Shown here piece by piece: positions 1-64,000 of a stretch of 64,000 nt of DNA. The notes under the pieces were generated by a model that worked only from the letters and a program-made list of their open reading frames with translations, did not search any database and was not told the DNA's origin. The DNA is from Schauerella fraxinea (lineage in GTDB: Bacteria > Pseudomonadota > Gammaproteobacteria > Burkholderiales > Burkholderiaceae_B), in NCBI GenBank assembly GCA_030849965.1, contig JAVDKL010000001.1, positions 2,214,554-2,278,553 of the forward strand. The letters run 5' to 3'. The position numbers and the translations under genes were made by a program. Positions within the stretch are counted from its first letter, which is position 1, and each line of letters opens with the position of its first letter.

Positions 1-194
1 AGCAGATGGCACAGCTATGGGCCGCTCAGCCCCGCGACGCCTTGCGCCTGACCAAGCACATGCTGAAACGCGACGATCAGGCTGCGGTCGACAATACGCT
101 GCAATATGAGGCGACCCAGTTCGCTGCCCGCCTGAAGACCGACGAGGCGCAAACAGCGTTCAAGGCGTTCTTCTCGAAGAAGACAAAAGCGTAA
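1..194 (+). CDS. Enoyl-CoA hydratase/isomerase family protein, C-terminal end (partial)
   Basis: Only the last 63 codons lie in the window; the frame is open to the left edge, so the internal ATG at 6 is not a real start. The remaining peptide (AAQPRDALRLTKHMLKR near its beginning, DEAQTAFKAFFSKKTKA at its end) resembles the C-terminal helical trimerisation part of crotonase-fold enoyl-CoA hydratases, which typically end in a segment of the type EAxxAFxAFxxKRKP. It would act in acyl-CoA metabolism in the cytoplasm. A second crotonase-family gene follows convergently at 412-1233. The catalytic part is outside the window, so the exact substrate cannot be judged. Confidence 0.75.
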   Translation, partial: QMAQLWAAQPRDALRLTKHMLKRDDQAAVDNTLQYEATQFAARLKTDEAQTAFKAFFSKKTKA

Positions 195-411
195 AGCGGC
201 CGGTCGCGGTGCGAGGCATATTGCTGGGTGGGCAGCTTCGCGGCGAGCATCGCACGGGCGTCGCTGTAGTTATCCAAGGCGCGTGTGCGACGCCATTCGA
301 GGGCGCCGCAGGGTTCCGGGCACCCAAAGCGTGCAACGCGCACAGCGGCAATTCTGCGGCGTCAGAACATCGGTCTGCGCTGCATGAGCCGCAAACCCCG
401 TACGGCTTGGT

Positions 412-1233
412 TTAAAACGGGCTCTTCGTATCAAAGGAAGGTGGCCGGCGCTCGCGCAACGACTGAATGCCTTCCCGCACGTCCGGGCCGGAGAAGCCCA
501 TGAACTCCAGTGCCAACGATGCATCGAAGCTCGGGCCTGCCATGCGCAGCCAGTTATTGAGCGAGTACTTGGTCCATCGGATCGCGGTTTGCGATCCGTG
601 CGCCAGCTTGCCGGCGACCTCAAAGGCACGCGGGATCAGGTCGGCTTCGTCCACGCATAACGACACCAGACCAATCCGCTCCGCCTCTTCGCCACTGACG
701 GCCTCGCACAACAGCAAGTGATATTTGGCCTTGGCCATCCCGCACAACAATGGCCACACAATCGCGGCATGATCGCCGGCAGCCACGCCCAGCCGGGTAT
801 GACCATCGATGATGCGCGCCGTGCGTGCCGCGATCGAAATGTCGGCCAGCAATCCCACCACCAGCCCCGCGCCCACTGCCGCGCCATGCATCGCCGACAC
901 GATCGGCTTGCTGCAATTGATCACGTTGTAGACCAGGTCGCGCGCCTCGCGCCAAACGCGTGCGCGCACGGCGAAATCCTCTGCCATCTCGGCCACGAGA
1001 CCCAGATCGCCGCCGCCCGAAAAGCCTTTACCCTCGCCGCGGATGATGACGACGCGCACCTCGGGGTCGGCATCGATGTCGCGCCAGACGTCGGCAAGTT
1101 CGCGATGCAGACTGGCGTCGGCGGTGGACAGGCTGTCTGCGCGACCGCCTTTGCCAGGCATGACCAGTTCGAGAATGCCGTCGGGATGATGCTGAAAGAT
1201 AAGCGAGGTATAGGCTGCGTAGCGATCCGACAC
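412..1233 (-). CDS. Enoyl-CoA hydratase/isomerase family protein
   Basis: 273 residues, the normal length for a crotonase-fold enzyme. The two oxyanion-hole segments are visible: GFSGGGDL at about residues 70-77 and HGAAVGAGL at 116-124; [10 protein letters not shown] at 181-190 is the usual family signature. The position of the classical catalytic glutamates is occupied by [13 protein letters not shown] (151-163), typical of a less characterised subgroup, so hydration versus isomerisation or another acyl-CoA reaction cannot be decided. The start is GTG at 1233 with AGGAGA about 11 bases upstream. It is convergent with the truncated gene at the left edge; the 217 bases between them show no supported gene. 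Divergent from nnrD. Confidence 0.85.
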
Positions 1234-1421
1234 GATGGGGTTGTCTCCTGAGGATGGCGAGGCGCGCGAGCGATCCGTGCCGCGCGTCGTTTTTAGTTGT
1301 GCATGCCGCGGGCGTTTGCGAGGCCCACACGGCGATCCACTATTGATGCACTATATCCGCGATAAGCCGCCGCCTGTGCCTGCCAGCTGCTGCCGCCATT
1401 CTCGTCAAAGGGATATTTTCT

Positions 1422-2315
1422 GTGAGCCACCCCGCCCCGTCTGCCGTTAACCCCGCCGTCACCCCCGCCATCGCGCCCGCCATCGCCCCTGTCGACCGGA
1501 CCGATTTGCCCGCCGTGTTTGCGCCGCGCGAGGCCGACACCAACAAAGGCAGCTTCGGCGCGGTGGGCATATTGGGGGGCGGGCCCGGCATGACCGGCGC
1601 GGCCCTATTGGCCGCACGCGCTGCGCTGAAATTGGGCGCCGGCAAAGTATTCGTCGGTTTTCCCACCGACGATCTCCCCTTTCCCTGCGACATGCTGCAC
1701 CCCGAACTGATGTTGCGCGATGCGCGCGGGCTGTTGGCAGCCAAGGTGGTCACGAGCTGGGTGGCGGGATGCGGGCTGGGCGAAACCGACACGGCCGTGG
1801 CGCTGCTGCAATCGCTGATGGATTCACTCGAGGACACACCGCTCGTGCTGGATGCGGATGGATTGAATCTCCTGGCGGCCAAACGTTTCGCTTTGCCGCG
1901 CAGCATGCACACCGTGCTTACGCCGCATCCGGCCGAAGCGGGCCGCCTGCTGGGAAGCGACGCCAAGGCGGTGCAACACGATCGACCCGCTGCGGCACGC
2001 GCGCTGGCGGCCACATTCGGCACGTGGATTGTGCTCAAGGGCGCCAACACCTTGATCGCCTCGCCGACGGGCGATCTGCGGATCAATACCACCGGCAACC
2101 CAGGCTTGGCCACGGGCGGCACCGGTGACACCCTGGCCGGCATGATCGGGGCGCTGATTGCCCAACAGGTTCCGATGCACGAGGCGGTAATGGGGGCCGT
2201 GTGGCTGCACGGTGCCGCTGCAGACCTGCTCGCCAGCCGCGGAATCGGCCCAATGGGCATGACAGCCGGCGAACTTCCCGATGCCGCGCGCGAGCTGCGA
2301 AACCGCCAAGGATAA
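1422..2315 (+). CDS. nnrD: ADP-dependent NAD(P)H-hydrate dehydratase (NnrD, YjeF C-terminal domain)
   Basis: 297 residues. Repairs hydrated NADH/NADPH (NADHX) in the cytoplasm, using ADP as phosphate donor. After a Pro/Ala-rich N-terminus of about 25 residues, the ribokinase-like YjeF_C/CARKD domain runs through to the end: [20 protein letters not shown] near 49-68, DADGLNLLA, the [12 protein letters not shown] motif, and the catalytic [15 protein letters not shown] block near 226-240. There is no YjeF_N epimerase domain, so this is the stand-alone dehydratase form; the epimerase should be encoded elsewhere. Translation starts at GTG 1422, with AAAGGGA at 1407-1413 as ribosome binding site. 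Confidence 0.93.
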
Positions 2316-2363
2316 GCCTCCGAATGTCCCCGCGGCTGGTCGTCTTGGTCCGCAACCCTTAGC

Positions 2364-2405
2364 GATAGCGCCTAGGGTTAGTCACAGATAGCGTCCAGGG
2401 TTAGT
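2364..2405 (+). repeat. Two 19-bp direct repeats, 23-bp period
   Basis: GATAGCGCCTAGGGTTAGT at 2364-2382 is repeated as GATAGCGTCCAGGGTTAGT at 2387-2405 (two mismatches). The core AGGGTTAGT recurs in related form in the promoter palindromes at 2587-2600 and 2622-2635, so these are probably binding sites of the same regulator rather than random repeats. About 210 bp separate them from the promoter. Confidence 0.8.
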
Positions 2406-2584
2406 AACCACTAACGGGTACGTTTTGGCATCTCCTAGCCTTCAAGTCGTGCAGATGCCCCCCCGCCCGGCACCTATCGAGGACAACGCAACCCGCTGAT
2501 TCAGAAGCCAAATTGCGTTCAACACGCGGATGTCAGCGGTATGGCACCCCCGCTGGAATGCGCTGCAGCGCACAAAAACAACGG

Positions 2585-2639
2585 ACTAGGGTTTACCCTG
2601 AAAAACCGGTTGCTATTTGACTAGGGTTATCCCTATAAT
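2585..2639 (+). promoter_or_regulatory. Sigma-70 promoter with two TAGGG/CCCTA operator palindromes
   Basis: A -35 box TTGCTA (2610-2615) and a perfect -10 box TATAAT (2634-2639) are 18 bases apart, which puts transcription start near 2646 and the small gene's ATG at 2675. The palindrome TAGGGTTATCCCTA (2622-2635) fills the spacer and overlaps the -10 box, a position expected for a repressor. A second one, TAGGGTTTACCCTG (2587-2600), lies 35 bp upstream, just above the -35 box. Half-sites TAGGG/CCCTA with a 4-bp centre resemble sites of NarL/FixJ-type response regulators such as RcsB, but the regulator is unknown. Confidence 0.75.
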
Positions 2640-2674
2640 GGCTTACCCGAACGCGAAATGAACTGGAGTTAACC

Positions 2675-2908
2675 ATGAACCGCATCTCTTACGACCAAAA
2701 TATCCGCTTGACCGACACCCTGGAACGCGACCTTCTCCGCGGTGCGATGCAACAACAAAACGACCTGCGCCCGATGGCTGCCTTGAAGGCTGGTGCCTTG
2801 GCTGCTGTTGCCGCATTCAGCGCTTTCGTCTCGTTCGTTCGTGACGTCAATGCTTCGATGGACGACGCTCGCCAAAAGAGCACGAAGTTCACCAACGCTC
2901 AGTGGTAA
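2675..2908 (+). CDS. Small hypothetical protein, 77 residues
   Basis: Not recognised. The start ATG at 2675 has GGAG seven bases upstream and lies about 30 bases after a predicted transcription start, so expression is likely. The protein has a polar N-terminal half (MNRISYDQNIRLTDTLERDL), a hydrophobic alanine-rich stretch at about residues 35-55 (AALKAGALAAVAAFSAFVSF) that could be a single membrane helix or amphipathic helix, and a charged tail ending in TKFTNAQW. No signal cleavage site or cysteines. Codon choice is clean and typical of well-expressed genes here. Strong operator-like elements upstream and hairpins right after the stop suggest a regulated, perhaps stress-related, gene. It is not a DUF1127 protein by motif. 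Confidence 0.75.
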   Translation: MNRISYDQNIRLTDTLERDLLRGAMQQQNDLRPMAALKAGALAAVAAFSAFVSFVRDVNASMDDARQKSTKFTNAQW

Positions 2909-3490
2909 GCAGCCCGGCCTTGCGGCCACGGCTTTCGGTCTGCCGATAAGTTTGTCGGACTGAATGAGAATGGTGTTACCCGCATCTCGCTTGTTGAGAT
3001 GTTGAAACGTGCTGTCTTTGAAGTGATGAGCAGTCGATAGCCGGTATCGATTGTTGTAACGTCACTTGCTGTGCTGTTGTTGTGTTCTCGGGTTGTTTGT
3101 TGCAGTGGCTCTGATTGCAGAGCCACATCCGGCGCCTGTTTTGATGGCGCCGGCCAAGCAAGCCGCTGTTGTTGCTGTACCTACCGCGCATGCCGATCGG
3201 CATGCCAGCCGTTGATTCGCGCTTGCGGGTCAACACTCAATACGATGCGCCGCTCTCAGCGTTGCATCAACATCCCGCGCGTTCTGACAGACGCGCCACC
3301 CAAAAAGCCATTTCTCCGAAGATCGACATCCGATGCGATGGCATCATGCTGTCCGCGTCGAGCTTGGTCGCATGCATCACTGCATTACTGCCGCCTAGCC
3401 CTTCGCCGTCGACACCCACCTTGAGCGTCGATCGCAGGCGTGTCATGGCGCGCGCCACGACCGGCACTAGCAGAACCCCGCAGTTGCCGA
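2909..3490. other. 582-bp gene-poor region with serial hairpins and GU-rich linkers
   Basis: Seven possible stem-loops follow each other: 2911-2933 (AGCC/GGCC stem right after the stop codon), 2943-2958 (CCGA/TCGG), 2983-3001 (CATCTC/GAGATG), 3034-3050 (TCGATA/TATCGA), 3105-3126 (GTGGCTCT/AGAGCCAC, perfect 8 bp), 3129-3153 (CCGGCGCC/GGCGCCGG, perfect 8 bp) and 3188-3205 (GCATGCC-GATC-GGCATGC). Linkers are rich in TTGTTG on the plus strand, notably 3051-3104. No U-tract terminator is obvious. This could be a structured 3' untranslated region or a separate small RNA. A weak minus-strand ORF (3267-3467) lies in the right part. Confidence 0.6.
3267..3467 (-). CDS. Possible small ORF downstream of rep (66 residues, doubtful)
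   Basis: A GTG-started frame begins 23 bases after the rep stop codon on the same strand. Its third-codon GC bias resembles real genes, and the peptide (KVGVDGEGLGGSNAVMHATK, then MSIFGEMAFWVARL) is not low-complexity. However, there is no convincing ribosome binding site, and I recognise no family. An internal ATG (MTRLRSTLK) is an alternative start. It may be non-coding. Confidence 0.25.
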   Translation of the reverse strand: MPVVARAMTRLRSTLKVGVDGEGLGGSNAVMHATKLDADSMMPSHRMSIFGEMAFWVARLSERAGC

Positions 3491-5563
3491 TCAGCCCGCC
3501 GGCTTGCTCAGCATCGACTTGAGCATTGCCAGCCGTTCTTTCGGGCTCATCGCACGATGGGTATCTTCTTCAGTCACCTTGACCTGGCTCAATCCCATCT
3601 CTTCGATAAACCGCGACGGCTCGCGCACGAGATCTTCACGCGCACGGCGGCGTTTCTTGCACCAGCTCAAGTGCAACGTGCGCTGCGCGCGTGTGATGCC
3701 CACATACATCAGCCGGCGCTCTTCTTCGATACGCGTGGCCAACGACTCGGCGGCACGCGCCGGGTCGCCCTCTTCCTCATCCTTGCCCAAGTGCGGCAAC
3801 AGACCTTCTTCTACACCGGCGAGATAAACATGTGGGTATTCCAAGCCCTTGGACGCGTGCAGCGTAGAGAGCTTCACCGCGTCGGGATTATCTTCTTCGC
3901 CACGTTCGAGCATCGTGACCAGGGCAATATGCTGCACCAACTCGAATAGCGTCATGCCGTCTTCGTCGGCTTTGCGTTTGAGCCAGCCGGTGAGTTCGAG
4001 CACGTTTTGCCACCGCGTCTGCGCCGGCCGTTCTTCGAGCGTGTCGTACAGATACCGTTCGTACTGAATGGCGCCCAGCATGTCGTCCAGAATCTGGCCG
4101 GCAGTGTCGGTGGCGCCGCTTTCAAGCCGCCCGTCGCGGCGGCCCGCCCGCCACTGAATGCGCTGGATGAATTCGACAAACGTGCGCAAGGGTTCGAGCT
4201 GACGCGGCGTGAGGCGGCTTTCCAGGCCCGTTTCGAACACAGCACCGAAGAGCGGCAATTCACGCTCGGCCGCGTAGGTGCCCAAAGCCTGCAACGTCGC
4301 CTGACCGATGCCCCGCTTCGGTGTGGTGGCCGCACGAATGAACGCTGGATCGTCGCTGTCGTTGGCGACGATGCGCAAGTACGACAGCACATCGCGAATC
4401 TCAGCCTTGTCGAAGAAGCTCTGGCCGCCCGAAATCGCGTAAGGGATTTTCAGATTGCGCATCGCCTGCTCGAGGATGCGCGCCTGATGATTGCTGCGGT
4501 ACAGAATCGCGAAATCGCGCCACTCGGCCCGCCGCTCCACGCGCGCGGCCGATACCTTCATCGCCAGCGATTCGGCCTCGAGCTCTTCACTATCCATCGC
4601 GGTCACGACAATGGGTTCGCCCACGCCGAGATCGGACCACAGCTTTTTCTCGAACAGCTTTGGGTTGCGTTCGATCACTTGATTGGCTGCGGCCAGGATG
4701 CGTTGGACGGAGCGATAGTTTTGTTCGAGCTTGATCAGCTTGATCGACGGATAGTCCGTGGTGAGTCGTGCCAGGTTTTCCATGGTCGCCCCGCGCCAGG
4801 CGTAGATCGCCTGATCGTCGTCGCCGACGGCGGTAAACATGGCGCGCGATCCGGTGAGCAATTGCACCAGACGGTATTGACACACGTTGGTGTCCTGATA
4901 CTCATCCACGAGCAGATAGCGCACGCGATTTTGCCAGCGCGTGCGCACCTCTTCGTTACTGGCCAGTATTTGCGCCGGCAGGCGAATCAGATCATCGAAA
5001 TCAACCGCCTGATAGGCCTGCAACGTGGCGGCATAACTGCGGTAAACGGTGGCCGCTTCGGTCTCGCCCGGCGTGGCGGCAAGGCGCGCAGCCTCGTCGG
5101 GATCGATCAGGCCGTTCTTCCACAACGAGATGGTTTGCTGCACGTTGCGCAGCCGGCCCTTGTCGGTACTGGCGAGCAATTCCTGCACGATACCCAGCGC
5201 ATCGTCGGAGTCGAGAATCGAGAACTGCGCTTTCAGATTGGCATGCCGCGCTTCCTCGCGCAGAAACCGCACACCGAGCGCGTGGAAGGTGCTGATGGTC
5301 AGCCCCTTGGCCAACTTGCGATCCACCAACGTTTTCACACGCTCGTTCATCTCGCGCGCGGCCTTGTTGGTGAACGTCAGCGCCACGACGTTGCGCCCCA
5401 TGTAGCCGCAGTCGCGCAGCAGATACGCAATCTTCTGAGTGATCACGCGCGTCTTGCCGCTGCCGGCGCCCGCCAAGACGAGGCAAGGCCCGTCGAGGTA
5501 AAGCATCGCTTCGGCCTGCGCGGGATTCATCCCGGCGGCGATGGTCTGCGTTTCAGATTTCAA
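3491..5563 (-). CDS. rep: ATP-dependent DNA helicase Rep (UvrD family, SF1A)
   Basis: 690 residues (E. coli Rep 673). A 3'-5' single-strand translocase that restarts or clears replication forks. Walker A AGAGSGKT at 31-38, TFTNKAAREM (motif Ia) near 63-72, DEYQDTN (motif II) at 220-226, GDDDQAIYAWRGA (III), QNYRS (IV), TLHASKGLEYPHVYLAGVEEG (V) and EEERRLMYVGITRA (VI) are all present. The N-terminus NPAQAEAMLYLDGPCLVLAGAG matches Rep rather than UvrD. The likely start is TTG at 5563, inside the end of priA, with GGAAG ten bases upstream; the next candidate, ATG at 5530, has no ribosome binding site. The 11-bp overlap suggests translational coupling to priA. Confidence 0.93.
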   Translation of the reverse strand: MKSETQTIAAGMNPAQAEAMLYLDGPCLVLAGAGSGKTRVITQKIAYLLRDCGYMGRNVVALTFTNKAAREMNERVKTLVDRKLAKGLTISTFHALGVRFLREEARHANLKAQFSILDSDDALGIVQELLASTDKGRLRNVQQTISLWKNGLIDPDEAARLAATPGETEAATVYRSYAATLQAYQAVDFDDLIRLPAQILASNEEVRTRWQNRVRYLLVDEYQDTNVCQYRLVQLLTGSRAMFTAVGDDDQAIYAWRGATMENLARLTTDYPSIKLIKLEQNYRSVQRILAAANQVIERNPKLFEKKLWSDLGVGEPIVVTAMDSEELEAESLAMKVSAARVERRAEWRDFAILYRSNHQARILEQAMRNLKIPYAISGGQSFFDKAEIRDVLSYLRIVANDSDDPAFIRAATTPKRGIGQATLQALGTYAAERELPLFGAVFETGLESRLTPRQLEPLRTFVEFIQRIQWRAGRRDGRLESGATDTAGQILDDMLGAIQYERYLYDTLEERPAQTRWQNVLELTGWLKRKADEDGMTLFELVQHIALVTMLERGEEDNPDAVKLSTLHASKGLEYPHVYLAGVEEGLLPHLGKDEEEGDPARAAESLATRIEEERRLMYVGITRAQRTLHLSWCKKRRRAREDLVREPSRFIEEMGLSQVKVTEEDTHRAMSPKERLAMLKSMLSKPAG

Positions 5564-7715
5564 GGGGATCGACTTCCAGTTGCCAGCGAACGCGACACGT
5601 GGAGGCGAGCGCGGGAAGCGCGTCGTTCCAGGCGGTAAGGAATGCCTGCAAGGCGGGGCGATGCTGCGCTTCGATCAGCAGCTGCGCCCGCTCGACATTG
5701 GCCACGCGCACAACACGCAGGGGTACCGGATCGTACAGCGTTATGTGATCGCCGTATGCACCGCAAGCATGCTCGGGCGACGTCGCCAGCGCGCGCGCCT
5801 GCTGCAGAAAGCCGATGGCCTGCGGTAGCTCGCGCGCCTCGGCCGTCAATAGGGCTTGAAAGGCAAAGGGCGGCAATCCCGTCTCTTCGCGCTCCTTCAA
5901 GGCGTGGCGCGCGAACCCCACATAATCATGACGCACGAGGGCCTGATAAATGAACTGATCGGGGTAACCGGTCTGCACCAGCACCTCACCGTTACCGGCG
6001 TGCCGACCGGCTCTTCCGCCCACCTGCATCAATTGCGCAAACAAGCGCTCGGGCGCCCTGAAATCATGCGCAAACAGCATGGCGTCTGCATTGAGGACGC
6101 CGACCAATCCTAATCGTGCGAAATCGTGGCCTTTGGCCACCATTTGCGTGCCCACGAGGATGTCGACATCCCCGGCATGCACCTGATCGAAAAGCGCTTG
6201 CGCACTACCCTTGCGCCGCGTGGTGTCGGCATCGATACGCGAAATGCGCGCACTTGGAAATATCTCTGCCAAATGTTCTTCGACCCGCTGGGTGCCTCGC
6301 CCCATCGGCTGCAGATCCTGATCGCCGCACTCCGGGCAGGCGCGCGGTACGCGCGATTGAAAACCGCAGTGGTGACACTGCAGCCGATGGCTGCCGCCTG
6401 AAAAACGGTGCAGCACCGTGTACGCCGTGCAACGGGGGCAGGAGGATACCCACGCGCAATGCGTGCATTGCAGTACGGGCGAGTAACCCCGCCGATTGAT
6501 GAACACCAGCGATTGCTCGCCCGCCTCCAGTCGCTTGCCGATCGCCGTGATGAGCTGATCGGAAAAGCCCTGCTTGAGAGCGGCACGCCGCGTATCGACG
6601 AGCCTGACCGTGGGCAGCGTGCTCGCCCGGGCACGCGCTTGCAGGGTCAGCCGTCGATACCGACCGCGCTCGGCCTGCTGCCAGGTTTCCAACGATGGCG
6701 TGGCCGATCCCAGGATGATCGGGATCCCCGCGTCGTGGGCCCGCCACACCGCCAGATCGCGCGCGGAATAACGCAAGCCGTCCTGCTGCTTGTACGATGC
6801 TTCATGCTCTTCGTCGACCACGATCAAACCCAGCTCTGCCATGGGCGCGAAGATCGCCATGCGCGTGCCCAGCAGCATGCGTACCTCGCCCCGCTGTGCG
6901 CCCACCCAGGAGGCCAGCCGTTCGCCATCCGACAAACCGCTATGCATCACCGCGACGGCTTGCGGCCCGACCACATGCTCCAGCCGGCGGCGCAGCGACG
7001 CCTCGAGTTGCGGCGTTAGGTTGATCTCGGGCACCAGCAACAACACCTGACGGCCGCGGGCCAGAATATCGGCGGCCGCATGCATGTAGACCTCGGTTTT
7101 GCCGCTTCCGGTGACGCCATGCAGCAAGACCGGCGAAAAGCCCTCGAGATCGCGCAGCGTAGCGACCGCCATTGCCTGCTGTTCGTTGAGCTCGGGGGCC
7201 ACATCCGCAGCCACATCCACGATAGGTCGCGCACGGCGTTTATCCAGGCGCACGATCGGCCCTGCTGCCGAGCGGGCGCCCACATAGGCAGAAGGCTTGC
7301 GCAGCGCCGGAGGCAAGGCCGGCAAAATCACCTCGCCCCATGGGCGCTGGTAGTAGTCGGCGGCAAAGCGGGTGAGCTTGAGCCACTGCGCCGAGAATGG
7401 CGGCAAATCGTCCAGAATGCGTTCGACCGCCCGAACGGTCTCAGGCGCCACACCCGGTGCCTCCGAGTGACCGACGACCACGCCGATCAGTTGCCGACGA
7501 CCGAACGACACGATAACGCGCGTTCCTGCCGGCACGTCGACCTCCGAGCGATAGTCAAAGGGCCCGGGAAGCGGAACATCCAGGACGACCTTGAGCCAGT
7601 GCACGGCTGGATTGCCGGACGCACGCGTGTCTTGCTCCTGTTCGGGGGGCAAAGAAGAAGCAGGATTGGCGACGGACGTCACCGATCCGGGAACGACGGA
7701 TTCCGTGTTTGGCAC
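5553..7715 (-). CDS. priA: Primosomal protein N' (replication restart helicase PriA)
   Basis: 720 residues from GTG 7715. Loads the replisome at stalled forks. The N-terminal 3'-DNA-binding domain begins with LKVVLDVPLPGPFDYR (41-56). Helicase motifs: GVTGSGKTE (200-208), DEEH (301-304), GSATPSLE. The zinc region holds eight cysteines in four pairs: CTHC, CPRC, CHHC, CPEC. The first 37 residues precede the conserved domain and are of low complexity; an in-frame GTG at 7604 (VHWLK) would give a protein of about the usual family length, so the true start is uncertain. Upstream is a 323-bp AT-rich gap with a perfect DnaA box. Neighbour rep overlaps its end, forming a fork-restart pair. Confidence 0.95.
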   Translation of the reverse strand: MPNTESVVPGSVTSVANPASSLPPEQEQDTRASGNPAVHWLKVVLDVPLPGPFDYRSEVDVPAGTRVIVSFGRRQLIGVVVGHSEAPGVAPETVRAVERILDDLPPFSAQWLKLTRFAADYYQRPWGEVILPALPPALRKPSAYVGARSAAGPIVRLDKRRARPIVDVAADVAPELNEQQAMAVATLRDLEGFSPVLLHGVTGSGKTEVYMHAAADILARGRQVLLLVPEINLTPQLEASLRRRLEHVVGPQAVAVMHSGLSDGERLASWVGAQRGEVRMLLGTRMAIFAPMAELGLIVVDEEHEASYKQQDGLRYSARDLAVWRAHDAGIPIILGSATPSLETWQQAERGRYRRLTLQARARASTLPTVRLVDTRRAALKQGFSDQLITAIGKRLEAGEQSLVFINRRGYSPVLQCTHCAWVSSCPRCTAYTVLHRFSGGSHRLQCHHCGFQSRVPRACPECGDQDLQPMGRGTQRVEEHLAEIFPSARISRIDADTTRRKGSAQALFDQVHAGDVDILVGTQMVAKGHDFARLGLVGVLNADAMLFAHDFRAPERLFAQLMQVGGRAGRHAGNGEVLVQTGYPDQFIYQALVRHDYVGFARHALKEREETGLPPFAFQALLTAEARELPQAIGFLQQARALATSPEHACGAYGDHITLYDPVPLRVVRVANVERAQLLIEAQHRPALQAFLTAWNDALPALASTCRVRWQLEVDPLEI

Positions 7716-8038
7716 TTAAAGTGATTTCTGGATTGTGCGGCTAAGCGACTGACCGGCAGCGACTATCGGAAATGTTCACTGCCAGCCTGTGGATAACTTT
7801 GGGGAAAAGAAAAGGAAAAGCCCGGAAACCATCCTATAACACAACTTCCAAGGCATAACGAACGACTCAATAAATATTTTAAATAACCAATCAAATCAAA
7901 GGTTTGGGCGATTTTTCAAGGATGTAACGAATGTATTGTGGGTTTTCCCGACTAGCAGAAATTTTGTGCACAAGTCCATAAGTTACGACGCAGTGCAGCG
8001 TCAGGCTACATCCAATATCGACGCTATTGCCCAGCTAA
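7716..8038. other. 323-bp AT-rich intergenic region between hemE and priA
   Basis: No gene is supported. The stretch 7855-7925 is markedly AT-rich for this genome (AATAAATATTTTAAATAA near 7868-7886). It contains a perfect DnaA box at 7788-7796, a 10-bp palindrome TTGTGCACAA (7964-7973), and a weak stem GACGC/GCGTC (7987-8002) just after hemE. The priA promoter presumably lies here on the minus strand, but no clear -35/-10 pair stands out. Confidence 0.7.
7788..7796 (-). promoter_or_regulatory. Perfect DnaA box (TTATCCACA)
   Basis: The minus strand reads TTATCCACA, the consensus 9-mer bound by DnaA, about 75 bases upstream of the annotated priA start and beside an AT-rich tract. Only one perfect box is present and dnaA, gidA or rpmH are not nearby, so this is not evidence for oriC; a role in priA control is an inference. 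Confidence 0.55.
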
Positions 8039-9112
8039 TCAGACGTGAAATGCGCGGCTGTAGTTGTGCACTTCGTCGACCAACATGCCCACGGACTCGG
8101 GCGGCGTGAAGCGCGATATCCCGTGGCCGAGATTGAATACGTGGCCGCCGGCACCCACTTGGCCATACCCATCCAACACGCGGCGCGCTTCGCGACGAAT
8201 GGCTTGTTCGCCACCAAACAACGCCATGGGATCCAGATTGCCCTGCAGTGCCACCTTATCCTGCACGCGACGACGCGCCGAGCCCAAGTTGACGGTCCAG
8301 TCCACGCCCATCGCGTCGCACCCACAGCCGGCGATATCCTCGAGCCAGAGCCCACCGCCCTTGGTAAACACGATCACGGGCACCTTGCGGCCTTCGCGCT
8401 CGCGCGTAAGGCCCGCGACCACGCGCCTTGTGTAGGCAAGCGAGAACTCCTGAAACAGGCCCTCGCCCAACACGCCACCCCAACTATCGAAAATCATCAC
8501 CGCTTGCGCGCCGGCATCGATCTGCGCGTTGAGGTACTGCTGCGTGGCTTGCGCATTGATCTCGAGCATGTGATGCACCAGATCCGGGCGCGAATACATC
8601 ATCGTCTTGATCAGACGGTAGTCGTCCGAGCCCTTGCCTTCGACCATGTAGCAGCCGATCGTCCAGGGGCTGCCGGCGAATCCGATGAGCGGCACACGAC
8701 CATTCAAGTCGCGGCGAATGGTCGAGACGGCATCGAACACATAACGCAGCTTGTCCATATCGGGCACAGCCAGCGCTTTCACATCGGCTTCCGTGCGCAC
8801 TGGATGCGCGAAGCGCGGACCTTCGCCAATCGCGAAGTCGAGCCCCAAACCCATCGCATGCGGAACGGTAAGAATGTCGGAGAACAAAATCGCTGCATCG
8901 AGATCGAAACGCTCCAACGGTTGCAGCGTGACTTCGCTCGCGTATTGCGGATTTTGCGCCAGCCCCATGAAGGAGCCGGCACGCCCACGCGTTTCGTTGT
9001 ACTCGGGAAGATAGCGGCCAGCCTGGCGCATCAGCCAGATCGGCGTGTAGGGCACGGGTTCGCGCATCAGCGCACGTAGGAACACATCATTTTGCAAAGC
9101 GGGGGCAGACAC
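8039..9112 (-). CDS. hemE: Uroporphyrinogen decarboxylase
   Basis: 357 residues from GTG 9112. Decarboxylates uroporphyrinogen III to coproporphyrinogen III in haem synthesis, cytoplasmic. [15 protein letters not shown] near the N-terminus, [31 protein letters not shown] and FDSWGGVL are family hallmarks. The frame is open further upstream to 9223, but that extra part is proline/arginine-rich and unlike the family; GTG 9112 has AAGGA five bases upstream and gives the standard N-terminus ([14 protein letters not shown]). Neighbours are a Fis-type regulator upstream and priA downstream. Confidence 0.95.
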
Positions 9113-9143
9113 GGCGATCCTTGAAGAGCGGCAAGGGGGGATT

Positions 9144-10076
9144 TTACTGCCTGGACGCAACGCTGCGCCCAACGCGTAGTGGAAGTGCTTCTTCGCAGGT
9201 ATCGCGCCGGAATGTGGCGGCATCGATACCGTGCTTGCGCATCAATGCCCAGAAGGCGCGGCGGTGTTTGTCGGATGCTCTCGCGGCCCGGGCCACATTG
9301 CCTGCATGACGCGAAAGCGCAAGCCGAAGATAGTCCTGTTCGAACTGTGCGACGACGCGAGACTTGGCCTGCCGAAACGGCTCATCGTCGCGCACCTGTG
9401 GCGCCTGAGACAAGGCGCGCAGCGTGGCGTCGAAGTGGCTGCTGCTAATCCTCGTGCGCGTCTGCAGCGACGCCTGAGCGCCCTCTTGCGACGCGCCGAA
9501 GGGTGCGGCCCCCATGACTGAGTTCGGCGCACGTGTCGAGCCTCCCGCGGCACCGTAGCCCCGTTGCGGCTCGCCCATACCCGGGGCGATCCCGTTCGAC
9601 GTGCCGATCGCATGCGATGCACTGTGGCCCGCTCCATTCATTGGGTTGAACACCCCGGCGTAATCGCGCGGCAACCGCTGCCAACGCATGCGCAATTCGT
9701 CCAGACTGAACGGCGCGGTGACGAAATCAGCCATGCCCAGATCGAACAGATCCTGCAGACCGACGGCCCGAAGATCGCGGGTGTAGCCAAATACCGGCGT
9801 GCGCAACGTGCTGCGCGCCACCGCCAGCGCCGTCCGCGCCCACCCGAGCGTCGCGGGCGTCACCGCAAGCACGCATACATCGAATCGCATCAGCGCCGTG
9901 GCCATACGCATCAGCAATTGCGGATTGGGACTCGGACCGTTGGCCTCGGACGTCTCCAATCGCATGGGCGACCACGCGACGCGTTGCACGCTGAGCGCTT
10001 GCGCATCCACGGCCGCAAGCGGGTCATCATGATGGTGAGGATCGAAGAGAAACGCACACTCCAATTGCTCTCGCAT
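9144..10076 (-). CDS. Pseudo-receiver/Fis-HTH regulator lacking the AAA+ domain
   Basis: 310 residues from ATG 10076, chosen over an upstream TTG because AGGAGG lies six bases before it. Residues about 5-130 look like a response-regulator receiver fold ending in [18 protein letters not shown], but the phospho-acceptor position reads FDVCVLAV with no aspartate, and the conserved lysine of the KPF motif is replaced (TAPF). A Gly/Ala/Ser-rich linker of about 75 residues follows. The C-terminus ([19 protein letters not shown], then a Fis-type helix-turn-helix [20 protein letters not shown]) closely resembles the DNA-binding end of sigma-54 activators such as GlrR. The central AAA+ ATPase is absent, so it cannot act as a normal sigma-54 activator. 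Target unknown. Confidence 0.8.
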
Positions 10077-10208
10077 CGGGGCCTCCTGTCGCGGCAAAAA
10101 CCTCAGACTACGGAAGGCCCGGCAGCCTGCCTATTCGCAGAAGCCACATTGCGGGAACTACGCGCAGGTGGCAATTGGGGCGGCCCAAGCGCGTTTCGGG
10201 CGCGCATG

Positions 10209-10234
10209 AAAAAAGCAGCCCGGAGGCTGCTTTT
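10209..10234 (-). terminator. Rho-independent terminator of the atp operon
   Basis: On the minus strand, AAAAGCAGCC, loop TCCG, then GGCTGCTTTTTT: a perfect GC-rich stem (10215-10220 with 10225-10230) followed by a U-run, 35 bases after the atpC stop. Confidence 0.92.
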
Positions 10235-10269
10235 CATCCATTGCCGCGAGATATGCGGCGCCGGTGAAC

Positions 10270-10695
10270 TTAGTGCGAACTCGATTTGCCCTTGAGCATG
10301 CGAGCGGCGTGAACCTCTGCCGTCAGCATCGCGAGCTCTGCCTCGACTTGAGCGATATCCGCCTTGTCCTTGGCATTGCGCAATGCTTCCTCAGCCTTCT
10401 TACGGGCTTCCTCGGCACGGGCTTCGTCCAGATCGCCAGCACGGATCGCCGTGTCGACCAGCACGGTAACCATGCCAGGCTGCACTTCGAGAATGCCGCC
10501 AGCCACGAAGATCGACTCTTCGGTGCCGTCGGTACGCGTGACTTTGACGATACCAGGCCGGATGCGCGAAATCAGCGGGGTGTGGCCGGGCAAGATGCCC
10601 AGTTCACCCGCCTCGCCAGGCAGTGCCACGAACTTCGCCTCACCGGTGAAGATCGCTTCCTCTGCGCTGACGACGTCTACTTGCAGGGTAGCCAT
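10270..10695 (-). CDS. atpC: ATP synthase epsilon subunit
   Basis: 141 residues, normal length. Central-stalk subunit of F1 that couples rotation and inhibits ATP hydrolysis. The beta-sandwich N-terminus ([39 protein letters not shown]) and the C-terminal helical pair ([18 protein letters not shown]) are both present. Last gene of the operon; 12 bases separate it from atpD. Confidence 0.97.
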
Positions 10696-10707
10696 ATGTA
10701 TACGTCC

Positions 10708-12153
<1,446 letters not shown>

Positions 12154-12180
12154 CTAAGGGTCGCTGCGTCGTCCGATTCA

Positions 12181-13089
12181 TCAGACGGCGGCAGCCCCCC
12201 CCACGATTTCTGAAATTTCTTTGGTGATCGCAGCCTGACGGGTCTTGTTGTAGACCAGTTGCAGTTCGCCGATAACCTTCTTGGCGTTGTCCGACGCCGA
12301 CTTCATCGCGACCATACGGGCCGATTGCTCGGACGCCATATTTTCGGCCACCGCCTGGAACACCAGACCTTCGACGTAACGCTGGAGCAGATCGTCGATC
12401 ACCGACTTCGCGTCGGGCTCGTAGATGTAGTCCCAGCCGTAATTGCTCTTGATCTCGGCACTCTTCTCAGCCGCCGACACGCCCAACTGGAACGGATCGT
12501 CCAGACCATCGGGCAACGGCAACACACGCAGGAACACAGGTTCCTGGCGCATCGTGTTCACGAAGCGCGTGCTGGCCAAGTACAAGGCGTCGATACGGCC
12601 TTCGAGGTAGTCGTCCAACTGCACCTTGATCGCGCCCAACAAACGGGTCAGATCAGGCTTGTCGCCCAACTGCACTTCTTGCGAAACGAGGTTGGCACCA
12701 ATACGCGTCAGCAGACCGACGCCCTTGTTGCCGAATGCCGTCGTTTGCACGGAAACGCCGCTGGCTTGGAATTCTTTGAGCTTGTTGAGCACCACACGCG
12801 TGATGTTGGTGTTCAAGCCGCCGCACAAGCCCTTGTCCGTCGTGACCATGACGACACCCACCGCTTTGTGATGCTCGCGGTTCTTGAGGTAAGGATGGCT
12901 GTACTCGGGATTGGCTTGCATCAAGTGCGAGGCAATTTCGCGCACTTTCGTGGCGTACGGACGGCCTGCACGCATCCGCTCCTGCGCCTTGCGCATCTTG
13001 GATGCGGCGACCATTTCCATCGCCTTGGTGATCTTGCGCGTGTTTTGCACGCTCTTGATCTTGGTTCGGATTTCCTTGATTCCGGGCAT
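12181..13089 (-). CDS. atpG: ATP synthase gamma subunit
   Basis: 302 residues. Forms the rotating central shaft of F1. The conserved N-terminal helix ([20 protein letters not shown], then [16 protein letters not shown]) and the C-terminal helix ([20 protein letters not shown]) are both intact. The gap to atpA is 124 bp, longer than the other gaps between the F1 genes, and contains a small GC hairpin CGGGG/CCCCG (13168-13181). Confidence 0.98.
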
Positions 13090-13213
13090 TACGCTTTCCT
13101 GTAGAGACGGCTGGACGGGGTGGATCGACTGACGGTCTGCCCCGCCCGGTGTGGTGCGTAAAGCAAACGGGGATGGCCCCGCTTGCCCGACGTCCTACTG
13201 CTGTCCGAATGCC

Positions 13214-14755
13214 TTAAAACGCACCGTGCTTTTTGAACTCTTGCAGGGCGGAAGCCAATTCGGCGTCGTCGTCCTTCGAGAGTTCTTTGCTGGATTCGAT
13301 GCGCTCGATCATTGCTGCGTGCTTGGACTTCAACTGATCCTTGAACGCTTTTTCGAACGCCAGCACCTTGCTGACTTCGACGTCGTCCAGATAACCGTTG
13401 TTGACGGTGTACAGCGTGACGGCCAATTCCCACACTTGCAACGGCTGGTATTGCGGCTGCTTGAGCAGTTCGACCACGCGCTTGCCGCGTTCGAGCTGGC
13501 GACGGGTCGAGTCGTCCAGATCGGAAGCGAACTGCGCGAAGGCGGCCAATTCACGGTACTGCGCCAAGTCGGTACGGATACCGCCCGACAGCTTCTTCAC
13601 GACCTTGGTTTGCGCCGCGCCACCCACTCGCGAGACCGAGATACCGGCGTTGATAGCCGGGCGCACGCCTGCGTTGAAGAGGTCGGTTTCCAGGAAGATC
13701 TGGCCGTCGGTAATCGAAATCACGTTGGTCGGCACGAAGGCGGACACGTCGCCGGCTTGCGTTTCGATGATCGGCAGTGCCGTCAGCGAACCGGTCTTGC
13801 CCTTGACGGCGCCATTGGTGAACTTCTCAACGTACTCTTCGTTCACGCGAGCGGCACGCTCGAGCAGACGCGAGTGGAGATAGAACACGTCGCCGGGATA
13901 AGCTTCGCGGCCCGGGGGACGACGCAGCAGCAACGACACTTGGCGATAGGCCCAAGCTTGCTTGGTCAGATCGTCATAAATGATCAGCGCGTCTTCGCCG
14001 CGATCGCGGAAGTACTCGCCCATCGTGCAACCGGCGTACGCCGACAGATATTGCATGGCGGCGGAGTCGGAAGCCGTAGCGGCAACGACGATGGTGTATT
14101 CCATCGCGCCGTGCTCTTCGAGCTTGCGAACCACGTTGTTGATCGTCGAGGCCTTTTGACCGATCGCGACGTACACGCAGGTAACGCCCTTGCCCTTCTG
14201 GCTGATGATCGTGTCGATAGCGACAGCGGTTTTGCCCGTCTGACGGTCACCAATGATCAGCTCGCGCTGACCGCGGCCGACCGGAACCATCGAGTCGATA
14301 GCCTTGATACCCGTTTGCAGCGGTTGCGACACCGACTTACGCGCGATCACGCCGGGAGCGACTTTTTCGATGATGTCCGTTTGGGTGTTGCCCAAGGGAC
14401 CTTTACCGTCGATCGGCGTACCGAGCGCGTCGAGCACGCGGCCACGCAGTTCGGGACCGACCGGCACTTCCAGAATACGGCCGGTCGTCTTGACCTGGTC
14501 GCCTTCCGAAATACCGGTGTAGTCGCCCAGAATCACGGCGCCGACGGAATCACGCTCGAGGTTGAGCGCCAGACCGAAACGGTTGTTGGGGAATTCGAGC
14601 ATTTCGCCCTGCATCACGTCCGACAGGCCGTGAATGCGGGTAATACCGTCGCTCACGGATACGACCGTGCCTTGCGTACGGATATCATTCGAAGCGCTCA
14701 AGCCCTCGATGCGGCTCTTGAGCAGTTCGCTGATCTCGGAGGGATTGAGTTGCAT
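13214..14755 (-). CDS. atpA: ATP synthase alpha subunit
   Basis: 513 residues, the standard length. Non-catalytic nucleotide-binding F1 subunit. P-loop GDRQTGKTA in [40 protein letters not shown], and the Arg-finger region [13 protein letters not shown]. The N-terminal beta-barrel begins [20 protein letters not shown]. Lies 34 bases after atpH. Confidence 0.98.
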
Positions 14756-14789
14756 GTGGAGACTCCTGGAATCCTGTTGAGTGCCTGGC

Positions 14790-15332
14790 TTATGCAGCCA
14801 GCGTGTCGCGCATGCGGGCCAACTGGGCTTGCACGGATGTATCGAGCACCTGATCGCCCACAGCCACGCGCACGCCGCCGATCAGCGACGGGTCGACAGT
14901 AACGTGGGGCTTGAGCTTGAGACCGAACTTCTTTTCCAACGCCGTGATCAAATCTGCGACCTGAGCGTCGGACATCGGGAATGCACTGGTGATCTCGGCC
15001 GCGGCGGCGCCTTCGTGACGATTTTTGAGCGTCTCGAATTGCGTCGCAATTTCGGGCACCAACATCAGGCGGTCGTTTTCGACCAGCAACTGAATGAAGT
15101 TGCGCGCGGATTGCGGCAGCGGCGACCGGACCAGACTAAGGAAAATCTCGGCCCGTTGGGCGTCGCTTACCTTCGGATCGGACAGAAGGCGCTGCACATC
15201 GGGATGCGCAGCGATCTGATCCATTTCTTTGATCAGGTCGAGCCAGCCCGACGTACCGAGCGTCTTGTCGTCGCGCGCGGCGGCGAACAAGGCTTCGGCG
15301 TAGGGTCTGGCAACTGTCGAAAATTCAGCCAT
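14790..15332 (-). CDS. atpH: ATP synthase delta subunit
   Basis: 180 residues. Peripheral-stalk subunit joining b to the top of alpha3beta3. N-terminal six-helix part begins [18 protein letters not shown]; the C-terminal part includes [20 protein letters not shown] and the typical [19 protein letters not shown]. The gap to atpF is 12 bases. Confidence 0.97.
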
Positions 15333-15344
15333 GACGTTCCCGGA

Positions 15345-15815
15345 TTAAAGCTGCGCCTTGAGCTGGGTGAGCAGCTCGGCATGGGCGGAGGCGTCAACCT
15401 CGCGCTTGAGGATGTGCTCGGCGCCCTTGACTGCCAAGGCAGCCACTTCGTCGCGCAACGACGCACGCGCACGTTGGGCTTCTTGCTGGGCTTCCTGCTT
15501 GGCTTGCGCCACGATGCGGGCACGTTCGACTTCGGCTTCACGACGAGCTTCGTCGATCAAACCGGCAGCCTGCTTTTCAGCTTCAACGATGCGAGCATGC
15601 GTTTCCGATTTCGCAGAAGCTTCGATCAGACTGACGCGCGCCTGGGCTTGAGCCAAATCGGCCCGGCCTTTCTCGGCGGCGGACAAGCCGTCGGCGATTT
15701 TCTGGCGTCGCTCGTCCATCGCCTTCATCAGCGGCGGCCACACGAATTTCATCGTGAACCAAGCCAAGACGAAGAACACAAGCATCTGGAAAAAGATCGT
15801 CGCGTTTAAATTCAC
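15345..15815 (-). CDS. atpF: ATP synthase b subunit
   Basis: 156 residues. Membrane-anchored peripheral stalk. One N-terminal membrane helix ([20 protein letters not shown]), then a long heptad-type helix rich in Ala/Glu/Arg (about 40-135). [10 protein letters not shown] is the usual start. Separated from atpE by 152 bp carrying two GC hairpins. Confidence 0.97.
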
Positions 15816-15899
15816 GGTCGTTTCCCTCTAATACCTTGGAACCCTGCCGCGCCAAACATGCACGGCGGGGTCAACGAATATGTAGCCGTCTCAGCATTG

Positions 15900-15958
15900 C
15901 GCCCCGACGGGGCGTCACGCGATACGGCCGAAAGCGCCCGCAAGTCAAACCTGCGGGC
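15900..15958 (-). other. Two GC-rich hairpins between atpE and atpF
   Basis: GCCCGC/GCGGGC (15936-15941 with 15953-15958) begins ten bases after the atpE stop; CGCCCC/GGGGCG (15900-15905 with 15909-15914) follows. Neither has a U-tract, so they are more likely RNA-stabilising or partial attenuating stems than full terminators. Position after atpE fits the need for excess c subunit. Confidence 0.55.
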
Positions 15959-15967
15959 AATGCACAA

Positions 15968-16342
<375 letters not shown>

Positions 16343-17227
16343 TTAGTGACCTTCGTGAGCCTGGCCGATGTAAACCAGCGTCAGCATCATGAAGATAAAG
16401 GCTTGCAACAACACGATCATGATGTGGAAGATGGCCCACACCGATCCCGCCAGGACTTGGCCTACGCCCAATCCGATACTGGAAGCATTGAAACCTGTCC
16501 AGGCGCCGCCCATCAGGGCGATAAGCATGAACAAGAGCTCACCGGCAAACATGTTGCCGAACAACCGCATACCCAACGACACCGACTTGGCCGCATATTC
16601 GACCAGGTTGAGCGCAAAGTTGGCGGGTGCCAGTATGATGGCCATGACGCCGTGCCCATGGAAAGGCGCGGTGAAGAGTTCTTTTGTAAAGCCGACCGGG
16701 GTCTTGATCTTGATGCCGTAATAGAACATCAGGAGCAGCACGCCCAGCGACATGCCCATCGGCACGTTCAAGTCGGCCGTCGGCAGAATGCGGTGATAGT
16801 AGAGCGGATCGCCATGCTCGGCGCCCACACCGGTGTTGATGAAGATCCAGGACATCAGATCGACCGGCACCAGATCGAGTGCGTTCATCAGCACGATCCA
16901 GAGAAACACGGTCAACGCGAGCGGTGCCACGAACAAGCGGCTCTTGGCATTGGGCACGACGCTCTTGGCTTGCTGATCGACCATGTCGACGACAGATTCG
17001 ACCAGCGCCTGAAAGCGGCTCGGTACGCCGGCCGTGGCACGGCGCGCGGCAAATGCCAACACGCCAACGACGATCAACCCCATCAGCGCCGACCAGAACA
17101 GCGAGTCGTAATTGATGATGTTGAATTGGGCAATGATCGATTGCTTTTCGCCCGTGTTATTCAGGTGCACCAGGTGGTGCTGAATATAAGCGGACTGAGG
17201 CGAAATGTCGGCGTTGGCGGCTGCCAT
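16343..17227 (-). CDS. atpB: ATP synthase a subunit
   Basis: 294 residues from ATG 17227, chosen because AGGA precedes it and the longer frame to 17281 adds only a basic, unrelated stretch. Integral Fo subunit forming the proton half-channels. The essential arginine is in [42 protein letters not shown] and the C-terminal [20 protein letters not shown] helix are typical. Between atpI and atpE. Confidence 0.97.
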
Positions 17228-17296
17228 GAAAATCCTACCCTTTTTGCTAGATGAAGAACGTCTGGGACGTTCACCATGCACGTTAATTTTGTGCGA

Positions 17297-17761
17297 CTAC
17301 GACAACTTGCGGAACATCATCAGAAGAAAGTAGCCCTTGAGCGTGAGGATCAACCCCCCGATCACCGCCGGCCACACCAACCATTCACTAGCGAACCGCG
17401 ACAGCAACCACAACAGAAAGACTGTTGCGGACAACTTGAGCACTTCGCCTAGAAAGAAAAAGACTGGACTTGCCGGCCGACCAGCGAGCAGGCCGAACAT
17501 CAGACGCAAGCCAAAAGCAGCGTTGGGCAACCAATACGCCCCCGCTCCCGCCAATGCCGATGCCGCCGCTGCAGTGCCTCCAACCGCCCACGCAATGATT
17601 GCCCCCGCAATCGCCATCATTCCCTGTGCCGCCAGCGCCCACATCATCCCCCGTACAGCCCGCGCATTCATTGATTTGCGCTGAGCTTCGGTAAGTTGGA
17701 CAGGACCTGCTGTATCGGTATCGACTTTGATCATGACAGACTCATCACGACGCATCGACAT
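17297..17761 (-). CDS. atpI: ATP synthase subunit I (AtpI)
   Basis: 154 residues. First gene of the operon. Four hydrophobic segments (about 41-62, 67-88, 98-118, 126-150), e.g. GMMWALAAQGMMAIAGAIIA and LVWPAVIGGLILTLKGYFLL, as in small AtpI-type proteins that assist c-ring assembly. Start ATG 17761; ATG 17734 (MIKVDTD) is also possible as neither has a strong ribosome binding site. 69 bp before atpB. Confidence 0.88.
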   Translation of the reverse strand: MSMRRDESVMIKVDTDTAGPVQLTEAQRKSMNARAVRGMMWALAAQGMMAIAGAIIAWAVGGTAAAASALAGAGAYWLPNAAFGLRLMFGLLAGRPASPVFFFLGEVLKLSATVFLLWLLSRFASEWLVWPAVIGGLILTLKGYFLLMMFRKLS

Positions 17762-17836
17762 GAGGAAACTTCACGGCAAGCAACGCTGAACGTCGCCCAT
17801 CGCGCCTTCTTTATCCCGCAAGCGTCAAACTCAACG

Positions 17837-17866
17837 AGTATAGCGTGAATCGAAAACACCTGACAA
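17837..17866 (-). promoter_or_regulatory. Sigma-70 promoter of the atp operon
   Basis: On the minus strand TTGTCA (17861-17866) and TATACT (17837-17842) are 18 bases apart, both close to consensus, giving a start near 17830, about 70 bases before the atpI ATG. It is the only good promoter upstream of the operon. Confidence 0.8.
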
Positions 17867-17966
17867 TGAGCCCAATCGGGTTAGTGGCATTCACGCACAA
17901 CTTGAGCTGTCGCCCAGGCTTACGCAATTTCGTTCAGCGCATTGTAATGCTTTCTTGAGGGTCATG

Positions 17967-17994
17967 AAAAAGGGACCGCCAGGCGGTCCCTTTT
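17967..17994 (-). terminator. Terminator of the DUF1254 gene
   Basis: Perfect 9-bp stem GGGACCGCC/GGCGGTCCC (17972-17980, 17982-17990) flanked by A4-5 and T4, so it works on the minus strand after the gene ending at 18039 and possibly on the plus strand. Confidence 0.92.
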
Positions 17995-18038
17995 GAAGCC
18001 CGGCGCCCGAAACGTAGCGCCGGCTTAGCGGTAAACAA

Positions 18039-19727
18039 TCAATTTTCGCGTACGGCGGGCGGCGCCCACAGGCCATCCAAAGCGATGTTCTTGGGCGAGT
18101 ACAGACGCATGTTCAACATAAAGTTGCCTTCGGCCGGGGTCGGCAACCAGTTGGCTTGTTTATCGCCGCGCGGCTGACGCTTCTGAATGTAGATATCCAA
18201 CGAACCGTCCTTGTTGTACGTCAGGTTGTCGGTACTCAGAATCGCGTAGCGATTGGCTTCGTTGCGCGCAAAACCGCGATCGGCGTTGTACAGGAACAGC
18301 GACCAATGACCGTCCACCGGGGGCAGTTGAGCCTTGTCGAAGTGCAGCACGTAGTCTTCACTTGCGGTGAGCAATTCGCCATCCGCATCGACCATGGTTA
18401 CCGGGTAGATCACATCCTCAGGCACGCTTGCACCCAAGCCCAAAGCGGCGATCGCGGCACGGCGCGAGTAGTCGGTGCCGTAAGTCCCAATGCCGCCAGT
18501 AACCGTATTCCAACCGTTGACGGGCGCCGTCAGGCGTTGGGCCGAATCGGTGATGCGGCGGCTGGCCAACGGTGCGGCGTTGGTGAGTGCTTGCTGCACA
18601 GCGGGATCCAACGACGGGAACGAGAACGGGCGGTACGTGCCGCCGATACCCACGCGACGCAGGCGATCGAGGATCGGGTTGTCGTTGGCATGCGGCGGAT
18701 TGGTGCGCGCCACGTCGGCGAACACGCTGAAGAACGTAGCTGCGTCCATTTGCGCGACTTGCTGCGCGGGCGTCAGGCTGGGATCAACATTCGGCTGGTA
18801 GGTGTAAGTCGGCGCGGTATTGAGCAGGCTGCCGGCAAACGGCGACACACCTTGGCTATTGCCAGCCGTGCCCTGCGGGCCGGTGGCAGCGCCTGGCGTC
18901 AAGCCGGCACGCAAGCGCGCTTCGCGATTCGACTCGACCATCGGACGCGGGTTGGTCGCACGACCATCGCGCATCGGGCGCACATTGCCTTGAGTGGCGT
19001 CGCCAGCGGCAGGACGGGCATCCGATTGCAACCACGGCGTGGCCTTCAAGCCTTGCTGAAACTGATTGGCACCGGCGAGGTCGCTTTGACCCGTGATCTG
19101 CGCGCGCGCGATCAGCCAACCCATCGAGGTCGGGCTGCGTACGACGTCAACGCCTTGCGGCACCGAACCTTGCCAGTACGGACCCACCAGCAGGAAGCGT
19201 TGCGGGCCGGGACCTGCAGTGCGCGTACCGCGCGAGGCGAACACGTCCGTCCACATATCGAACAGCGTCAGCGACACAAAGCGGTCACCGGCATCGGGCG
19301 CTTCGATCAGGAGGGGTGCGCGCGACACGTCGAACCACAGATTGGAGTTCACACCATCCGTGCTGGGCCAACGCGCATCGGCCGTCGTTGCATCGGGCAA
19401 GGCGGTGTGATGCGAAAACTGATTCATCGGTGCCTTGCCGTCGGCGGCAGACCCAACGCCCGTCGCTGCGCGGCGCGTCATTTCCATCAACACCAGCGGA
19501 TAGGCGTACACATACGCATCGCTGGCGATGTCATTCAATTCCTCGGCCGTGACAGGCGCCGCAGCGCGCGTGGGCGCGGCCTGCGTTTGCATCGGCGTTT
19601 CGGACACCAGGCGCAACTCGGAACGCGGCGCCGCAGTTTGAGCTTGCGCCGCTGACACGAAGCACAGCGCCAGCGCGCTGGACAAGACGGCGACCGGCCA
19701 TTTACGAGATTGGGTTGTTTTGCGCAT
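18039..19727 (-). CDS. Secreted DUF1254/DUF1214 domain protein
   Basis: 562 residues from ATG 19727 (AAGGAT upstream; the longer frame to 19784 is less likely). A Sec signal peptide ends near ...CFVSAAQAQ (about residue 30). The DUF1254 domain follows (NDIASDAYVYAYPLVLMEMT at its start, SNLWFDVSRAPLLIEAPD), then a Gly/Pro/Gln-rich middle segment, and a DUF1214 domain toward the C-terminus (HFDKAQLPPVDGHWSLFLYN, IYIQKRQPRGDKQANWLPTP). Such proteins are periplasmic or surface-exposed and of unknown biochemical role. Monocistronic, with its own terminator. Confidence 0.88.
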   Translation of the reverse strand: MRKTTQSRKWPVAVLSSALALCFVSAAQAQTAAPRSELRLVSETPMQTQAAPTRAAAPVTAEELNDIASDAYVYAYPLVLMEMTRRAATGVGSAADGKAPMNQFSHHTALPDATTADARWPSTDGVNSNLWFDVSRAPLLIEAPDAGDRFVSLTLFDMWTDVFASRGTRTAGPGPQRFLLVGPYWQGSVPQGVDVVRSPTSMGWLIARAQITGQSDLAGANQFQQGLKATPWLQSDARPAAGDATQGNVRPMRDGRATNPRPMVESNREARLRAGLTPGAATGPQGTAGNSQGVSPFAGSLLNTAPTYTYQPNVDPSLTPAQQVAQMDAATFFSVFADVARTNPPHANDNPILDRLRRVGIGGTYRPFSFPSLDPAVQQALTNAAPLASRRITDSAQRLTAPVNGWNTVTGGIGTYGTDYSRRAAIAALGLGASVPEDVIYPVTMVDADGELLTASEDYVLHFDKAQLPPVDGHWSLFLYNADRGFARNEANRYAILSTDNLTYNKDGSLDIYIQKRQPRGDKQANWLPTPAEGNFMLNMRLYSPKNIALDGLWAPPAVREN

Positions 19728-20036
19728 GGTTGGATCCTTATCGTTATTCAACTGGCGTCGAACGCGACTCCCACGCGCCGACACCCAAGTTGCTCAGGAT
19801 AGGCCTGACGTGTGAAACGGGCGTTTCCGTTACAGTGTCAAAGCGCAACCAATGCACAGCAATTGCTGCGAGCGCGTGCCCGCGTTGCAGCATTTGTAAA
19901 TGACGTTAAAGAGCCTGAATATTCCGTTCGTCGGCACGAAACCGATGCGGACGCCCACGCCGAGCGGCAAATGGGCTTTGGTCCAACGTGGCGTTCGGAC
20001 CGGCCATGACTTGGTGAAGCCATGGTCGGCCGCCTT
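19728..20036. other. 309-bp intergenic region upstream of the DUF1254 gene
   Basis: No gene supported. On the minus strand a perfect TTGACA occurs (19836-19841), but no good -10 follows at the right distance. An inverted repeat GAAAC-GGGC-GTTTC (19814-19827) lies where the -10 region would be. The remainder is featureless. Confidence 0.5.
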
Positions 20037-20813
20037 TCAACGATGCTTGAACTGTGCGGGCCGCTTGTCGGCGAACGCCGCCATGCCCTCTTTCTGGTCT
20101 TCAGTGGCAAAGAGGGAATGAAACACCCGGCGCTCGAACAAAAGCCCATCGTTCAATCCGGATTCGAACGCACGGTTGACGGTTTCCTTGGCCATCAACA
20201 CCGACGGCAACGACATCGATGCGATGATCGTTGCCGCATCGAGCGCCTCATCCATCAACTTGTCAGCCGCCACGACCCGCGACACCAGCCCTGACCGCTC
20301 CGCCTCGTCCGCCTTCATCATGCGCGCGGTGAGCACGAGATCCATGGCCTTCGCCTTGCCTACGGCGCGCGGCAAGCGCTGCGTGCCGCCAGCGCCGGGG
20401 ATGACCCCGAGCTTGATCTCGGGCTGCCCGAAACGCGCCGTGTCGGCAGCAATGATGATGTCGCACATCATCGCCAATTCGCAGCCGCCGCCCAGCGCAT
20501 AGCCGGCCACCGCGGCGATCACCGGCTTGCGCACGCGTTTGAGCGTTTCCCAATTGCGGGTGATGTAATCGCTGCGATAGACATCCATGTAGCCCCAGTC
20601 TTTCATCGCGCCGATGTCGGCGCCGGCGGCGAATGCCTTCTCGCTGCCGGTGATGACGATCGCACCGATCTCGTCATTTGCATCGAATGCCAACAGGGCC
20701 GCCCCCAGTTCATCCATCAGCGCATCGTTCAAGGCGTTGAGCGCCTTGGGGCGATTCAGCGTCAGGATGCCGACGCGACCGCGCGTTTCTTGTAATACGA
20801 GAGCTTCACTCAT
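20037..20813 (-). CDS. Enoyl-CoA hydratase
   Basis: 258 residues from ATG 20813 with GAGGAGA upstream. The frame stays open to 22085, but that part is antisense to the M61 peptidase gene and not protein-like. The sequence is a canonical short-chain enoyl-CoA hydratase (FadB-N/crotonase type): [31 protein letters not shown] (oxyanion), [20 protein letters not shown] with the catalytic Glu, and [22 protein letters not shown] with the second Glu position replaced by the usual G-A-G-G motif. Works in fatty-acid or amino-acid acyl-CoA breakdown. Divergent from the M61 gene with a 39-bp gap. Confidence 0.95.
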
Positions 20814-20852
20814 AGATGTCTCCTCTGGTCTTCGAAAAAGTAAACTAAGCCG

Positions 20853-22625
20853 ATGAACGATACCGCCATACTTTACCGCCTCGAACCCTTTGACGTCGCC
20901 GGACATCGCTTCCGCATCACACTCGAAGTGGCCCGCCCCGACCCCATGGGCCAACAATTCTCGCTGCCGGCCTGGATCCCGGGCAGCTACCTGATTCGCG
21001 ATTTTGCGCGTCAGATTGAAACGCTCTCGGCGAAAAGCGGCGCCCGGCGCGTGAACGTGATCAAGATGGATAACCATACGTGGCATGCCGCCCCCTGCGA
21101 AGGCCCACTCACCGTCGAGTACATCGTGTACGCCTGGGATTTGTCGGTGCGCGGCGCGCATCTGGATGAGACGCACGGCTTCTTCAACGGCACCAGTGTG
21201 TTCCTCGGCGTTCACGGCCAAACGGATCAACCCTGCCTGCTCGATCTGGCGCCGCCCGATCACGCCGATTGGAAGGTGTACACCAGTCTGCCGGAAGCCC
21301 GCGGCCTGGCCGGCGCCGCACGGCGCCACGGCTTCGGCCTGTATCGCGCGCCCAATTACGATGCCCTCATCGATCATCCCGTCGAGATGGGTACGCCGCA
21401 AGTGGTGCAATTCGAAGCCCACGGCGCGCTGCACGAAATGGTGTTTACCGGCGTTATCCCGAAACTGGATCTCGTGCGCATCGCCGACGACACCCAGCGC
21501 ATTTGCGAGGCGCAAATTGCATTCTTCGAACCGCGCAGCAAGCGCGCACCGTTTCTCGACAGCAGCGACCGTTATGTGTTCATGACGATGGTGACGGGCG
21601 ACAGCTACGGCGGCCTCGAGCACCGCGCTTCCACCGCACTGATGGCGTCCCGCAAGGACTTGCCCGTCGTGGGCCTGCCCGGCCAGGACGACGGCTACCG
21701 CACGTTCCTCGGGCTCGTCAGCCACGAGTATTTTCATACGTGGAACGTCAAGCGCATCAAGCCGGCGGCCTTCGCCCCATACGATCTGCGCCAGCCCAAC
21801 CTGACGCGCCTGCTGTGGGTATTCGAAGGATTTACGTCGTATTACGACGACCTGTTCCTGCTGCGATCGGGCGTGATTTCGCACGATCATTATTTGAAGA
21901 TGCTGGGCAAAACCATCACCAGCGTCGCACGCACGCCGGGCCGCCACAAGCAATCGATCGCTGAGAGTGCGTTCGATGCCTGGACGCGCTATTACAAGCA
22001 AGACGAGAATTCGCCCAATGCCTTGGTGAGCTACTACACGAAGGGCGCGCTGGTGGCATTGGGTCTGGATCTCACCATTCGCCAAGCGTCAGGCGGCCGG
22101 CATTCGCTGGACGACGTGATGCGCCTGATGTGGACACGCTATGGTCGCGACTTCTACACCGGTCAGGGGCAAGGCATCCCCGAAGATGCAATGCCCGGCC
22201 TCATCAAGGAAGCCACGGGGGTGGACGCCACGCGCTTTATCGCCAAGCATGCGGAAGGCCGCACGGATGTACCACTGGACACCCTCCTGCCCGAACATGG
22301 CGTGAACGTGCGCTGGAAAGCCACCACGCCCGCCCCCACGCTGGATGTGCGCGTGCGCAAACAACAGGATCAGTGGGTATTGGCAACGGTGCTGGAAGGC
22401 GGCGCTGCGCACCGCGCAAGCTTGTCGGCAGGCGATGTGCTGGTCGCGATCGAAGGCTTGCGCGTCGACACGAGCACGTCGCTGGATGCGATGCTCGCGC
22501 GATACAAACCGGGCACATCGTTGACGGTGCACGTGTTTCGCCGCGACGAATTGCGTGCATTTCGCGTGAAGCTTGCGGCGCCGGCAGCACTCGATTGCGA
22601 ACTGACGGCTCAGATGGCGCTTTAA
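20853..22625 (+). CDS. M61 family metallopeptidase with PDZ domain
   Basis: 590 residues. Glycyl-aminopeptidase-like zinc peptidase. An N-terminal beta domain ([20 protein letters not shown]) precedes the gluzincin-type catalytic part with [14 protein letters not shown] (HExxH plus downstream Glu in [10 protein letters not shown]). A C-terminal PDZ domain (about 480-575: [39 protein letters not shown]) probably guides substrates. There is no obvious signal peptide, so a cytoplasmic location is likely. Ends convergently with the flavin oxidoreductase gene; the two genes share the bases TTAA as stop codons. Confidence 0.93.
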
Positions 22626-23539
22626 GGGCGCGGTTCGAGCCGCGCCTGGATTGCTTTCGCGGCCACGACGCCATCGGCCAGCGACGTCACCACGCACGGA
22701 TGCATGCGATGGGCGACCTCGCCGATGGCGTAGATGCCATCCACACTGGTTTCGGCAGTTTCGCGCGCGGTGCGCACGAAGCCGCGTGCGTCACGCACAA
22801 GCCCCAGCCCCTCGGCATAAGGCACCTGCGGCACCCAACCGTAAAACACCAGCAGCAGGTCGTAAGGCAAGCCATTGACGCGCCGCTCGCCGGCGTCGAC
22901 GTCGTAGGCGCCGATGCGCACGTCTTCGGGACGCGTGCGGTCGATCCATTGCTGCTGGGCACGCACGTGACGCGCGTACAGATGCACTACGGCCGGTTCA
23001 CGCTCGCGCACGAACACATAATTTTCGAAGGCGTTGTCGCCGCCGCCAAGGATGGCGACGCGCAGCCCGCGATAGTCTTGATCGGCCACATCCGAACCGG
23101 GGCCAACCAGGATGCCCGGCGCGGGTGTGGGCCCTGCCCCATCCAGCCCACGCGCCGTCACGCCCGACGCAATCACGACGGTACGCGTACGCAAGGTTTG
23201 ACTGACGCCTTGCGCGTCGCAGACGCGCACATCGAAGGCGCTGCCCCGTCGCTCTACGGCGCTGACGGCGCTCTGCAATCGCAAGGCGACCCCGGCATCG
23301 ACGACGCCGCGGGCGATACGCCCGGCGATTTCATGCCCGGTTTCGCCTTGCACCAGCGGCGTCCAGTCGTCTTGAAACGGGTTGACCCGCGCCAATCCGC
23401 CCAACGCGCCTGCCGTCTCGATCAGGAGCGGGGCGAAACCCAGGCGCTTGAGCCAGATGGCGCAGGACGCGCCCGCAGGGCCGCCGCCGACAATGATGGC
23501 GTCGTGAATCGTATTGGTTTCAGGGGCGACATCGCTCAC
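22622..23539 (-). CDS. NAD(P)/FAD-dependent oxidoreductase, thioredoxin-reductase-like without CxxC
   Basis: 305 residues from GTG 23539 (GAAGGAG upstream). FAD-binding GGGPAGASCAIWLKRLG near 18-34, NAD(P)-binding region GGGDNAFENYVF, and the C-terminal FAD contact GIYAIGEVA. Overall architecture is that of low-molecular-weight thioredoxin reductase, but no CxxC pair exists anywhere, so it cannot reduce thioredoxin by the usual route; a ferredoxin/flavodoxin or small-molecule reductase role is possible. Its stop overlaps that of the M61 gene. Confidence 0.85.
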   Translation of the reverse strand: MSDVAPETNTIHDAIIVGGGPAGASCAIWLKRLGFAPLLIETAGALGGLARVNPFQDDWTPLVQGETGHEIAGRIARGVVDAGVALRLQSAVSAVERRGSAFDVRVCDAQGVSQTLRTRTVVIASGVTARGLDGAGPTPAPGILVGPGSDVADQDYRGLRVAILGGGDNAFENYVFVREREPAVVHLYARHVRAQQQWIDRTRPEDVRIGAYDVDAGERRVNGLPYDLLLVFYGWVPQVPYAEGLGLVRDARGFVRTARETAETSVDGIYAIGEVAHRMHPCVVTSLADGVVAAKAIQARLEPRP

Positions 23540-23768
23540 CGGGACTCCTTCGAACTGCTGCGATTGTAGCGAGGCGCTCGCGGCATCTCAGGCAAGCCCC
23601 GCCTGACGAAAGGGGATCGGCTGCGCTCACCACAAGGGGCATGCTCAACCGCGCCGGGATTCGCGCCACTCGATCGACGCGCCGCCCTCCGCACCCCGCC
23701 CCAAAAGCGAGACTGCAGGCGATTTACGGCCTTACAATGCCCGCTCATTCCGCTCCTGGTGTTTTGCC

Positions 23769-24137
23769 ATGCCTACCCGCCGCATCATTTTCAATCGCTT
23801 GGCGCTCGACGCGCGCATCGGCATTCTCGAGCATGAGCGGCGCGCCACGCAGCCGCTGCACATCGATGCAGAGATCGATGTCGACATTCAGCGGCAGGTC
23901 GACGATCACGATATTCATACCGTGCTCGACTATCGGCAGATTCGCGAGGCCATCGTCGAAGAGTGCACGCAAGCACACGTCAATTTGATCGAAACGTTGA
24001 CCGAGCAGGTCGCCGACCGGCTGATGCGAGACTTTGCCGAAATTCGCGCCGTGCGCATTCGCATCAGCAAGCCGATGGCGTTTTCGGATTGCGCGGCTGT
24101 GGGTGTAGAAACCTTCATCACTCGGTCACCCTCATAA
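23769..24137 (+). CDS. folB: Dihydroneopterin aldolase
   Basis: 122 residues. Cleaves 7,8-dihydroneopterin to 6-hydroxymethyl-dihydropterin in folate synthesis. The family core is present: LALDARIGILEHERRATQPL, a mid-region DYRQIREAIVEECTQAHVNL with IETLTEQVADRLM (catalytic Glu), and VRIRISKPMAFSDCAAVGVE with the conserved K-P. Starts at ATG 23769; a possible -10 TACAAT is about 40 bases upstream. Followed after 51 bp by an FMN reductase gene. Confidence 0.93.
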   Translation: MPTRRIIFNRLALDARIGILEHERRATQPLHIDAEIDVDIQRQVDDHDIHTVLDYRQIREAIVEECTQAHVNLIETLTEQVADRLMRDFAEIRAVRIRISKPMAFSDCAAVGVETFITRSPS

Positions 24138-24188
24138 ACACTTCTTTCGGTTAGGATTTGCGCTGACCCTCTCACAAAAGGAAGCGCT

Positions 24189-24752
24189 ATGAGCAAGGTT
24201 TACAAGGTTGCAGTACTCGTGGGCAGCTTGCGCCGCGATTCGATCAATCGCAAACTCGCATTGGCATTCAAGCGCCTGGCGCCCGAATCGTTATCACTCG
24301 ATATCGTCGAAATCGGCGACCTGCCGCTCTACAACGAAGATATCGATGGCACGCCCGGCCCCGCGACCTATAAAACCTTTCGCGATAGCGTAGGTGCGGC
24401 CGATGCCGTGCTGTTCGTCACGCCCGAATACAACCGCTCGGTACCGGGCGCACTGAAGAACGCCATCGACGTGGGCTCGCGTCCCTATGGCAAGAGCGTG
24501 TACAGCGGCAAACCGGCCGCCGTGGTCAGCTCATCGCCCGGCGCAATCGGCGGCTTCGGCGCCAACCATCATTTGCGACAGTCTTTGGTCTTTCTGGATA
24601 TGCCGTGCATGCAGCAGCCCGAGGCCTACCTGAGCAATGCCGGCACGTTCTTCAATGAACAAGGCGAGCTGTCCGATTCGATCAAGCCGTTCCTGGAGAA
24701 AATCCTGGCGACTTTCGAGAAGTGGGTTGCCACGCACGCGGCTGCGAAGTAA
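24189..24752 (+). CDS. NADPH-dependent FMN reductase family protein
   Basis: 187 residues with AAAAGGAAG before ATG 24189. Flavodoxin-like fold of the ChrR/YieF/azoreductase group: phosphate-binding GSLRRDSINRKLA (13-25), VTPEYNRSVPGALKNAIDVG with the FMN-binding EYN, and SSSPGAIGGFGANHHLRQ. These enzymes reduce quinones, chromate or azo compounds with two-electron chemistry and protect against oxidative stress; the physiological substrate here is unknown. Confidence 0.92.
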   Translation: MSKVYKVAVLVGSLRRDSINRKLALAFKRLAPESLSLDIVEIGDLPLYNEDIDGTPGPATYKTFRDSVGAADAVLFVTPEYNRSVPGALKNAIDVGSRPYGKSVYSGKPAAVVSSSPGAIGGFGANHHLRQSLVFLDMPCMQQPEAYLSNAGTFFNEQGELSDSIKPFLEKILATFEKWVATHAAAK

Positions 24753-24925
24753 ATGCGACGCGGGTTGCGGGCACCGCGCCGGTGTTCGCAACGCTGCCTT
24801 GAGGGACTGCACTGAGCACGATCGTCGGATTGCGCGACGGCCCAACGTGCGCATCGCACCGGGCACTTTTACCAAGACGGCGTGGAGCCGCGGCGGTGCG
24901 AATCGCCCTACCGCCGCAAAGTCGC

Positions 24926-25897
24926 TTATCGCGCGGCTTGCTGCGCCGCCGATCGCGTCGCATCCGGCATCAGTTCGGATTGCGGCGCGAGGCGTGCTTC
25001 GGGCCGTGCTTCGGGCCGAATGAACGACATGCGCGTTTCCGTGCCACCGGCGAACACCAGCGGTGTCTGTGCAAAGGTGGCATCACCGAAGAGCGCATCT
25101 TCACTTACCGTGGCCAAACTCGATGCGAGGCCTTTGAAGTCGAACAGATCCGTATCGGCCAAATGCGACGGCACCACATTGGACAACGCACGAAACACGT
25201 TGTCGACGCGCCCGGGCGTTTCGCGCTCCCACTGGTGCAGCATTTCCTTCACTTTCTGGCGCTGCAGGTTTTCTTGCGAGCCACACAGGTTGCAGGGAAT
25301 GATGGGAAAGGCTTTGCCACGCGCGTAAGTCGCGATGTCGGACTCTTTACAGAACGCCAACGGGCGAATCACCACATGTGCGCCGTCGTCCGTTGCGAGC
25401 TTGGGCGGCATGGCTTTCATCTTGCCGCCGAAAAACATGTTCAAGAAGAACGTTTCGACGATATCGTCACGATGGTGGCCGAGCGCGATCTTGTTCGCGC
25501 CCAATTCCTTGGCCGTGCGATAGATTACGCCACGGCGCAGCCGCGAACATAACGAACAAGTGGTTTTGCCCTCGGGCACTTTCTCTTTGACGATGGCATG
25601 CGTATCGGCCTCGACGATGCGATACGGCACACCGAGCGCTTCGAGATAGTTGGGCAACACCTCTTCCGGAAAACCGGGGTGCTTCTGATCGAGGTTCATC
25701 GCGATGATCTCGAAATTGACCGGCGCGCGCTTTTGCAGCGCCATCAATACCGCAAGCATCGTGTATGAGTCCTTACCGCCACTCATGCACGCGAGGATGG
25801 TGTCGCCGTCTTCAATCATATTGAAAGCCGCGATGGCCTTACCGGTTTCGGATTGAAGCCGGTTTTCAAGACGATTGAAGTTATTCGAGGCTTTCAT
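24926..25897 (-). CDS. ttcA: tRNA 2-thiocytidine(32) synthetase TtcA
   Basis: 323 residues. Installs 2-thiocytidine at tRNA position 32 using ATP and a [4Fe-4S] cluster. PP-loop SGGKDSYTM in [17 protein letters not shown]; the cluster cysteines lie in [10 protein letters not shown] and [39 protein letters not shown] is diagnostic of the family. The last 35 residues are extra, Glu/Arg/Ala-rich. It follows ubiX with an 18-bp gap and closes the hemA run. Confidence 0.96.
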
Positions 25898-25915
25898 GAC
25901 ACATCACAGAACACA

Positions 25916-26503
25916 TTACGTGCCTTCCCAGGTGGGACCAGGCACTTCGATCTCAAACATCTCGAGCACGCGCTTGACCGTATGGTCGACCATCTCTTCG
26001 ATGGTGCGGGGCCGATGATAAAACGCCGGCAACGGCGGAAAGATGATGCCGCCCATTTCAGTCACGGCCGTCATATTGCGCAGATGCGCAAGATTGAACG
26101 GCGTTTCGCGCACCAGCATGACCAGCCGCCGCCGCTCTTTCAACGTGACATCGGCGGCGCGGGTGATCAGATTATCCGAGAGCCCGATCGCCACTGCCGC
26201 CAACGTGCGCATCGAACACGGCACGATCACCATGCCCGCGGTCGCAAAGGCGCCGCTGGCCAGCGTTGCTCCCACGTCGCGCACGCTGTGCACATGATCG
26301 GCCAACGCTTGCACCTCGTGGCGCGAAATATCCAGCTCATGCTTGATATTCAACACGCCTGACGACGAGATGATCACATGCGTCTCCACATCCGGCACAT
26401 CCCGCAGCACTTGCAACATGCGGACCGCATAGATGGAGCCGGTCGCCCCCGTAATGCCGATGACCAATCGGCGTTTTGGCAGCGCCTGTGCCAGCAACGA
26501 CAT
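25916..26503 (-). CDS. ubiX: Flavin prenyltransferase UbiX
   Basis: 195 residues. Makes the prenylated FMN cofactor used by UbiD in ubiquinone synthesis. GITGATGSIYAVRMLQVL at the N-terminus, VPCSMRTLAAVAIGLSDNLI with the catalytic Ser/Arg region, RRRLVMLVRETPFNLAHLRN and MGGIIFPPLPAFYHRP are family hallmarks. Its ATG overlaps the grxD stop (TGATG), indicating translational coupling. Confidence 0.96.
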   Translation of the reverse strand: MSLLAQALPKRRLVIGITGATGSIYAVRMLQVLRDVPDVETHVIISSSGVLNIKHELDISRHEVQALADHVHSVRDVGATLASGAFATAGMVIVPCSMRTLAAVAIGLSDNLITRAADVTLKERRRLVMLVRETPFNLAHLRNMTAVTEMGGIIFPPLPAFYHRPRTIEEMVDHTVKRVLEMFEIEVPGPTWEGT

Positions 26504-26829
26504 CAGGCCGTGGCGCCTGAACCGTCGAGCATCGTTTTCAGTTCGCCGCTTTCGTTCATCTCATTCATGATGTCCGAACCGCCCACGAACTCGCCCGAGA
26601 TATACAACTGGGGAATCGTCGGCCAGCTGGAGAATTCCTTGATGCCCTGACGGACATCGTCATCTTCCAGCACGTTGACGGTAACGAGCTTCTTTACGCC
26701 ATTGCCTTTCAGGATCTGAATGGCCTTGCCGGAGAAGCCGCACTGCGGAAACTGTGCCGTGCCCTTCATGAAGAGCACGACGGGATGTTGCGTGACGGTG
26801 TCACGGATAAAGGTTTGAACGTCGCTCAT
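26503..26829 (-). CDS. grxD: Monothiol glutaredoxin (Grx4 type)
   Basis: 108 residues from ATG 26829, with GAGG upstream; the frame continues to 26859 but the added ten residues are unlike the family. Carries or transfers [2Fe-2S] clusters. Active site CGFS in [37 protein letters not shown] holds the cis-Pro and glutathione-binding residues. Between prmC and ubiX, overlapping the latter by one base. Confidence 0.96.
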
Positions 26830-26859
26830 GGTGACCTCAAAATCAGGTGAATGAATCAA

Positions 26860-28047
26860 TTATAGGTATCCGCCGGAAATCCGCTCGATTCCAGCCAGAT
26901 CGCGCCGGCTTTCCACACGGGAAAAGCCGTTTTGAATGAAAAGCGCCCGCACCGCTTCGGCTTGGGTCCAGCCGTGTTCGACCCACAGGGCCCCGCCCGG
27001 GTTCAATCGCCGCACGGCGCCAGCCACGATCTGGGTCAGTTCCGCCATGCCGCAAGCGTGGTCCGTCAGCGCACCCGCCGGCTCGAAACGCAGATCGCCT
27101 GCTTCAAGATGGGGATCGTCGGCGGCAATATAAGGGGGGTTCGACACAATGACGTCAAATCGGCGATCGGCGGCCAGCGGCTCGAACCAGGAGCCGGCAA
27201 GCCACTCCACCGTCGCCCCTAGCGCCGCACCGTTATCGCGCGCCACGGCCAATGCGGCGGCACTCTCGTCGACGGCAACCACCTGCGCGTGCGGGCACGC
27301 CAGGGCCACACTGACGGCGATGGCACCGCTGCCGGTGCCCAGATCCAGTACGGAAACGCGGTCCGATGACAACGTAGCGGCTTGCTGTGCCGTGGCCGGC
27401 GTTACATTGCCTAATGCGGTTGCGCCTGGGAGTGCCCCGCCTGACGCTACCGTGCGTGGTTCCGTCCGGCCCTCTTCAGCCACGCGCTGCGCCCGTCGAG
27501 CGACGGCAGCCTCGATTTCGGCAATCGCCGTTTCCACCAGCAGCTCGGTGTCCGGCCGAGGAATGAGCACGTCTGGGGTCACGCGAAATCGGTGGCCCAT
27601 GAACTCGCGCCAGCCGAGAATGTAGGCCATGGGTTCGCCAGCCATCCGGCGGGCAGCGGCAGCGGTAAACGCCTGCACTGCAGCGTCCGGCAATAGGTCG
27701 GTATCGTGGGCCAGCAGCCAACTGCGCGGTTTATCGAGCGCCGCTTCAAGCAACATGCGCGCCTCCAGCCGCGGCAAACCGCTTGCCGCCTGAAGCGAAC
27801 GCGGCGTGATATCGGCCTTTGCAGTGTCGATATTTGCAGTGCTGCTCTTTGCAGTGGCGCTCTTTGCAGTCTCCCCTTTGGCAGTGCCACCCTTTGCTGC
27901 GGCGCCCATCGACGTTTCAACCACCGATGTTTCAGCCGTCGCCGTCTCACCGATCGGCGGCGACGAGTCGCCATTGTTTGACGATGGCATCCCGCCGATC
28001 GGCGATCGATCGTTCATCGGCTGCGAAAGCGCTTTGCTGTCGGCCAT
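26860..28047 (-). CDS. prmC: Release factor glutamine methyltransferase PrmC, with long N-terminal extension and insertion
   Basis: 395 residues, against about 280 for typical PrmC. Methylates the GGQ glutamine of RF1/RF2. The helical domain (LQAASGLPRLEARMLLEAAL, LGWREFMGHRFRVTPDVLIP) and SAM domain (VLDLGTGSGAIAVSVAL, catalytic NPPY in VIVSNPPYIAADDPHL) are intact. Two additions are unusual: about 80 N-terminal residues of low complexity with a TAK repeat (AKGETAKSATAKSSTANIDT) encoded by 15-bp tandem repeats, and about 50 residues (AQRVAEEGRTEPRTVASGGA onward) between the two domains. It follows prfA, its substrate gene, after 5 bp. A later start cannot be excluded, though no strong internal site was seen. 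Confidence 0.92.
   Translation of the reverse strand: MADSKALSQPMNDRSPIGGMPSSNNGDSSPPIGETATAETSVVETSMGAAAKGGTAKGETAKSATAKSSTANIDTAKADITPRSLQAASGLPRLEARMLLEAALDKPRSWLLAHDTDLLPDAAVQAFTAAAARRMAGEPMAYILGWREFMGHRFRVTPDVLIPRPDTELLVETAIAEIEAAVARRAQRVAEEGRTEPRTVASGGALPGATALGNVTPATAQQAATLSSDRVSVLDLGTGSGAIAVSVALACPHAQVVAVDESAAALAVARDNGAALGATVEWLAGSWFEPLAADRRFDVIVSNPPYIAADDPHLEAGDLRFEPAGALTDHACGMAELTQIVAGAVRRLNPGGALWVEHGWTQAEAVRALFIQNGFSRVESRRDLAGIERISGGYL
27817..27900 (+). repeat. 15-bp tandem repeat inside prmC (five to six copies)
   Basis: TTTGCAGT recurs at 27818, 27833, 27848 and 27863, with a variant TTTGGCAGT at 27877 and a degenerate copy after it: spacing is exactly 15 bp, i.e. five codons, so copy-number change would keep the prmC frame. 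The repeat encodes the TAK-rich linker on the minus strand. Confidence 0.88.
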
Positions 28048-28052
28048 GTCGT

Positions 28053-29135
28053 TCAGACGTCGTCGCCCAACGCGGCCAGCAACTCAGCCTGGTGCTCGGC
28101 AATCAACGCGCCGGTGAGCTCTTCGAGATCGCCCTCCATGATCTGTCCCAGCTTGTAGAGCGTGAGGTTGATGCGATGATCGGTGAGGCGGCCTTGTGGA
28201 AAGTTATAGGTGCGGATGCGCTCGGAGCGGTCACCGGTACCGACCAGCGATTTGCGCTCGGCGGCTTCTTTGCCTTGGCGCTCGCGCATTTCGGCGTCTT
28301 TCAATCGGGCAGCCAACACCTGCAAGGCTTTATCTTTATTGCGATGCTGCGAGCGATCGTCCTGGCACTCCACCACCAACCCCGTCGGCAAGTGCGTGAT
28401 GCGCACGGCCGAATCGGTTTTGTTGATGTGCTGGCCGCCCGCGCCGCTGGCACGGAAGGTGTCGATACGCAGATCCGATGGATTGATCACGATTTCGGTC
28501 GCGGCATCGGCTTCTGGCAGCACGGCCACCGTGCACGCCGAGGTGTGGATCCGGCCCTGCGCTTCGGTCGCCGGCACCCGCTGCACACGATGCGCACCGG
28601 ATTCGAACTTCAAGCGGCCGTAGGCGCCGTCGCCATCCACGCGCACGATGACTTCTTTATAGCCACCCAACTCCGACGCACTTTCCGACATGAGCTCGAC
28701 TTTCCACCCGCGATTTTCGGCATAGCGCGAATACATGCGCAGAAGATCGCCCGAAAACAGCGCGCTTTCGTCACCGCCCGTGCCGGCGCGGATTTCGAGA
28801 AACAGGCTGCGCCCATCGTTGGGATCGCGCGGGAGCAGCAAACGCTGCAGGTCGGCGCCCAGCGTTTCGAGCTTGCCCTTCGATGCGCGAATCTCTTCCT
28901 CGGCCAGACTCTTCATTTCCGGGTCGCCGAGCATGTCTTGCGCGGTCGACAAATCGTCTTCGGCTTGCGTATAGGTGCTGAAGGCGGCAACGACGGGATC
29001 GAGCTCGGCGCGCTCACGCGACAATTTGCGAAAACGATCCATATCGTTGGCGGCGTCCGGATCAGACAGCAACGCGTCGACTTCGATCAGACGGCGAGAC
29101 AATTGCTCGAGCCGGCTGCGCATAGAGGATTTCAT
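28053..29135 (-). CDS. prfA: Peptide chain release factor 1
   Basis: 360 residues, standard length. Terminates translation at UAA and UAG. The anticodon-like PAT is in [20 protein letters not shown], and the catalytic GGQ in [19 protein letters not shown]. Lies 93 bp after hemA and 5 bp before prmC, whose product modifies the GGQ. Confidence 0.97.
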
Positions 29136-29228
29136 AACGAATAAACCAGAGGGGAGACAGGACCAGACGGGCGCCGTCCGGACAATGCGCCACGCGAATA
29201 CGCAGCGCGACCAACGACGCGACCGCCG

Positions 29229-30503
29229 CTAACGACGCGAGTCGGAGGTCGGGAAAAGGCGCGGCACCCAAGTCAGCAATTGCTCACGCTCGCCGGCTTC
29301 GCTGCGGTTGAGCGCCGCCAGCGGACCGTGCAGGTATTTTTGCGTGAGCCCATGCGCCAACTGCTCCATCACGGCCTCGGGCGACTCGCCGCGCGCCAGT
29401 GCACGACGGGCACGATCCAGCTCTTGCATCCGCAACGCGTCGGCCGATTGGTGCAGATCGCGAATGATCGGAACCACGGCGCGAGACTGCATCCAGTGCA
29501 TGAAGTTGTCGACACGGGTATCGATGATGGCTTCGGCCTGCACCACGGCTGCTCGACGCGCATCGGTGCCGCTCTGCACGAACTTGCCGAGATCGTCGAC
29601 CGAATACAAATAGATGTCGTCCAAGCGGCCTACTTCGGGCTCGATGTCGCGCGGCACGGCCAAATCCACCATGACGATGGGACGGTGACGACGAAGCTTG
29701 GTGGCCCGTTCGACCATCCCCAAGCCGAGGATGGGCAAGGAGCTGGCCGTACAGGAGACGATCACGTCGAAGTCGGCCAGACGATCGGGCAGATCGGCCA
29801 ACTTCATGGTCTGGGCTGAAAACCGGTCGGCCAGTGCCTCAGCGCGCTCGAGTGTGCGGTTGGCCACCACCATGCTGCGCGGCTTTTGCGCTGCAAAGTG
29901 CGTGGCACAGAGTTCGATCATTTCGCCGGCGCCGATGAACAGCAGGCGCGTCTGGCTCATATCGCCAAACACCCGCTCGGCCAGGCGCACCGCCGCAGCG
30001 GCCATCGACACCGAATGCGCGCCGATCGACGTTTGCGAACGCACTTCCTTCGCCACCGAGAACGTGCGCTGAAAGAGTTGATGCAACAAGGTGCCCAGCG
30101 AACCGGCCTCGCCGGCCGTGCGGACCGCATCTTTCATCTGGCCCAGGATCTGCGGCTCGCCCAACACCATGGAATCGAGACCGCTGGCCACGCGAAACGC
30201 GTGACGCACGGCATCGCCCTGCTGATGACGGTACAAATGCGGCTGCAATGCGCCCGCTTCGATCTTGTTGAAATCGGCCAGCCATGCGGGCAACTGCTCG
30301 GCGACTTGCGGCTCGGCCGCGCAGTACACCTCGGTGCGATTACAGGTAGAGAGAATGGCCGCTTCGCGTACCGCGCCACCGAAGGCAGCGCGTAATCCCT
30401 CGATGGCCGGCTTGATGAGATCGACGGGCATGGACACCCGTTCGCGCACCGAAACGGGCGCAGACGTGTGGTTCAAACCGAAGGTCAGGACATCAATCGA
30501 CAT
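29229..30503 (-). CDS. hemA: Glutamyl-tRNA reductase
   Basis: 424 residues. First committed step of C5-pathway haem synthesis: reduces glutamyl-tRNA to glutamate-1-semialdehyde. [18 protein letters not shown] at the N-terminus, catalytic Cys in [17 protein letters not shown]-binding [17 protein letters not shown], and a C-terminal dimerisation helix. The upstream 180 bp contain a -10-like TATACT (30566-30571, minus strand) with only a poor -35. First gene of the hemA-prfA-prmC-grxD-ubiX-ttcA run. Confidence 0.97.
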
Positions 30504-30686
30504 CGTAAGTGCTGCGCACAGCGTGGTTCACGCGTAAACAGGGATTGCAACGAAGTTAGACATAAAGTATAGCGCTTGAGACCCGATCCGTCCCGGCCGC
30601 GGCCTCGCCCGACGCAGAAAGCGTGATCTTTTTGCTGCGTTGCGTGCACGACTTCGATTTTTTGTGTAATATGCGGCTCTCTCGTT

Positions 30687-30762
30687 GGCCCGGTAGCTCA
30701 GTCGGTAGAGCAGAGGATTGAAAATCCTTGTGTCGGTGGTTCGATTCCGCCCCGGGCCACCA
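30687..30762 (+). tRNA. tRNA-Phe (GAA)
   Basis: 76 bases with encoded CCA. Acceptor GGCCCGG pairs with CCGGGCC; D-loop AGCTCAGTCGGTAGAGC; anticodon GAA at 30720-30722 in loop TTGAAAA; T-arm GGTTCGATTCC. A -10-like TAATAT (30667-30672) followed by a GC-rich discriminator lies just upstream, with a poor -35. Terminator follows. Confidence 0.97.
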
Positions 30763-30801
30763 AAGTATTTTTGCTGGATTGCCGATCCAGCAACGCAGTC
30801 G

Positions 30802-30831
30802 AAAAAGCCTCCTTCATCGGGGGCTTTTTTT
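30802..30831 (+). terminator. Rho-independent terminator after tRNA-Phe
   Basis: GCCTCC, loop TTCATC, GGGGGC, then seven T; five A precede the stem. A separate hairpin GCTGGAT/ATCCAGC lies between the tRNA and this terminator. Confidence 0.9.
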
Positions 30832-30869
30832 CGTCCGCAGGGTTCGTGTCTTCGAAGCGCGTCGTGAAG

Positions 30870-30888
30870 CAATGCAAATTTTGCATTG
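30870..30888 (+). promoter_or_regulatory. 19-bp perfect palindrome, LysR-type operator
   Basis: CAATGCAAATTTTGCATTG is a perfect inverted repeat around one central base and contains the LysR-family box T-N11-A (TGCAAATTTTGCA). It lies 22-34 bp before the possible racemase starts, at the head of a three-gene unit whose second gene is a LysR regulator, so this is the most likely binding site of that regulator. Confidence 0.75.
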
Positions 30889-30922
30889 GGCATGCGCTGC
30901 ACGCTGGGGCATGCTTTCCAGC

Positions 30923-31672
30923 ATGAACACTTCCAATCAGTTTGGATGCATCGGCATCCTCGGCGGCATGGGCCCTGCCGCCACGATCGACTTTATGGCC
31001 AAGATCGTCGCGCACACGTCTGCCTCCTGCGACCAGGAGCATGTGCCGATGCTGGTGCATTGCATTCCCCAGATCCCCGATCGGTCCACGGCCATTCGCG
31101 CCGGTACCGACGAACCGTTCGCCTGGCTGCTCGATGGCCTGCACAAACTGGAAGCTGCGGGTGCTGATTACATTGCCATCCCGTGCAACACAGCGCACTT
31201 CTGGCACGAGCGGCTGTCGGCCGCGGCACGCGTGCCGATCATCCATATCGCGCAGGCCACCGCCGACGCACTCACCGCAGAAGGCCAATCTCCTGGGCGC
31301 GTGGCGCTGATGAGCACACGCGGCACGGTGGGTACGCGAATGTACCAATCGCGTCTCGAAAATCGCGTCGACCACTTCATCGTGCCAGACGAAGCCGAGC
31401 AAGTGTTGATCGATACCGCGATCTGGTCGGTCAAGGCCGGCAATATCGCCCTGGGCCGCGAGAGCGCCCAACGCGCGGCCGCGAGGCTTTTCGAACAAGG
31501 CGCCGAGCGGGTGCTGCTCGCCTGCACTGAATTGCCGGTGGTGCTGACGCGCGAAATGATGGGCGCAACGGCGGTAGACTGCACGGACGCGCTCGCCCGA
31601 GCGTGCGTCGTGGCGTCGGTCAGTGGCCGCGTCCCGTATCACCCTTTGCCTGAACTGGAGGCTGCCGCCTGA
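30923..31672 (+). CDS. Aspartate/glutamate racemase family protein
   Basis: 249 residues from ATG 30923; ATG 30911 (MLSSMN) is an alternative, neither with a good ribosome binding site. The frame extends back into the tRNA, which is meaningless. PLP-independent two-cysteine racemase: GILGGMGPAATIDFMAKI, AIPCNTAHFW with the first catalytic Cys, and LLACTELPVVL with the second. Interconverts L and D acidic amino acids. Its stop overlaps the lysR start (TGATG), and a D-aminoacylase follows, so it likely processes D-amino acids freed by that enzyme. Confidence 0.92.
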   Translation: MNTSNQFGCIGILGGMGPAATIDFMAKIVAHTSASCDQEHVPMLVHCIPQIPDRSTAIRAGTDEPFAWLLDGLHKLEAAGADYIAIPCNTAHFWHERLSAAARVPIIHIAQATADALTAEGQSPGRVALMSTRGTVGTRMYQSRLENRVDHFIVPDEAEQVLIDTAIWSVKAGNIALGRESAQRAAARLFEQGAERVLLACTELPVVLTREMMGATAVDCTDALARACVVASVSGRVPYHPLPELEAAA

Positions 31673-32577
31673 TGGATATGCGCTGGCTGCAAGACTTTTT
31701 GACGGTCGCAGAACTGGGCAATTTCACCCGTTCCGCCATGGAGCGGCACACGTCGCAGACCGCATTCAGTCGACGTATCCAGGCGCTGGAAGCCTGGTTG
31801 GGCGTGGCGCTGATCGATCGCAGCGTCTTTCCCACCCGGCTCACACCCGAAGGCGAACAGTTTCGCGGCCAGGCTGCGGAGATTCTCGAAAAGTTGCTCG
31901 AGGCCAAGGCCGGCCTGACCGATCCGTCGTTATCCCGGCGCGACAAAGTGCGCATCGCACTCCCGCACGCGTTGGCGCTTGGACGCCTGCCGAGCTGGTG
32001 GGCCACCTGGTCCAATGGACGATCGCTGAGTTGCCAGGCCGTTCCCGGCAATGTGCACGACACGGTGACGTCGCTGGCGGCAGGCGAAGCCGACGTGCTG
32101 CTGTGCTTTCATCATGCCCAGCAACCCATCCATCTCGACACCGACCGCTTCGACCGGCTGGTGATCGGCACCGAACGCCTGCGCCCCTATGTGGCAACCG
32201 ACCATGCCGAACGCTGGTCGTTGACCAAGACGCGCGACACGCCTCCCGCGCCGCTCCTGATGTATTCGGCCGGCACGTATTTGGGCCGCATGGTCGACCT
32301 GATTGCGCAAAGCGCGCCGGAGCCCCTGGTGGGCCAGGGTGTGTTCGAAAGCGATATGGCCGATGTGCTGGCCAATGTGGCGGTCTCCGGGCAAGGCGTG
32401 GCGTGGCTGCCGGATTGCGCCGCGATTCAGAAAGGCGACCTGCTGACGCCATTGGGTGACGAGAAGTGGTCCATGACACTATCGCTCGTGGCTTACCGCG
32501 ATCGCACCAATAGTGCGCTGGCGTTGAATCGCCTTTGGGCCGGGATCGTGGCCAGCCAGGACAGCCCGCACCCTTAA
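31672..32577 (+). CDS. LysR-family transcriptional regulator
   Basis: 301 residues. N-terminal winged helix-turn-helix MRWLQDFLTVAELGNFTRSA, SQTAFSRRIQALEAWLGVAL with FPTRLTPEGEQF closing the wing, then a periplasmic-binding-like effector domain. Placed inside the operon on the same strand, translationally coupled to the racemase, rather than divergent as is more usual; this fits autoregulation through the palindrome at 30870-30888. Effector unknown, presumably a D-amino acid or N-acyl derivative. Confidence 0.92.
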   Translation: MDMRWLQDFLTVAELGNFTRSAMERHTSQTAFSRRIQALEAWLGVALIDRSVFPTRLTPEGEQFRGQAAEILEKLLEAKAGLTDPSLSRRDKVRIALPHALALGRLPSWWATWSNGRSLSCQAVPGNVHDTVTSLAAGEADVLLCFHHAQQPIHLDTDRFDRLVIGTERLRPYVATDHAERWSLTKTRDTPPAPLLMYSAGTYLGRMVDLIAQSAPEPLVGQGVFESDMADVLANVAVSGQGVAWLPDCAAIQKGDLLTPLGDEKWSMTLSLVAYRDRTNSALALNRLWAGIVASQDSPHP

Positions 32578-32610
32578 CGCAACGCTGACCATTCAATAGA
32601 GGTAGGGACA

Positions 32611-34131
32611 ATGCCAGATCGCTCGCCAGCTCAACATGCACAAGCATTGCCGCACGCAAACCCTGACGCGAGCAGCTTTCTATTGCGTGGCGGCATGGTG
32701 GTCGACGGATCGGGCGCACCGCCTTATCGCGCGGATGTTCTCGTACGCGGCGACCGGATTGCCGCCATCGGTGCGTTCGAAGCACCCCTTGACGCGCAGG
32801 TCATCGACGCCACCGGCTTTGTCATCACGCCCGGTTTCATCGACTCGCATACCCATGATGACGGGTATCTGCTTGCGCACCCCGACATGACGCCGAAGGT
32901 GTCGCAAGGCATCACCACAGTGGTGACCGGCAACTGCGGCATCAGCCTGGCGCCCCTTTCGCCGCGCGTGATCCCACAGCCGCTGGATCTGCTGGGACCA
33001 CCGGCACTTTTTCGGTTTGACACGTTCGCGGGCTGGTTGGCTGCCTTGCGCGCCACCCCTGCGGCCACCAACGTCATTCCTCTGGTGGGGCACACCACGT
33101 TGCGGGTCGAATGCATGGCGGATCTCGAACGAGCCGCCAACGAGAACGAAACCGCGCGCATGCGTGAGCTTTTCGAAGACGCCATGCAGGCCGGCGCCTT
33201 CGGCATGTCCACCGGTACGTTTTACCCGCCGGCCGCGCACGCCACCATAGAAGAGATCATCGCGGTCGGCGCGCCGCTGCGGGAACATGGTGGCGTATTT
33301 GCCACCCACCTGCGCGACGAAGCCGATCTGATCGTCGACGCCATGGAAGAAGCGCTGACGATCGGCCGCGCCCTGGACGCGTTGGTCGTGTTCTCGCATC
33401 ACAAGTTAGCTGGCGAAAAGAACCACGGGCGGTCTCAAGAAACGTTGAACCTGATCGAACAAGCGGCGACCCGCCAGCCGGTGTGCCTCGACTGCCATCC
33501 CTACCCCGCCACCTCGACGATGCTGCGGCTGGATCGCGTGCGTATCTCGCGCCGCACGATGATCACCTGGTCGAAAGGTTATCCGGCCGCGACCGGCCGC
33601 GACTTCAGCGACGTCATGGCCGAACTGGGACTGGACGACGAGGCCGCGCTCAAGCGCTTGACGCCCGCCGGCGCCATCTACTTTTTGATGGACGAGCGCG
33701 ACGTCGAACGCATCATCACGCATCCCCTCGCCATGGTGGGCTCAGACGGCTTGCCCTTCGATCCCCACCCCCACCCACGGCAATGGGGCACATTTACACA
33801 AGTGCTGCGCAAACTGGTGCGTGAGACCCAGGTGCTGACGCTCGAAGGCGCGATTCACAAAATGACCGGGCTGGCCGCGCGCAACTACGGCATTGCCGAG
33901 CGCGGGCTGCTGCAAGCCGGACACTTTGCCGATCTGGTATTGCTCGACCCGGCGCGTGTGGCCGACAACGCAACCTTCGAAGCCCCCATCCAGGTGAGTA
34001 CTGGCATCGAACAGGTGTGGGTGAATGGACAACCGGTGTGGGATGGCAAGGCGGGTAAAAGCGGCCTGCTTCCTGGCCGTGTGCTACAGCGGGCACGGCC
34101 GACATCGCCGGACGGACACATCAGGCACTAA
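32611..34131 (+). CDS. N-acyl-D-amino-acid deacylase (D-aminoacylase, amidohydrolase superfamily)
   Basis: 506 residues; GAGGTAGGG-like ribosome binding site before ATG 32611. Hydrolyses N-acyl-D-amino acids. FLLRGGMVVDGSGAPPYRAD begins the amidohydrolase beta domain; metal ligands are expected in FIDSHTHDDGYLL, TVVTGNCGISLAPL (bridging Cys of this family), VFSHHKLAGEKNHGRS and MVGSDGLPFDPHPHPRQWGT. Together with the upstream racemase it would release and racemise D-amino acids, e.g. from peptidoglycan or antibiotics. Whether it prefers D-Glu, D-Asp or neutral residues cannot be told from sequence. Confidence 0.92.
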   Translation: MPDRSPAQHAQALPHANPDASSFLLRGGMVVDGSGAPPYRADVLVRGDRIAAIGAFEAPLDAQVIDATGFVITPGFIDSHTHDDGYLLAHPDMTPKVSQGITTVVTGNCGISLAPLSPRVIPQPLDLLGPPALFRFDTFAGWLAALRATPAATNVIPLVGHTTLRVECMADLERAANENETARMRELFEDAMQAGAFGMSTGTFYPPAAHATIEEIIAVGAPLREHGGVFATHLRDEADLIVDAMEEALTIGRALDALVVFSHHKLAGEKNHGRSQETLNLIEQAATRQPVCLDCHPYPATSTMLRLDRVRISRRTMITWSKGYPAATGRDFSDVMAELGLDDEAALKRLTPAGAIYFLMDERDVERIITHPLAMVGSDGLPFDPHPHPRQWGTFTQVLRKLVRETQVLTLEGAIHKMTGLAARNYGIAERGLLQAGHFADLVLLDPARVADNATFEAPIQVSTGIEQVWVNGQPVWDGKAGKSGLLPGRVLQRARPTSPDGHIRH

Positions 34132-34205
34132 AGCGCCACAAAACCTTCGCATTGCGGGGAATAATCGGCCAGATCGACACCCAACGCAGCAAAGTTGCAA
34201 CATTT

Positions 34206-34229
34206 TTTCGTTTAGGTACCCAAACGAAA
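34206..34229 (+). repeat. Inverted repeat after the D-aminoacylase gene
   Basis: TTTCGTTT (34206-34213) and AAACGAAA (34222-34229) flank GGTACC, giving a near-perfect 24-bp palindrome. It lies between the D-aminoacylase stop (75 bp) and the alpha/beta hydrolase start (86 bp). It could be an AT-rich terminator hairpin or an operator; there is a T-run before but not after it. Confidence 0.55.
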
Positions 34230-34315
34230 GAATTTTGTGCCTTGGCCAGGGTCAGAACGTCGGAAAATGGTAGCCTCACGCCCCGTTATCGACCGTCCCG
34301 TTTCTTATCGCATCG

Positions 34316-35197
34316 ATGCCGAATTCCCTTGCCGCGCAACAGCAGATTGCAGTACTCGACGCCCGAGCCACCCGCCATGCGGTGACCTACGAGGGCAAGA
34401 CCGTCCAATGGCGGCGATTCGGCAATGGGGCGCCGTTGGTGCTCCTGCATGGCGGACACGGCAGTTGGATGCACTGGGTGCGCAACATCGAAAGCCTGGC
34501 CGCCAAGCACACCGTGTGGGTGCCCAACATGCCGGGCTATGGCGACTCCGACCTGCCCGATGGCGACACCCTTGAGACCCTGGTCACGTTCCTGGGCAAG
34601 ACGCTCAACCAGTTGGTCGGCCCGCGCACGCGCGTGTCGTTGGCCGGCTTTTCATTTGGCGGCCTGGTCGCCGCGCATCTCGCGGCCACCCGACCCGTCG
34701 AGCGGCTTGCCTTGCTCGGACCGGGCGGCCATGACTCGCCCCGCCGTCAAGCCGAGCCGATGGTGAATTGGCGCGATGCCGCCACCGATGCGGAACTCGA
34801 CGCTGCAATGCGGCATAACTTGGGCGTATTCATGCTGTCGTCGTCGAAAGCCGTCGACGATCTGGCGACGCGGGTGCATTTGCTCTCTTGCCAGCAGACG
34901 CGTTTTCGCAGCAAGAATCTATCGCAAGGCGGCGGCTTGGCCGAGGCGCTTAAAGCGTACGGCGGACCCACCTTATTGATATGGGGCGAGCACGATGTGA
35001 CCGCCGATCCGGCCACGATCGCACCGGCACTCACCGCCCAGATTCCGCGAACCGACTATCGCATTGTTGAGGGCGCCGGCCACTGGGTTCAGTTCGAACA
35101 GGCGGACGCTGTCAACTTCCTGTTGCAGACCTGGTTAGGATGTGGCGATAAACTGACGCCAGATCACATCGCATACCAAAATGAGGGACAGGGATAA
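34316..35197 (+). CDS. Alpha/beta hydrolase
   Basis: 293 residues. Alpha/beta-hydrolase fold with oxyanion motif LLHGGHGSWMHWVRN, nucleophile elbow GFSFGG (Ser), acid in LLIWGEHDVTADP and catalytic His in VEGAGHWVQFEQ. This combination resembles C-C bond hydrolases and esterases. No signal peptide. Start ATG 34316 lacks a clear ribosome binding site. Substrate unknown; the location after the D-amino-acid genes may be coincidental because a palindrome separates them. Confidence 0.85.
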   Translation: MPNSLAAQQQIAVLDARATRHAVTYEGKTVQWRRFGNGAPLVLLHGGHGSWMHWVRNIESLAAKHTVWVPNMPGYGDSDLPDGDTLETLVTFLGKTLNQLVGPRTRVSLAGFSFGGLVAAHLAATRPVERLALLGPGGHDSPRRQAEPMVNWRDAATDAELDAAMRHNLGVFMLSSSKAVDDLATRVHLLSCQQTRFRSKNLSQGGGLAEALKAYGGPTLLIWGEHDVTADPATIAPALTAQIPRTDYRIVEGAGHWVQFEQADAVNFLLQTWLGCGDKLTPDHIAYQNEGQG

Positions 35198-35280
35198 GGG
35201 GTCCCTGGCGCTTCTGTTTCCACACTGTGCAAGAATGTTGAACAAATCTGCTTTCACAGCCGAAAGCTACGGGGATTTAC

Positions 35281-36864
35281 GTGCTCGCTAAATATCAAAC
35301 ATCCGGATCGTCTCGCTTTGCTCGATTCTTTTGCGCCGCAACATTGACCGCCCTCCTCGCTCCCGGGTTGGCCAGCGCGTTCTCGTTCGACGATGTCGCC
35401 AAATTGGCCGCCGAGTCGTCGAAGAAGAAATATGAGGCCCCGCAATCGAACTTGCCCGATGAGCTCAAGGCGCTCAAGTACGCCGGCTATCAGGAAGTGC
35501 GGTATCGCGACGACCGCCTGCACTGGAACGAAGCCAACACGCGCTATAAGTTGAGCTTCTACCATCAGGGCATGCACTTCGACGTGCCGGTCAAGATCAA
35601 CGAAGTCGACACCAAGGGCGTGCACGAAATCCCCTTCAATCCGGACGACTTCACCTACGGCTCGCTGAAGCTGGATCAAGCCGCCCTGAAAAACCTGGGT
35701 TTTGCCGGGTTCAAGGTGCTGTATCCCGTCAATTCGGAAAAGAAGCCGAACGACGAACTCACCACATTCCTGGGCGCCAGCTACTTTCGTGTGATCGGAA
35801 AGAACCATATCTATGGTTTGTCGGCGCGCGGTCTGGCGATCGACACGGCGCTGCCGTCGGGCGAAGAATTTCCGCGCTTCACGCAGTTCTGGATCGAAAA
35901 GCCGGGCGCTGAAGACCGCAACCTGGTGATCTACGCGCTGCTCGATTCGCGCCGCGCGACCGGTGCGTACCGCTTCACGATCAAACCTGAGGACGACACC
36001 GTCGTCGACGTCAAATCGCAGATCTATCTGCGCGAGAAGGTCGACCGCCTGGGCGTCGCGCCGCTGACCAGCATGTATTTGTACGGTTCGAACCAGCCGT
36101 GGCCCACGCCGAACTACCGTCCCGAGTTGCATGATTCGGACGGCCTGGCGATGCACACCGGCAGCGATGAATGGATCTGGCGTCCGCTGAACAATCCGAA
36201 GAAATTGGCGGTGAGCGCATTTGGCGCCGAAAACCCCAAGGGCTTTGGCTTGCTGCAGCGTGCCCGCTCGTTCAGCCGCTATGAGGATCTGGACGACCGG
36301 TACGAAAAGCGTCCCAGCCTGTGGATCGAACCGCAAGGCGATTGGGGCAAGGGCAGCGTGCAACTGGTTGAAATCCCCACGGGCGACGAAACCAATGACA
36401 ACATCGTCGCGTTCTGGGTGCCCGATCAGCAGCCCAATCCGGGTGAACCGCTCAATGTGGACTACCGCATGACGTGGACGATCAAAGAAGCCAACACGCA
36501 CAAGACGCCGCTCGCCTGGGTACAACAGACCCGCCGCTCGCGCGAAGAAGTGAAAGGTCCCGACCTGATCCGTCGTTGGGACGGCAGCATCGCCTACATC
36601 ATCGACTTCGTGGGCCCCTCGCTCAAGGATCTGCCGGCCGACAAGCAAGTCCAGGCGCAGTTCTGGGCCGACGCCAACGCCGAAGTGATGGAAGTGAATG
36701 TGCGCCCCAATGAAGTGACGCAAGGCCGTCGCCTGACGGTTCGCGTCAAGGTGAAGGACCCCGCCAAACCTGTGGAAATGCGCGCGTCGTTGACCGACGG
36801 CCAGACCCCGCTCACCGAAACATGGACGTACCGGATCCCGGTCAATGAAACTCAACCGAAATGA
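35281..36864 (+). CDS. opgG: Glucan biosynthesis protein G, periplasmic
   Basis: 527 residues. Needed for the branching/backbone of osmoregulated periplasmic glucans. Starts at GTG 35281 with GGGGA upstream; Sec signal peptide to about ...GLASA (residue 33). MdoG domain marks: [71 protein letters not shown]-terminal Ig-like domain ends at [12 protein letters not shown]. Overlaps opgH by 20 bp. Confidence 0.96.
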
Positions 36865-39361
36865 TCCCGCGGAAAGCGCCCGAGACTATCTTGGGCGTCT
36901 TCCCCTGCCTGCACAGCAGCTTGAGCTCGTCATGCAGGAAGTGGATAACGCGACTGCTCGTGGCCAAGATCCCATCGAGGCCATGCATCGCGCATTGGCC
37001 GAAGCACCTGGCCGAGACCCTGTAGCCGCCTCGACCAAAGAACGCCTGCGTTTGGCGTTCGGCGACGGCTTGGCCCGCGACGCGGGTTTGGATACCGACG
37101 GCACCACAGGCGATGCACGCCTGCGCGTGGCCCCCCCGCTCAATCGGACGGCGATGTCGCCCGAGCCCTGGACGACCAACCCGGTCGTGCGTGGCTGGCG
37201 GCGCGTGCGCAACCGCGTCACGCATAAAAGCCGGCCTGGCCGCGCCCACACCGACCAGGAAGATTCCAGTTGGCGTGCGGCCGGTAGCCGCCGGCGTTTC
37301 GTGTTGCTGGTCGCCATCACGGTGCAAACCGTCTTTGCCACGCTGACGATGAAATCCGTGCTGCCCTATCAGGGCACGCAATGGCTGGAAATCGCCATCC
37401 TGTTCCTGTTTGCCCTGCTGTTTCTGTGGGTGTCGGCCGGGTTCTGGACGGCCATGATGGGCTTCCTGCAATTGCTGATCGGCCGCGACCGCTTCAGCAT
37501 CTCGGCCCGCAGCGTGGAAGACGGCCCTGTCGACGCCAACGCGCGCACGGCCATCGTCATGCCCATTTGTAATGAGGATGTGGCCCGCGTCTTTGCCGGG
37601 CTGCGTGCGACGTACGAATCGCTGGCGCAGACCGACTCGCTCGATCGCTTCGATATCTTCATCCTGAGCGACAGCTACAAAGCGGACATTTGCGTGGCCG
37701 AGCAGAAAGCCTGGCTCGATCTGTGCCGCACGGTGAACGGTTTCGGCCGCATTTTCTATCGCTTGCGCCGTCGGCGCGTGAAGCGCAAGAGCGGCAACAT
37801 CGACGACTTTTGCCGTCGATGGGGCGCCAACTACAAGTACATGGTGGTGCTCGACGCCGATAGCGTGATGAGCGGCGCCTGCTTGAAGCAACTGGTGCGC
37901 TTGATGGAAGCCAGCCCTGATGCCGGCATCATTCAAAGCGCTCCACAAGCCAGCGGCATGGACAGCCTCTATGCGCGACTGCAGCAGTTTGCATCGCGCG
38001 TATACGGCCCGCTTTTCACGGCCGGCATGCACTATTGGCAGTTGGGCGAGTCGCACTACTGGGGCCACAACGCCATCATCCGGCTCGAGCCGTTCATGCG
38101 TCACTGCGTGCTGGCGCCATTGCCCGGACGCGGTTCGTTTGCCGGCGCCATCCTGTCGCACGACTTCGTCGAAGCGGCGCTGATGCGCCGTGCCGGCTGG
38201 GGCGTCTGGATCGCCTACGATCTGCCGGGCAGCTTCGAAGAACTGCCGCCCAACTTGCTGGACGAGTTGCAACGCGACCAGCGCTGGTGCCACGGCAACC
38301 TGATGAATTTCCGGCTGTTCCTGATCAACGGTTTTCATCCGGTGCACCGCGCGGTGTTTCTTACTGGGGTAATGTCGTATCTGTCGGCCCCGCTGTGGTT
38401 CCTGTTTCTCATCCTGTCTACCGCGCTGCTGGGTGTGCACACGCTGACCGAGCCGCAGTACTTCGTCGAACCGAATCAGCTGTTCCCGATCTGGCCGCAA
38501 TGGCATCCCGAAAAAGCCGTGGCGCTGTTTTCCACGACGTTCGTGTTGCTCTTTCTGCCCAAGCTGCTCGGGGTCATGCTCACTTGGGCGCAGGGCACGA
38601 AGATGACGCGGCTGTATGGCGGGCGTAAACGCATGGCCCTCAGCCTCGTGCTGGAAGTGCTGTTTTCGATGCTGCTGGCGCCGGTGCGCATGCTGTTTCA
38701 CACACGCTTCGTGCTGTCGGCATTTTTGGGGTTGTCGGCCAAATGGGTTTCGCCGGCGCGCGACAACAACGAAACGACATGGGGTGACGCGATTCGCCGT
38801 CACGGCGGCCAGACGCTGCTGGGCATTGCCTGGACCGCCTTGGTGGCGTGGCTGGACCCGATCTTCCTCTTGTGGATGGCACCGATTCTGTTGGCCTTGT
38901 TCCTGATCATCCCGCTCTCGGTGTATTCGAGCCGCGTGGGTCTGGGACGGCGCTCGTACCTGATGCGTTTGTTCCGTATCCCGGAAGAAACGCAGCCGCC
39001 CACCGAGCTGGCCGCCACGCGCCGCTACGCCGCCATCAACCGTTCGGCCACGCATACGCCAACGTTTGAAGATGCCGTCGCCGATCCGGTCACGAACGCC
39101 CTGGCCTGCGCCATGGCCACCTCGCGCCACATGTTCAATCCCTTGAACGAAGCGCAACGCCAGGCAGTCGTGGACGATGCCGTGTCGCGCGGACTGGTGC
39201 AGCTCAGCGAGCCGCAGAAGCTACGCTTGTTGAACGACCCCATCGCGCTCTCGCGTCTGCATGCCCGCATGTGGCAGGAGCCGTCGGAAGAAGCCGAAGC
39301 ACTGCGGCAACGTACGCTGCGCACGGATAGGCCGTTTGGCGAAGGTGTGCTGGCGATTTAA
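36845..39361 (+). CDS. opgH: Glucans biosynthesis glucosyltransferase H
   Basis: 838 residues. Inner-membrane GT2 enzyme that makes the beta-1,2-glucan backbone from UDP-glucose. Membrane helices near 151-175 ([19 protein letters not shown]) and 183-215, then the catalytic domain with [27 protein letters not shown] and the QRW motif in [12 protein letters not shown]; several C-terminal helices follow. It begins inside the opgG reading frame, so translation is coupled. A strong terminator follows. Confidence 0.97.
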
Positions 39362-39431
39362 TCCTCAATCACGCTGGCGGTAACGGGCAGCCATTCCGGC
39401 GATTTAATCGCCAGCCCGGCCAAGCCAAATG

Positions 39432-39464
39432 AAAAATGCCGATCATAACGATCGGCATTTTTTT
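39432..39464 (+). terminator. Bidirectional terminator after opgH
   Basis: Perfect 13-bp stem AAAAATGCCGATC/GATCGGCATTTTT (39432-39444, 39450-39462) with loop ATAAC and a T-run; A-run on the other side allows use from the minus strand for the gene ending at 39588. Confidence 0.95.
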
Positions 39465-39587
39465 GGCTCGTGGCTTTTAGCTTTTGGTTTTTGGCCTTTT
39501 GCCTGTGGCGCATTGTGGTCGACCCGTCTGCGATCCAGGCCTGCCCCCACAAGCCACCACCACGTCGACGCGCAGCAATAGGCGCCC

Positions 39588-40001
39588 CTAGTCGGCGTCG
39601 ATGAGGTCGGTACCGTAAGAGTTGTCGATCGCGCACAGCCAATTGCCGGCGGGCGCTTGGCGAAACACATAGGTCGCGCGCCGCTCGGTGATGACGGGCT
39701 CGCCGTCCTCACCTTTGGTGTGCAACATCGTTTGCATCAGCACCAATGCCGTATCGCCACTTTCAATCACCTTCATCTCGCCTTGCGTGACGACCATGGT
39801 GTGCTTGAAGTATTCGGCAATGGCCACGAAGGCCCGGCGGATCTGCTCGCGGCCGGTCGCATGCATGCCTGGCTTGACGACCAGCGTGGCATCGTCGGCG
39901 TAGTACGTCATCAACGTGTCGAAATCCTCGGCCGTGATGGCGCGATCGCACGCCTGGATGATGCGCTTGAGATCCTGAAACGTGGCATCCGATGCGCTCA
40001 T
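39588..40001 (-). CDS. NTF2-like (DUF4440/SgcJ-type) protein
   Basis: 137 residues. Cone-shaped NTF2-like fold predicted from the helix AIIAxD-type start ([20 protein letters not shown]), [20 protein letters not shown] and [20 protein letters not shown]. Such proteins act as small-molecule isomerases/hydrolases or as accessory folds. Its ATG overlaps the stop of the hydroxyacid dehydrogenase (ATGA), so the two are coupled and probably act on related compounds. Confidence 0.85.
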
Positions 40002-40957
40002 TTACCCAGCACCTTGATCGGTTTGCCGTCCTTCCACGCTTGCACAGCAGCCACGGCATTTTCATAGAACGCGCGGAAATTGCTCTCGCTCACGTACCCC
40101 AGATGCGGCGTGAGCACGACGTTGTCGAGCGTGCGAATGGGATCGTCGGCGGGCAACGGCTCCTGGTCGAATACATCGAGCCCGGCGCCACCGATCTTGT
40201 GATCTTTGAGTGCCTGGATCAACGCATCGTTGTCGACCAACCCGGCACGCGAGGTGTTGACGAAAAACGCGCCGGGCTTCATCGCGGCGATGGCTGCCGC
40301 ATCGACGATGTGACGTGACCGTGCGCTCAAAATCAGATGCACGCTAATCGCGTCGGAGGTCGCGAAGAGTTCTTGCTTCTCGACGCGCTTCACACCGATC
40401 TCAGCCGCTTTCTCTTCGGTGAGGTTGGTGCTCCAGGCCACCACGTCCATGCCGAGCGCCAAGCCGACGCGAGCCGTAGCGGCGCCGAGCTTGCCCAGGC
40501 CAACCACACCGAGCCGCTTGCCGGCCAGCGGCACGGGCATGCGGGTCTGCCACTCGCCACGCCGCATCGATTCGTTTTCATGCGGCAGGTTCTTGAACAA
40601 CGCCAGCAGCAACGTCCATGCGAGCTCAGAGGTGGCATACGTGCCGTCGGCACTGCCCGGCGCGCCACACACCGTGACGCCTTGCGCCTCGCAGGCGGCC
40701 AGGTCGATTGCGTTGTTGCGCAGGCCCGTGGTGACCAGCAACTTGAGATTGGGTAGCGCTGCGATCTGCGACGCCGGGAACGGCGTGCGTTCGCGCATTG
40801 CGATGATGACATCGAAGGGCTTTAACGCCGTGTCACGATCGGCGCCTTGGGGCAAGTAGTGCCGGAAGGTCGTGATCTCGGCATCGGGCCCAAGCGTTTT
40901 CCAATCGGCGTAGGTTTCGGCCACACCGTGATAGTCGTCCAGAATGGCAATCTTCAT
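39998..40957 (-). CDS. D-2-hydroxyacid dehydrogenase family protein
   Basis: 319 residues. NAD-dependent dehydrogenase of the D-lactate/phosphoglycerate type. [20 protein letters not shown] is the NAD-binding glycine motif; catalytic Arg in [12 protein letters not shown], Glu in [14 protein letters not shown], His in [31 protein letters not shown] is a start typical of a subgroup of unknown substrate. First gene of a two-gene unit with the NTF2-like protein. Confidence 0.92.
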
Positions 40958-41060
40958 GCGTTGCTCCTGCGTGGTGTCGATCTACCGGCGGCCGGCGTAT
41001 GGTTTGAGGGCGCCATTCAAGCGCGCCATTTAACTTCGCTACTTAACTTCGCGTGATTTA

Positions 41061-41100
41061 CTTCGATGTTCGATGTTCAACTTCGATGTTCGATGTTCAA
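41061..41100 (-). repeat. 20-bp perfect tandem duplication
   Basis: The 20-bp unit CTTCGATGTTCGATGTTCAA occurs twice without a gap (41061-41080, 41081-41100), itself built from GATGTTC half-repeats, with further AACTTCG copies at 41030-41060 and GTTCAAC at 41102-41108. It fills the gap between the DsbC-like gene and the hydroxyacid dehydrogenase. Confidence 0.92.
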
Positions 41101-41118
41101 CGTTCAACTTCAAGCGCT

Positions 41119-41994
41119 TTACTTCAGACGGGCTTGCAACATCTCCAAGGGTAAAGCGCCACTGATGCGGGTGCCGTCGGCGAAAAATAATGTAGGCGTG
41201 CCCTGGATCATCAACTGTTTGCCGAATGCCAGCACCTTTTCGGACGGGTCCGAACATTGTGCGGTGGGCGGCGTCTTGCCGTTAAGCATCCACGCATCCC
41301 AGGTCTTGCCGGGATCCTTGGCGCACCACACGTCGCGGGATTTCACGCGCGAGTCGGGTGCAAGAATGGGATACAGGAACGTGTAGATCGTGACGTCACT
41401 CACGTCTTCCATCGTTTTGCGCAACTGCTTGCAATAGCCGCAGTTGGGATCCTCAAAAATCGCGACCTTCCGGGCGCCACTGCCCTTGACCTGTTTGATG
41501 GCCAGATCGAGCGGCAATTGGTCGAAGGAAATTTTGCCCAATTGCTCCTGCCGCGCCTGCGTCACGTCCTGGCGGGTGGTGGCATCGATCAACGGGCCTT
41601 CCATCACCCAGTTCACGCCCTCATCGGTGTAGACCAGATCCATGCCCAGCTGGATCTCGAACAAGCCGTAAGGGGTGCGATGAACGGCCGTGACGGGCAT
41701 GCCCGAGAAGCGCTGCATGAACCGTTGCCGTACACCGTCGGAGATCGGATCGGGCGCCAGATCGGTGGTCGATACGCTTTTCTGTCCGGGATTGGGGCGG
41801 CCTACGTCGTTCGTGCCGATCGACGTGGTGCCGGTGGTCGCGGCTTTGCCGGCCGCATTGGGCGGGTTGTCGGTATTGACGTTGGCGCCCATCGTGCCGG
41901 TGCCGATCGATGCCGCAACGGCTGAGCCACCTACAGCGCCCAGCGCGCCGATCGCGACTGCGACGGCCAGCAATGATTGTTTAAAACCCATCAT
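41119..41994 (-). CDS. DsbC family thiol:disulfide interchange protein
   Basis: 291 residues; AGGAGA before ATG 41994. Periplasmic disulfide isomerase: signal peptide ending ...GGSAVAA (about residue 28), N-terminal dimerisation domain (VRQRFMQRFSGMPVTAVHRT, YGLFEIQLGMDLVYTDEG), then a thioredoxin domain with CGYC in FEDPNCGYCKQLRKTM and cis-Pro in IQGTPTLFFADG. Unusual is a Gly/Thr/Asn-rich segment of about 55 residues between the signal peptide and the dimerisation domain. Last of the apaG-mltA-ubiH-dsbC run. Confidence 0.92.
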   Translation of the reverse strand: MMGFKQSLLAVAVAIGALGAVGGSAVAASIGTGTMGANVNTDNPPNAAGKAATTGTTSIGTNDVGRPNPGQKSVSTTDLAPDPISDGVRQRFMQRFSGMPVTAVHRTPYGLFEIQLGMDLVYTDEGVNWVMEGPLIDATTRQDVTQARQEQLGKISFDQLPLDLAIKQVKGSGARKVAIFEDPNCGYCKQLRKTMEDVSDVTIYTFLYPILAPDSRVKSRDVWCAKDPGKTWDAWMLNGKTPPTAQCSDPSEKVLAFGKQLMIQGTPTLFFADGTRISGALPLEMLQARLK

Positions 41995-42061
41995 GATCTT
42001 TCTCCTGTCGATCGTGCGACGGGCCGCTGGCGTTGTGCCACCGGTGCGTCACCCGATCCAT

Positions 42062-43231
42062 TTACTTGCCCGACGCGCTGTCGATCAGACGACGCTTGAT
42101 CGCCGGCATCGCATTGACTGCCCGCATCCCGGCATTGCGCAACCACGCCACCGTGGGCAACGAGGTGGCAAACAACTGGTACAGACCATCAGTAGCCAAT
42201 CGCATGGCCGCCACCGGTTCTGCGCGCGCACGCCGATAACGGCGCAGCACCTGAAGATCGCCTGCCGACTGCACCGGCGAACGGGCCGCGACGATGTCGG
42301 CCAACGCTTCAACGTCGCCCAAGCCCAGATTCAACCCCTGCCCCGCCAACGGATGCACACGATGGGCAGCGTCGCCCACCAATGCCACACCCGGTGCGAT
42401 CATTTCGCCATGCTCGACAAACAACGGAAAGCCGTGCAGCGGCCCGTTAGGCACCAACGCACCCAATCGATTGCGAGTAACGGCCGCCAATTGCGCGGCG
42501 ATCGCGTCGCGCTGCGCCTCGGGGCCCAGCGCCAGCAAGGCTTGCGCACGCGGCGTGGCCATGGACCACACCATCGACACCTGCGCCCCACGGGCGTTAT
42601 CCGGCAGTGGCAGCAGGCCGAGCACGCTGTCGCCCAAAAACCATTGGCAGGCGCGGCCTTGATGTGCCACGCCGGCATCCAGATGCACGATCACGCCCGT
42701 ATCGCCGTAGCTGCGCGAGCGGTGCGTCATGCGCGCGAAACGCCGTACCGGCGACTGCGCGCCATCTGCACCCACGATCAGATCGGCCGCGAGCGAAGCG
42801 CCCTTCTCGGTGGTGACCACCCGATCGCCCAAGCCGACGCACCGGTCGTCGATCCAGGTCACGCCTGCGAGGCGCAAGGCTTGCGCCAGCACCCGCTCGA
42901 TTTCGCGCGACTCGACGATCCAGGCCATATCGGCTTGCGCAGCTTGCCATGCATCCAGCGCGACGCGCCCGAATTTGTCGCCATACACATCCATGCCTTC
43001 GACCCGCGTGTAGCGCGTATCGGGCAAAGCGTCCCACACATGCAGGCGCTGCAGAAAGGCCCGGCTCGCCGGCGACATTGCGTAGACACGCGCGTCGATC
43101 ACCTGAGCCTGGGGCGCCGGAATCGTGGTGTGCGGCGCCAACAGCGTCACCGCCTGCTTGCGTTGCGCCAGTGCCAAGGCGGTTGCCATGCCGGCAATGC
43201 CGGCGCCGCAGACGACGATGGGGGAAGTCAT
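42062..43231 (-). CDS. UbiH/UbiF/COQ6-family FAD-dependent hydroxylase
   Basis: 389 residues from ATG 43231, which overlaps the mltA stop (ATGA); the frame extends further but into mltA. Aromatic-ring hydroxylase of ubiquinone synthesis. FAD-binding VVCGAGIAGMATALALAQRK, the DG motif LIVGADGAQSPVRR, and VALVGDAAHRVHPLAGQGLN. Which ring position it hydroxylates cannot be told from this sequence alone. Confidence 0.92.
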   Translation of the reverse strand: MTSPIVVCGAGIAGMATALALAQRKQAVTLLAPHTTIPAPQAQVIDARVYAMSPASRAFLQRLHVWDALPDTRYTRVEGMDVYGDKFGRVALDAWQAAQADMAWIVESREIERVLAQALRLAGVTWIDDRCVGLGDRVVTTEKGASLAADLIVGADGAQSPVRRFARMTHRSRSYGDTGVIVHLDAGVAHQGRACQWFLGDSVLGLLPLPDNARGAQVSMVWSMATPRAQALLALGPEAQRDAIAAQLAAVTRNRLGALVPNGPLHGFPLFVEHGEMIAPGVALVGDAAHRVHPLAGQGLNLGLGDVEALADIVAARSPVQSAGDLQVLRRYRRARAEPVAAMRLATDGLYQLFATSLPTVAWLRNAGMRAVNAMPAIKRRLIDSASGK

Positions 43232-44532
43232 CGCGCGCTCGGCTCGCCGGCTTGCTTGGGCCACAACACCCACATTTGACCGCGTTGCTTCATGCGGCCG
43301 GCCATCTCACCTGCGGCATCACCGTAGCCCCAATAGAAGTCGGCCCGTGCGGCACCCTTGATCGCGGCGCCGGTATCTTGCGCGAACACGAGCCGTGCAA
43401 GCGGCTGATTGGACGCCGGCTGCGTGGTGGCGAGGAAGACAGGCGTACCGAGCGGCACGAACGTCGTGTCCACAGCGATCGAGCGTTGCGGCGCGAGCGC
43501 GATGCCATACGCCCCCTTGGGACCTTGATTGGGATCGATCACTGGTTCTTCGCGGAAGAACACCACGGCCGGATTGGCATTGAGCATCTCAGGCACCCGC
43601 TTGGGATTGCGCTGCGCCCACGCGCGGATGTTCTGCATCGACGCTTGCGCCAACGGCAGTTCGCCCTGATCGGCGAGCCACTTGCCGATCGACGCATACG
43701 GCTGACCATTGTGGTCGGCGTAGGCCACGCGAATGGTGTCGCCAGAGTTGGGACCCGAGGTGAGCAGCACCCGGCCCGAGCCCTGCACCTGCAGGAAGAA
43801 GGCGTCGACGGGATCGTCGATATACACAATCGCCGGCGGGCGCTTGCCCGAACGCTCGAGCGCGGCGCGCGTGTCGTAAGGCACGACGCGTTTGCCTTCA
43901 AGCTTGCCGCGCACACGCTTGCCGGCCAATTCGGGATAGATGCCGCCCAAATCGATCGTCAGCAGATCGGCCGGCGGCGTGTACAACGGCCATTGATAGT
44001 TGCCGCCCTGGCGGCGCGATCCTCGCACCAGGGGCTCGTAGTAACCCGTGACGGTGTTGGCCGCGGGCTTGCCGTCGCCGCCGTTCAACCGCCACGGTTG
44101 CAGATACGTTTGCACGAAGCGGCGGATGCCAGCGGCATCGCCCGCAGCGGGCGCGCGCTGCGGATCGATGGCCGCTGCGCAAAACGGTTGCCAGGCGCGC
44201 GGCGTAGCGCGCGCGGGCGTGGTGAGGCTGCCGCCCGTGGGCCGCATCAAACCCTTGCAGTTCCGGAGAAACAACGCCCAGGTGTCGGACAGATTGTCGT
44301 CATCCCAGCCGGGCATCTCATTGAAATTGGCGCGCTGGAACCGGCCGCCCAGCGTGCGCGGCGCGGAGTCGGGCAAGGAGGTCAGCGCCGGCACGCGCAA
44401 GGGCGTGTCGGCGGCAGGAATATCCGCGGCCGGCGGCGTGCCTTCGGGCGCGATGCCGGGTTCGGGCGGTGTGGTGGTCGAGCAGGCGGCGAGCAGCGCC
44501 GTGGCGAAGCTGATACAAAAAAGACGTTTCAT
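43228..44532 (-). CDS. mltA: Membrane-bound lytic murein transglycosylase A
   Basis: 434 residues from ATG 44532 (MKRLFCISFATALLAACS); the lipobox LLAAC predicts an outer-membrane lipoprotein. MltA domain YYEPLVRGSRRQGGNYQWPL and a 3D domain with the catalytic Asp in AQDTGAAIKGAARADFYWGY. Cleaves peptidoglycan to 1,6-anhydro-muropeptides. An upstream ATG (44538) is equally possible. Between apaG and the ubiquinone hydroxylase. Confidence 0.95.
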   Translation of the reverse strand: MKRLFCISFATALLAACSTTTPPEPGIAPEGTPPAADIPAADTPLRVPALTSLPDSAPRTLGGRFQRANFNEMPGWDDDNLSDTWALFLRNCKGLMRPTGGSLTTPARATPRAWQPFCAAAIDPQRAPAAGDAAGIRRFVQTYLQPWRLNGGDGKPAANTVTGYYEPLVRGSRRQGGNYQWPLYTPPADLLTIDLGGIYPELAGKRVRGKLEGKRVVPYDTRAALERSGKRPPAIVYIDDPVDAFFLQVQGSGRVLLTSGPNSGDTIRVAYADHNGQPYASIGKWLADQGELPLAQASMQNIRAWAQRNPKRVPEMLNANPAVVFFREEPVIDPNQGPKGAYGIALAPQRSIAVDTTFVPLGTPVFLATTQPASNQPLARLVFAQDTGAAIKGAARADFYWGYGDAAGEMAGRMKQRGQMWVLWPKQAGEPSAR

Positions 44533-44561
44533 GGGCATCTGGAAATCGGGGACGCGGCGCG

Positions 44562-44936
44562 TCAATGCAGGGTGCGCGGCATCGCCAGCACAAACTCGGA
44601 GATGGTGGTTTCAAACGGAATGCCGTTTTCGCCCACGCAGTGGTAGGTGCCACGCATGGTGCCCACCGGCGTAGGCAGCGGACAGCCGCTGGTGTATTCG
44701 AACGTTTCGCCCGGCGACAGCAACGGTTGCTGACCCACGACGCCCAACCCGCGCACTTCCTGCTCGCGCTCGTTGCCGTCGGTGATGATCCAGTGACGGC
44801 TGATGACCTGAGCCGGATGCTCGCCTGTATTGGTGATCCGCACCGTGTAGGCGAACACATACTGGTGCTCGCCGGGATCGGATTGGTCCGGCACATACTG
44901 CGGCGCAACCGTGACGGTCAATTCATAAGGTTTCAA
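44562..44936 (-). CDS. apaG: ApaG protein
   Basis: 124 residues, standard length. Small beta-sandwich protein: YVFAYTVRITNTGEHPAQVI, SRHWIITDGNEREQEVRGLG and LPTPVGTMRGTYHCVGENG, all diagnostic. Linked genetically with cobalt/magnesium resistance and diadenosine tetraphosphate metabolism in E. coli, but the molecular role is unsettled. Divergent from rpe. Confidence 0.95.
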   Translation of the reverse strand: MKPYELTVTVAPQYVPDQSDPGEHQYVFAYTVRITNTGEHPAQVISRHWIITDGNEREQEVRGLGVVGQQPLLSPGETFEYTSGCPLPTPVGTMRGTYHCVGENGIPFETTISEFVLAMPRTLH

Positions 44937-44967
44937 GACCGAGTCCTGGATACGGGGTTGGAATGAC

Positions 44968-44992
44968 TACAATGATGGCACATTTTGCCATC
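44968..44992 (+). promoter_or_regulatory. rpe: Putative rpe -10 element with overlapping 7-bp inverted repeat
   Basis: TACAAT (44968-44973) is a fair -10 box, but its -35 is weak. Directly after it lies GATGGCA-CATTT-TGCCATC (44974-44992), a perfect 7-bp inverted repeat at the expected transcription start, which could be an operator or a 5' hairpin. Confidence 0.4.
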
Positions 44993-45008
44993 CGAAAAGC
45001 CGTCGATC

Positions 45009-45719
45009 ATGTCCGATTCCTCTCTGGCGCCCACCACGCGCATCGCTCCCAGCATCCTGTCCGCCGACTTCGCCCGCCTGGGCGAAGAAGTGAAAAATGT
45101 CGTGGCCGCAGGCGCCGACTGGATTCACTTCGACGTGATGGACAACCATTACGTTCCCAACCTCACAATTGGTCCGATGGTATGCGCCGCGATCCGTCCG
45201 CACGTAAACGTGCCGATCGACGTGCATCTGATGGTCGAGCCGGTGGACGCCATCATTCCTCAGTTTGCGCAGGCCGGCGCCAACATCATCACGTTTCACC
45301 CCGAAGCGTCGCGCCATATCGATCGCTCGCTGGGCCTGATCCGCGATAGCGGCTGCAAATCGGGGCTGGTGTTCAATCCCGCCACGCCGCTGTCGTTCCT
45401 GGATCACGTCATGGACAAGGTGGATGTGATTCTGCTGATGTCGGTCAACCCCGGCTTTGGCGGCCAGAGCTTCATTCCGTCGACCCTGGCGAAGCTGCGC
45501 GACGCGCGCCGCCGTATCGATGCCTGGGTGCAAGCGGGCGGCCAGCCCATCGCGCTGCAGGTGGACGGTGGCGTGAAGGTCGACAACATCGCTGAAATTC
45601 GTGCCGCCGGCGCCGATACGTTTGTGGCCGGTTCGGCGATCTTCGGCAAACCCGATTACAAGCAGGTGATCGATGCCCTGCGCGAACAAATCAAAAAAGG
45701 CGAAACCATTGCCGTTTGA
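45009..45719 (+). CDS. rpe: Ribulose-phosphate 3-epimerase
   Basis: 236 residues from ATG 45009. Interconverts ribulose-5-P and xylulose-5-[40 protein letters not shown] with metal-binding residues, [21 protein letters not shown] and [12 protein letters not shown] form the TIM-barrel active site. Followed, with overlap, by gph, then the trp operon: the order known from Bordetella relatives. Confidence 0.97.
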
Positions 45720-46482
45720 CCGCGAGGCGCGTAGCGCTCCCCCCCGCCCCACCGCACCGCCCCCCGCGGCCGGCACGCCGCTTACCGTGATCACGGCCGC
45801 GCTGATCGATCTGGACGGCACGTTGCTGGATTCGATTCCCGATCTGGCCCACGCCGCCAACGCCATGCGCATCGACATGGGCATGACGCCGCTGCGCGAA
45901 GCCGTGATCGAAACCTTCGTGGGCAAAGGCGTCGAAAACCTGATCCGCCGCACGCTCGCCGGCCAACTTGACGATGTGGAGCCGGATCCGGCCCAGTTCG
46001 CGACTGCGCGCGAATCGTTCTTTCGCAATTACCACTTGGTCAACGGCGATAAGTCGACCGTGTACGACGGCGTGATCGACGGCCTGAAGGCGATGCGTGC
46101 GCTGGGCTTGAAGCTGGCGGTGGTCACCAACAAGCCCACCGAGTTCACCCTGCCGCTGTTGCAACGCACCGGTTTGGCCGGCTTTTTCGACACCGTCGTG
46201 TGCGGCGACACCTGCGCGCGCAAGAAGCCGGATCCCCTGCCGATGCTGTACGCCTGCGAACAGTTGGGCGTGGCGCCCGCGCAGGCGGTGGCGATCGGCG
46301 ATTCGATCAACGACGTGCAAGCCGGCCAAGCCGCGGGCGCGCGCGTGCTGGTCGTGCCCTACGGCTACAACGAAGGGCATGACGTGCGCACGCTGAAAGT
46401 CGATGGTATAGTGAGCAGCCTAATCGACGCGGCCCACTGGATCGCGAGTCAGACCGAGGCGCAAGTCTCGTCGCCGGATTGA
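45709..46482 (+). CDS. gph: Phosphoglycolate phosphatase
   Basis: 257 residues from TTG 45709, chosen because AAAGG lies eight bases upstream, within the end of rpe; an ATG at 45673 lies further inside rpe with no ribosome binding site. HAD phosphatase: nucleophile motif [16 protein letters not shown], motif [11 protein letters not shown], Lys in [12 protein letters not shown], and motif [14 protein letters not shown]. Removes phosphate from 2-phosphoglycolate. The N-terminal 25 residues are Pro/Arg-rich. Confidence 0.92.
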
Positions 46483-46483
46483 G

Positions 46484-46523
46484 GGTTATGCGATCGTGTC
46501 TTCACCGATCGATCGCGATAACC
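46484..46523 (+). other. Inverted repeat after gph
   Basis: GGTTAT plus GCGATCG (46484-46496) pairs with CGATCGC (46510-46516) and ATAACC (46518-46523), leaving one bulged G: 13 bp with a 13-base loop, starting two bases after the gph stop. A T5 run occurs only at 46538-46542, so it is a doubtful terminator for gph; an operator for the trp promoter is the alternative. Confidence 0.5.
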
Positions 46524-46566
46524 GTTAACCGCAACCCTTTTTGATAACGTCGACCAAAACCCGACC

Positions 46567-46644
46567 ATGTTGCTTTCGTACCCGATTCAAATGTCTTCCG
46601 GCGCCTATTGGCGCTGGTGGTATTTGACCTCCGGGTGGCGATGA
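46567..46644 (+). CDS. trpL: trp operon leader peptide
   Basis: 25 codons from ATG 46567 (or 17 from the in-frame ATG 46591). The C-terminal part is AYWRWWYLTSGWR: four Trp codons at 46609, 46615, 46618 and 46636 within 17 residues, an extreme enrichment seen in attenuator peptides. It is followed by a terminator directly upstream of trpE. Neither ATG has a clear ribosome binding site, so the start is uncertain. Confidence 0.85.
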   Translation: MLLSYPIQMSSGAYWRWWYLTSGWR

Positions 46645-46705
46645 GCGCTCTCCGGCCCCCTAGGCGCATGCCGAGCGGAAGCCGACAGTAATACGACACA
46701 TCCCC

Positions 46706-46739
46706 AAGCCCGGAACCAGATCGCTGGCCGGGCTTTTTT
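46706..46739 (+). terminator. trp attenuator terminator
   Basis: AAGCCCGG and CCGGGCTT (46706-46713, 46728-46735) plus inner stem CCAG/CTGG (46716-46719, 46724-46727) form a near-continuous hairpin with T6, 54 bp before trpE. Its left arm (46709-46714) can instead pair with 46630-46635 in the leader peptide gene, which a ribosome stalled at the first Trp codons would leave free. Confidence 0.88.
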
Positions 46740-46792
46740 GTGTCCAGCGATTTGTGGCCGTTGCCCCCAAAACAAGCACTACGAGATCGGAC

Positions 46793-48313
46793 ATGACAGA
46801 AATCGAATTCAAGGCCCTCGCAGCTCAAGGCTACAACCGCATTCCGCTGGTCAAGGAGACGTATGTCGACCTGGATACGCCGCTTGCGATCTACCTGAAG
46901 CTCGCCCACAGCGGCCCGCATCAAGGTCGCATGAGCTGCCTGATGGAATCCGTGGTCGGCGGCGAGCGCTTCGGCCGCTATTCGTTCATCGGCCTGCCGG
47001 CGCGCACTGTGATCCGTGCCAGCGGTACGCTGACCGAAGTGCTGCGCGACGGCAACGTGGTGGAAACGCATGAAGGCGATCCGCTGGCGTTCATCGAAAA
47101 CTATCAGGCGCGCTTCAAAGTGGCGCTGCGTCCCGGCATGCCGCGCTTTGCCGGCGGCCTGGCCGGCTATTTCGGCTACGACACCGTACGCCACATCGAG
47201 CCCAAGCTGGGTCCTGCCGTGAAGCCCTTCCCGGCCGGCATGGAAGAAGGCACGCCCGACCTGATGCTGATGCACGTGGACGAGCTCGTGATCGTCGACA
47301 ACCTGGCGGGCCGCACGTACCTGATGGTGTATGCCGATCCGGCCCTGCCCGAGAGCTACAGCAAGGCGCAAAAGCGCTTGCTGGAGTTGCGCGCCAAGTT
47401 GCGCAAACCGGTCGAGATCCCCTACAGCCTGGCCAGCCTGCAGACCGACGAGCGCCGCGATTTCGACAAGGCCGACTATCTCGCTGCCGTGGCGCGCGCC
47501 AAGGAATACATCGCCGCCGGCGATCTGATGCAGGTGCAGGTGGGTCAAGTGATCGCCAAGCCGTTCCGCGATGCGCCGCTGTCGCTGTATCGTGCGCTGC
47601 GCTCGCTCAACCCGTCGCCGTACATGTACTTCTGGAACTTCGGCGACTTCCAGGTGGTGGGCGCCTCGCCCGAGATCCTGGTGCGCCAGGAAGCCATCGT
47701 GGTCGACGGCGAATCGCGTTCGCGCGCCACGATCCGCCCCCTGGCCGGCACCCGCCGCCGCGGCGCCACGCTGGAAGAAGACGCAGCGCTCGCCGAAGAG
47801 CTGAAGGCCGATCCCAAAGAAATCGCCGAGCATGTGATGCTGATCGACTTGGCGCGCAACGATCTGGGCCGCATCGCCGAAACCGGCACGGTGGACGTCA
47901 CCGATACGATGACCATCGAGCGCTACTCGCACGTGATGCATCTGGTGTCCAACGTGACGGGCACGCTCAAGCCGAACATGAGCAGCATGGACGTGCTGCG
48001 TGCCACCTTCCCGGCCGGCACGCTCACGGGCGCGCCGAAAGTGCGCGCCATGGAAGTGATCGACGAACTCGAACCCGTACGCCGCGGCATCTATGGCGGC
48101 GCGGCCGGCTACTTGAGCTACAGCGGCGAGATGGATGTGGCGATCGCGATCCGCACCGGCGTGATCAAAAACGGCACGTTGTATGTGCAGGCCGCCGCCG
48201 GCGTGGTGGCCGACTCCGATCCCGAAAAAGAATGGCAGGAAACCGAGGCCAAGGCACGCGCCGTATTGCGTGCCGCGGAACAGGTCCAAGTGGGCCTGGA
48301 CGAACCCATCTGA
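46793..48313 (+). CDS. trpE: Anthranilate synthase component I
   Basis: 506 residues from ATG 46793; the frame extends upstream into the attenuator and is not used. Makes anthranilate from chorismate with TrpG-supplied ammonia. The N-terminal feedback site includes [16 protein letters not shown]; the chorismate-binding domain has [60 protein letters not shown] and [20 protein letters not shown]. First gene of trpEGDC, controlled by the attenuator. Confidence 0.97.
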
Positions 48314-48329
48314 ATCCCGGAGAACTGCC

Positions 48330-48893
48330 ATGCTGTTGATGATCGACAACTACGATTCGTTTACCTATAACCTCGTGCAATATTTCGGCGAACTGGGCGA
48401 GGACGTGCGCGTGGCGCGCAACGACCAGATCACGCTGGACGAGATCGCCGCGCTCAAGCCCGATCGCATCTGCGTGTCGCCCGGGCCGTGCTCGCCTACC
48501 GAGGCCGGTATCTCGATCGACACGATCAAACGCTTCGCGGGCGCAATTCCCATTCTGGGCGTGTGCCTGGGCCATCAGGCCATTGGCGCGGCCTTCGGCG
48601 GCAACATCGTCCGGTCGCCCAACATCATGCATGGCAAGACCATCCGCCTGTCGCATACCGGCACGGATATTTTCCGCGGCCTGCCCTCGCCCTATACCGT
48701 GATCCGCTACAACTCGCTCACGATCGATCCGGCCACCGTACCCGATTGCCTCGACGTGACGGCGACGGCCGAGGATGGCGACATCATGGGCGTGCGACAT
48801 CGCGAACTGCCCATCTATGGGGTGCAGTTTCATCCCGAGTCGGTGCTGAGCGAACACGGCCATGCGCTGTTGCGCAACTTTCTGACCCTCTAA
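48330..48893 (+). CDS. trpG: Anthranilate synthase component II (glutamine amidotransferase)
   Basis: 187 residues from ATG 48330 with CGGAGA upstream. Class I amidotransferase: [20 protein letters not shown], oxyanion SPGPCSP, nucleophile Cys in [10 protein letters not shown], and His/Glu in [13 protein letters not shown]. In many relatives this subunit also serves p-aminobenzoate synthesis. 16 bases after trpE. Confidence 0.97.
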
Positions 48894-48912
48894 AAACAGC
48901 GCGGAGACAATC

Positions 48913-49944
48913 ATGCCTATTACGCCTAACGAAGCGCTGACGCGATGCATCGAACATCGCGAGATTTTTCACGACGAGATGCTGCATCTGATGCGCATGC
49001 TGATGCGCGGCGAAATGTCGCCGCAACTGGCCAGCGCCCTGCTGATGGGCCTGCGCGTGAAGAAAGAGACGATCGGTGAAATCGCGGCGGCCGCGCAGGT
49101 GATGCGCGAATTCGCCACCAAGGTTGAAACGCCCGATCCCAACAACCTGCTGGATATGTGCGGCACGGGCGGTGACGCCAGCCACACCTTCAATATCTCG
49201 ACCACCGCGATGTTTGTGGCGGCCGCCGCCGGCGTGCGGATCGCAAAGCACGGCAACCGCAGCGCCTCGTCCTCATCCGGCAGCGCCGATGTGCTCGAAG
49301 CGCTGGGCGCCAATCTGATCCTGACACCCGAGCAAGTGGCCGAGAGCATCGAAGCCACCAATATCGGCTTCATGTTTGCCCCCGCCCACCATGGCGCCAT
49401 GAAGAACGTGGCGGCGATCCGCAAAGAGCTCGCCGTTCGCACGATTTTCAATATTCTGGGGCCCCTGACCAATCCGGCCGGTGCCGCCAATCAATTGATG
49501 GGCGTATTCCATCCCGACCTGGTCGGCATCCAGATGCGCGTGTTGCAGCGCCTGGGTTCCAAGCATGTGCTGATCGTGCACGGCAAGGATGGGATGGACG
49601 AAGCGTCGCTGGGCGCCGCCACCCTGGTGGGCGAACTGAAGGACGGCGAGGTTCGGGAATATGAGATTCACCCCGAAGACTACGGACTTTCCATGATGTC
49701 CAATCGCGGCATCAAGGTGTCCAATCGCGAAGAATCGCGCGAGCTCGTACTGGAAGCGCTCAATAACGTCGAGGGCCCGGCCCGCGATATCGTCGCCTTC
49801 AATGCCGGGCTTGCCATTTACGCCGGCAACAAGGTCGATTCGATAGAATCCGGCATGGCCCTTGCTTTCGAAACCATTGCTAACGGCTCGGCGCGGGCAA
49901 AGCTTGAAGACTTCTGCGCCTACACCCGGAAATTCACCACATGA
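48913..49944 (+). CDS. trpD: Anthranilate phosphoribosyltransferase
   Basis: 343 residues. Transfers phosphoribose from PRPP to anthranilate. [15 protein letters not shown] binds [24 protein letters not shown] and [18 protein letters not shown] are family motifs. GGAGA precedes ATG 48913. Its stop overlaps the trpC start (ATGA). Confidence 0.97.
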
Positions 49945-50729
49945 ATGACATCCTAGCGAAAATCCTCTCCGTCAAAGCTGAGGAAGTCGCGACCGCGCGC
50001 CAATTGCGCAGCGAGTCGGAACTCCTGCGCGAAGCCAAGGCGCGCCAGGACGTTCGCGGTTTTGCCCAGGCCATCGAAGACAAGATCGATGCCGGGCGTG
50101 CTGCTGTGATCGCCGAGATCAAGAAGGCATCGCCATCGCGCGGCGTGCTGCGCGAGCATTTCAGCCCAGCCGAGATTGCGTCGTCCTATGCTGTGCACGG
50201 CGCGGCATGCCTGTCGGTACTCACCGACGTACAGTTTTTCCAGGGCGCCTACGACCATCTGCGTCAGGCGCGCGCGGCCTGCACGCTGCCGGTGCTGCGC
50301 AAGGATTTCATCATTGATTCCTACCAGATCGTGCATGCGCGCGCGCTGGGTGCCGATTGCGTGCTGCTGATCGCGGCGGCCCTGTCGCCCACGCAACTGC
50401 TGGAGTTCGAAGCATGTGCGATGGATCTGGGCATGGATGTCCTGGTCGAAGTGCATGACGCGGCCGAGCTCGATATCGCGCTCACCATGCAAACGACGCT
50501 GTTGGGCATCAACAACCGCAACCTGCGCACGTTTGAAACCAGCTTGCAGAATACCCTCGACCTGCTGCCGCGCATCCCGGAAGGCAAGCGCGTGATTACC
50601 GAGAGCGGCATCCTCACACCCGAAGATGTGCGGTTGATGCGCGGCAACGACGTGCATGCGTTTCTCGTGGGCGAAGCGTTCATGCGCGCCAAAGAGCCGG
50701 GCGCCGAACTCGCGCGCCTGGTGGCCTGA
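49941..50729 (+). CDS. trpC: Indole-3-glycerol phosphate synthase
   Basis: 262 residues. TIM-barrel enzyme; monofunctional, without a TrpF domain. [19 protein letters not shown] with catalytic Lys, [14 protein letters not shown] with the second Lys, [15 protein letters not shown] and [15 protein letters not shown]. Four-base overlap with trpD; five bases before the polyphosphate:AMP phosphotransferase gene. Confidence 0.97.
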
Positions 50730-50734
50730 CCGCC

Positions 50735-52249
50735 ATGTTCGAAGAAGCGGAATCCGACCCCCTCGTTGAGAAGGCAACCGCCAAGAAGGCGGAAGAGAAA
50801 CTGCGCACCGCCCTGCTGCAGGCCCAGTATGCGTTTCTCGAGCAATCCGATCGCGCCCTGCTCGTGGTCGTGAGCGGTATCGATGGTGCCGGTAAAGGCG
50901 CCACGATCAATCAGATCAACGAGTGGATGGATCCGCGGCATATCCAGACGCTCGCTTTCGGCGCGCCGACGCCTGAAGATGCCAGCCGCCCGTCGATGTG
51001 GCGGTATTGGAATGCGCTGCCTGCAAAAGGCCGAACCGGCATTGTGTTCGGCTCTTGGTATGCCGAACTGGCGCGGGAAGCCTACCGCAAGAAGCCGAAT
51101 CTGGTGCGCATCGAAACGCTCGCCGATGAGATTGCTGCGTTCGAAGCCATGCTGAGCCGCGAAGGCGTGCAGATCGTCAAGCTGTGGTATCACCTGTCGC
51201 GCGAGGCGCAAGCCAGCCGCACCGAGCATCTGCTGTCGGATAAAGACACGGCGTGGCAAGTGACGGCGGCCGATCGCAAGGTCGCCAAGCACTTCGATCG
51301 CTTGCGCAACGCCGGCATGGCAATGATCGATCGCACACAGTGGTCGTATGCGCCATGGATCGTGATTCCCAGCGCCGATGAAAAACTGCGTACGCTGCGC
51401 ACGGCCGAGACCATCCTGTCTGCGCTGCGGCATCCGGGTCCGAAACCGCGTCAGCAGCCGCGTTGGACGCGTGCGGCCGAGCTGAAAATGCTGGAGCAGC
51501 GCGCTGCCCACGCGGGTGCAGCCCTCGCCACCGAGCCGGTAATCGAAGGCGTGGAGAAAGAAGACTATACCGCCGAGCTGACGCGTTGGCAGGCTCGCCT
51601 GGCGCGTGCGGTGCGCAAGCGCAAGTTCGCCGAACGCTCGCTGGTGCTGGTGTTCGAAGGCCAGGATGCCGCCGGCAAAGGCGGGGCCATCCGGCGCATC
51701 ACGCACGCGCTCGATGCGCGCCAGTACAACATTGCGCAAATCGCAGCACCCAGCACCGAAGAACTTGCCCGGCCTTATCTGTGGCGCTTCTGGCGCCGTA
51801 TACCTGCATTGGGACGCATCGCGATTTTCGATCGGTCGTGGTACGGCCGCGTGCTGGTGGAACGCGTTGAAGGGTTTGCGCCCGAGCAAGCCTGGCGCCG
51901 CGCCTACCGCGAAATCAATGAGTTCGAAGCCGAATTGAACGCCGCCGGTGCAATCGTCGTGAAATTCTGGCTGGCCGTGTCGGCGGATGTGCAGTTGCAG
52001 CGTTTCAAGGAACGCGAGCAGTCGCCGTTCAAACACTTCAAGATTACCGACGAAGACTGGCGCAATCGCAAACAGTGGGATGCCTATGCGACCGCCACGC
52101 GCGACATGCTGGCCCGCACCGATACGCGGGAGGCGCCGTGGCATGTGATCCAGGCCGACGACAAACGCCAGGCCCGTCTGGATGTATTGCGCGAGGTCGT
52201 GCTTGCCGTCGAACAGGATAAGCCCGGCCGTCATGAACGCACACTCTGA
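50735..52249 (+). CDS. pap: Polyphosphate:AMP phosphotransferase (two-domain PPK2)
   Basis: 504 residues made of two PPK2 domains in tandem. Each has a P-loop: GIDGAGKG at 48-55 and GQDAAGKGG near 309; the second has the lid-type IFDRSWYGRVLVERVEGF, the first the altered VFGSWYAELAREA. Two-domain PPK2 proteins (class II) phosphorylate AMP to ADP with polyphosphate. Placement five bases after trpC, without promoter or terminator, implies co-transcription with the trp genes. Gene symbol as used for the Acinetobacter enzyme. Confidence 0.92.
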   Translation: MFEEAESDPLVEKATAKKAEEKLRTALLQAQYAFLEQSDRALLVVVSGIDGAGKGATINQINEWMDPRHIQTLAFGAPTPEDASRPSMWRYWNALPAKGRTGIVFGSWYAELAREAYRKKPNLVRIETLADEIAAFEAMLSREGVQIVKLWYHLSREAQASRTEHLLSDKDTAWQVTAADRKVAKHFDRLRNAGMAMIDRTQWSYAPWIVIPSADEKLRTLRTAETILSALRHPGPKPRQQPRWTRAAELKMLEQRAAHAGAALATEPVIEGVEKEDYTAELTRWQARLARAVRKRKFAERSLVLVFEGQDAAGKGGAIRRITHALDARQYNIAQIAAPSTEELARPYLWRFWRRIPALGRIAIFDRSWYGRVLVERVEGFAPEQAWRRAYREINEFEAELNAAGAIVVKFWLAVSADVQLQRFKEREQSPFKHFKITDEDWRNRKQWDAYATATRDMLARTDTREAPWHVIQADDKRQARLDVLREVVLAVEQDKPGRHERTL

Positions 52250-52712
52250 ACACACCGGCACGCCCGATCCCGAGTGCCCGCTATGCCGCGAAGATGGCGG
52301 CCGCGTGCTGTGGACCGGCCCCCGGCTGCGGGTGATCGATGCGGGCGAGCTCGAGTATCCCGGGTTCACGCGCGTGATCTGGCATGCCCATGTGGCCGAG
52401 ATGAGCGATCTGTCGCGCGAAGAACGCGATCTCATCATGCATGCGGTGTGGCTGGTCGAAAAAGCGCAGCGCGACGTGCTGCGACCCGACAAGATCAATC
52501 TCGCGGCCTTCGGTAACTATGTGCCGCATCTGCATTGGCATGTGATCCCGCGCTGGCGCGACGATCCGCATTTTCCCGACGCGTTCTGGTCGCCTCGACG
52601 TCGTCCGCCCACGGCCGATGCCCCGCAAGGCGCCGCACGCCTGGCGCGCCTGGAAGCATCGATGCCGGATTATCGGGTGGCGCTCGCCACCGCGCTGGAC
52701 GAACTCAGATAG
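52233..52712 (+). CDS. HIT family protein
   Basis: 159 residues from ATG 52233, overlapping the end of pap by 17 bases. Histidine-triad motif HLHWHVIPRW near 102-111 and CPLCREDGGRVLWTGPRLRV at the start. Such proteins hydrolyse or transfer nucleotide monophosphates. Co-expression with a polyphosphate:AMP kinase hints at adenine-nucleotide turnover. Its stop lies three bases from the end of the convergent sensor kinase gene. Confidence 0.9.
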   Translation: MNAHSEHTGTPDPECPLCREDGGRVLWTGPRLRVIDAGELEYPGFTRVIWHAHVAEMSDLSREERDLIMHAVWLVEKAQRDVLRPDKINLAAFGNYVPHLHWHVIPRWRDDPHFPDAFWSPRRRPPTADAPQGAARLARLEASMPDYRVALATALDELR

Positions 52713-52715
52713 CGA

Positions 52716-54269
52716 TCAGGCGACCTTGAAGGTCACTACGATACGACTGAACGGTGCATTGCGATCGACCATGATCGCGTTCGGTCCGCGGCCCGCGTAA
52801 GCCTTGATGAGGCGCATGCCCAGCCCCGTGCCTTGCGGCGTAGGGAAGGCATCGGGAAAGCCCGGGCCTTCATCTTCCACTGTGACCTTCACGTCCTTGC
52901 CCGCGGCGGCCAAGGTCACCGAGATATCGCCCTTGCCATACTTGATGGCGTTGGTGACGAGCTCGGCCGTCACCAATCCAAGCGGCGCGAGCTTTTCGGC
53001 CGGTACGGTAACGTCTGCCGGTGCCTTGAACGCGATCGATCGGTCTGAAGCCAACGCACGCAGATCCGTGACCAGACCGCTCAGATAAGCGCTGGCGTTG
53101 GTGGCCTCTTGATTGCCTTCGTACAGGCGCTGATGCACCGACGCCACCGTGAGCACGCGTGTGGCGGCGACCTGCAAGTGACTGGCGACGGTTTTGTCGC
53201 CGGCCAGATTGCCTTGCAATGCCAGCAAGGTTTGCACGAGTTGCAGGCTGTTGCTCACGCGATGATGCACTTCCTTCATCATCAATTCGGACGTGTCGAG
53301 CTTGGTTTCCTGCACCGAAATCAAATCGGCGAGGATCTGCTCGTTGGTATGACGCTCGGTGATGTCGCGCGACACAGCCACGATACGTTCGATCTCGCCC
53401 GAGTCGCCTTTGATGGGCGCCACCGATACGTCCCACCAGCGCGCCTCGCCGCGACGCGTGGGGCTGTACGCTTCGAAGCGTTCCGACTCCCCGGACATCG
53501 CCCGGCAAATGGCATGTTCTACCTTGCCGGGATCATCGATGGGCCACACCTCCCGCCATGACTTGCCCTTTACCTCGGCAAAGTCTTCGATTCCCATCTG
53601 CTGCATGCCATTGGCATTCATGAACTCGACCTGACCGTCGAGCGTCAGCACCTTGATGCAGTCGGTACTGGCGTTGAGCACGCTTTCCGACAACAGCTCG
53701 TTGCGCCGCTCGTAGCGCTCGGCGCCCACGCGTTGAATCGTCATCGAAATGACGTTGGCGATCGATTCCATGAAGACGATGTCGGCCTCGATGAAATCCT
53801 CGCCGTTGGAGCTATCCGCTTCGAGCACGCCGAACGATTCGGGGACGCCGCGAATCGGCACGTTGATCGCGCGCTTGATGCCGTGACGCAGCAGCAGATC
53901 GGGCGTGCGAAAGCGATGCTCGTCGCCCAGATGATTGGACAACACCGGTCGACCGCTGATGTACGCGTGGCCCGCAGGGCTTGCGTCATCGGCGCTAAGG
54001 GTAGCCTTGCCAATTTCGTGCTCGCCCCAACCCACGCCGTTTACGAGCAGCAGGCGATCGTCTGCAGGTTGATACTGCAGGACCTTTACGTATTGCGCAT
54101 GCACGCCACCGGCGACAACCTCGCAAGCTTGCTTGAGCACTTGAGCGATATCGCGCATCCGATGCGCGGCCATCGCAAATTCGACAGCCAGCTCATGCTG
54201 GCGCCGCAAACGCGAACTCGATACTTGTATTGCGCTCGTTACCAGCTCGTCTGCGGTTGGCTCGCTCAT
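52716..54269 (-). CDS. GAF-PAS sensor histidine kinase, HisKA_2 type
   Basis: 517 residues, soluble. GAF domain about 20-175 (AYISGRPVLSNHLGDEHRF, VPIRGVPESFGVLEADSS), PAS with PAC about 185-310 (LNASTDCIKVLTLDGQVEFM, VAVSRDITERHTNEQ), HisKA_2 phospho-acceptor in MMKEVHHRVSNSLQLVQTLL, and HATPase with ELVTNAIKYG (N box), VEDEGPGFP (G1), GTGLGMRLIKAY (G2). GAGGAAA precedes ATG 54269. No response-regulator gene is adjacent, so the partner is unknown; no transmembrane segment, so it senses an internal signal. Confidence 0.92.
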   Translation of the reverse strand: MSEPTADELVTSAIQVSSSRLRRQHELAVEFAMAAHRMRDIAQVLKQACEVVAGGVHAQYVKVLQYQPADDRLLLVNGVGWGEHEIGKATLSADDASPAGHAYISGRPVLSNHLGDEHRFRTPDLLLRHGIKRAINVPIRGVPESFGVLEADSSNGEDFIEADIVFMESIANVISMTIQRVGAERYERRNELLSESVLNASTDCIKVLTLDGQVEFMNANGMQQMGIEDFAEVKGKSWREVWPIDDPGKVEHAICRAMSGESERFEAYSPTRRGEARWWDVSVAPIKGDSGEIERIVAVSRDITERHTNEQILADLISVQETKLDTSELMMKEVHHRVSNSLQLVQTLLALQGNLAGDKTVASHLQVAATRVLTVASVHQRLYEGNQEATNASAYLSGLVTDLRALASDRSIAFKAPADVTVPAEKLAPLGLVTAELVTNAIKYGKGDISVTLAAAGKDVKVTVEDEGPGFPDAFPTPQGTGLGMRLIKAYAGRGPNAIMVDRNAPFSRIVVTFKVA

Positions 54270-54503
54270 GATGTTTCCTCGTCTCGCCTCGATGGGCCAA
54301 AAGAGGTCGCATCGATCGGCGCGATGTTAGCCTACATTTGCCGCCATCCGGCGAGAACCGGCAGATTGAATCGCAACGTCGCAAGGGGGCCACGCCTTGC
54401 TGACTAGGCGCGCGGCAAACGCAAAAGCGTCAGTGGCGCGTGGGCCTGTCCGGGGGTCGCCAACTAGTGGCACAATTTGCGCCGACGACCACCGGCCACG
54501 CCC

Positions 54504-55262
54504 ATGACGACCGACAACCGACTGCACACCTCTCTTCATTCGCTGACTGACGCGCTACCCGCATCCTGGCGCGAGGCGCTGAGCGCGCCGCCCATCAAGC
54601 AGGCGCTCGCGCAGGTGGCCGAGTATGTGGACGCCCGGGTCGAGAGTGGAGCCACGGTATATCCCGCCACGCCCTATCGCGCCTTGACCACGATCGCACC
54701 TGAAGACGTGCGCGTGGTGATCCTTGGGCAGGATCCCTATCACGGCCCGGGCCAGGCACAAGGCCTGGCCTTCTCGGTGCCCGACGATTGCCGCCGGCCG
54801 CCGAGCCTGCGCAACATCTTCAAGGAAATTGCGCGCGAGTACCCGGACGCGCCGGTCTCGCCGGCCAACGACCTGGCGTCGTGGGCAGCGCAAGGGGTGC
54901 TGCTATTGAATACATCGCTCACGGTTGAAGACGGGCAGCCCGCGTCGCATGCCAAGCGCGGGTGGGAAATCATCACCGACGCGTTGATTGCCGACGTTGC
55001 CCGTCAACCCGGTGCACGCGTCTTCATGCTATGGGGTGCGCATGCTCAGGCGAAACGTGCATTGCTTAGCCCGCGCGACGACAGATTGGTGCTGTGCGCC
55101 AATCATCCCTCGCCGTTGTCGGCCATGCGCCCGCCGGTGCCTTTCCTGGGCTGTGGACACTTCACCCAGGCGAACATGTGGCTGGAAAACCACGGCCGCC
55201 CCCCTGTGAACTGGGCCTCACCGCATACCGGGGTAGCCAGGCAAGGCACTTTTGGGGTATGA
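54504..55262 (+). CDS. ung: Uracil-DNA glycosylase
   Basis: 252 residues from ATG 54504 (in-frame TTG 54477 is an alternative; neither has a clear ribosome binding site). Removes uracil from DNA. Motif A GQDPYHGPGQAQGLAFSV with catalytic Asp, LLLNTSLTV, and motif B HPSPLSAMR with catalytic His. Divergent from the sensor kinase. Confidence 0.96.
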   Translation: MTTDNRLHTSLHSLTDALPASWREALSAPPIKQALAQVAEYVDARVESGATVYPATPYRALTTIAPEDVRVVILGQDPYHGPGQAQGLAFSVPDDCRRPPSLRNIFKEIAREYPDAPVSPANDLASWAAQGVLLLNTSLTVEDGQPASHAKRGWEIITDALIADVARQPGARVFMLWGAHAQAKRALLSPRDDRLVLCANHPSPLSAMRPPVPFLGCGHFTQANMWLENHGRPPVNWASPHTGVARQGTFGV

Positions 55263-55534
55263 TTCTCGCACTGCACAAACCAACGACTCGGCATAGGCCT
55301 CTGTAAGCGGAGACCAACACGCAGTTTTCGGGCTATTTCATGTGACCAACACATGCCCGTTCAGATGCCGAGCGTCATCGATTCCTGACCTCCTTTCCTT
55401 TCGCACCGCACTCCCCTTGTGGAATGCATGACGCGCACGGTTGATTCGGTCGGCACGATGCTCCGTCAACCGTCGCCCGTCTCGGCTAGAAGCCTTGCGG
55501 CGGCATGGTCGCTTTTCGCGGCCGAAGGAAAGTC
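55263..55534 (+). promoter_or_regulatory. Long structured leader of the DEAD-box helicase gene
   Basis: A -10-like TATGAT (55259-55264) overlaps the ung stop codon, giving a leader of about 265 bases. Perfect long-range stem CTCGGCAT (55287-55294) with ATGCCGAG (55365-55372) encloses two hairpins: 55296-55315 and CATGTG/CACATG (55339-55355). A second stem ACGGTTGA/TCAACCGT spans 55437-55473. A third pairs CCTT and CGGC (55493-55501) with GCCG and AAGG (55521-55528), burying the AAGG ribosome binding site. This looks like an RNA-based control element; family unknown. Confidence 0.55.
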
Positions 55535-57097
55535 ATGTCTTTTCAAGACCTGGGCTTGTCGCCCAAACTGTTGTCCGCGCTGGCTGATGCTGGCTTCACG
55601 ACCCCCACTTCCGTTCAAGTTGCCGCGATCCCGAAAGCGCTCGCCGGCAGCGATTTGATGGTTTCGGCGCAAACCGGTAGCGGCAAGACCGCAGCCTTCA
55701 TGTTGCCCGCCCTGAACCGTATTGCCGAGAACGCCGACCGTGGCGTTGGCGTCCAAGTGCTGGTGTTGACCCCGACGCGCGAACTCGCGATGCAGGTCAC
55801 CGACGCCACGATCGCCTACGGCAAGAACCTGTCCGATCTGCGCACCGCCACCATCGTCGGCGGCATGCCTTACGGCGCCCAATTGAAAGCCCTGTCGCGT
55901 CGCATCGACGTGCTGGTCGCTACCCCGGGCCGTCTGCTCGATCACCTGCAAGCCGGCCGCGTCAAGCTGTCGACCGTGCATACGTTGGTGCTCGACGAAG
56001 CCGACCGCATGCTCGACATGGGCTTCATCGAAGACATCGAAACGATCGTCGGCCGTTTGCCGAAAGAACGTCAAACGCTGCTGTTCTCGGCCACGCTCGA
56101 TGGCAACATCGCCAAGCTGGGCGCTACGCTGATGAACAATCCTGAGCGTCTCGAACTGGCCGGCCAGAAAGAGAAGCACAGCAACATCACGCAAAGCCTG
56201 TACTACGCGGACGACCTCAGCCACAAGCTGCAGTTGCTCGACCACGTGCTGCGCGATGCCGCACTCGATCAAGCCATCGTTTTCACGTCGACCAAGCGCG
56301 GCGCTGACGATCTGGCGGATCGCCTGTCGGAACAAGGCTTCTCGGCTGCCGCTTTGCACGGTGACATGAACCAGCGCCAACGTACCCGTACGTTGACGAT
56401 GCTCCAACGCGGTGCTTTGAAGATTCTGGTCGCCACCGACGTTGCCGCTCGCGGTATCGACGTGCAAGGCATCAGCCACGCCGTGAACTTCGACCTGCCG
56501 ATGCAAGCCGAAGATTACGTGCACCGTATCGGCCGTACCGGCCGCGCCGGTCGCAGCGGTCTGGCGTTCACGCTGGCCACGCACTCGGAACGTCACAAGA
56601 TTCGCCGCATCGAAAGCTTTACCGGCCAAACGATCGACTCCCAAACGATTCCGGGTCTTGAGCCGAAGCGCTCAGCCCGTCCGTCGAGCGATCGTCCGGG
56701 CGGCAAGCCCTTCAACAAGCGCAGCGGCCCGAGCCGTGGCGGTTTCGGCGGCGGTCGTCCGGCATTCGGCGGTAACGGCGGCGGCTACGAAGGCCGTGGC
56801 AAGCCGGCGGCGCGTCCGTCTTTCAACGCTCGCCCTGAAGGCGCTGGCGGCGGTTACCGTGGCGATCGTCCCGAAGGCGGTTCGCGTCCGGAACGTAGCG
56901 AAGGTTTCCGCGCCGAGCGCAGCGAAGGCTTCCGTGCCGATGCACCGCGTCCGAGCTTTGGTTTCCGCGGCGACAGCGACCGTCCTGCCCGTCCCCACGG
57001 TGCAGCACCGGCCGGCGCCCCCCGTGGTCCGAAGCCCGCATTCGGCAAGCGTGACGGCGCTCCCGCCAAGCGCTTCGGCAAGCCGGCTCTCGCCTAA
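55535..57097 (+). CDS. DEAD-box RNA helicase, RhlE-like, with Arg/Gly-rich tail
   Basis: 520 residues from ATG 55535 (AAGGAAAG upstream). Q motif in FTTPTSVQVAAIP, AQTGSGKT (I), PTRELAMQ (Ia), DEADRMLD (II), SATLDGN (III), and HRIGRTGRAGRSG (VI) are all present in about 370 residues. The last 130 residues are Gly/Arg/Pro-rich with repeats of SEGFRAER-like and GGGYRGDRPEGG-like units, suited to RNA binding. Role in rRNA or mRNA remodelling, often cold-related. Its long structured leader suggests RNA-level control. Confidence 0.95.
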   Translation: MSFQDLGLSPKLLSALADAGFTTPTSVQVAAIPKALAGSDLMVSAQTGSGKTAAFMLPALNRIAENADRGVGVQVLVLTPTRELAMQVTDATIAYGKNLSDLRTATIVGGMPYGAQLKALSRRIDVLVATPGRLLDHLQAGRVKLSTVHTLVLDEADRMLDMGFIEDIETIVGRLPKERQTLLFSATLDGNIAKLGATLMNNPERLELAGQKEKHSNITQSLYYADDLSHKLQLLDHVLRDAALDQAIVFTSTKRGADDLADRLSEQGFSAAALHGDMNQRQRTRTLTMLQRGALKILVATDVAARGIDVQGISHAVNFDLPMQAEDYVHRIGRTGRAGRSGLAFTLATHSERHKIRRIESFTGQTIDSQTIPGLEPKRSARPSSDRPGGKPFNKRSGPSRGGFGGGRPAFGGNGGGYEGRGKPAARPSFNARPEGAGGGYRGDRPEGGSRPERSEGFRAERSEGFRADAPRPSFGFRGDSDRPARPHGAAPAGAPRGPKPAFGKRDGAPAKRFGKPALA

Positions 57098-57105
57098 CGT
57101 CGCGA

Positions 57106-58284
57106 TTGAGAAAGCAGGCCAATTCACTTCCCGAGCTTGATCCTGCCGTACGCGCGCACAGCGCGCGCACGGCAGATGCTTTACGCGGCAACATTGCCGC
57201 GCAAGGCGGCTGGATCTCTTTCGAGCAGTGGATGGCCGATGCCTTGTATGCCCCAGGCCTGGGGTACTACGCGGCAGGTAATATCAAATTGGCCGACACC
57301 GATTCGCCCGCGTCCCTCGCGGGCGATTTCGTTACTGCGCCACAACTCACACCCGTCTTTGCCCAGACCTGGGCGCGATGCGTCGCTGAGGTATTGCACG
57401 CTTGCGCGGGCCGTACCGTGCTGGAGTTTGGCGCCGGCACCGGCGCACTGGCGGCCGACATGCTGGATGCGCTTGATGCCATGGGTGTGGCGGCGGACTA
57501 TCGCATCATCGAAGTTTCGGCCGATCTGAAAGCGGTTCAACACGCGCGTCTGGCGCGCTTCGGCAATCGGGTGCAATGGCTGGATCGCCTGCCGGATACG
57601 TTCGTGGGTTGTGTTGTCGCCAACGAAGTGCTCGATGCCATGCCGGTCACGGTGTTCGGTTTCGATGCCAACGGCGCACTGGAAGAACACGGCGTGGCCG
57701 TGGATCAGAACGACCGCTTCGTATGGTCTCCCCGCCCTGCTTCAGCCGCCCTGCAAGCGCACCTGGCCGGACGCCTGCCGGCCATGCCCGGCTATGTGTC
57801 GGAAATCAATGTGCTCGGCGAGCAATGGATTGCGGCCATGGGCCGGTGGCTCACCCGCGGCGCGGCCCTGCTGATCGATTATGGCTTTCCGCAAAGCGAG
57901 TACTACCACCCCCAACGCGCCGGCGGCACGCTGATGGCGCACCTGCGTCATCATGCACACGCCGATGTGCTGCTGCATCCGGGTGTGCAAGACATTACCG
58001 CGCACGTGGATTTCACCGCGATGGCGCAGGCCGCCATCGATCACGATCTGGATGTGATCGGCTACACCAGCCAAAGCCGCTTTCTGATGAATGCCGGTCT
58101 GCCGGCAGTGCTGCAAGCGTACGACCCCACCGACGTCGCCGCTTACGCGCGCGTAATGGGCCCGGTACAGAAGCTGGTGTCCGAAGCCGAGATGGGTGAG
58201 CTCTTCAAAGTGCTGGCCATCGGGCGCGGCATCGATACGCCGCTCACAGCTTTCGGAACGCGCGACCGCCGCCACACGCTTTGA
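57106..58284 (+). CDS. Class I SAM-dependent methyltransferase, DUF185 (NDUFAF7-like)
   Basis: 392 residues from TTG 57106, eight bases after the helicase stop; no ribosome binding site, so the start is uncertain. WISFEQWMADALYAPGLGYY at the N-terminus, SAM-binding VLEFGAGTGALAADMLD, VVANEVLDAMPV and LIDYGFPQSEYYHPQRAGGT are typical. The mitochondrial member methylates an arginine of a complex I subunit; the bacterial target is inferred at best. Convergent with cca, 16 bp apart. Confidence 0.88.
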   Translation: MRKQANSLPELDPAVRAHSARTADALRGNIAAQGGWISFEQWMADALYAPGLGYYAAGNIKLADTDSPASLAGDFVTAPQLTPVFAQTWARCVAEVLHACAGRTVLEFGAGTGALAADMLDALDAMGVAADYRIIEVSADLKAVQHARLARFGNRVQWLDRLPDTFVGCVVANEVLDAMPVTVFGFDANGALEEHGVAVDQNDRFVWSPRPASAALQAHLAGRLPAMPGYVSEINVLGEQWIAAMGRWLTRGAALLIDYGFPQSEYYHPQRAGGTLMAHLRHHAHADVLLHPGVQDITAHVDFTAMAQAAIDHDLDVIGYTSQSRFLMNAGLPAVLQAYDPTDVAAYARVMGPVQKLVSEAEMGELFKVLAIGRGIDTPLTAFGTRDRRHTL

Positions 58285-58300
58285 GGCGTCGGCCTGCCCT

Positions 58301-59392
58301 TCAAACAGCGCCTTTCAGCGCCGCCAGCCGCGCTTCGCGCACGGCCTCCTTGATGCCCGCGGGATTGGCCGCCTGACCACGTGCCACGGCACCGGCATCC
58401 ACACCACGCACGCACGCCGCATCGACCGACCAGGCCGACACCTCCACGCGCTCGTCCCACAAAGCAGCCGCTGCGAGCAGCGCCTCGAATCGCTCTGGCT
58501 TGCGCAACGCATCGGCGCGTTCAATCAACGCCAAGCGCGCATCAAGATCGTCACGTCGAGCAAGACCGTCCAGCATGATCGGCAACAGCCGCGCGTAATC
58601 CGCGCAGAGCTGCGGCACGCGCATGCGCTGGCTGAGCGCATCGCGCTCGGGCGATTCGACACACAACAGCGCATAACGTTGCGGCAAGGTCATGTTGGAC
58701 CGTGCGGCCGTGTCGACCGCCGCCAAAGCGCGCGGCGTCGCGTTAAGTTGCGGCATGATGCGTTCGAGCGCTCCGCACTGCGCCAGGATGTCGAACATGC
58801 GCGATGGTGCGGTGGCCATCAAGCCGCGTGCAACTTCTTTCCATACGCGCTCGGCCACCAAAGCGTCGGCTTCGCCTGCCTGCACCATCTCGCTGCAAAG
58901 CGCCATCGTTTCGGGCGCAACTGTGAAGTCGCCAAAACGCGCGGCAAAGCGGGCTAGCCGAAGGATGCGGACCGGGTCTTCTGAAAATGCACGGCCCACA
59001 TGGCGAAACACGCGTGCCGCCACATCCGCCGCGCCGCCCAGCGGATCGATCAGCGTGCCGTCGGCCGCCTGTGCAATGGCATTGACCGTAAGATCGCGGC
59101 GCTTGAGATCGTCGGCGAGCGTGACATCCTCACCGGTATAGAAGGTGAAGCCTTGATACCCCAAGGCGGTTTTGCGCTCGGTGCGCGCCAGGGCGTATTC
59201 CTCTTTCGTCACAGGATGCAGAAAGACGGGGAAGTCCCCGCCCACCGGCATGAAGCCCCGTTGCGTCATGGCTTGGGGCGTGCTGCCCACGACCACCCAA
59301 TCGCGATCGCCGGCGGGCAGGCCAAGCAAGGCGTCGCGCACGGCGCCGCCCACCACGTAAGCCTGCAACCCCGCCGTGGCGCTGTCCGTCAT
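58301..59392 (-). CDS. cca: CCA tRNA nucleotidyltransferase
   Basis: 363 residues from ATG 59392, overlapping the stop of the lytic transglycosylase gene (ATGA); the longer frame to 59590 lies inside that gene. Class II enzyme: [12 protein letters not shown], catalytic [20 protein letters not shown] and [15 protein letters not shown]. No HD domain, in contrast to the longer E. coli protein. Adds or repairs the 3' CCA of tRNAs. Confidence 0.95.
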
Positions 59393-61479
59393 TGCAGATC
59401 GGTCGATTCGTTGCCTTGCGGCACGATGCGGCCCAACCGCGCTTTCAACGACTGCGGCTGACCGCTGAAGAGCGCCGCATAGTAGGTAGCGTTGGACATC
59501 ACGTTTTTGACGTAGATGCGCGTTTCGGTAAACGGAATCGTCTCGGCGAAGATCGCGCCTTCCACGGGATGGCTTAACGTGCCGCGCCACGCATGCGGCC
59601 GGCGCGGACCGGCGTTGTAGCCGGCGCTGGCCAACACTTGCGAACCGCTCAGATCCTGCAGCACCATATTCAGATAGTTGGTACCCAGACGCGTGTTGAC
59701 GTCGAAATCGTTGACGCTATCCGGTGTGAAGTCGTTCATGCCGATCTTGCGCGCCACGAACTTGGCGGTGCCGGGCATCAACTGCATCAAGCCGGACGCG
59801 CCCACTTGCGAGCGCGCGTTGCTGATGAATCGCGACTCCTGGCGAATCAAGCCATACACCCATGCGGGGTCGAGCGAGATCTCACGCGCCTGTGCGGACA
59901 CACGCCCTTCGAACGGCGCAATATAGCGCTGGGTGAAATCCACTTCGCGGGCGGTGCGATCGGACGTGTTGACCACGCGATCGTAGATATGCTCGGCGCG
60001 CGCCACTTCGGCGGCCGCCAGCAATTCCCGATCGTTCATGTCGCGAATCGCGAAGTTCCACTCGGGCACCGCTTCGGCGCGCCAGCCCAGGCGAAACAAC
60101 GCCACCGCGCGCTGGATGCCGGGATCGCCGCTCACGCGCAATACTTCGCGCGGGGTGAGCGGGCTGGGACGAGGCGGCACGACGATGGTGCGACCCAATT
60201 CTTCCGCAGCCAATTGACCGTAAAAATTGTACTCATCGGCAATGCGCGCATATTCGCGCTCGGCGCGGCTGCGCTGATTGAGCGCGGCAAACCCCCGGCC
60301 GCGCCAGTACACCCACACGGGCTCATCCTGCTGCGACTTGGGCATGTACTCGATCGACTCGATCACCCATTTCCAATCGATGGTGGGTTGGCGCAACGCC
60401 GAACGGATCTTCCATGCCTGGCTGTATTCGGACATACGGATATGTCCGGCCTGACGGTAATAGCCGTCCGCACGATCGTCGAGATTGAGCGCGGCGATCA
60501 GCGCAAACTGACTGCGCACCCAAGCCATGTCGGCCTTCGGGGTACGGGCCGCCCAATCGCGTTCGGCATACGCGGCGCCCGCTTCCTTTTCCTTGCGCGA
60601 CAGACGGCCCAAGGCCAGCGTCACAAACTCCTGGTTATCGCGTCCGGCCGACGGATTGGGCAGGTGCGACAGCCAGCGCATCGGATCGCGCATCACCGAA
60701 TCGAACGTGCGCATGTCGTCGGCCGAGAACATATAAGCCGCCAATCGGCGCGCATCCGCGATCTTGTCTTGCTCGACGGCATCGCGCATTTGCGGCTGTA
60801 CGTCGTTCCATTGCACCGCGCGGTCGACCACCAGTTGATCGAGCAACGCCCAGCAGGCCGATCCCGGCGTGAAGGCCGTGAACGCTTGATTTGCCGTGAC
60901 CTTGCGCCCGCCCATGTGACTCGCCTGAAGCTGAGCACACGCCACTTGATCGCTGGTGGACTTGACCTCACCCAAGCGCCTGACGGTGTCGAAGTCACGC
61001 GCACGCGCCGCTGCCAGAATCCAATCGGTACGCAACCGATCGGCAAGATAAGCGTCGCGATGGGTCGCCATGAAGCGCTCCATCGAACCCGTCGGCCATT
61101 GCGCCTGCGGCGCATTCCAAAGCTGATAGCGCAGCATCCAGTATTGCGGATACATGCCCAGAAGATCGGCATCGGCCTGCGGCAACAGCGATCCCAACAC
61201 CGACCACTGCTTGCGTTGCAACGCTTCACGCGCGGCAATCACGGCCGGCAACGTGGGCGAACTGAGCATCGGCGCAATGCTGGCCGCCACCTCGGGCATG
61301 CCCTGCGCGGCACCTTCGGCAGCCGCCACTCGCGTGGCATTGGCTTGCTGCTGTTGCGCATCGACCGACCCGCATGCGGCCAAACACAAGACGACCAGTG
61401 GCGACCAACGGCGCCAGCCGTGCCGCGCCACCCCAGCCTGGGATTTCTGATACCGTCCCGCTTTAAGCCTATGCTTCAT
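59389..61479 (-). CDS. Soluble-type lytic murein transglycosylase (Slt70-like) lipoprotein
   Basis: 696 residues. N-terminal basic/hydrophobic segment with lipobox LCLAAC at about 31-36, then Slt70-like helical superhelix (UQ-type alpha domain, rich in tryptophan and alanine), and a C-terminal goose-lysozyme-like domain: catalytic Glu in [52 protein letters not shown]-like segment and [15 protein letters not shown]. Cleaves glycan strands to anhydro-muropeptides. Starts 18 bp from the divergent fthC. Confidence 0.94.
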
Positions 61480-61497
61480 TTTTTACCGTCGACCCGC

Positions 61498-62178
61498 ATG
61501 AATTCGCAAACCCCCGAGGATAACGCAGTCGCTATACGCGCGCGTTTACGCGCCACGCGCGCCGCCCTGCCCCCAGCCGTTCGCGATCGCGGCGCGCTGC
61601 TCATGCGCGCGCGGTTGTTTGCGTGGCTCGGTACAGCGCGCGACGCGGCCATCGACGCCGCACGCCCGGCGCCGGCCTGCGTCGCGGCGTTCTGGCCGAT
61701 GGCTGACGAACCCGATCTGCGGGCGTTGCTCACGCAATGGGCCGACGGCGATGTGACCGTGGCGTTGCCGGTGATCGAGGCTGCTGCACAACCATTGGTC
61801 TTCAAGCAATGGTCGCCGGATATCCCGATGACGGCGGGGCTATTCGATATCCCCGCGCCGCATGACGGCGCCGTTTGCCAACCCGACGTCATCCTGGTGC
61901 CGACGCTGGGCTTTACTGCACAAGGCGATCGGCTGGGCTACGGCGGCGGCTATTACGACCGCACCCTGGCAGCCCTGCGCGCGTCGGGGCGCACGCCCAT
62001 TACGATCGGCATCGCCTGGTCGGAGGGCCGCCTGCCCGCAGACTACGAAGCTGCGGCGCACGACCAACGCCTGGACGCCATCCTTACGCCTGACGGCTGG
62101 GTGCCGGCCGCCCCGGGCGAAGCCGCCGACGGCAAGCCACGCATTCCGGCGCCGCCTGCTCGTTTTACGTTGCGATAG
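61498..62178 (+). CDS. 5-formyltetrahydrofolate cyclo-ligase
   Basis: 226 residues from ATG 61498; ATG 61471 ([10 protein letters not shown]) is possible and would overlap the divergent slt gene. The much longer frame back to 59593 is antisense to slt. Converts 5-formyl-THF to 5,10-methenyl-THF with ATP. RARLRATRAALPPAVRDRGA, DVILVPTLGFTAQGDRLGYG and GGGYYDRTLAALRASGRTP are the family motifs. No ribosome binding site is visible for either start. Confidence 0.92.
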   Translation: MNSQTPEDNAVAIRARLRATRAALPPAVRDRGALLMRARLFAWLGTARDAAIDAARPAPACVAAFWPMADEPDLRALLTQWADGDVTVALPVIEAAAQPLVFKQWSPDIPMTAGLFDIPAPHDGAVCQPDVILVPTLGFTAQGDRLGYGGGYYDRTLAALRASGRTPITIGIAWSEGRLPADYEAAAHDQRLDAILTPDGWVPAAPGEAADGKPRIPAPPARFTLR

Positions 62179-62420
62179 CCAAGCCCGCCCCGACTTGGCG
62201 CATATCGCCACCGCCGGCAGCCATTAATTTGAGGCGTGCACCAACTCGGTGCAGACCTTACAAATGGCGCTGCATTTTTTTTGCGATCCAAGCGTAAACC
62301 GCTATGGAAATTCTGCGCGCGCCCCGCGTAAGATAATCTGGCACGGTCATTGCTAGTGATGTGTAGAAACGGCTCGCATCGCGGGATTCAAAAGAAATAC
62401 ATGTCAAGGAGGGGCCGTCT

Positions 62421-63851
62421 ATGGACAAAGCGTCCAGCCCGGTCGTCGCATTCGACGAAATGCTCGACCAAGAGGGTAAGGTTCGTTCGCATTACGAAGT
62501 GTTCAACGCATGGCTCGCCAATCAAAGTGCCGAGTCGATGCTCACCCGCAGGCTGGATGCCGACCTCAATTTTCGACGTGTCGGCATCACTTTCTCAGTC
62601 GCGGGCGATCAGGCAGGCACCGAGCGCCTGATTCCTTTCGATCTGATCCCGCGCGTCATGCCGGCCGACGAATGGCTCCGCCTGGATGCCGGCCTGAAGC
62701 AGCGCGTGCGGGCGCTCAATATGTTCCTGCACGACATTTATCACGACCACAACATCGTGCGCGCGGGCAAGATTCCGCCCAAGCAGGTGTTCATGAACTC
62801 GCAGTATCGGCCCGAAATGCAGGACGTCGATGTGGCCGAAGGCATCTATAGCCACGTGGCCGGTATCGACATCGTGCGCGCTGGCGCCGGCGAGTTCTAC
62901 GTGCTCGAAGACAATCTGCGGGTACCGTCGGGCGTGTCGTACATGCTGGAAAACCGCAAGATGTCGATGCGGCTCATGCCAGAAGTGTTTGCGCGCGCCA
63001 AGGTCGAACCCGTGGCGCACTATCCCGATCTGCTGCTCGATAACCTGCGCGAAGTCGCCCCCCGCGGCAGCGACGACCCCACAGTCGTCGTGCTCACGCC
63101 GGGCATGTACAACTCGGCGTACTTCGAACATGCGTTTCTCGCGCAGCAAATGGGTGTGGAACTGGTCGAGGGCCAGGATCTGTTCGTCGAGCGCAACACC
63201 GTGTTCATGCGCACGACGCGCGGTCCCAAGCGCGTCGACGTGATCTACCGCCGCGTCGATGACGACTTCATGGATCCGCTATCGTTCCGCGGCGACTCGG
63301 CGCTGGGCGTGCCCGGCCTGCTGTCGGTCTATCGCGCGGGCCGCGTGGCCTTGGCCAATGCGATCGGCACCGGTATCGCAGACGATAAATCCACCTACCT
63401 TTATGTGCCGGACATGATCCGGTTCTATCTGGACGAAGAACCCATTTTGTCCAATGTGCCCACGTGGCAATGCGGCAAGCCCGACGAGCTGTCTTACGTG
63501 CTGGCCAATATGCACGATCTGGTGGTCAAGGAAGTGCACGGCGCGGGCGGCTACGGCATGCTGGTGGGCCCGTCGTCCACGCAAGCGCAGATCGAGTCGT
63601 TCAAGTTGCGCGTGCGTGCCAATCCGTCCAACTACATCGCCCAACCCACGCTGGCGTTGTCGACCGTGCCCACGTATGTCGAATCGGGTGTGGCCCCGCG
63701 CCACGTCGATCTTCGGCCCTACGTGCTATGCGGCAAGGAAATCCGCACCGTACCCGGTGGCCTGTGCCGCGTGGCGCTCAAGGAAGGATCGCTCGTCGTC
63801 AACAGCAGTCAAGGCGGCGGCACCAAAGACACCTGGGTATTGGAGGCCTAA
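62421..63851 (+). CDS. Circularly permuted ATP-grasp type 2 protein (DUF404/DUF407)
   Basis: 476 residues with the strong ribosome binding site AAGGAGGGG before ATG 62421. Carries the CP-ATP-grasp signature: [98 protein letters not shown] and [18 protein letters not shown]. Families with this fold are proposed amidoligases that make peptide-like bonds. The alpha-E gene starts two bases after its stop. Upstream 242 bp hold a hairpin TGCACC/GGTGCA (62237-62253) and a T8 run but no gene. Confidence 0.93.
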
Positions 63852-63853
63852 CG

Positions 63854-64000
63854 ATGCTGAGCCGAACTGCCGACAACCTCTTCTGGATGTGCCGCTATCT
63901 CGAGCGCGCCGAAAATACGGCCCGCATGCTGGACGTCAATCTGCGCATGTCGCTGCTGCCGCAGGATGCCGCCGCACAAGAAGCATCGTGGCGCGCCGTG
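63854..64000 (+). CDS. Alpha-E domain protein (DUF403), 5' part
   Basis: The first 49 codons are in the window: [35 protein letters not shown]. This is the standard start of alpha-E proteins, all-helical partners of circularly permuted ATP-grasp enzymes, whose function is unknown. Starts two bases after the ATP-grasp stop, so the two are co-translated. The gene continues beyond the right edge; a transglutaminase-like and an Anbu-type protease gene commonly follow and should be looked for there. Confidence 0.9.

Follow-up and report, generated by a model that had tools for sequence, protein, structure and literature searches.

A conserved structured leader RNA preceding the genes of one DEAD-box RNA helicase clade in Alcaligenaceae and other bacteria

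The window considered here, a stretch of 64,000 nucleotides analyzed as a whole, belongs to the 5.4-Mb genome of Schauerella fraxinea (Alcaligenaceae). An open reading frame ending at position 55262, which reads from its sequence as a uracil-DNA glycosylase gene, is followed by a leader (approximately 55270 to 55534) and, directly 3′ of the leader, by the ATG (55535) of a gene for a CsdA/RhlE-like DEAD-box RNA helicase (Table 1). Three more DEAD-box paralogues were found in the same genome at the search depth used. A second in-frame ATG is located at 55505, upstream of the likely true helicase start, and automated gene calling may set the start too far upstream, within the leader. A promoter scan of the leader gave a single promoter-like match, which ends in the TATGAT that the first-pass annotation had pointed out as a -10-like hexamer. 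Of 73 Alcaligenaceae leaders, 46 have kept a -10 hexamer followed by ACTGC, where transcription presumably starts, which, as far as sequence evidence goes, puts the start at approximately 55270 and not near 55500, a position that the same annotation had regarded as incompatible with its reading. A standard scan detected no terminator in the window.

Table 1. Features of the helicase leader and its gene, in window coordinates
Feature	Position	Strand	Basis
-10 hexamer TATGAT of the presumed promoter	55258-55263	+	Consensus scan; conserved in relatives
ACTGCA, presumed transcription start	55270-55275	+	Conserved; may pair with GCAGT 55321-55325 (helix PA)
P0 5′ arm CTCGGCAT (first stem of the first-pass annotation)	55287-55294	+	Pairs with 55365-55372; covaries
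Inner hairpin H1	55296-55315	+	Predicted; hairpin here covaries in relatives
Inner hairpin H2	55329-55359	+	Predicted; hairpins of different sequence at the same place in relatives
P0 3′ arm ATGCCGAG	55365-55372	+	Perfect 8-bp stem with 55287-55294
Box A CATCGATTCCTGACC	55376-55390	+	Nearly invariant across families; can pair with box B
Anti-SD CTTTCCTT	55393-55400	+	SD pairing probability mean 0.94; co-evolves with the SD in Alcaligenaceae
P3 spacer hairpin	55403-55427	+	Predicted in the window; spacer fold z in relatives
P1 5′ arm CGGTTGA (second stem of the first-pass annotation)	55438-55444	+	Pairs with 55466-55472; probability 0.90-0.97
Box B GGTCGGCACGATG, inside the P1 loop	55448-55460	+	Nearly invariant; long-range partner of box A
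P1 3′ arm TCAACCG	55466-55472	+	Pairs with 55438-55444
Ribosome-binding site AAGGAAAG (SD)	55525-55532	+	5′ of ATG 55535; 1-2% unpaired at 37 °C, nested model
DEAD-box RNA helicase gene (CsdA/RhlE-like)	55535-57097	+	Sequence and NCBIfam matches, none at cut-off; clade from tree

Comparison of the related leaders revealed a core architecture that starts with the 5′ stem P0, followed by box A (CATCGnTnnCTGACC), then the hairpin P3, which is variable, and finally box B (GGTYRGC(R)nCGATG). Over a long distance, box A can form a helix with box B. The two boxes are the most conserved part of the leader and were overlooked in the first-pass annotation. The window carries box A and then box B, mutually complementary and with a spacer hairpin between them, and it scores 59.1 bits (E 4.6e-13) against the structure-aware model R3, whose seed includes it. 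Across the alignment, 98.9% of the box A/box B cells are paired (98.3% in shuffled alignments and at most 62% in slid controls), a figure obtained after the alignment had been fitted to the model; in an alignment not fitted to it, 98.3% are paired. Most box A/box B columns are invariant, and direct covariation support consists of a few compensated changes, namely C-G to A-U (L244), C-G to U-A (L056) and TGACC/GGTCG to CAACC/GGTTG (L289). Nested folding of the window gives this pairing a probability of zero because it crosses both P1 and the anti-SD/SD helix (the order along the RNA being box A, anti-SD, box B, SD), and nested models cannot show pseudoknots. For P3, the spacers of 94 leaders gave a mean z of -1.14 in a statistic that ignores relatedness. 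Two further elements were rejected as candidates: a universal box-B hairpin (GUURGC/GCYRRY), which did no better than shuffles, and an extra pair between the base after CATCG and the base before CGATG, which was inconsistent.

The 5′ domain is closed by P0, which the first-pass annotation had described as a perfect long-range stem enclosing two inner hairpins, and this description holds in the window. The domain (55280-55375) folds better than shuffles (z = -3.05), the pairing probability of P0 in the full-leader ensemble is 0.89-0.99, and both inner hairpins, H1 and H2, are predicted. In the Alcaligenaceae alignment, 79.9% of the P0 cells are paired and both-side changes occur across genera in seven of the nine pairs; double-changed cells number 29, compared with 10.0 in shuffles (reached in 0 of 500); one pair is G-C in 21 species and A-U in 16, with no exception. 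The outer two pairs are formed by a minority of leaders only. H1 covaries as well (17 double-changed cells against 4.8). The covariance check proposed in the first-pass annotation was carried out in this way and returned compensatory changes in P0, in H1 and between box A and box B. Outside Alcaligenaceae, P0 is usually a hairpin ending 0-8 bases 5′ of box A; its mean score is 7.2, compared with 4.1 in shuffles, and it is built from many unrelated stem sequences. At the presumed transcript start, ACTGCA is nearly invariant within Alcaligenaceae and its complement GCAGT is found in 43 of 46 leaders, against 7% expected by chance. The two may form helix PA, which would cross P0 and give the 5′ end a crossing helix as well. 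No covariation was seen for PA in Alcaligenaceae leaders because both of its arms hardly vary.

Downstream of the 5′ domain, the second stem of the first-pass annotation (P1) is present in the window and recurs in most relatives; it is conserved in most Alcaligenaceae and missing from some compact or reduced leaders (L244, L246). A third stem (55493-55501 with 55521-55528) had been proposed as the partner of the ribosome-binding site. The two segments are complementary with one bulged base, yet their pairing probability in the full leader is 0, the region 55485-55540 folds no better than chance (z = +0.56) and no counterpart was seen in relatives. This stem was rejected as the partner of the SD in favor of the anti-SD, which begins two bases 3′ of box A and forms 8 bp with the SD. 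In Alcaligenaceae, anti-SD and SD match their own partners better than swapped ones (5.43 vs 4.99 ± 0.09, the swaps keeping shared ancestry), as in the pairs TTCCATT/AATGGAA (L005) and CCTTTTGCCG/CGGCAAAAGG (L219), and co-evolution and folding together support the predicted sequestration of the SD by a conserved helix in this family. As the signal is absent outside Alcaligenaceae (4.12 vs 4.12), this output stage is not universal. Three Alcaligenaceae leaders (L244, L245 and L238) are very short, with the SD almost directly after box B and an anti-SD/SD match of up to 8-10 bp; they are natural minimal leaders that would be good for experiments. The linkers of L244, among the shortest leaders, are only one and about three bases long, so that the box A/box B and anti-SD/SD helices can hardly coexist, and we infer competition between them there. 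In the window, the two helices could coexist.

Searches with the covariance model R1, which contains only the second stem (P1), found the element in 197 of 269 Alcaligenaceae genomes and 35 of 43 genera, normally in one copy per genome. DNA comparison showed that the region from 55365 onward is conserved in other genera, most of all 55439-55471. The element is kept in Alcaligenaceae genomes of 0.8 Mb (L243, L246), and its retention in such strongly reduced genomes suggests strong selection. One genus, g2 (G002, G093-G101), gave no match in any of its ten genomes with R1 or in the three tested with R3, which suggests natural loss or strong divergence. Weak matches from a further Burkholderiales family and from one other genome proved real, with the same boxes, other hairpins and a DEAD-box helicase gene downstream. 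The pattern CATCGNTNNCTGACC-N35-65-GGTYNGCNN(0-2)CGATG matched 36 of 399 Burkholderiales genomes (the window included), compared with none for the reversed pattern, and all 88 element loci of an early set lie upstream of a DEAD-box helicase gene. A wider pattern scan was directed at 84,980 species, each represented by a single genome. Among the matches listed are Gallionellaceae, Sulfuriferula, Novimethylophilus and Chitinimonas, the Gammaproteobacteria Sulfuricaulis and Plasticicumulans, and Desulfobacterota (Syntrophobacteraceae, Desulforhabdus and Desulfuromonadales). A helicase motif lies within 1 kb downstream in 101 of the 118 matches listed (117 from the scan and L104). The remaining 17 mostly look like chance hits in genes; at least four (L135, L182, L185, L202) carry all parts of the element but show no helicase motif nearby, and two of these lie near the end of the available sequence. 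The model R3 added divergent members in further Burkholderiales families, in one more gammaproteobacterial family and in Alcaligenaceae genera that R1 had missed. At the phylum level, the sequence-only model R2 gave one real new member (L257); its other matches were rejected as chance partial matches, mostly within genes. Order-level matches in family f12, apparently inside genes with no helicase nearby, were also rejected. By these searches, the element is present in hundreds of bacteria of several groups, ahead of the same kind of helicase; beyond Alcaligenaceae they include numerous Burkholderiales families, some Gammaproteobacteria, Desulfobacterota and a few others.

The relationship between element and helicase was investigated with a tree of 42 element-bearing helicases, two own-genome paralogues and RhlE, DeaD and SrmB of E. 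coli. The element-bearing helicases form one side of a branch with support 92/84, measured against these five outsiders only. The element was not found in the leaders of the own-genome paralogues or in those of E. coli rhlE, deaD and srmB. The element is almost always located immediately upstream of genes from a single DEAD-box helicase clade, and the simplest reading would be one old element inherited along with its helicase. L183, from a bin labelled Nitrospirota, carries the element, and its helicase groups with Gammaproteobacteria, a placement indicating that transfer or mis-binning occurs too.

Regarding known RNA classes, comparison of the window with Rfam 15 at gathering thresholds returned only tRNA and nothing in the leader; 13 of its relatives had no match either, nor did the leader at E up to 5. 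These results agree with the first-pass annotation, which had recognized no known class, and its proposal of a structured regulatory leader gains support from the covariation and the near-exclusive link to one helicase clade. The element is undescribed in the motif surveys PMC2864571, PMC6429828 and PMC8632094 (the last of which mentions a helicase for hflX only) and in the results of literature searches, a scope to which the 224-motif survey (10.1093/nar/gkx699) does not belong. The leader is rated as a new class of RNA within a general kind already known, that of autogenous or cold-regulated leaders, although an earlier description of it may exist, and genome annotation gains an apparently undescribed RNA class. 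DEAD-box helicases have central roles in assembling ribosomes, in mRNA decay and in growth at low temperature, and the control of their amounts in bacteria is poorly known. A compact leader tied to one helicase clade shows which bases matter and which species to compare, and it offers a handle on whether a helicase regulates itself through the RNA that it unwinds.

The leader is practically certain to be a structured RNA, and from its conservation and position it very probably acts in post-transcriptional control of the helicase gene, whose product amount it probably sets. The existence of the conserved RNA is well supported, and we infer its trigger and direction as follows. The RNA would have two competing states. 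In the closed state, the SD would be covered by the anti-SD and translation would be off; in the open state, the box A/box B fold would form and pull the anti-SD off the SD. The helicase would unwind the long-range core, and plentiful helicase would let the RNA drop into the closed state. When the helicase is titrated by cold or by the demand of ribosome assembly, the core would persist and more helicase would be made, the net outcome being negative feedback with cold induction. In families beyond Alcaligenaceae, the core is kept and the output stage would differ. A conserved cis-acting regulatory RNA that works as a two-state switch with helicase feedback is the best explanation of the whole, and we hold it with middling confidence. 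On whether the helicase itself feeds back on the leader, a proposal made by analogy, the balance is even; the direction described, from plentiful helicase to the closed state, is put forward tentatively. A wider reading, in which the core is an ancient sensor of unwinding capacity, is possible though doubtful: the core would be the substrate of the encoded helicase, the mRNA would measure free helicase activity and set its own translation accordingly, and the device would have been passed down together with a single helicase clade through both Pseudomonadota and Desulfobacterota.

Precedents for such control come from two directions. The 5′ UTR of Caulobacter crescentus rhlE is structured and 186 nt long, and it is linked to post-transcriptional cold induction (PMC5472812). 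It resembles the present leader as a long structured DEAD-box helicase leader, and by this precedent autoregulation or a cold switch is plausible here. Unlike the present case, no sequence element was described for it and its regulation is not tied to a defined RNA structure. In a Caulobacter helicase null, expression was higher, a possible sign of self-regulation, but the null also raised a fusion without the UTR (PMC5472812), which counts against this precedent for leader-mediated feedback. RNase E (rne) is autoregulated through its 5′ UTR by a decay-based mechanism, according to work cited in PMC5874925. By analogy, both cases would concern an enzyme of RNA metabolism that senses its own level by way of its leader; the gene and the RNA are different here, and the decay-based mechanism is that of rne.

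Several other explanations must be weighed against the switch with helicase feedback. The conservation of box A and box B exceeds what pairing requires, so another factor could bind the boxes and report on RNA metabolism or the state of ribosome assembly; candidates are a ribosomal protein, some other RNA-binding protein, an sRNA and a small ligand. Pseudoknotted translational leaders bound by ribosomal proteins are known from E. coli rpsO (S15) and the alpha operon (S4), and they share with the present leader, where it is predicted from sequence, a long-range pseudoknot beside the ribosome-binding site, the gene product being an RNA-binding protein. In contrast to those leaders, the present one precedes no ribosomal-protein gene and has no rRNA-like binding site that could be found. 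Speaking against such a factor, the element is confined to the genes of this helicase clade and is not seen ahead of ribosomal-protein or metabolic genes. Comparison of the boxes with 16S and 23S rRNA of E. coli rrnB gave chance-level similarity in 19 of 20 cases and one weak antisense match, and an rRNA-mimic leader was rejected. For a riboswitch, the gene context suggests no metabolite. Binding of another factor is on the whole unlikely.

A pure RNA temperature switch, in which temperature alone would toggle the leader between open and closed without helicase feedback, is likewise unlikely. Cold induction is frequent among DEAD-box helicases, the SD sits in a helix, and the Caulobacter rhlE translational fusion is cold-induced (PMC5472812). 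However, in a nested model without pseudoknots the SD of the window stays closed throughout 10 to 42 °C (0.1% to 2.4% unpaired) and is slightly more closed in the cold, a simple thermometer has no need of strongly conserved box letters, and no Rfam thermometer family matches. Leaders of the cspA type and RNA thermometers have in common with the present leader a structured leader, a cold-linked gene class and an SD in a helix; they differ from it in that the present leader has no Rfam match, a strongly conserved core and no modelled temperature crossover.

It is improbable that the element instead governs stability or attenuation, either by shielding the mRNA from RNases or exposing it to them, or by early termination in some families. 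In 66% of the leaders outside Alcaligenaceae, compared with 28% of shuffles, a terminator-like hairpin lies between box B and the helicase start, and mRNA stabilization based on the UTR was suggested by the Caulobacter authors (PMC5472812). Against this stand the lack of a scanned terminator in the window and the co-evolution of the SD itself with the anti-SD in Alcaligenaceae. Control of the helicase through translation of a short leader peptide is very improbable and largely refuted by codon pattern and distribution: a 7-codon reading frame whose stop is the TGA of box A is present in 46 Alcaligenaceae leaders, but changes fall mostly at codon positions 1 and 2 with hardly any at position 3, the frame is interrupted in L003 and absent outside Alcaligenaceae, and the same letters make the covarying P0 stem.

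The leaders outside Alcaligenaceae often show further features at their two ends. A TGCGCGTTTT-like stretch is often found 5′ of the SD. Immediately 5′ of P0, many promoters (L089-L095, L105, L111 and similar loci) have the form TATAATGCGCGCC, with a G+C-rich stretch 3′ of the -10; such a stretch after the -10 is a feature of growth-rate-controlled promoters.
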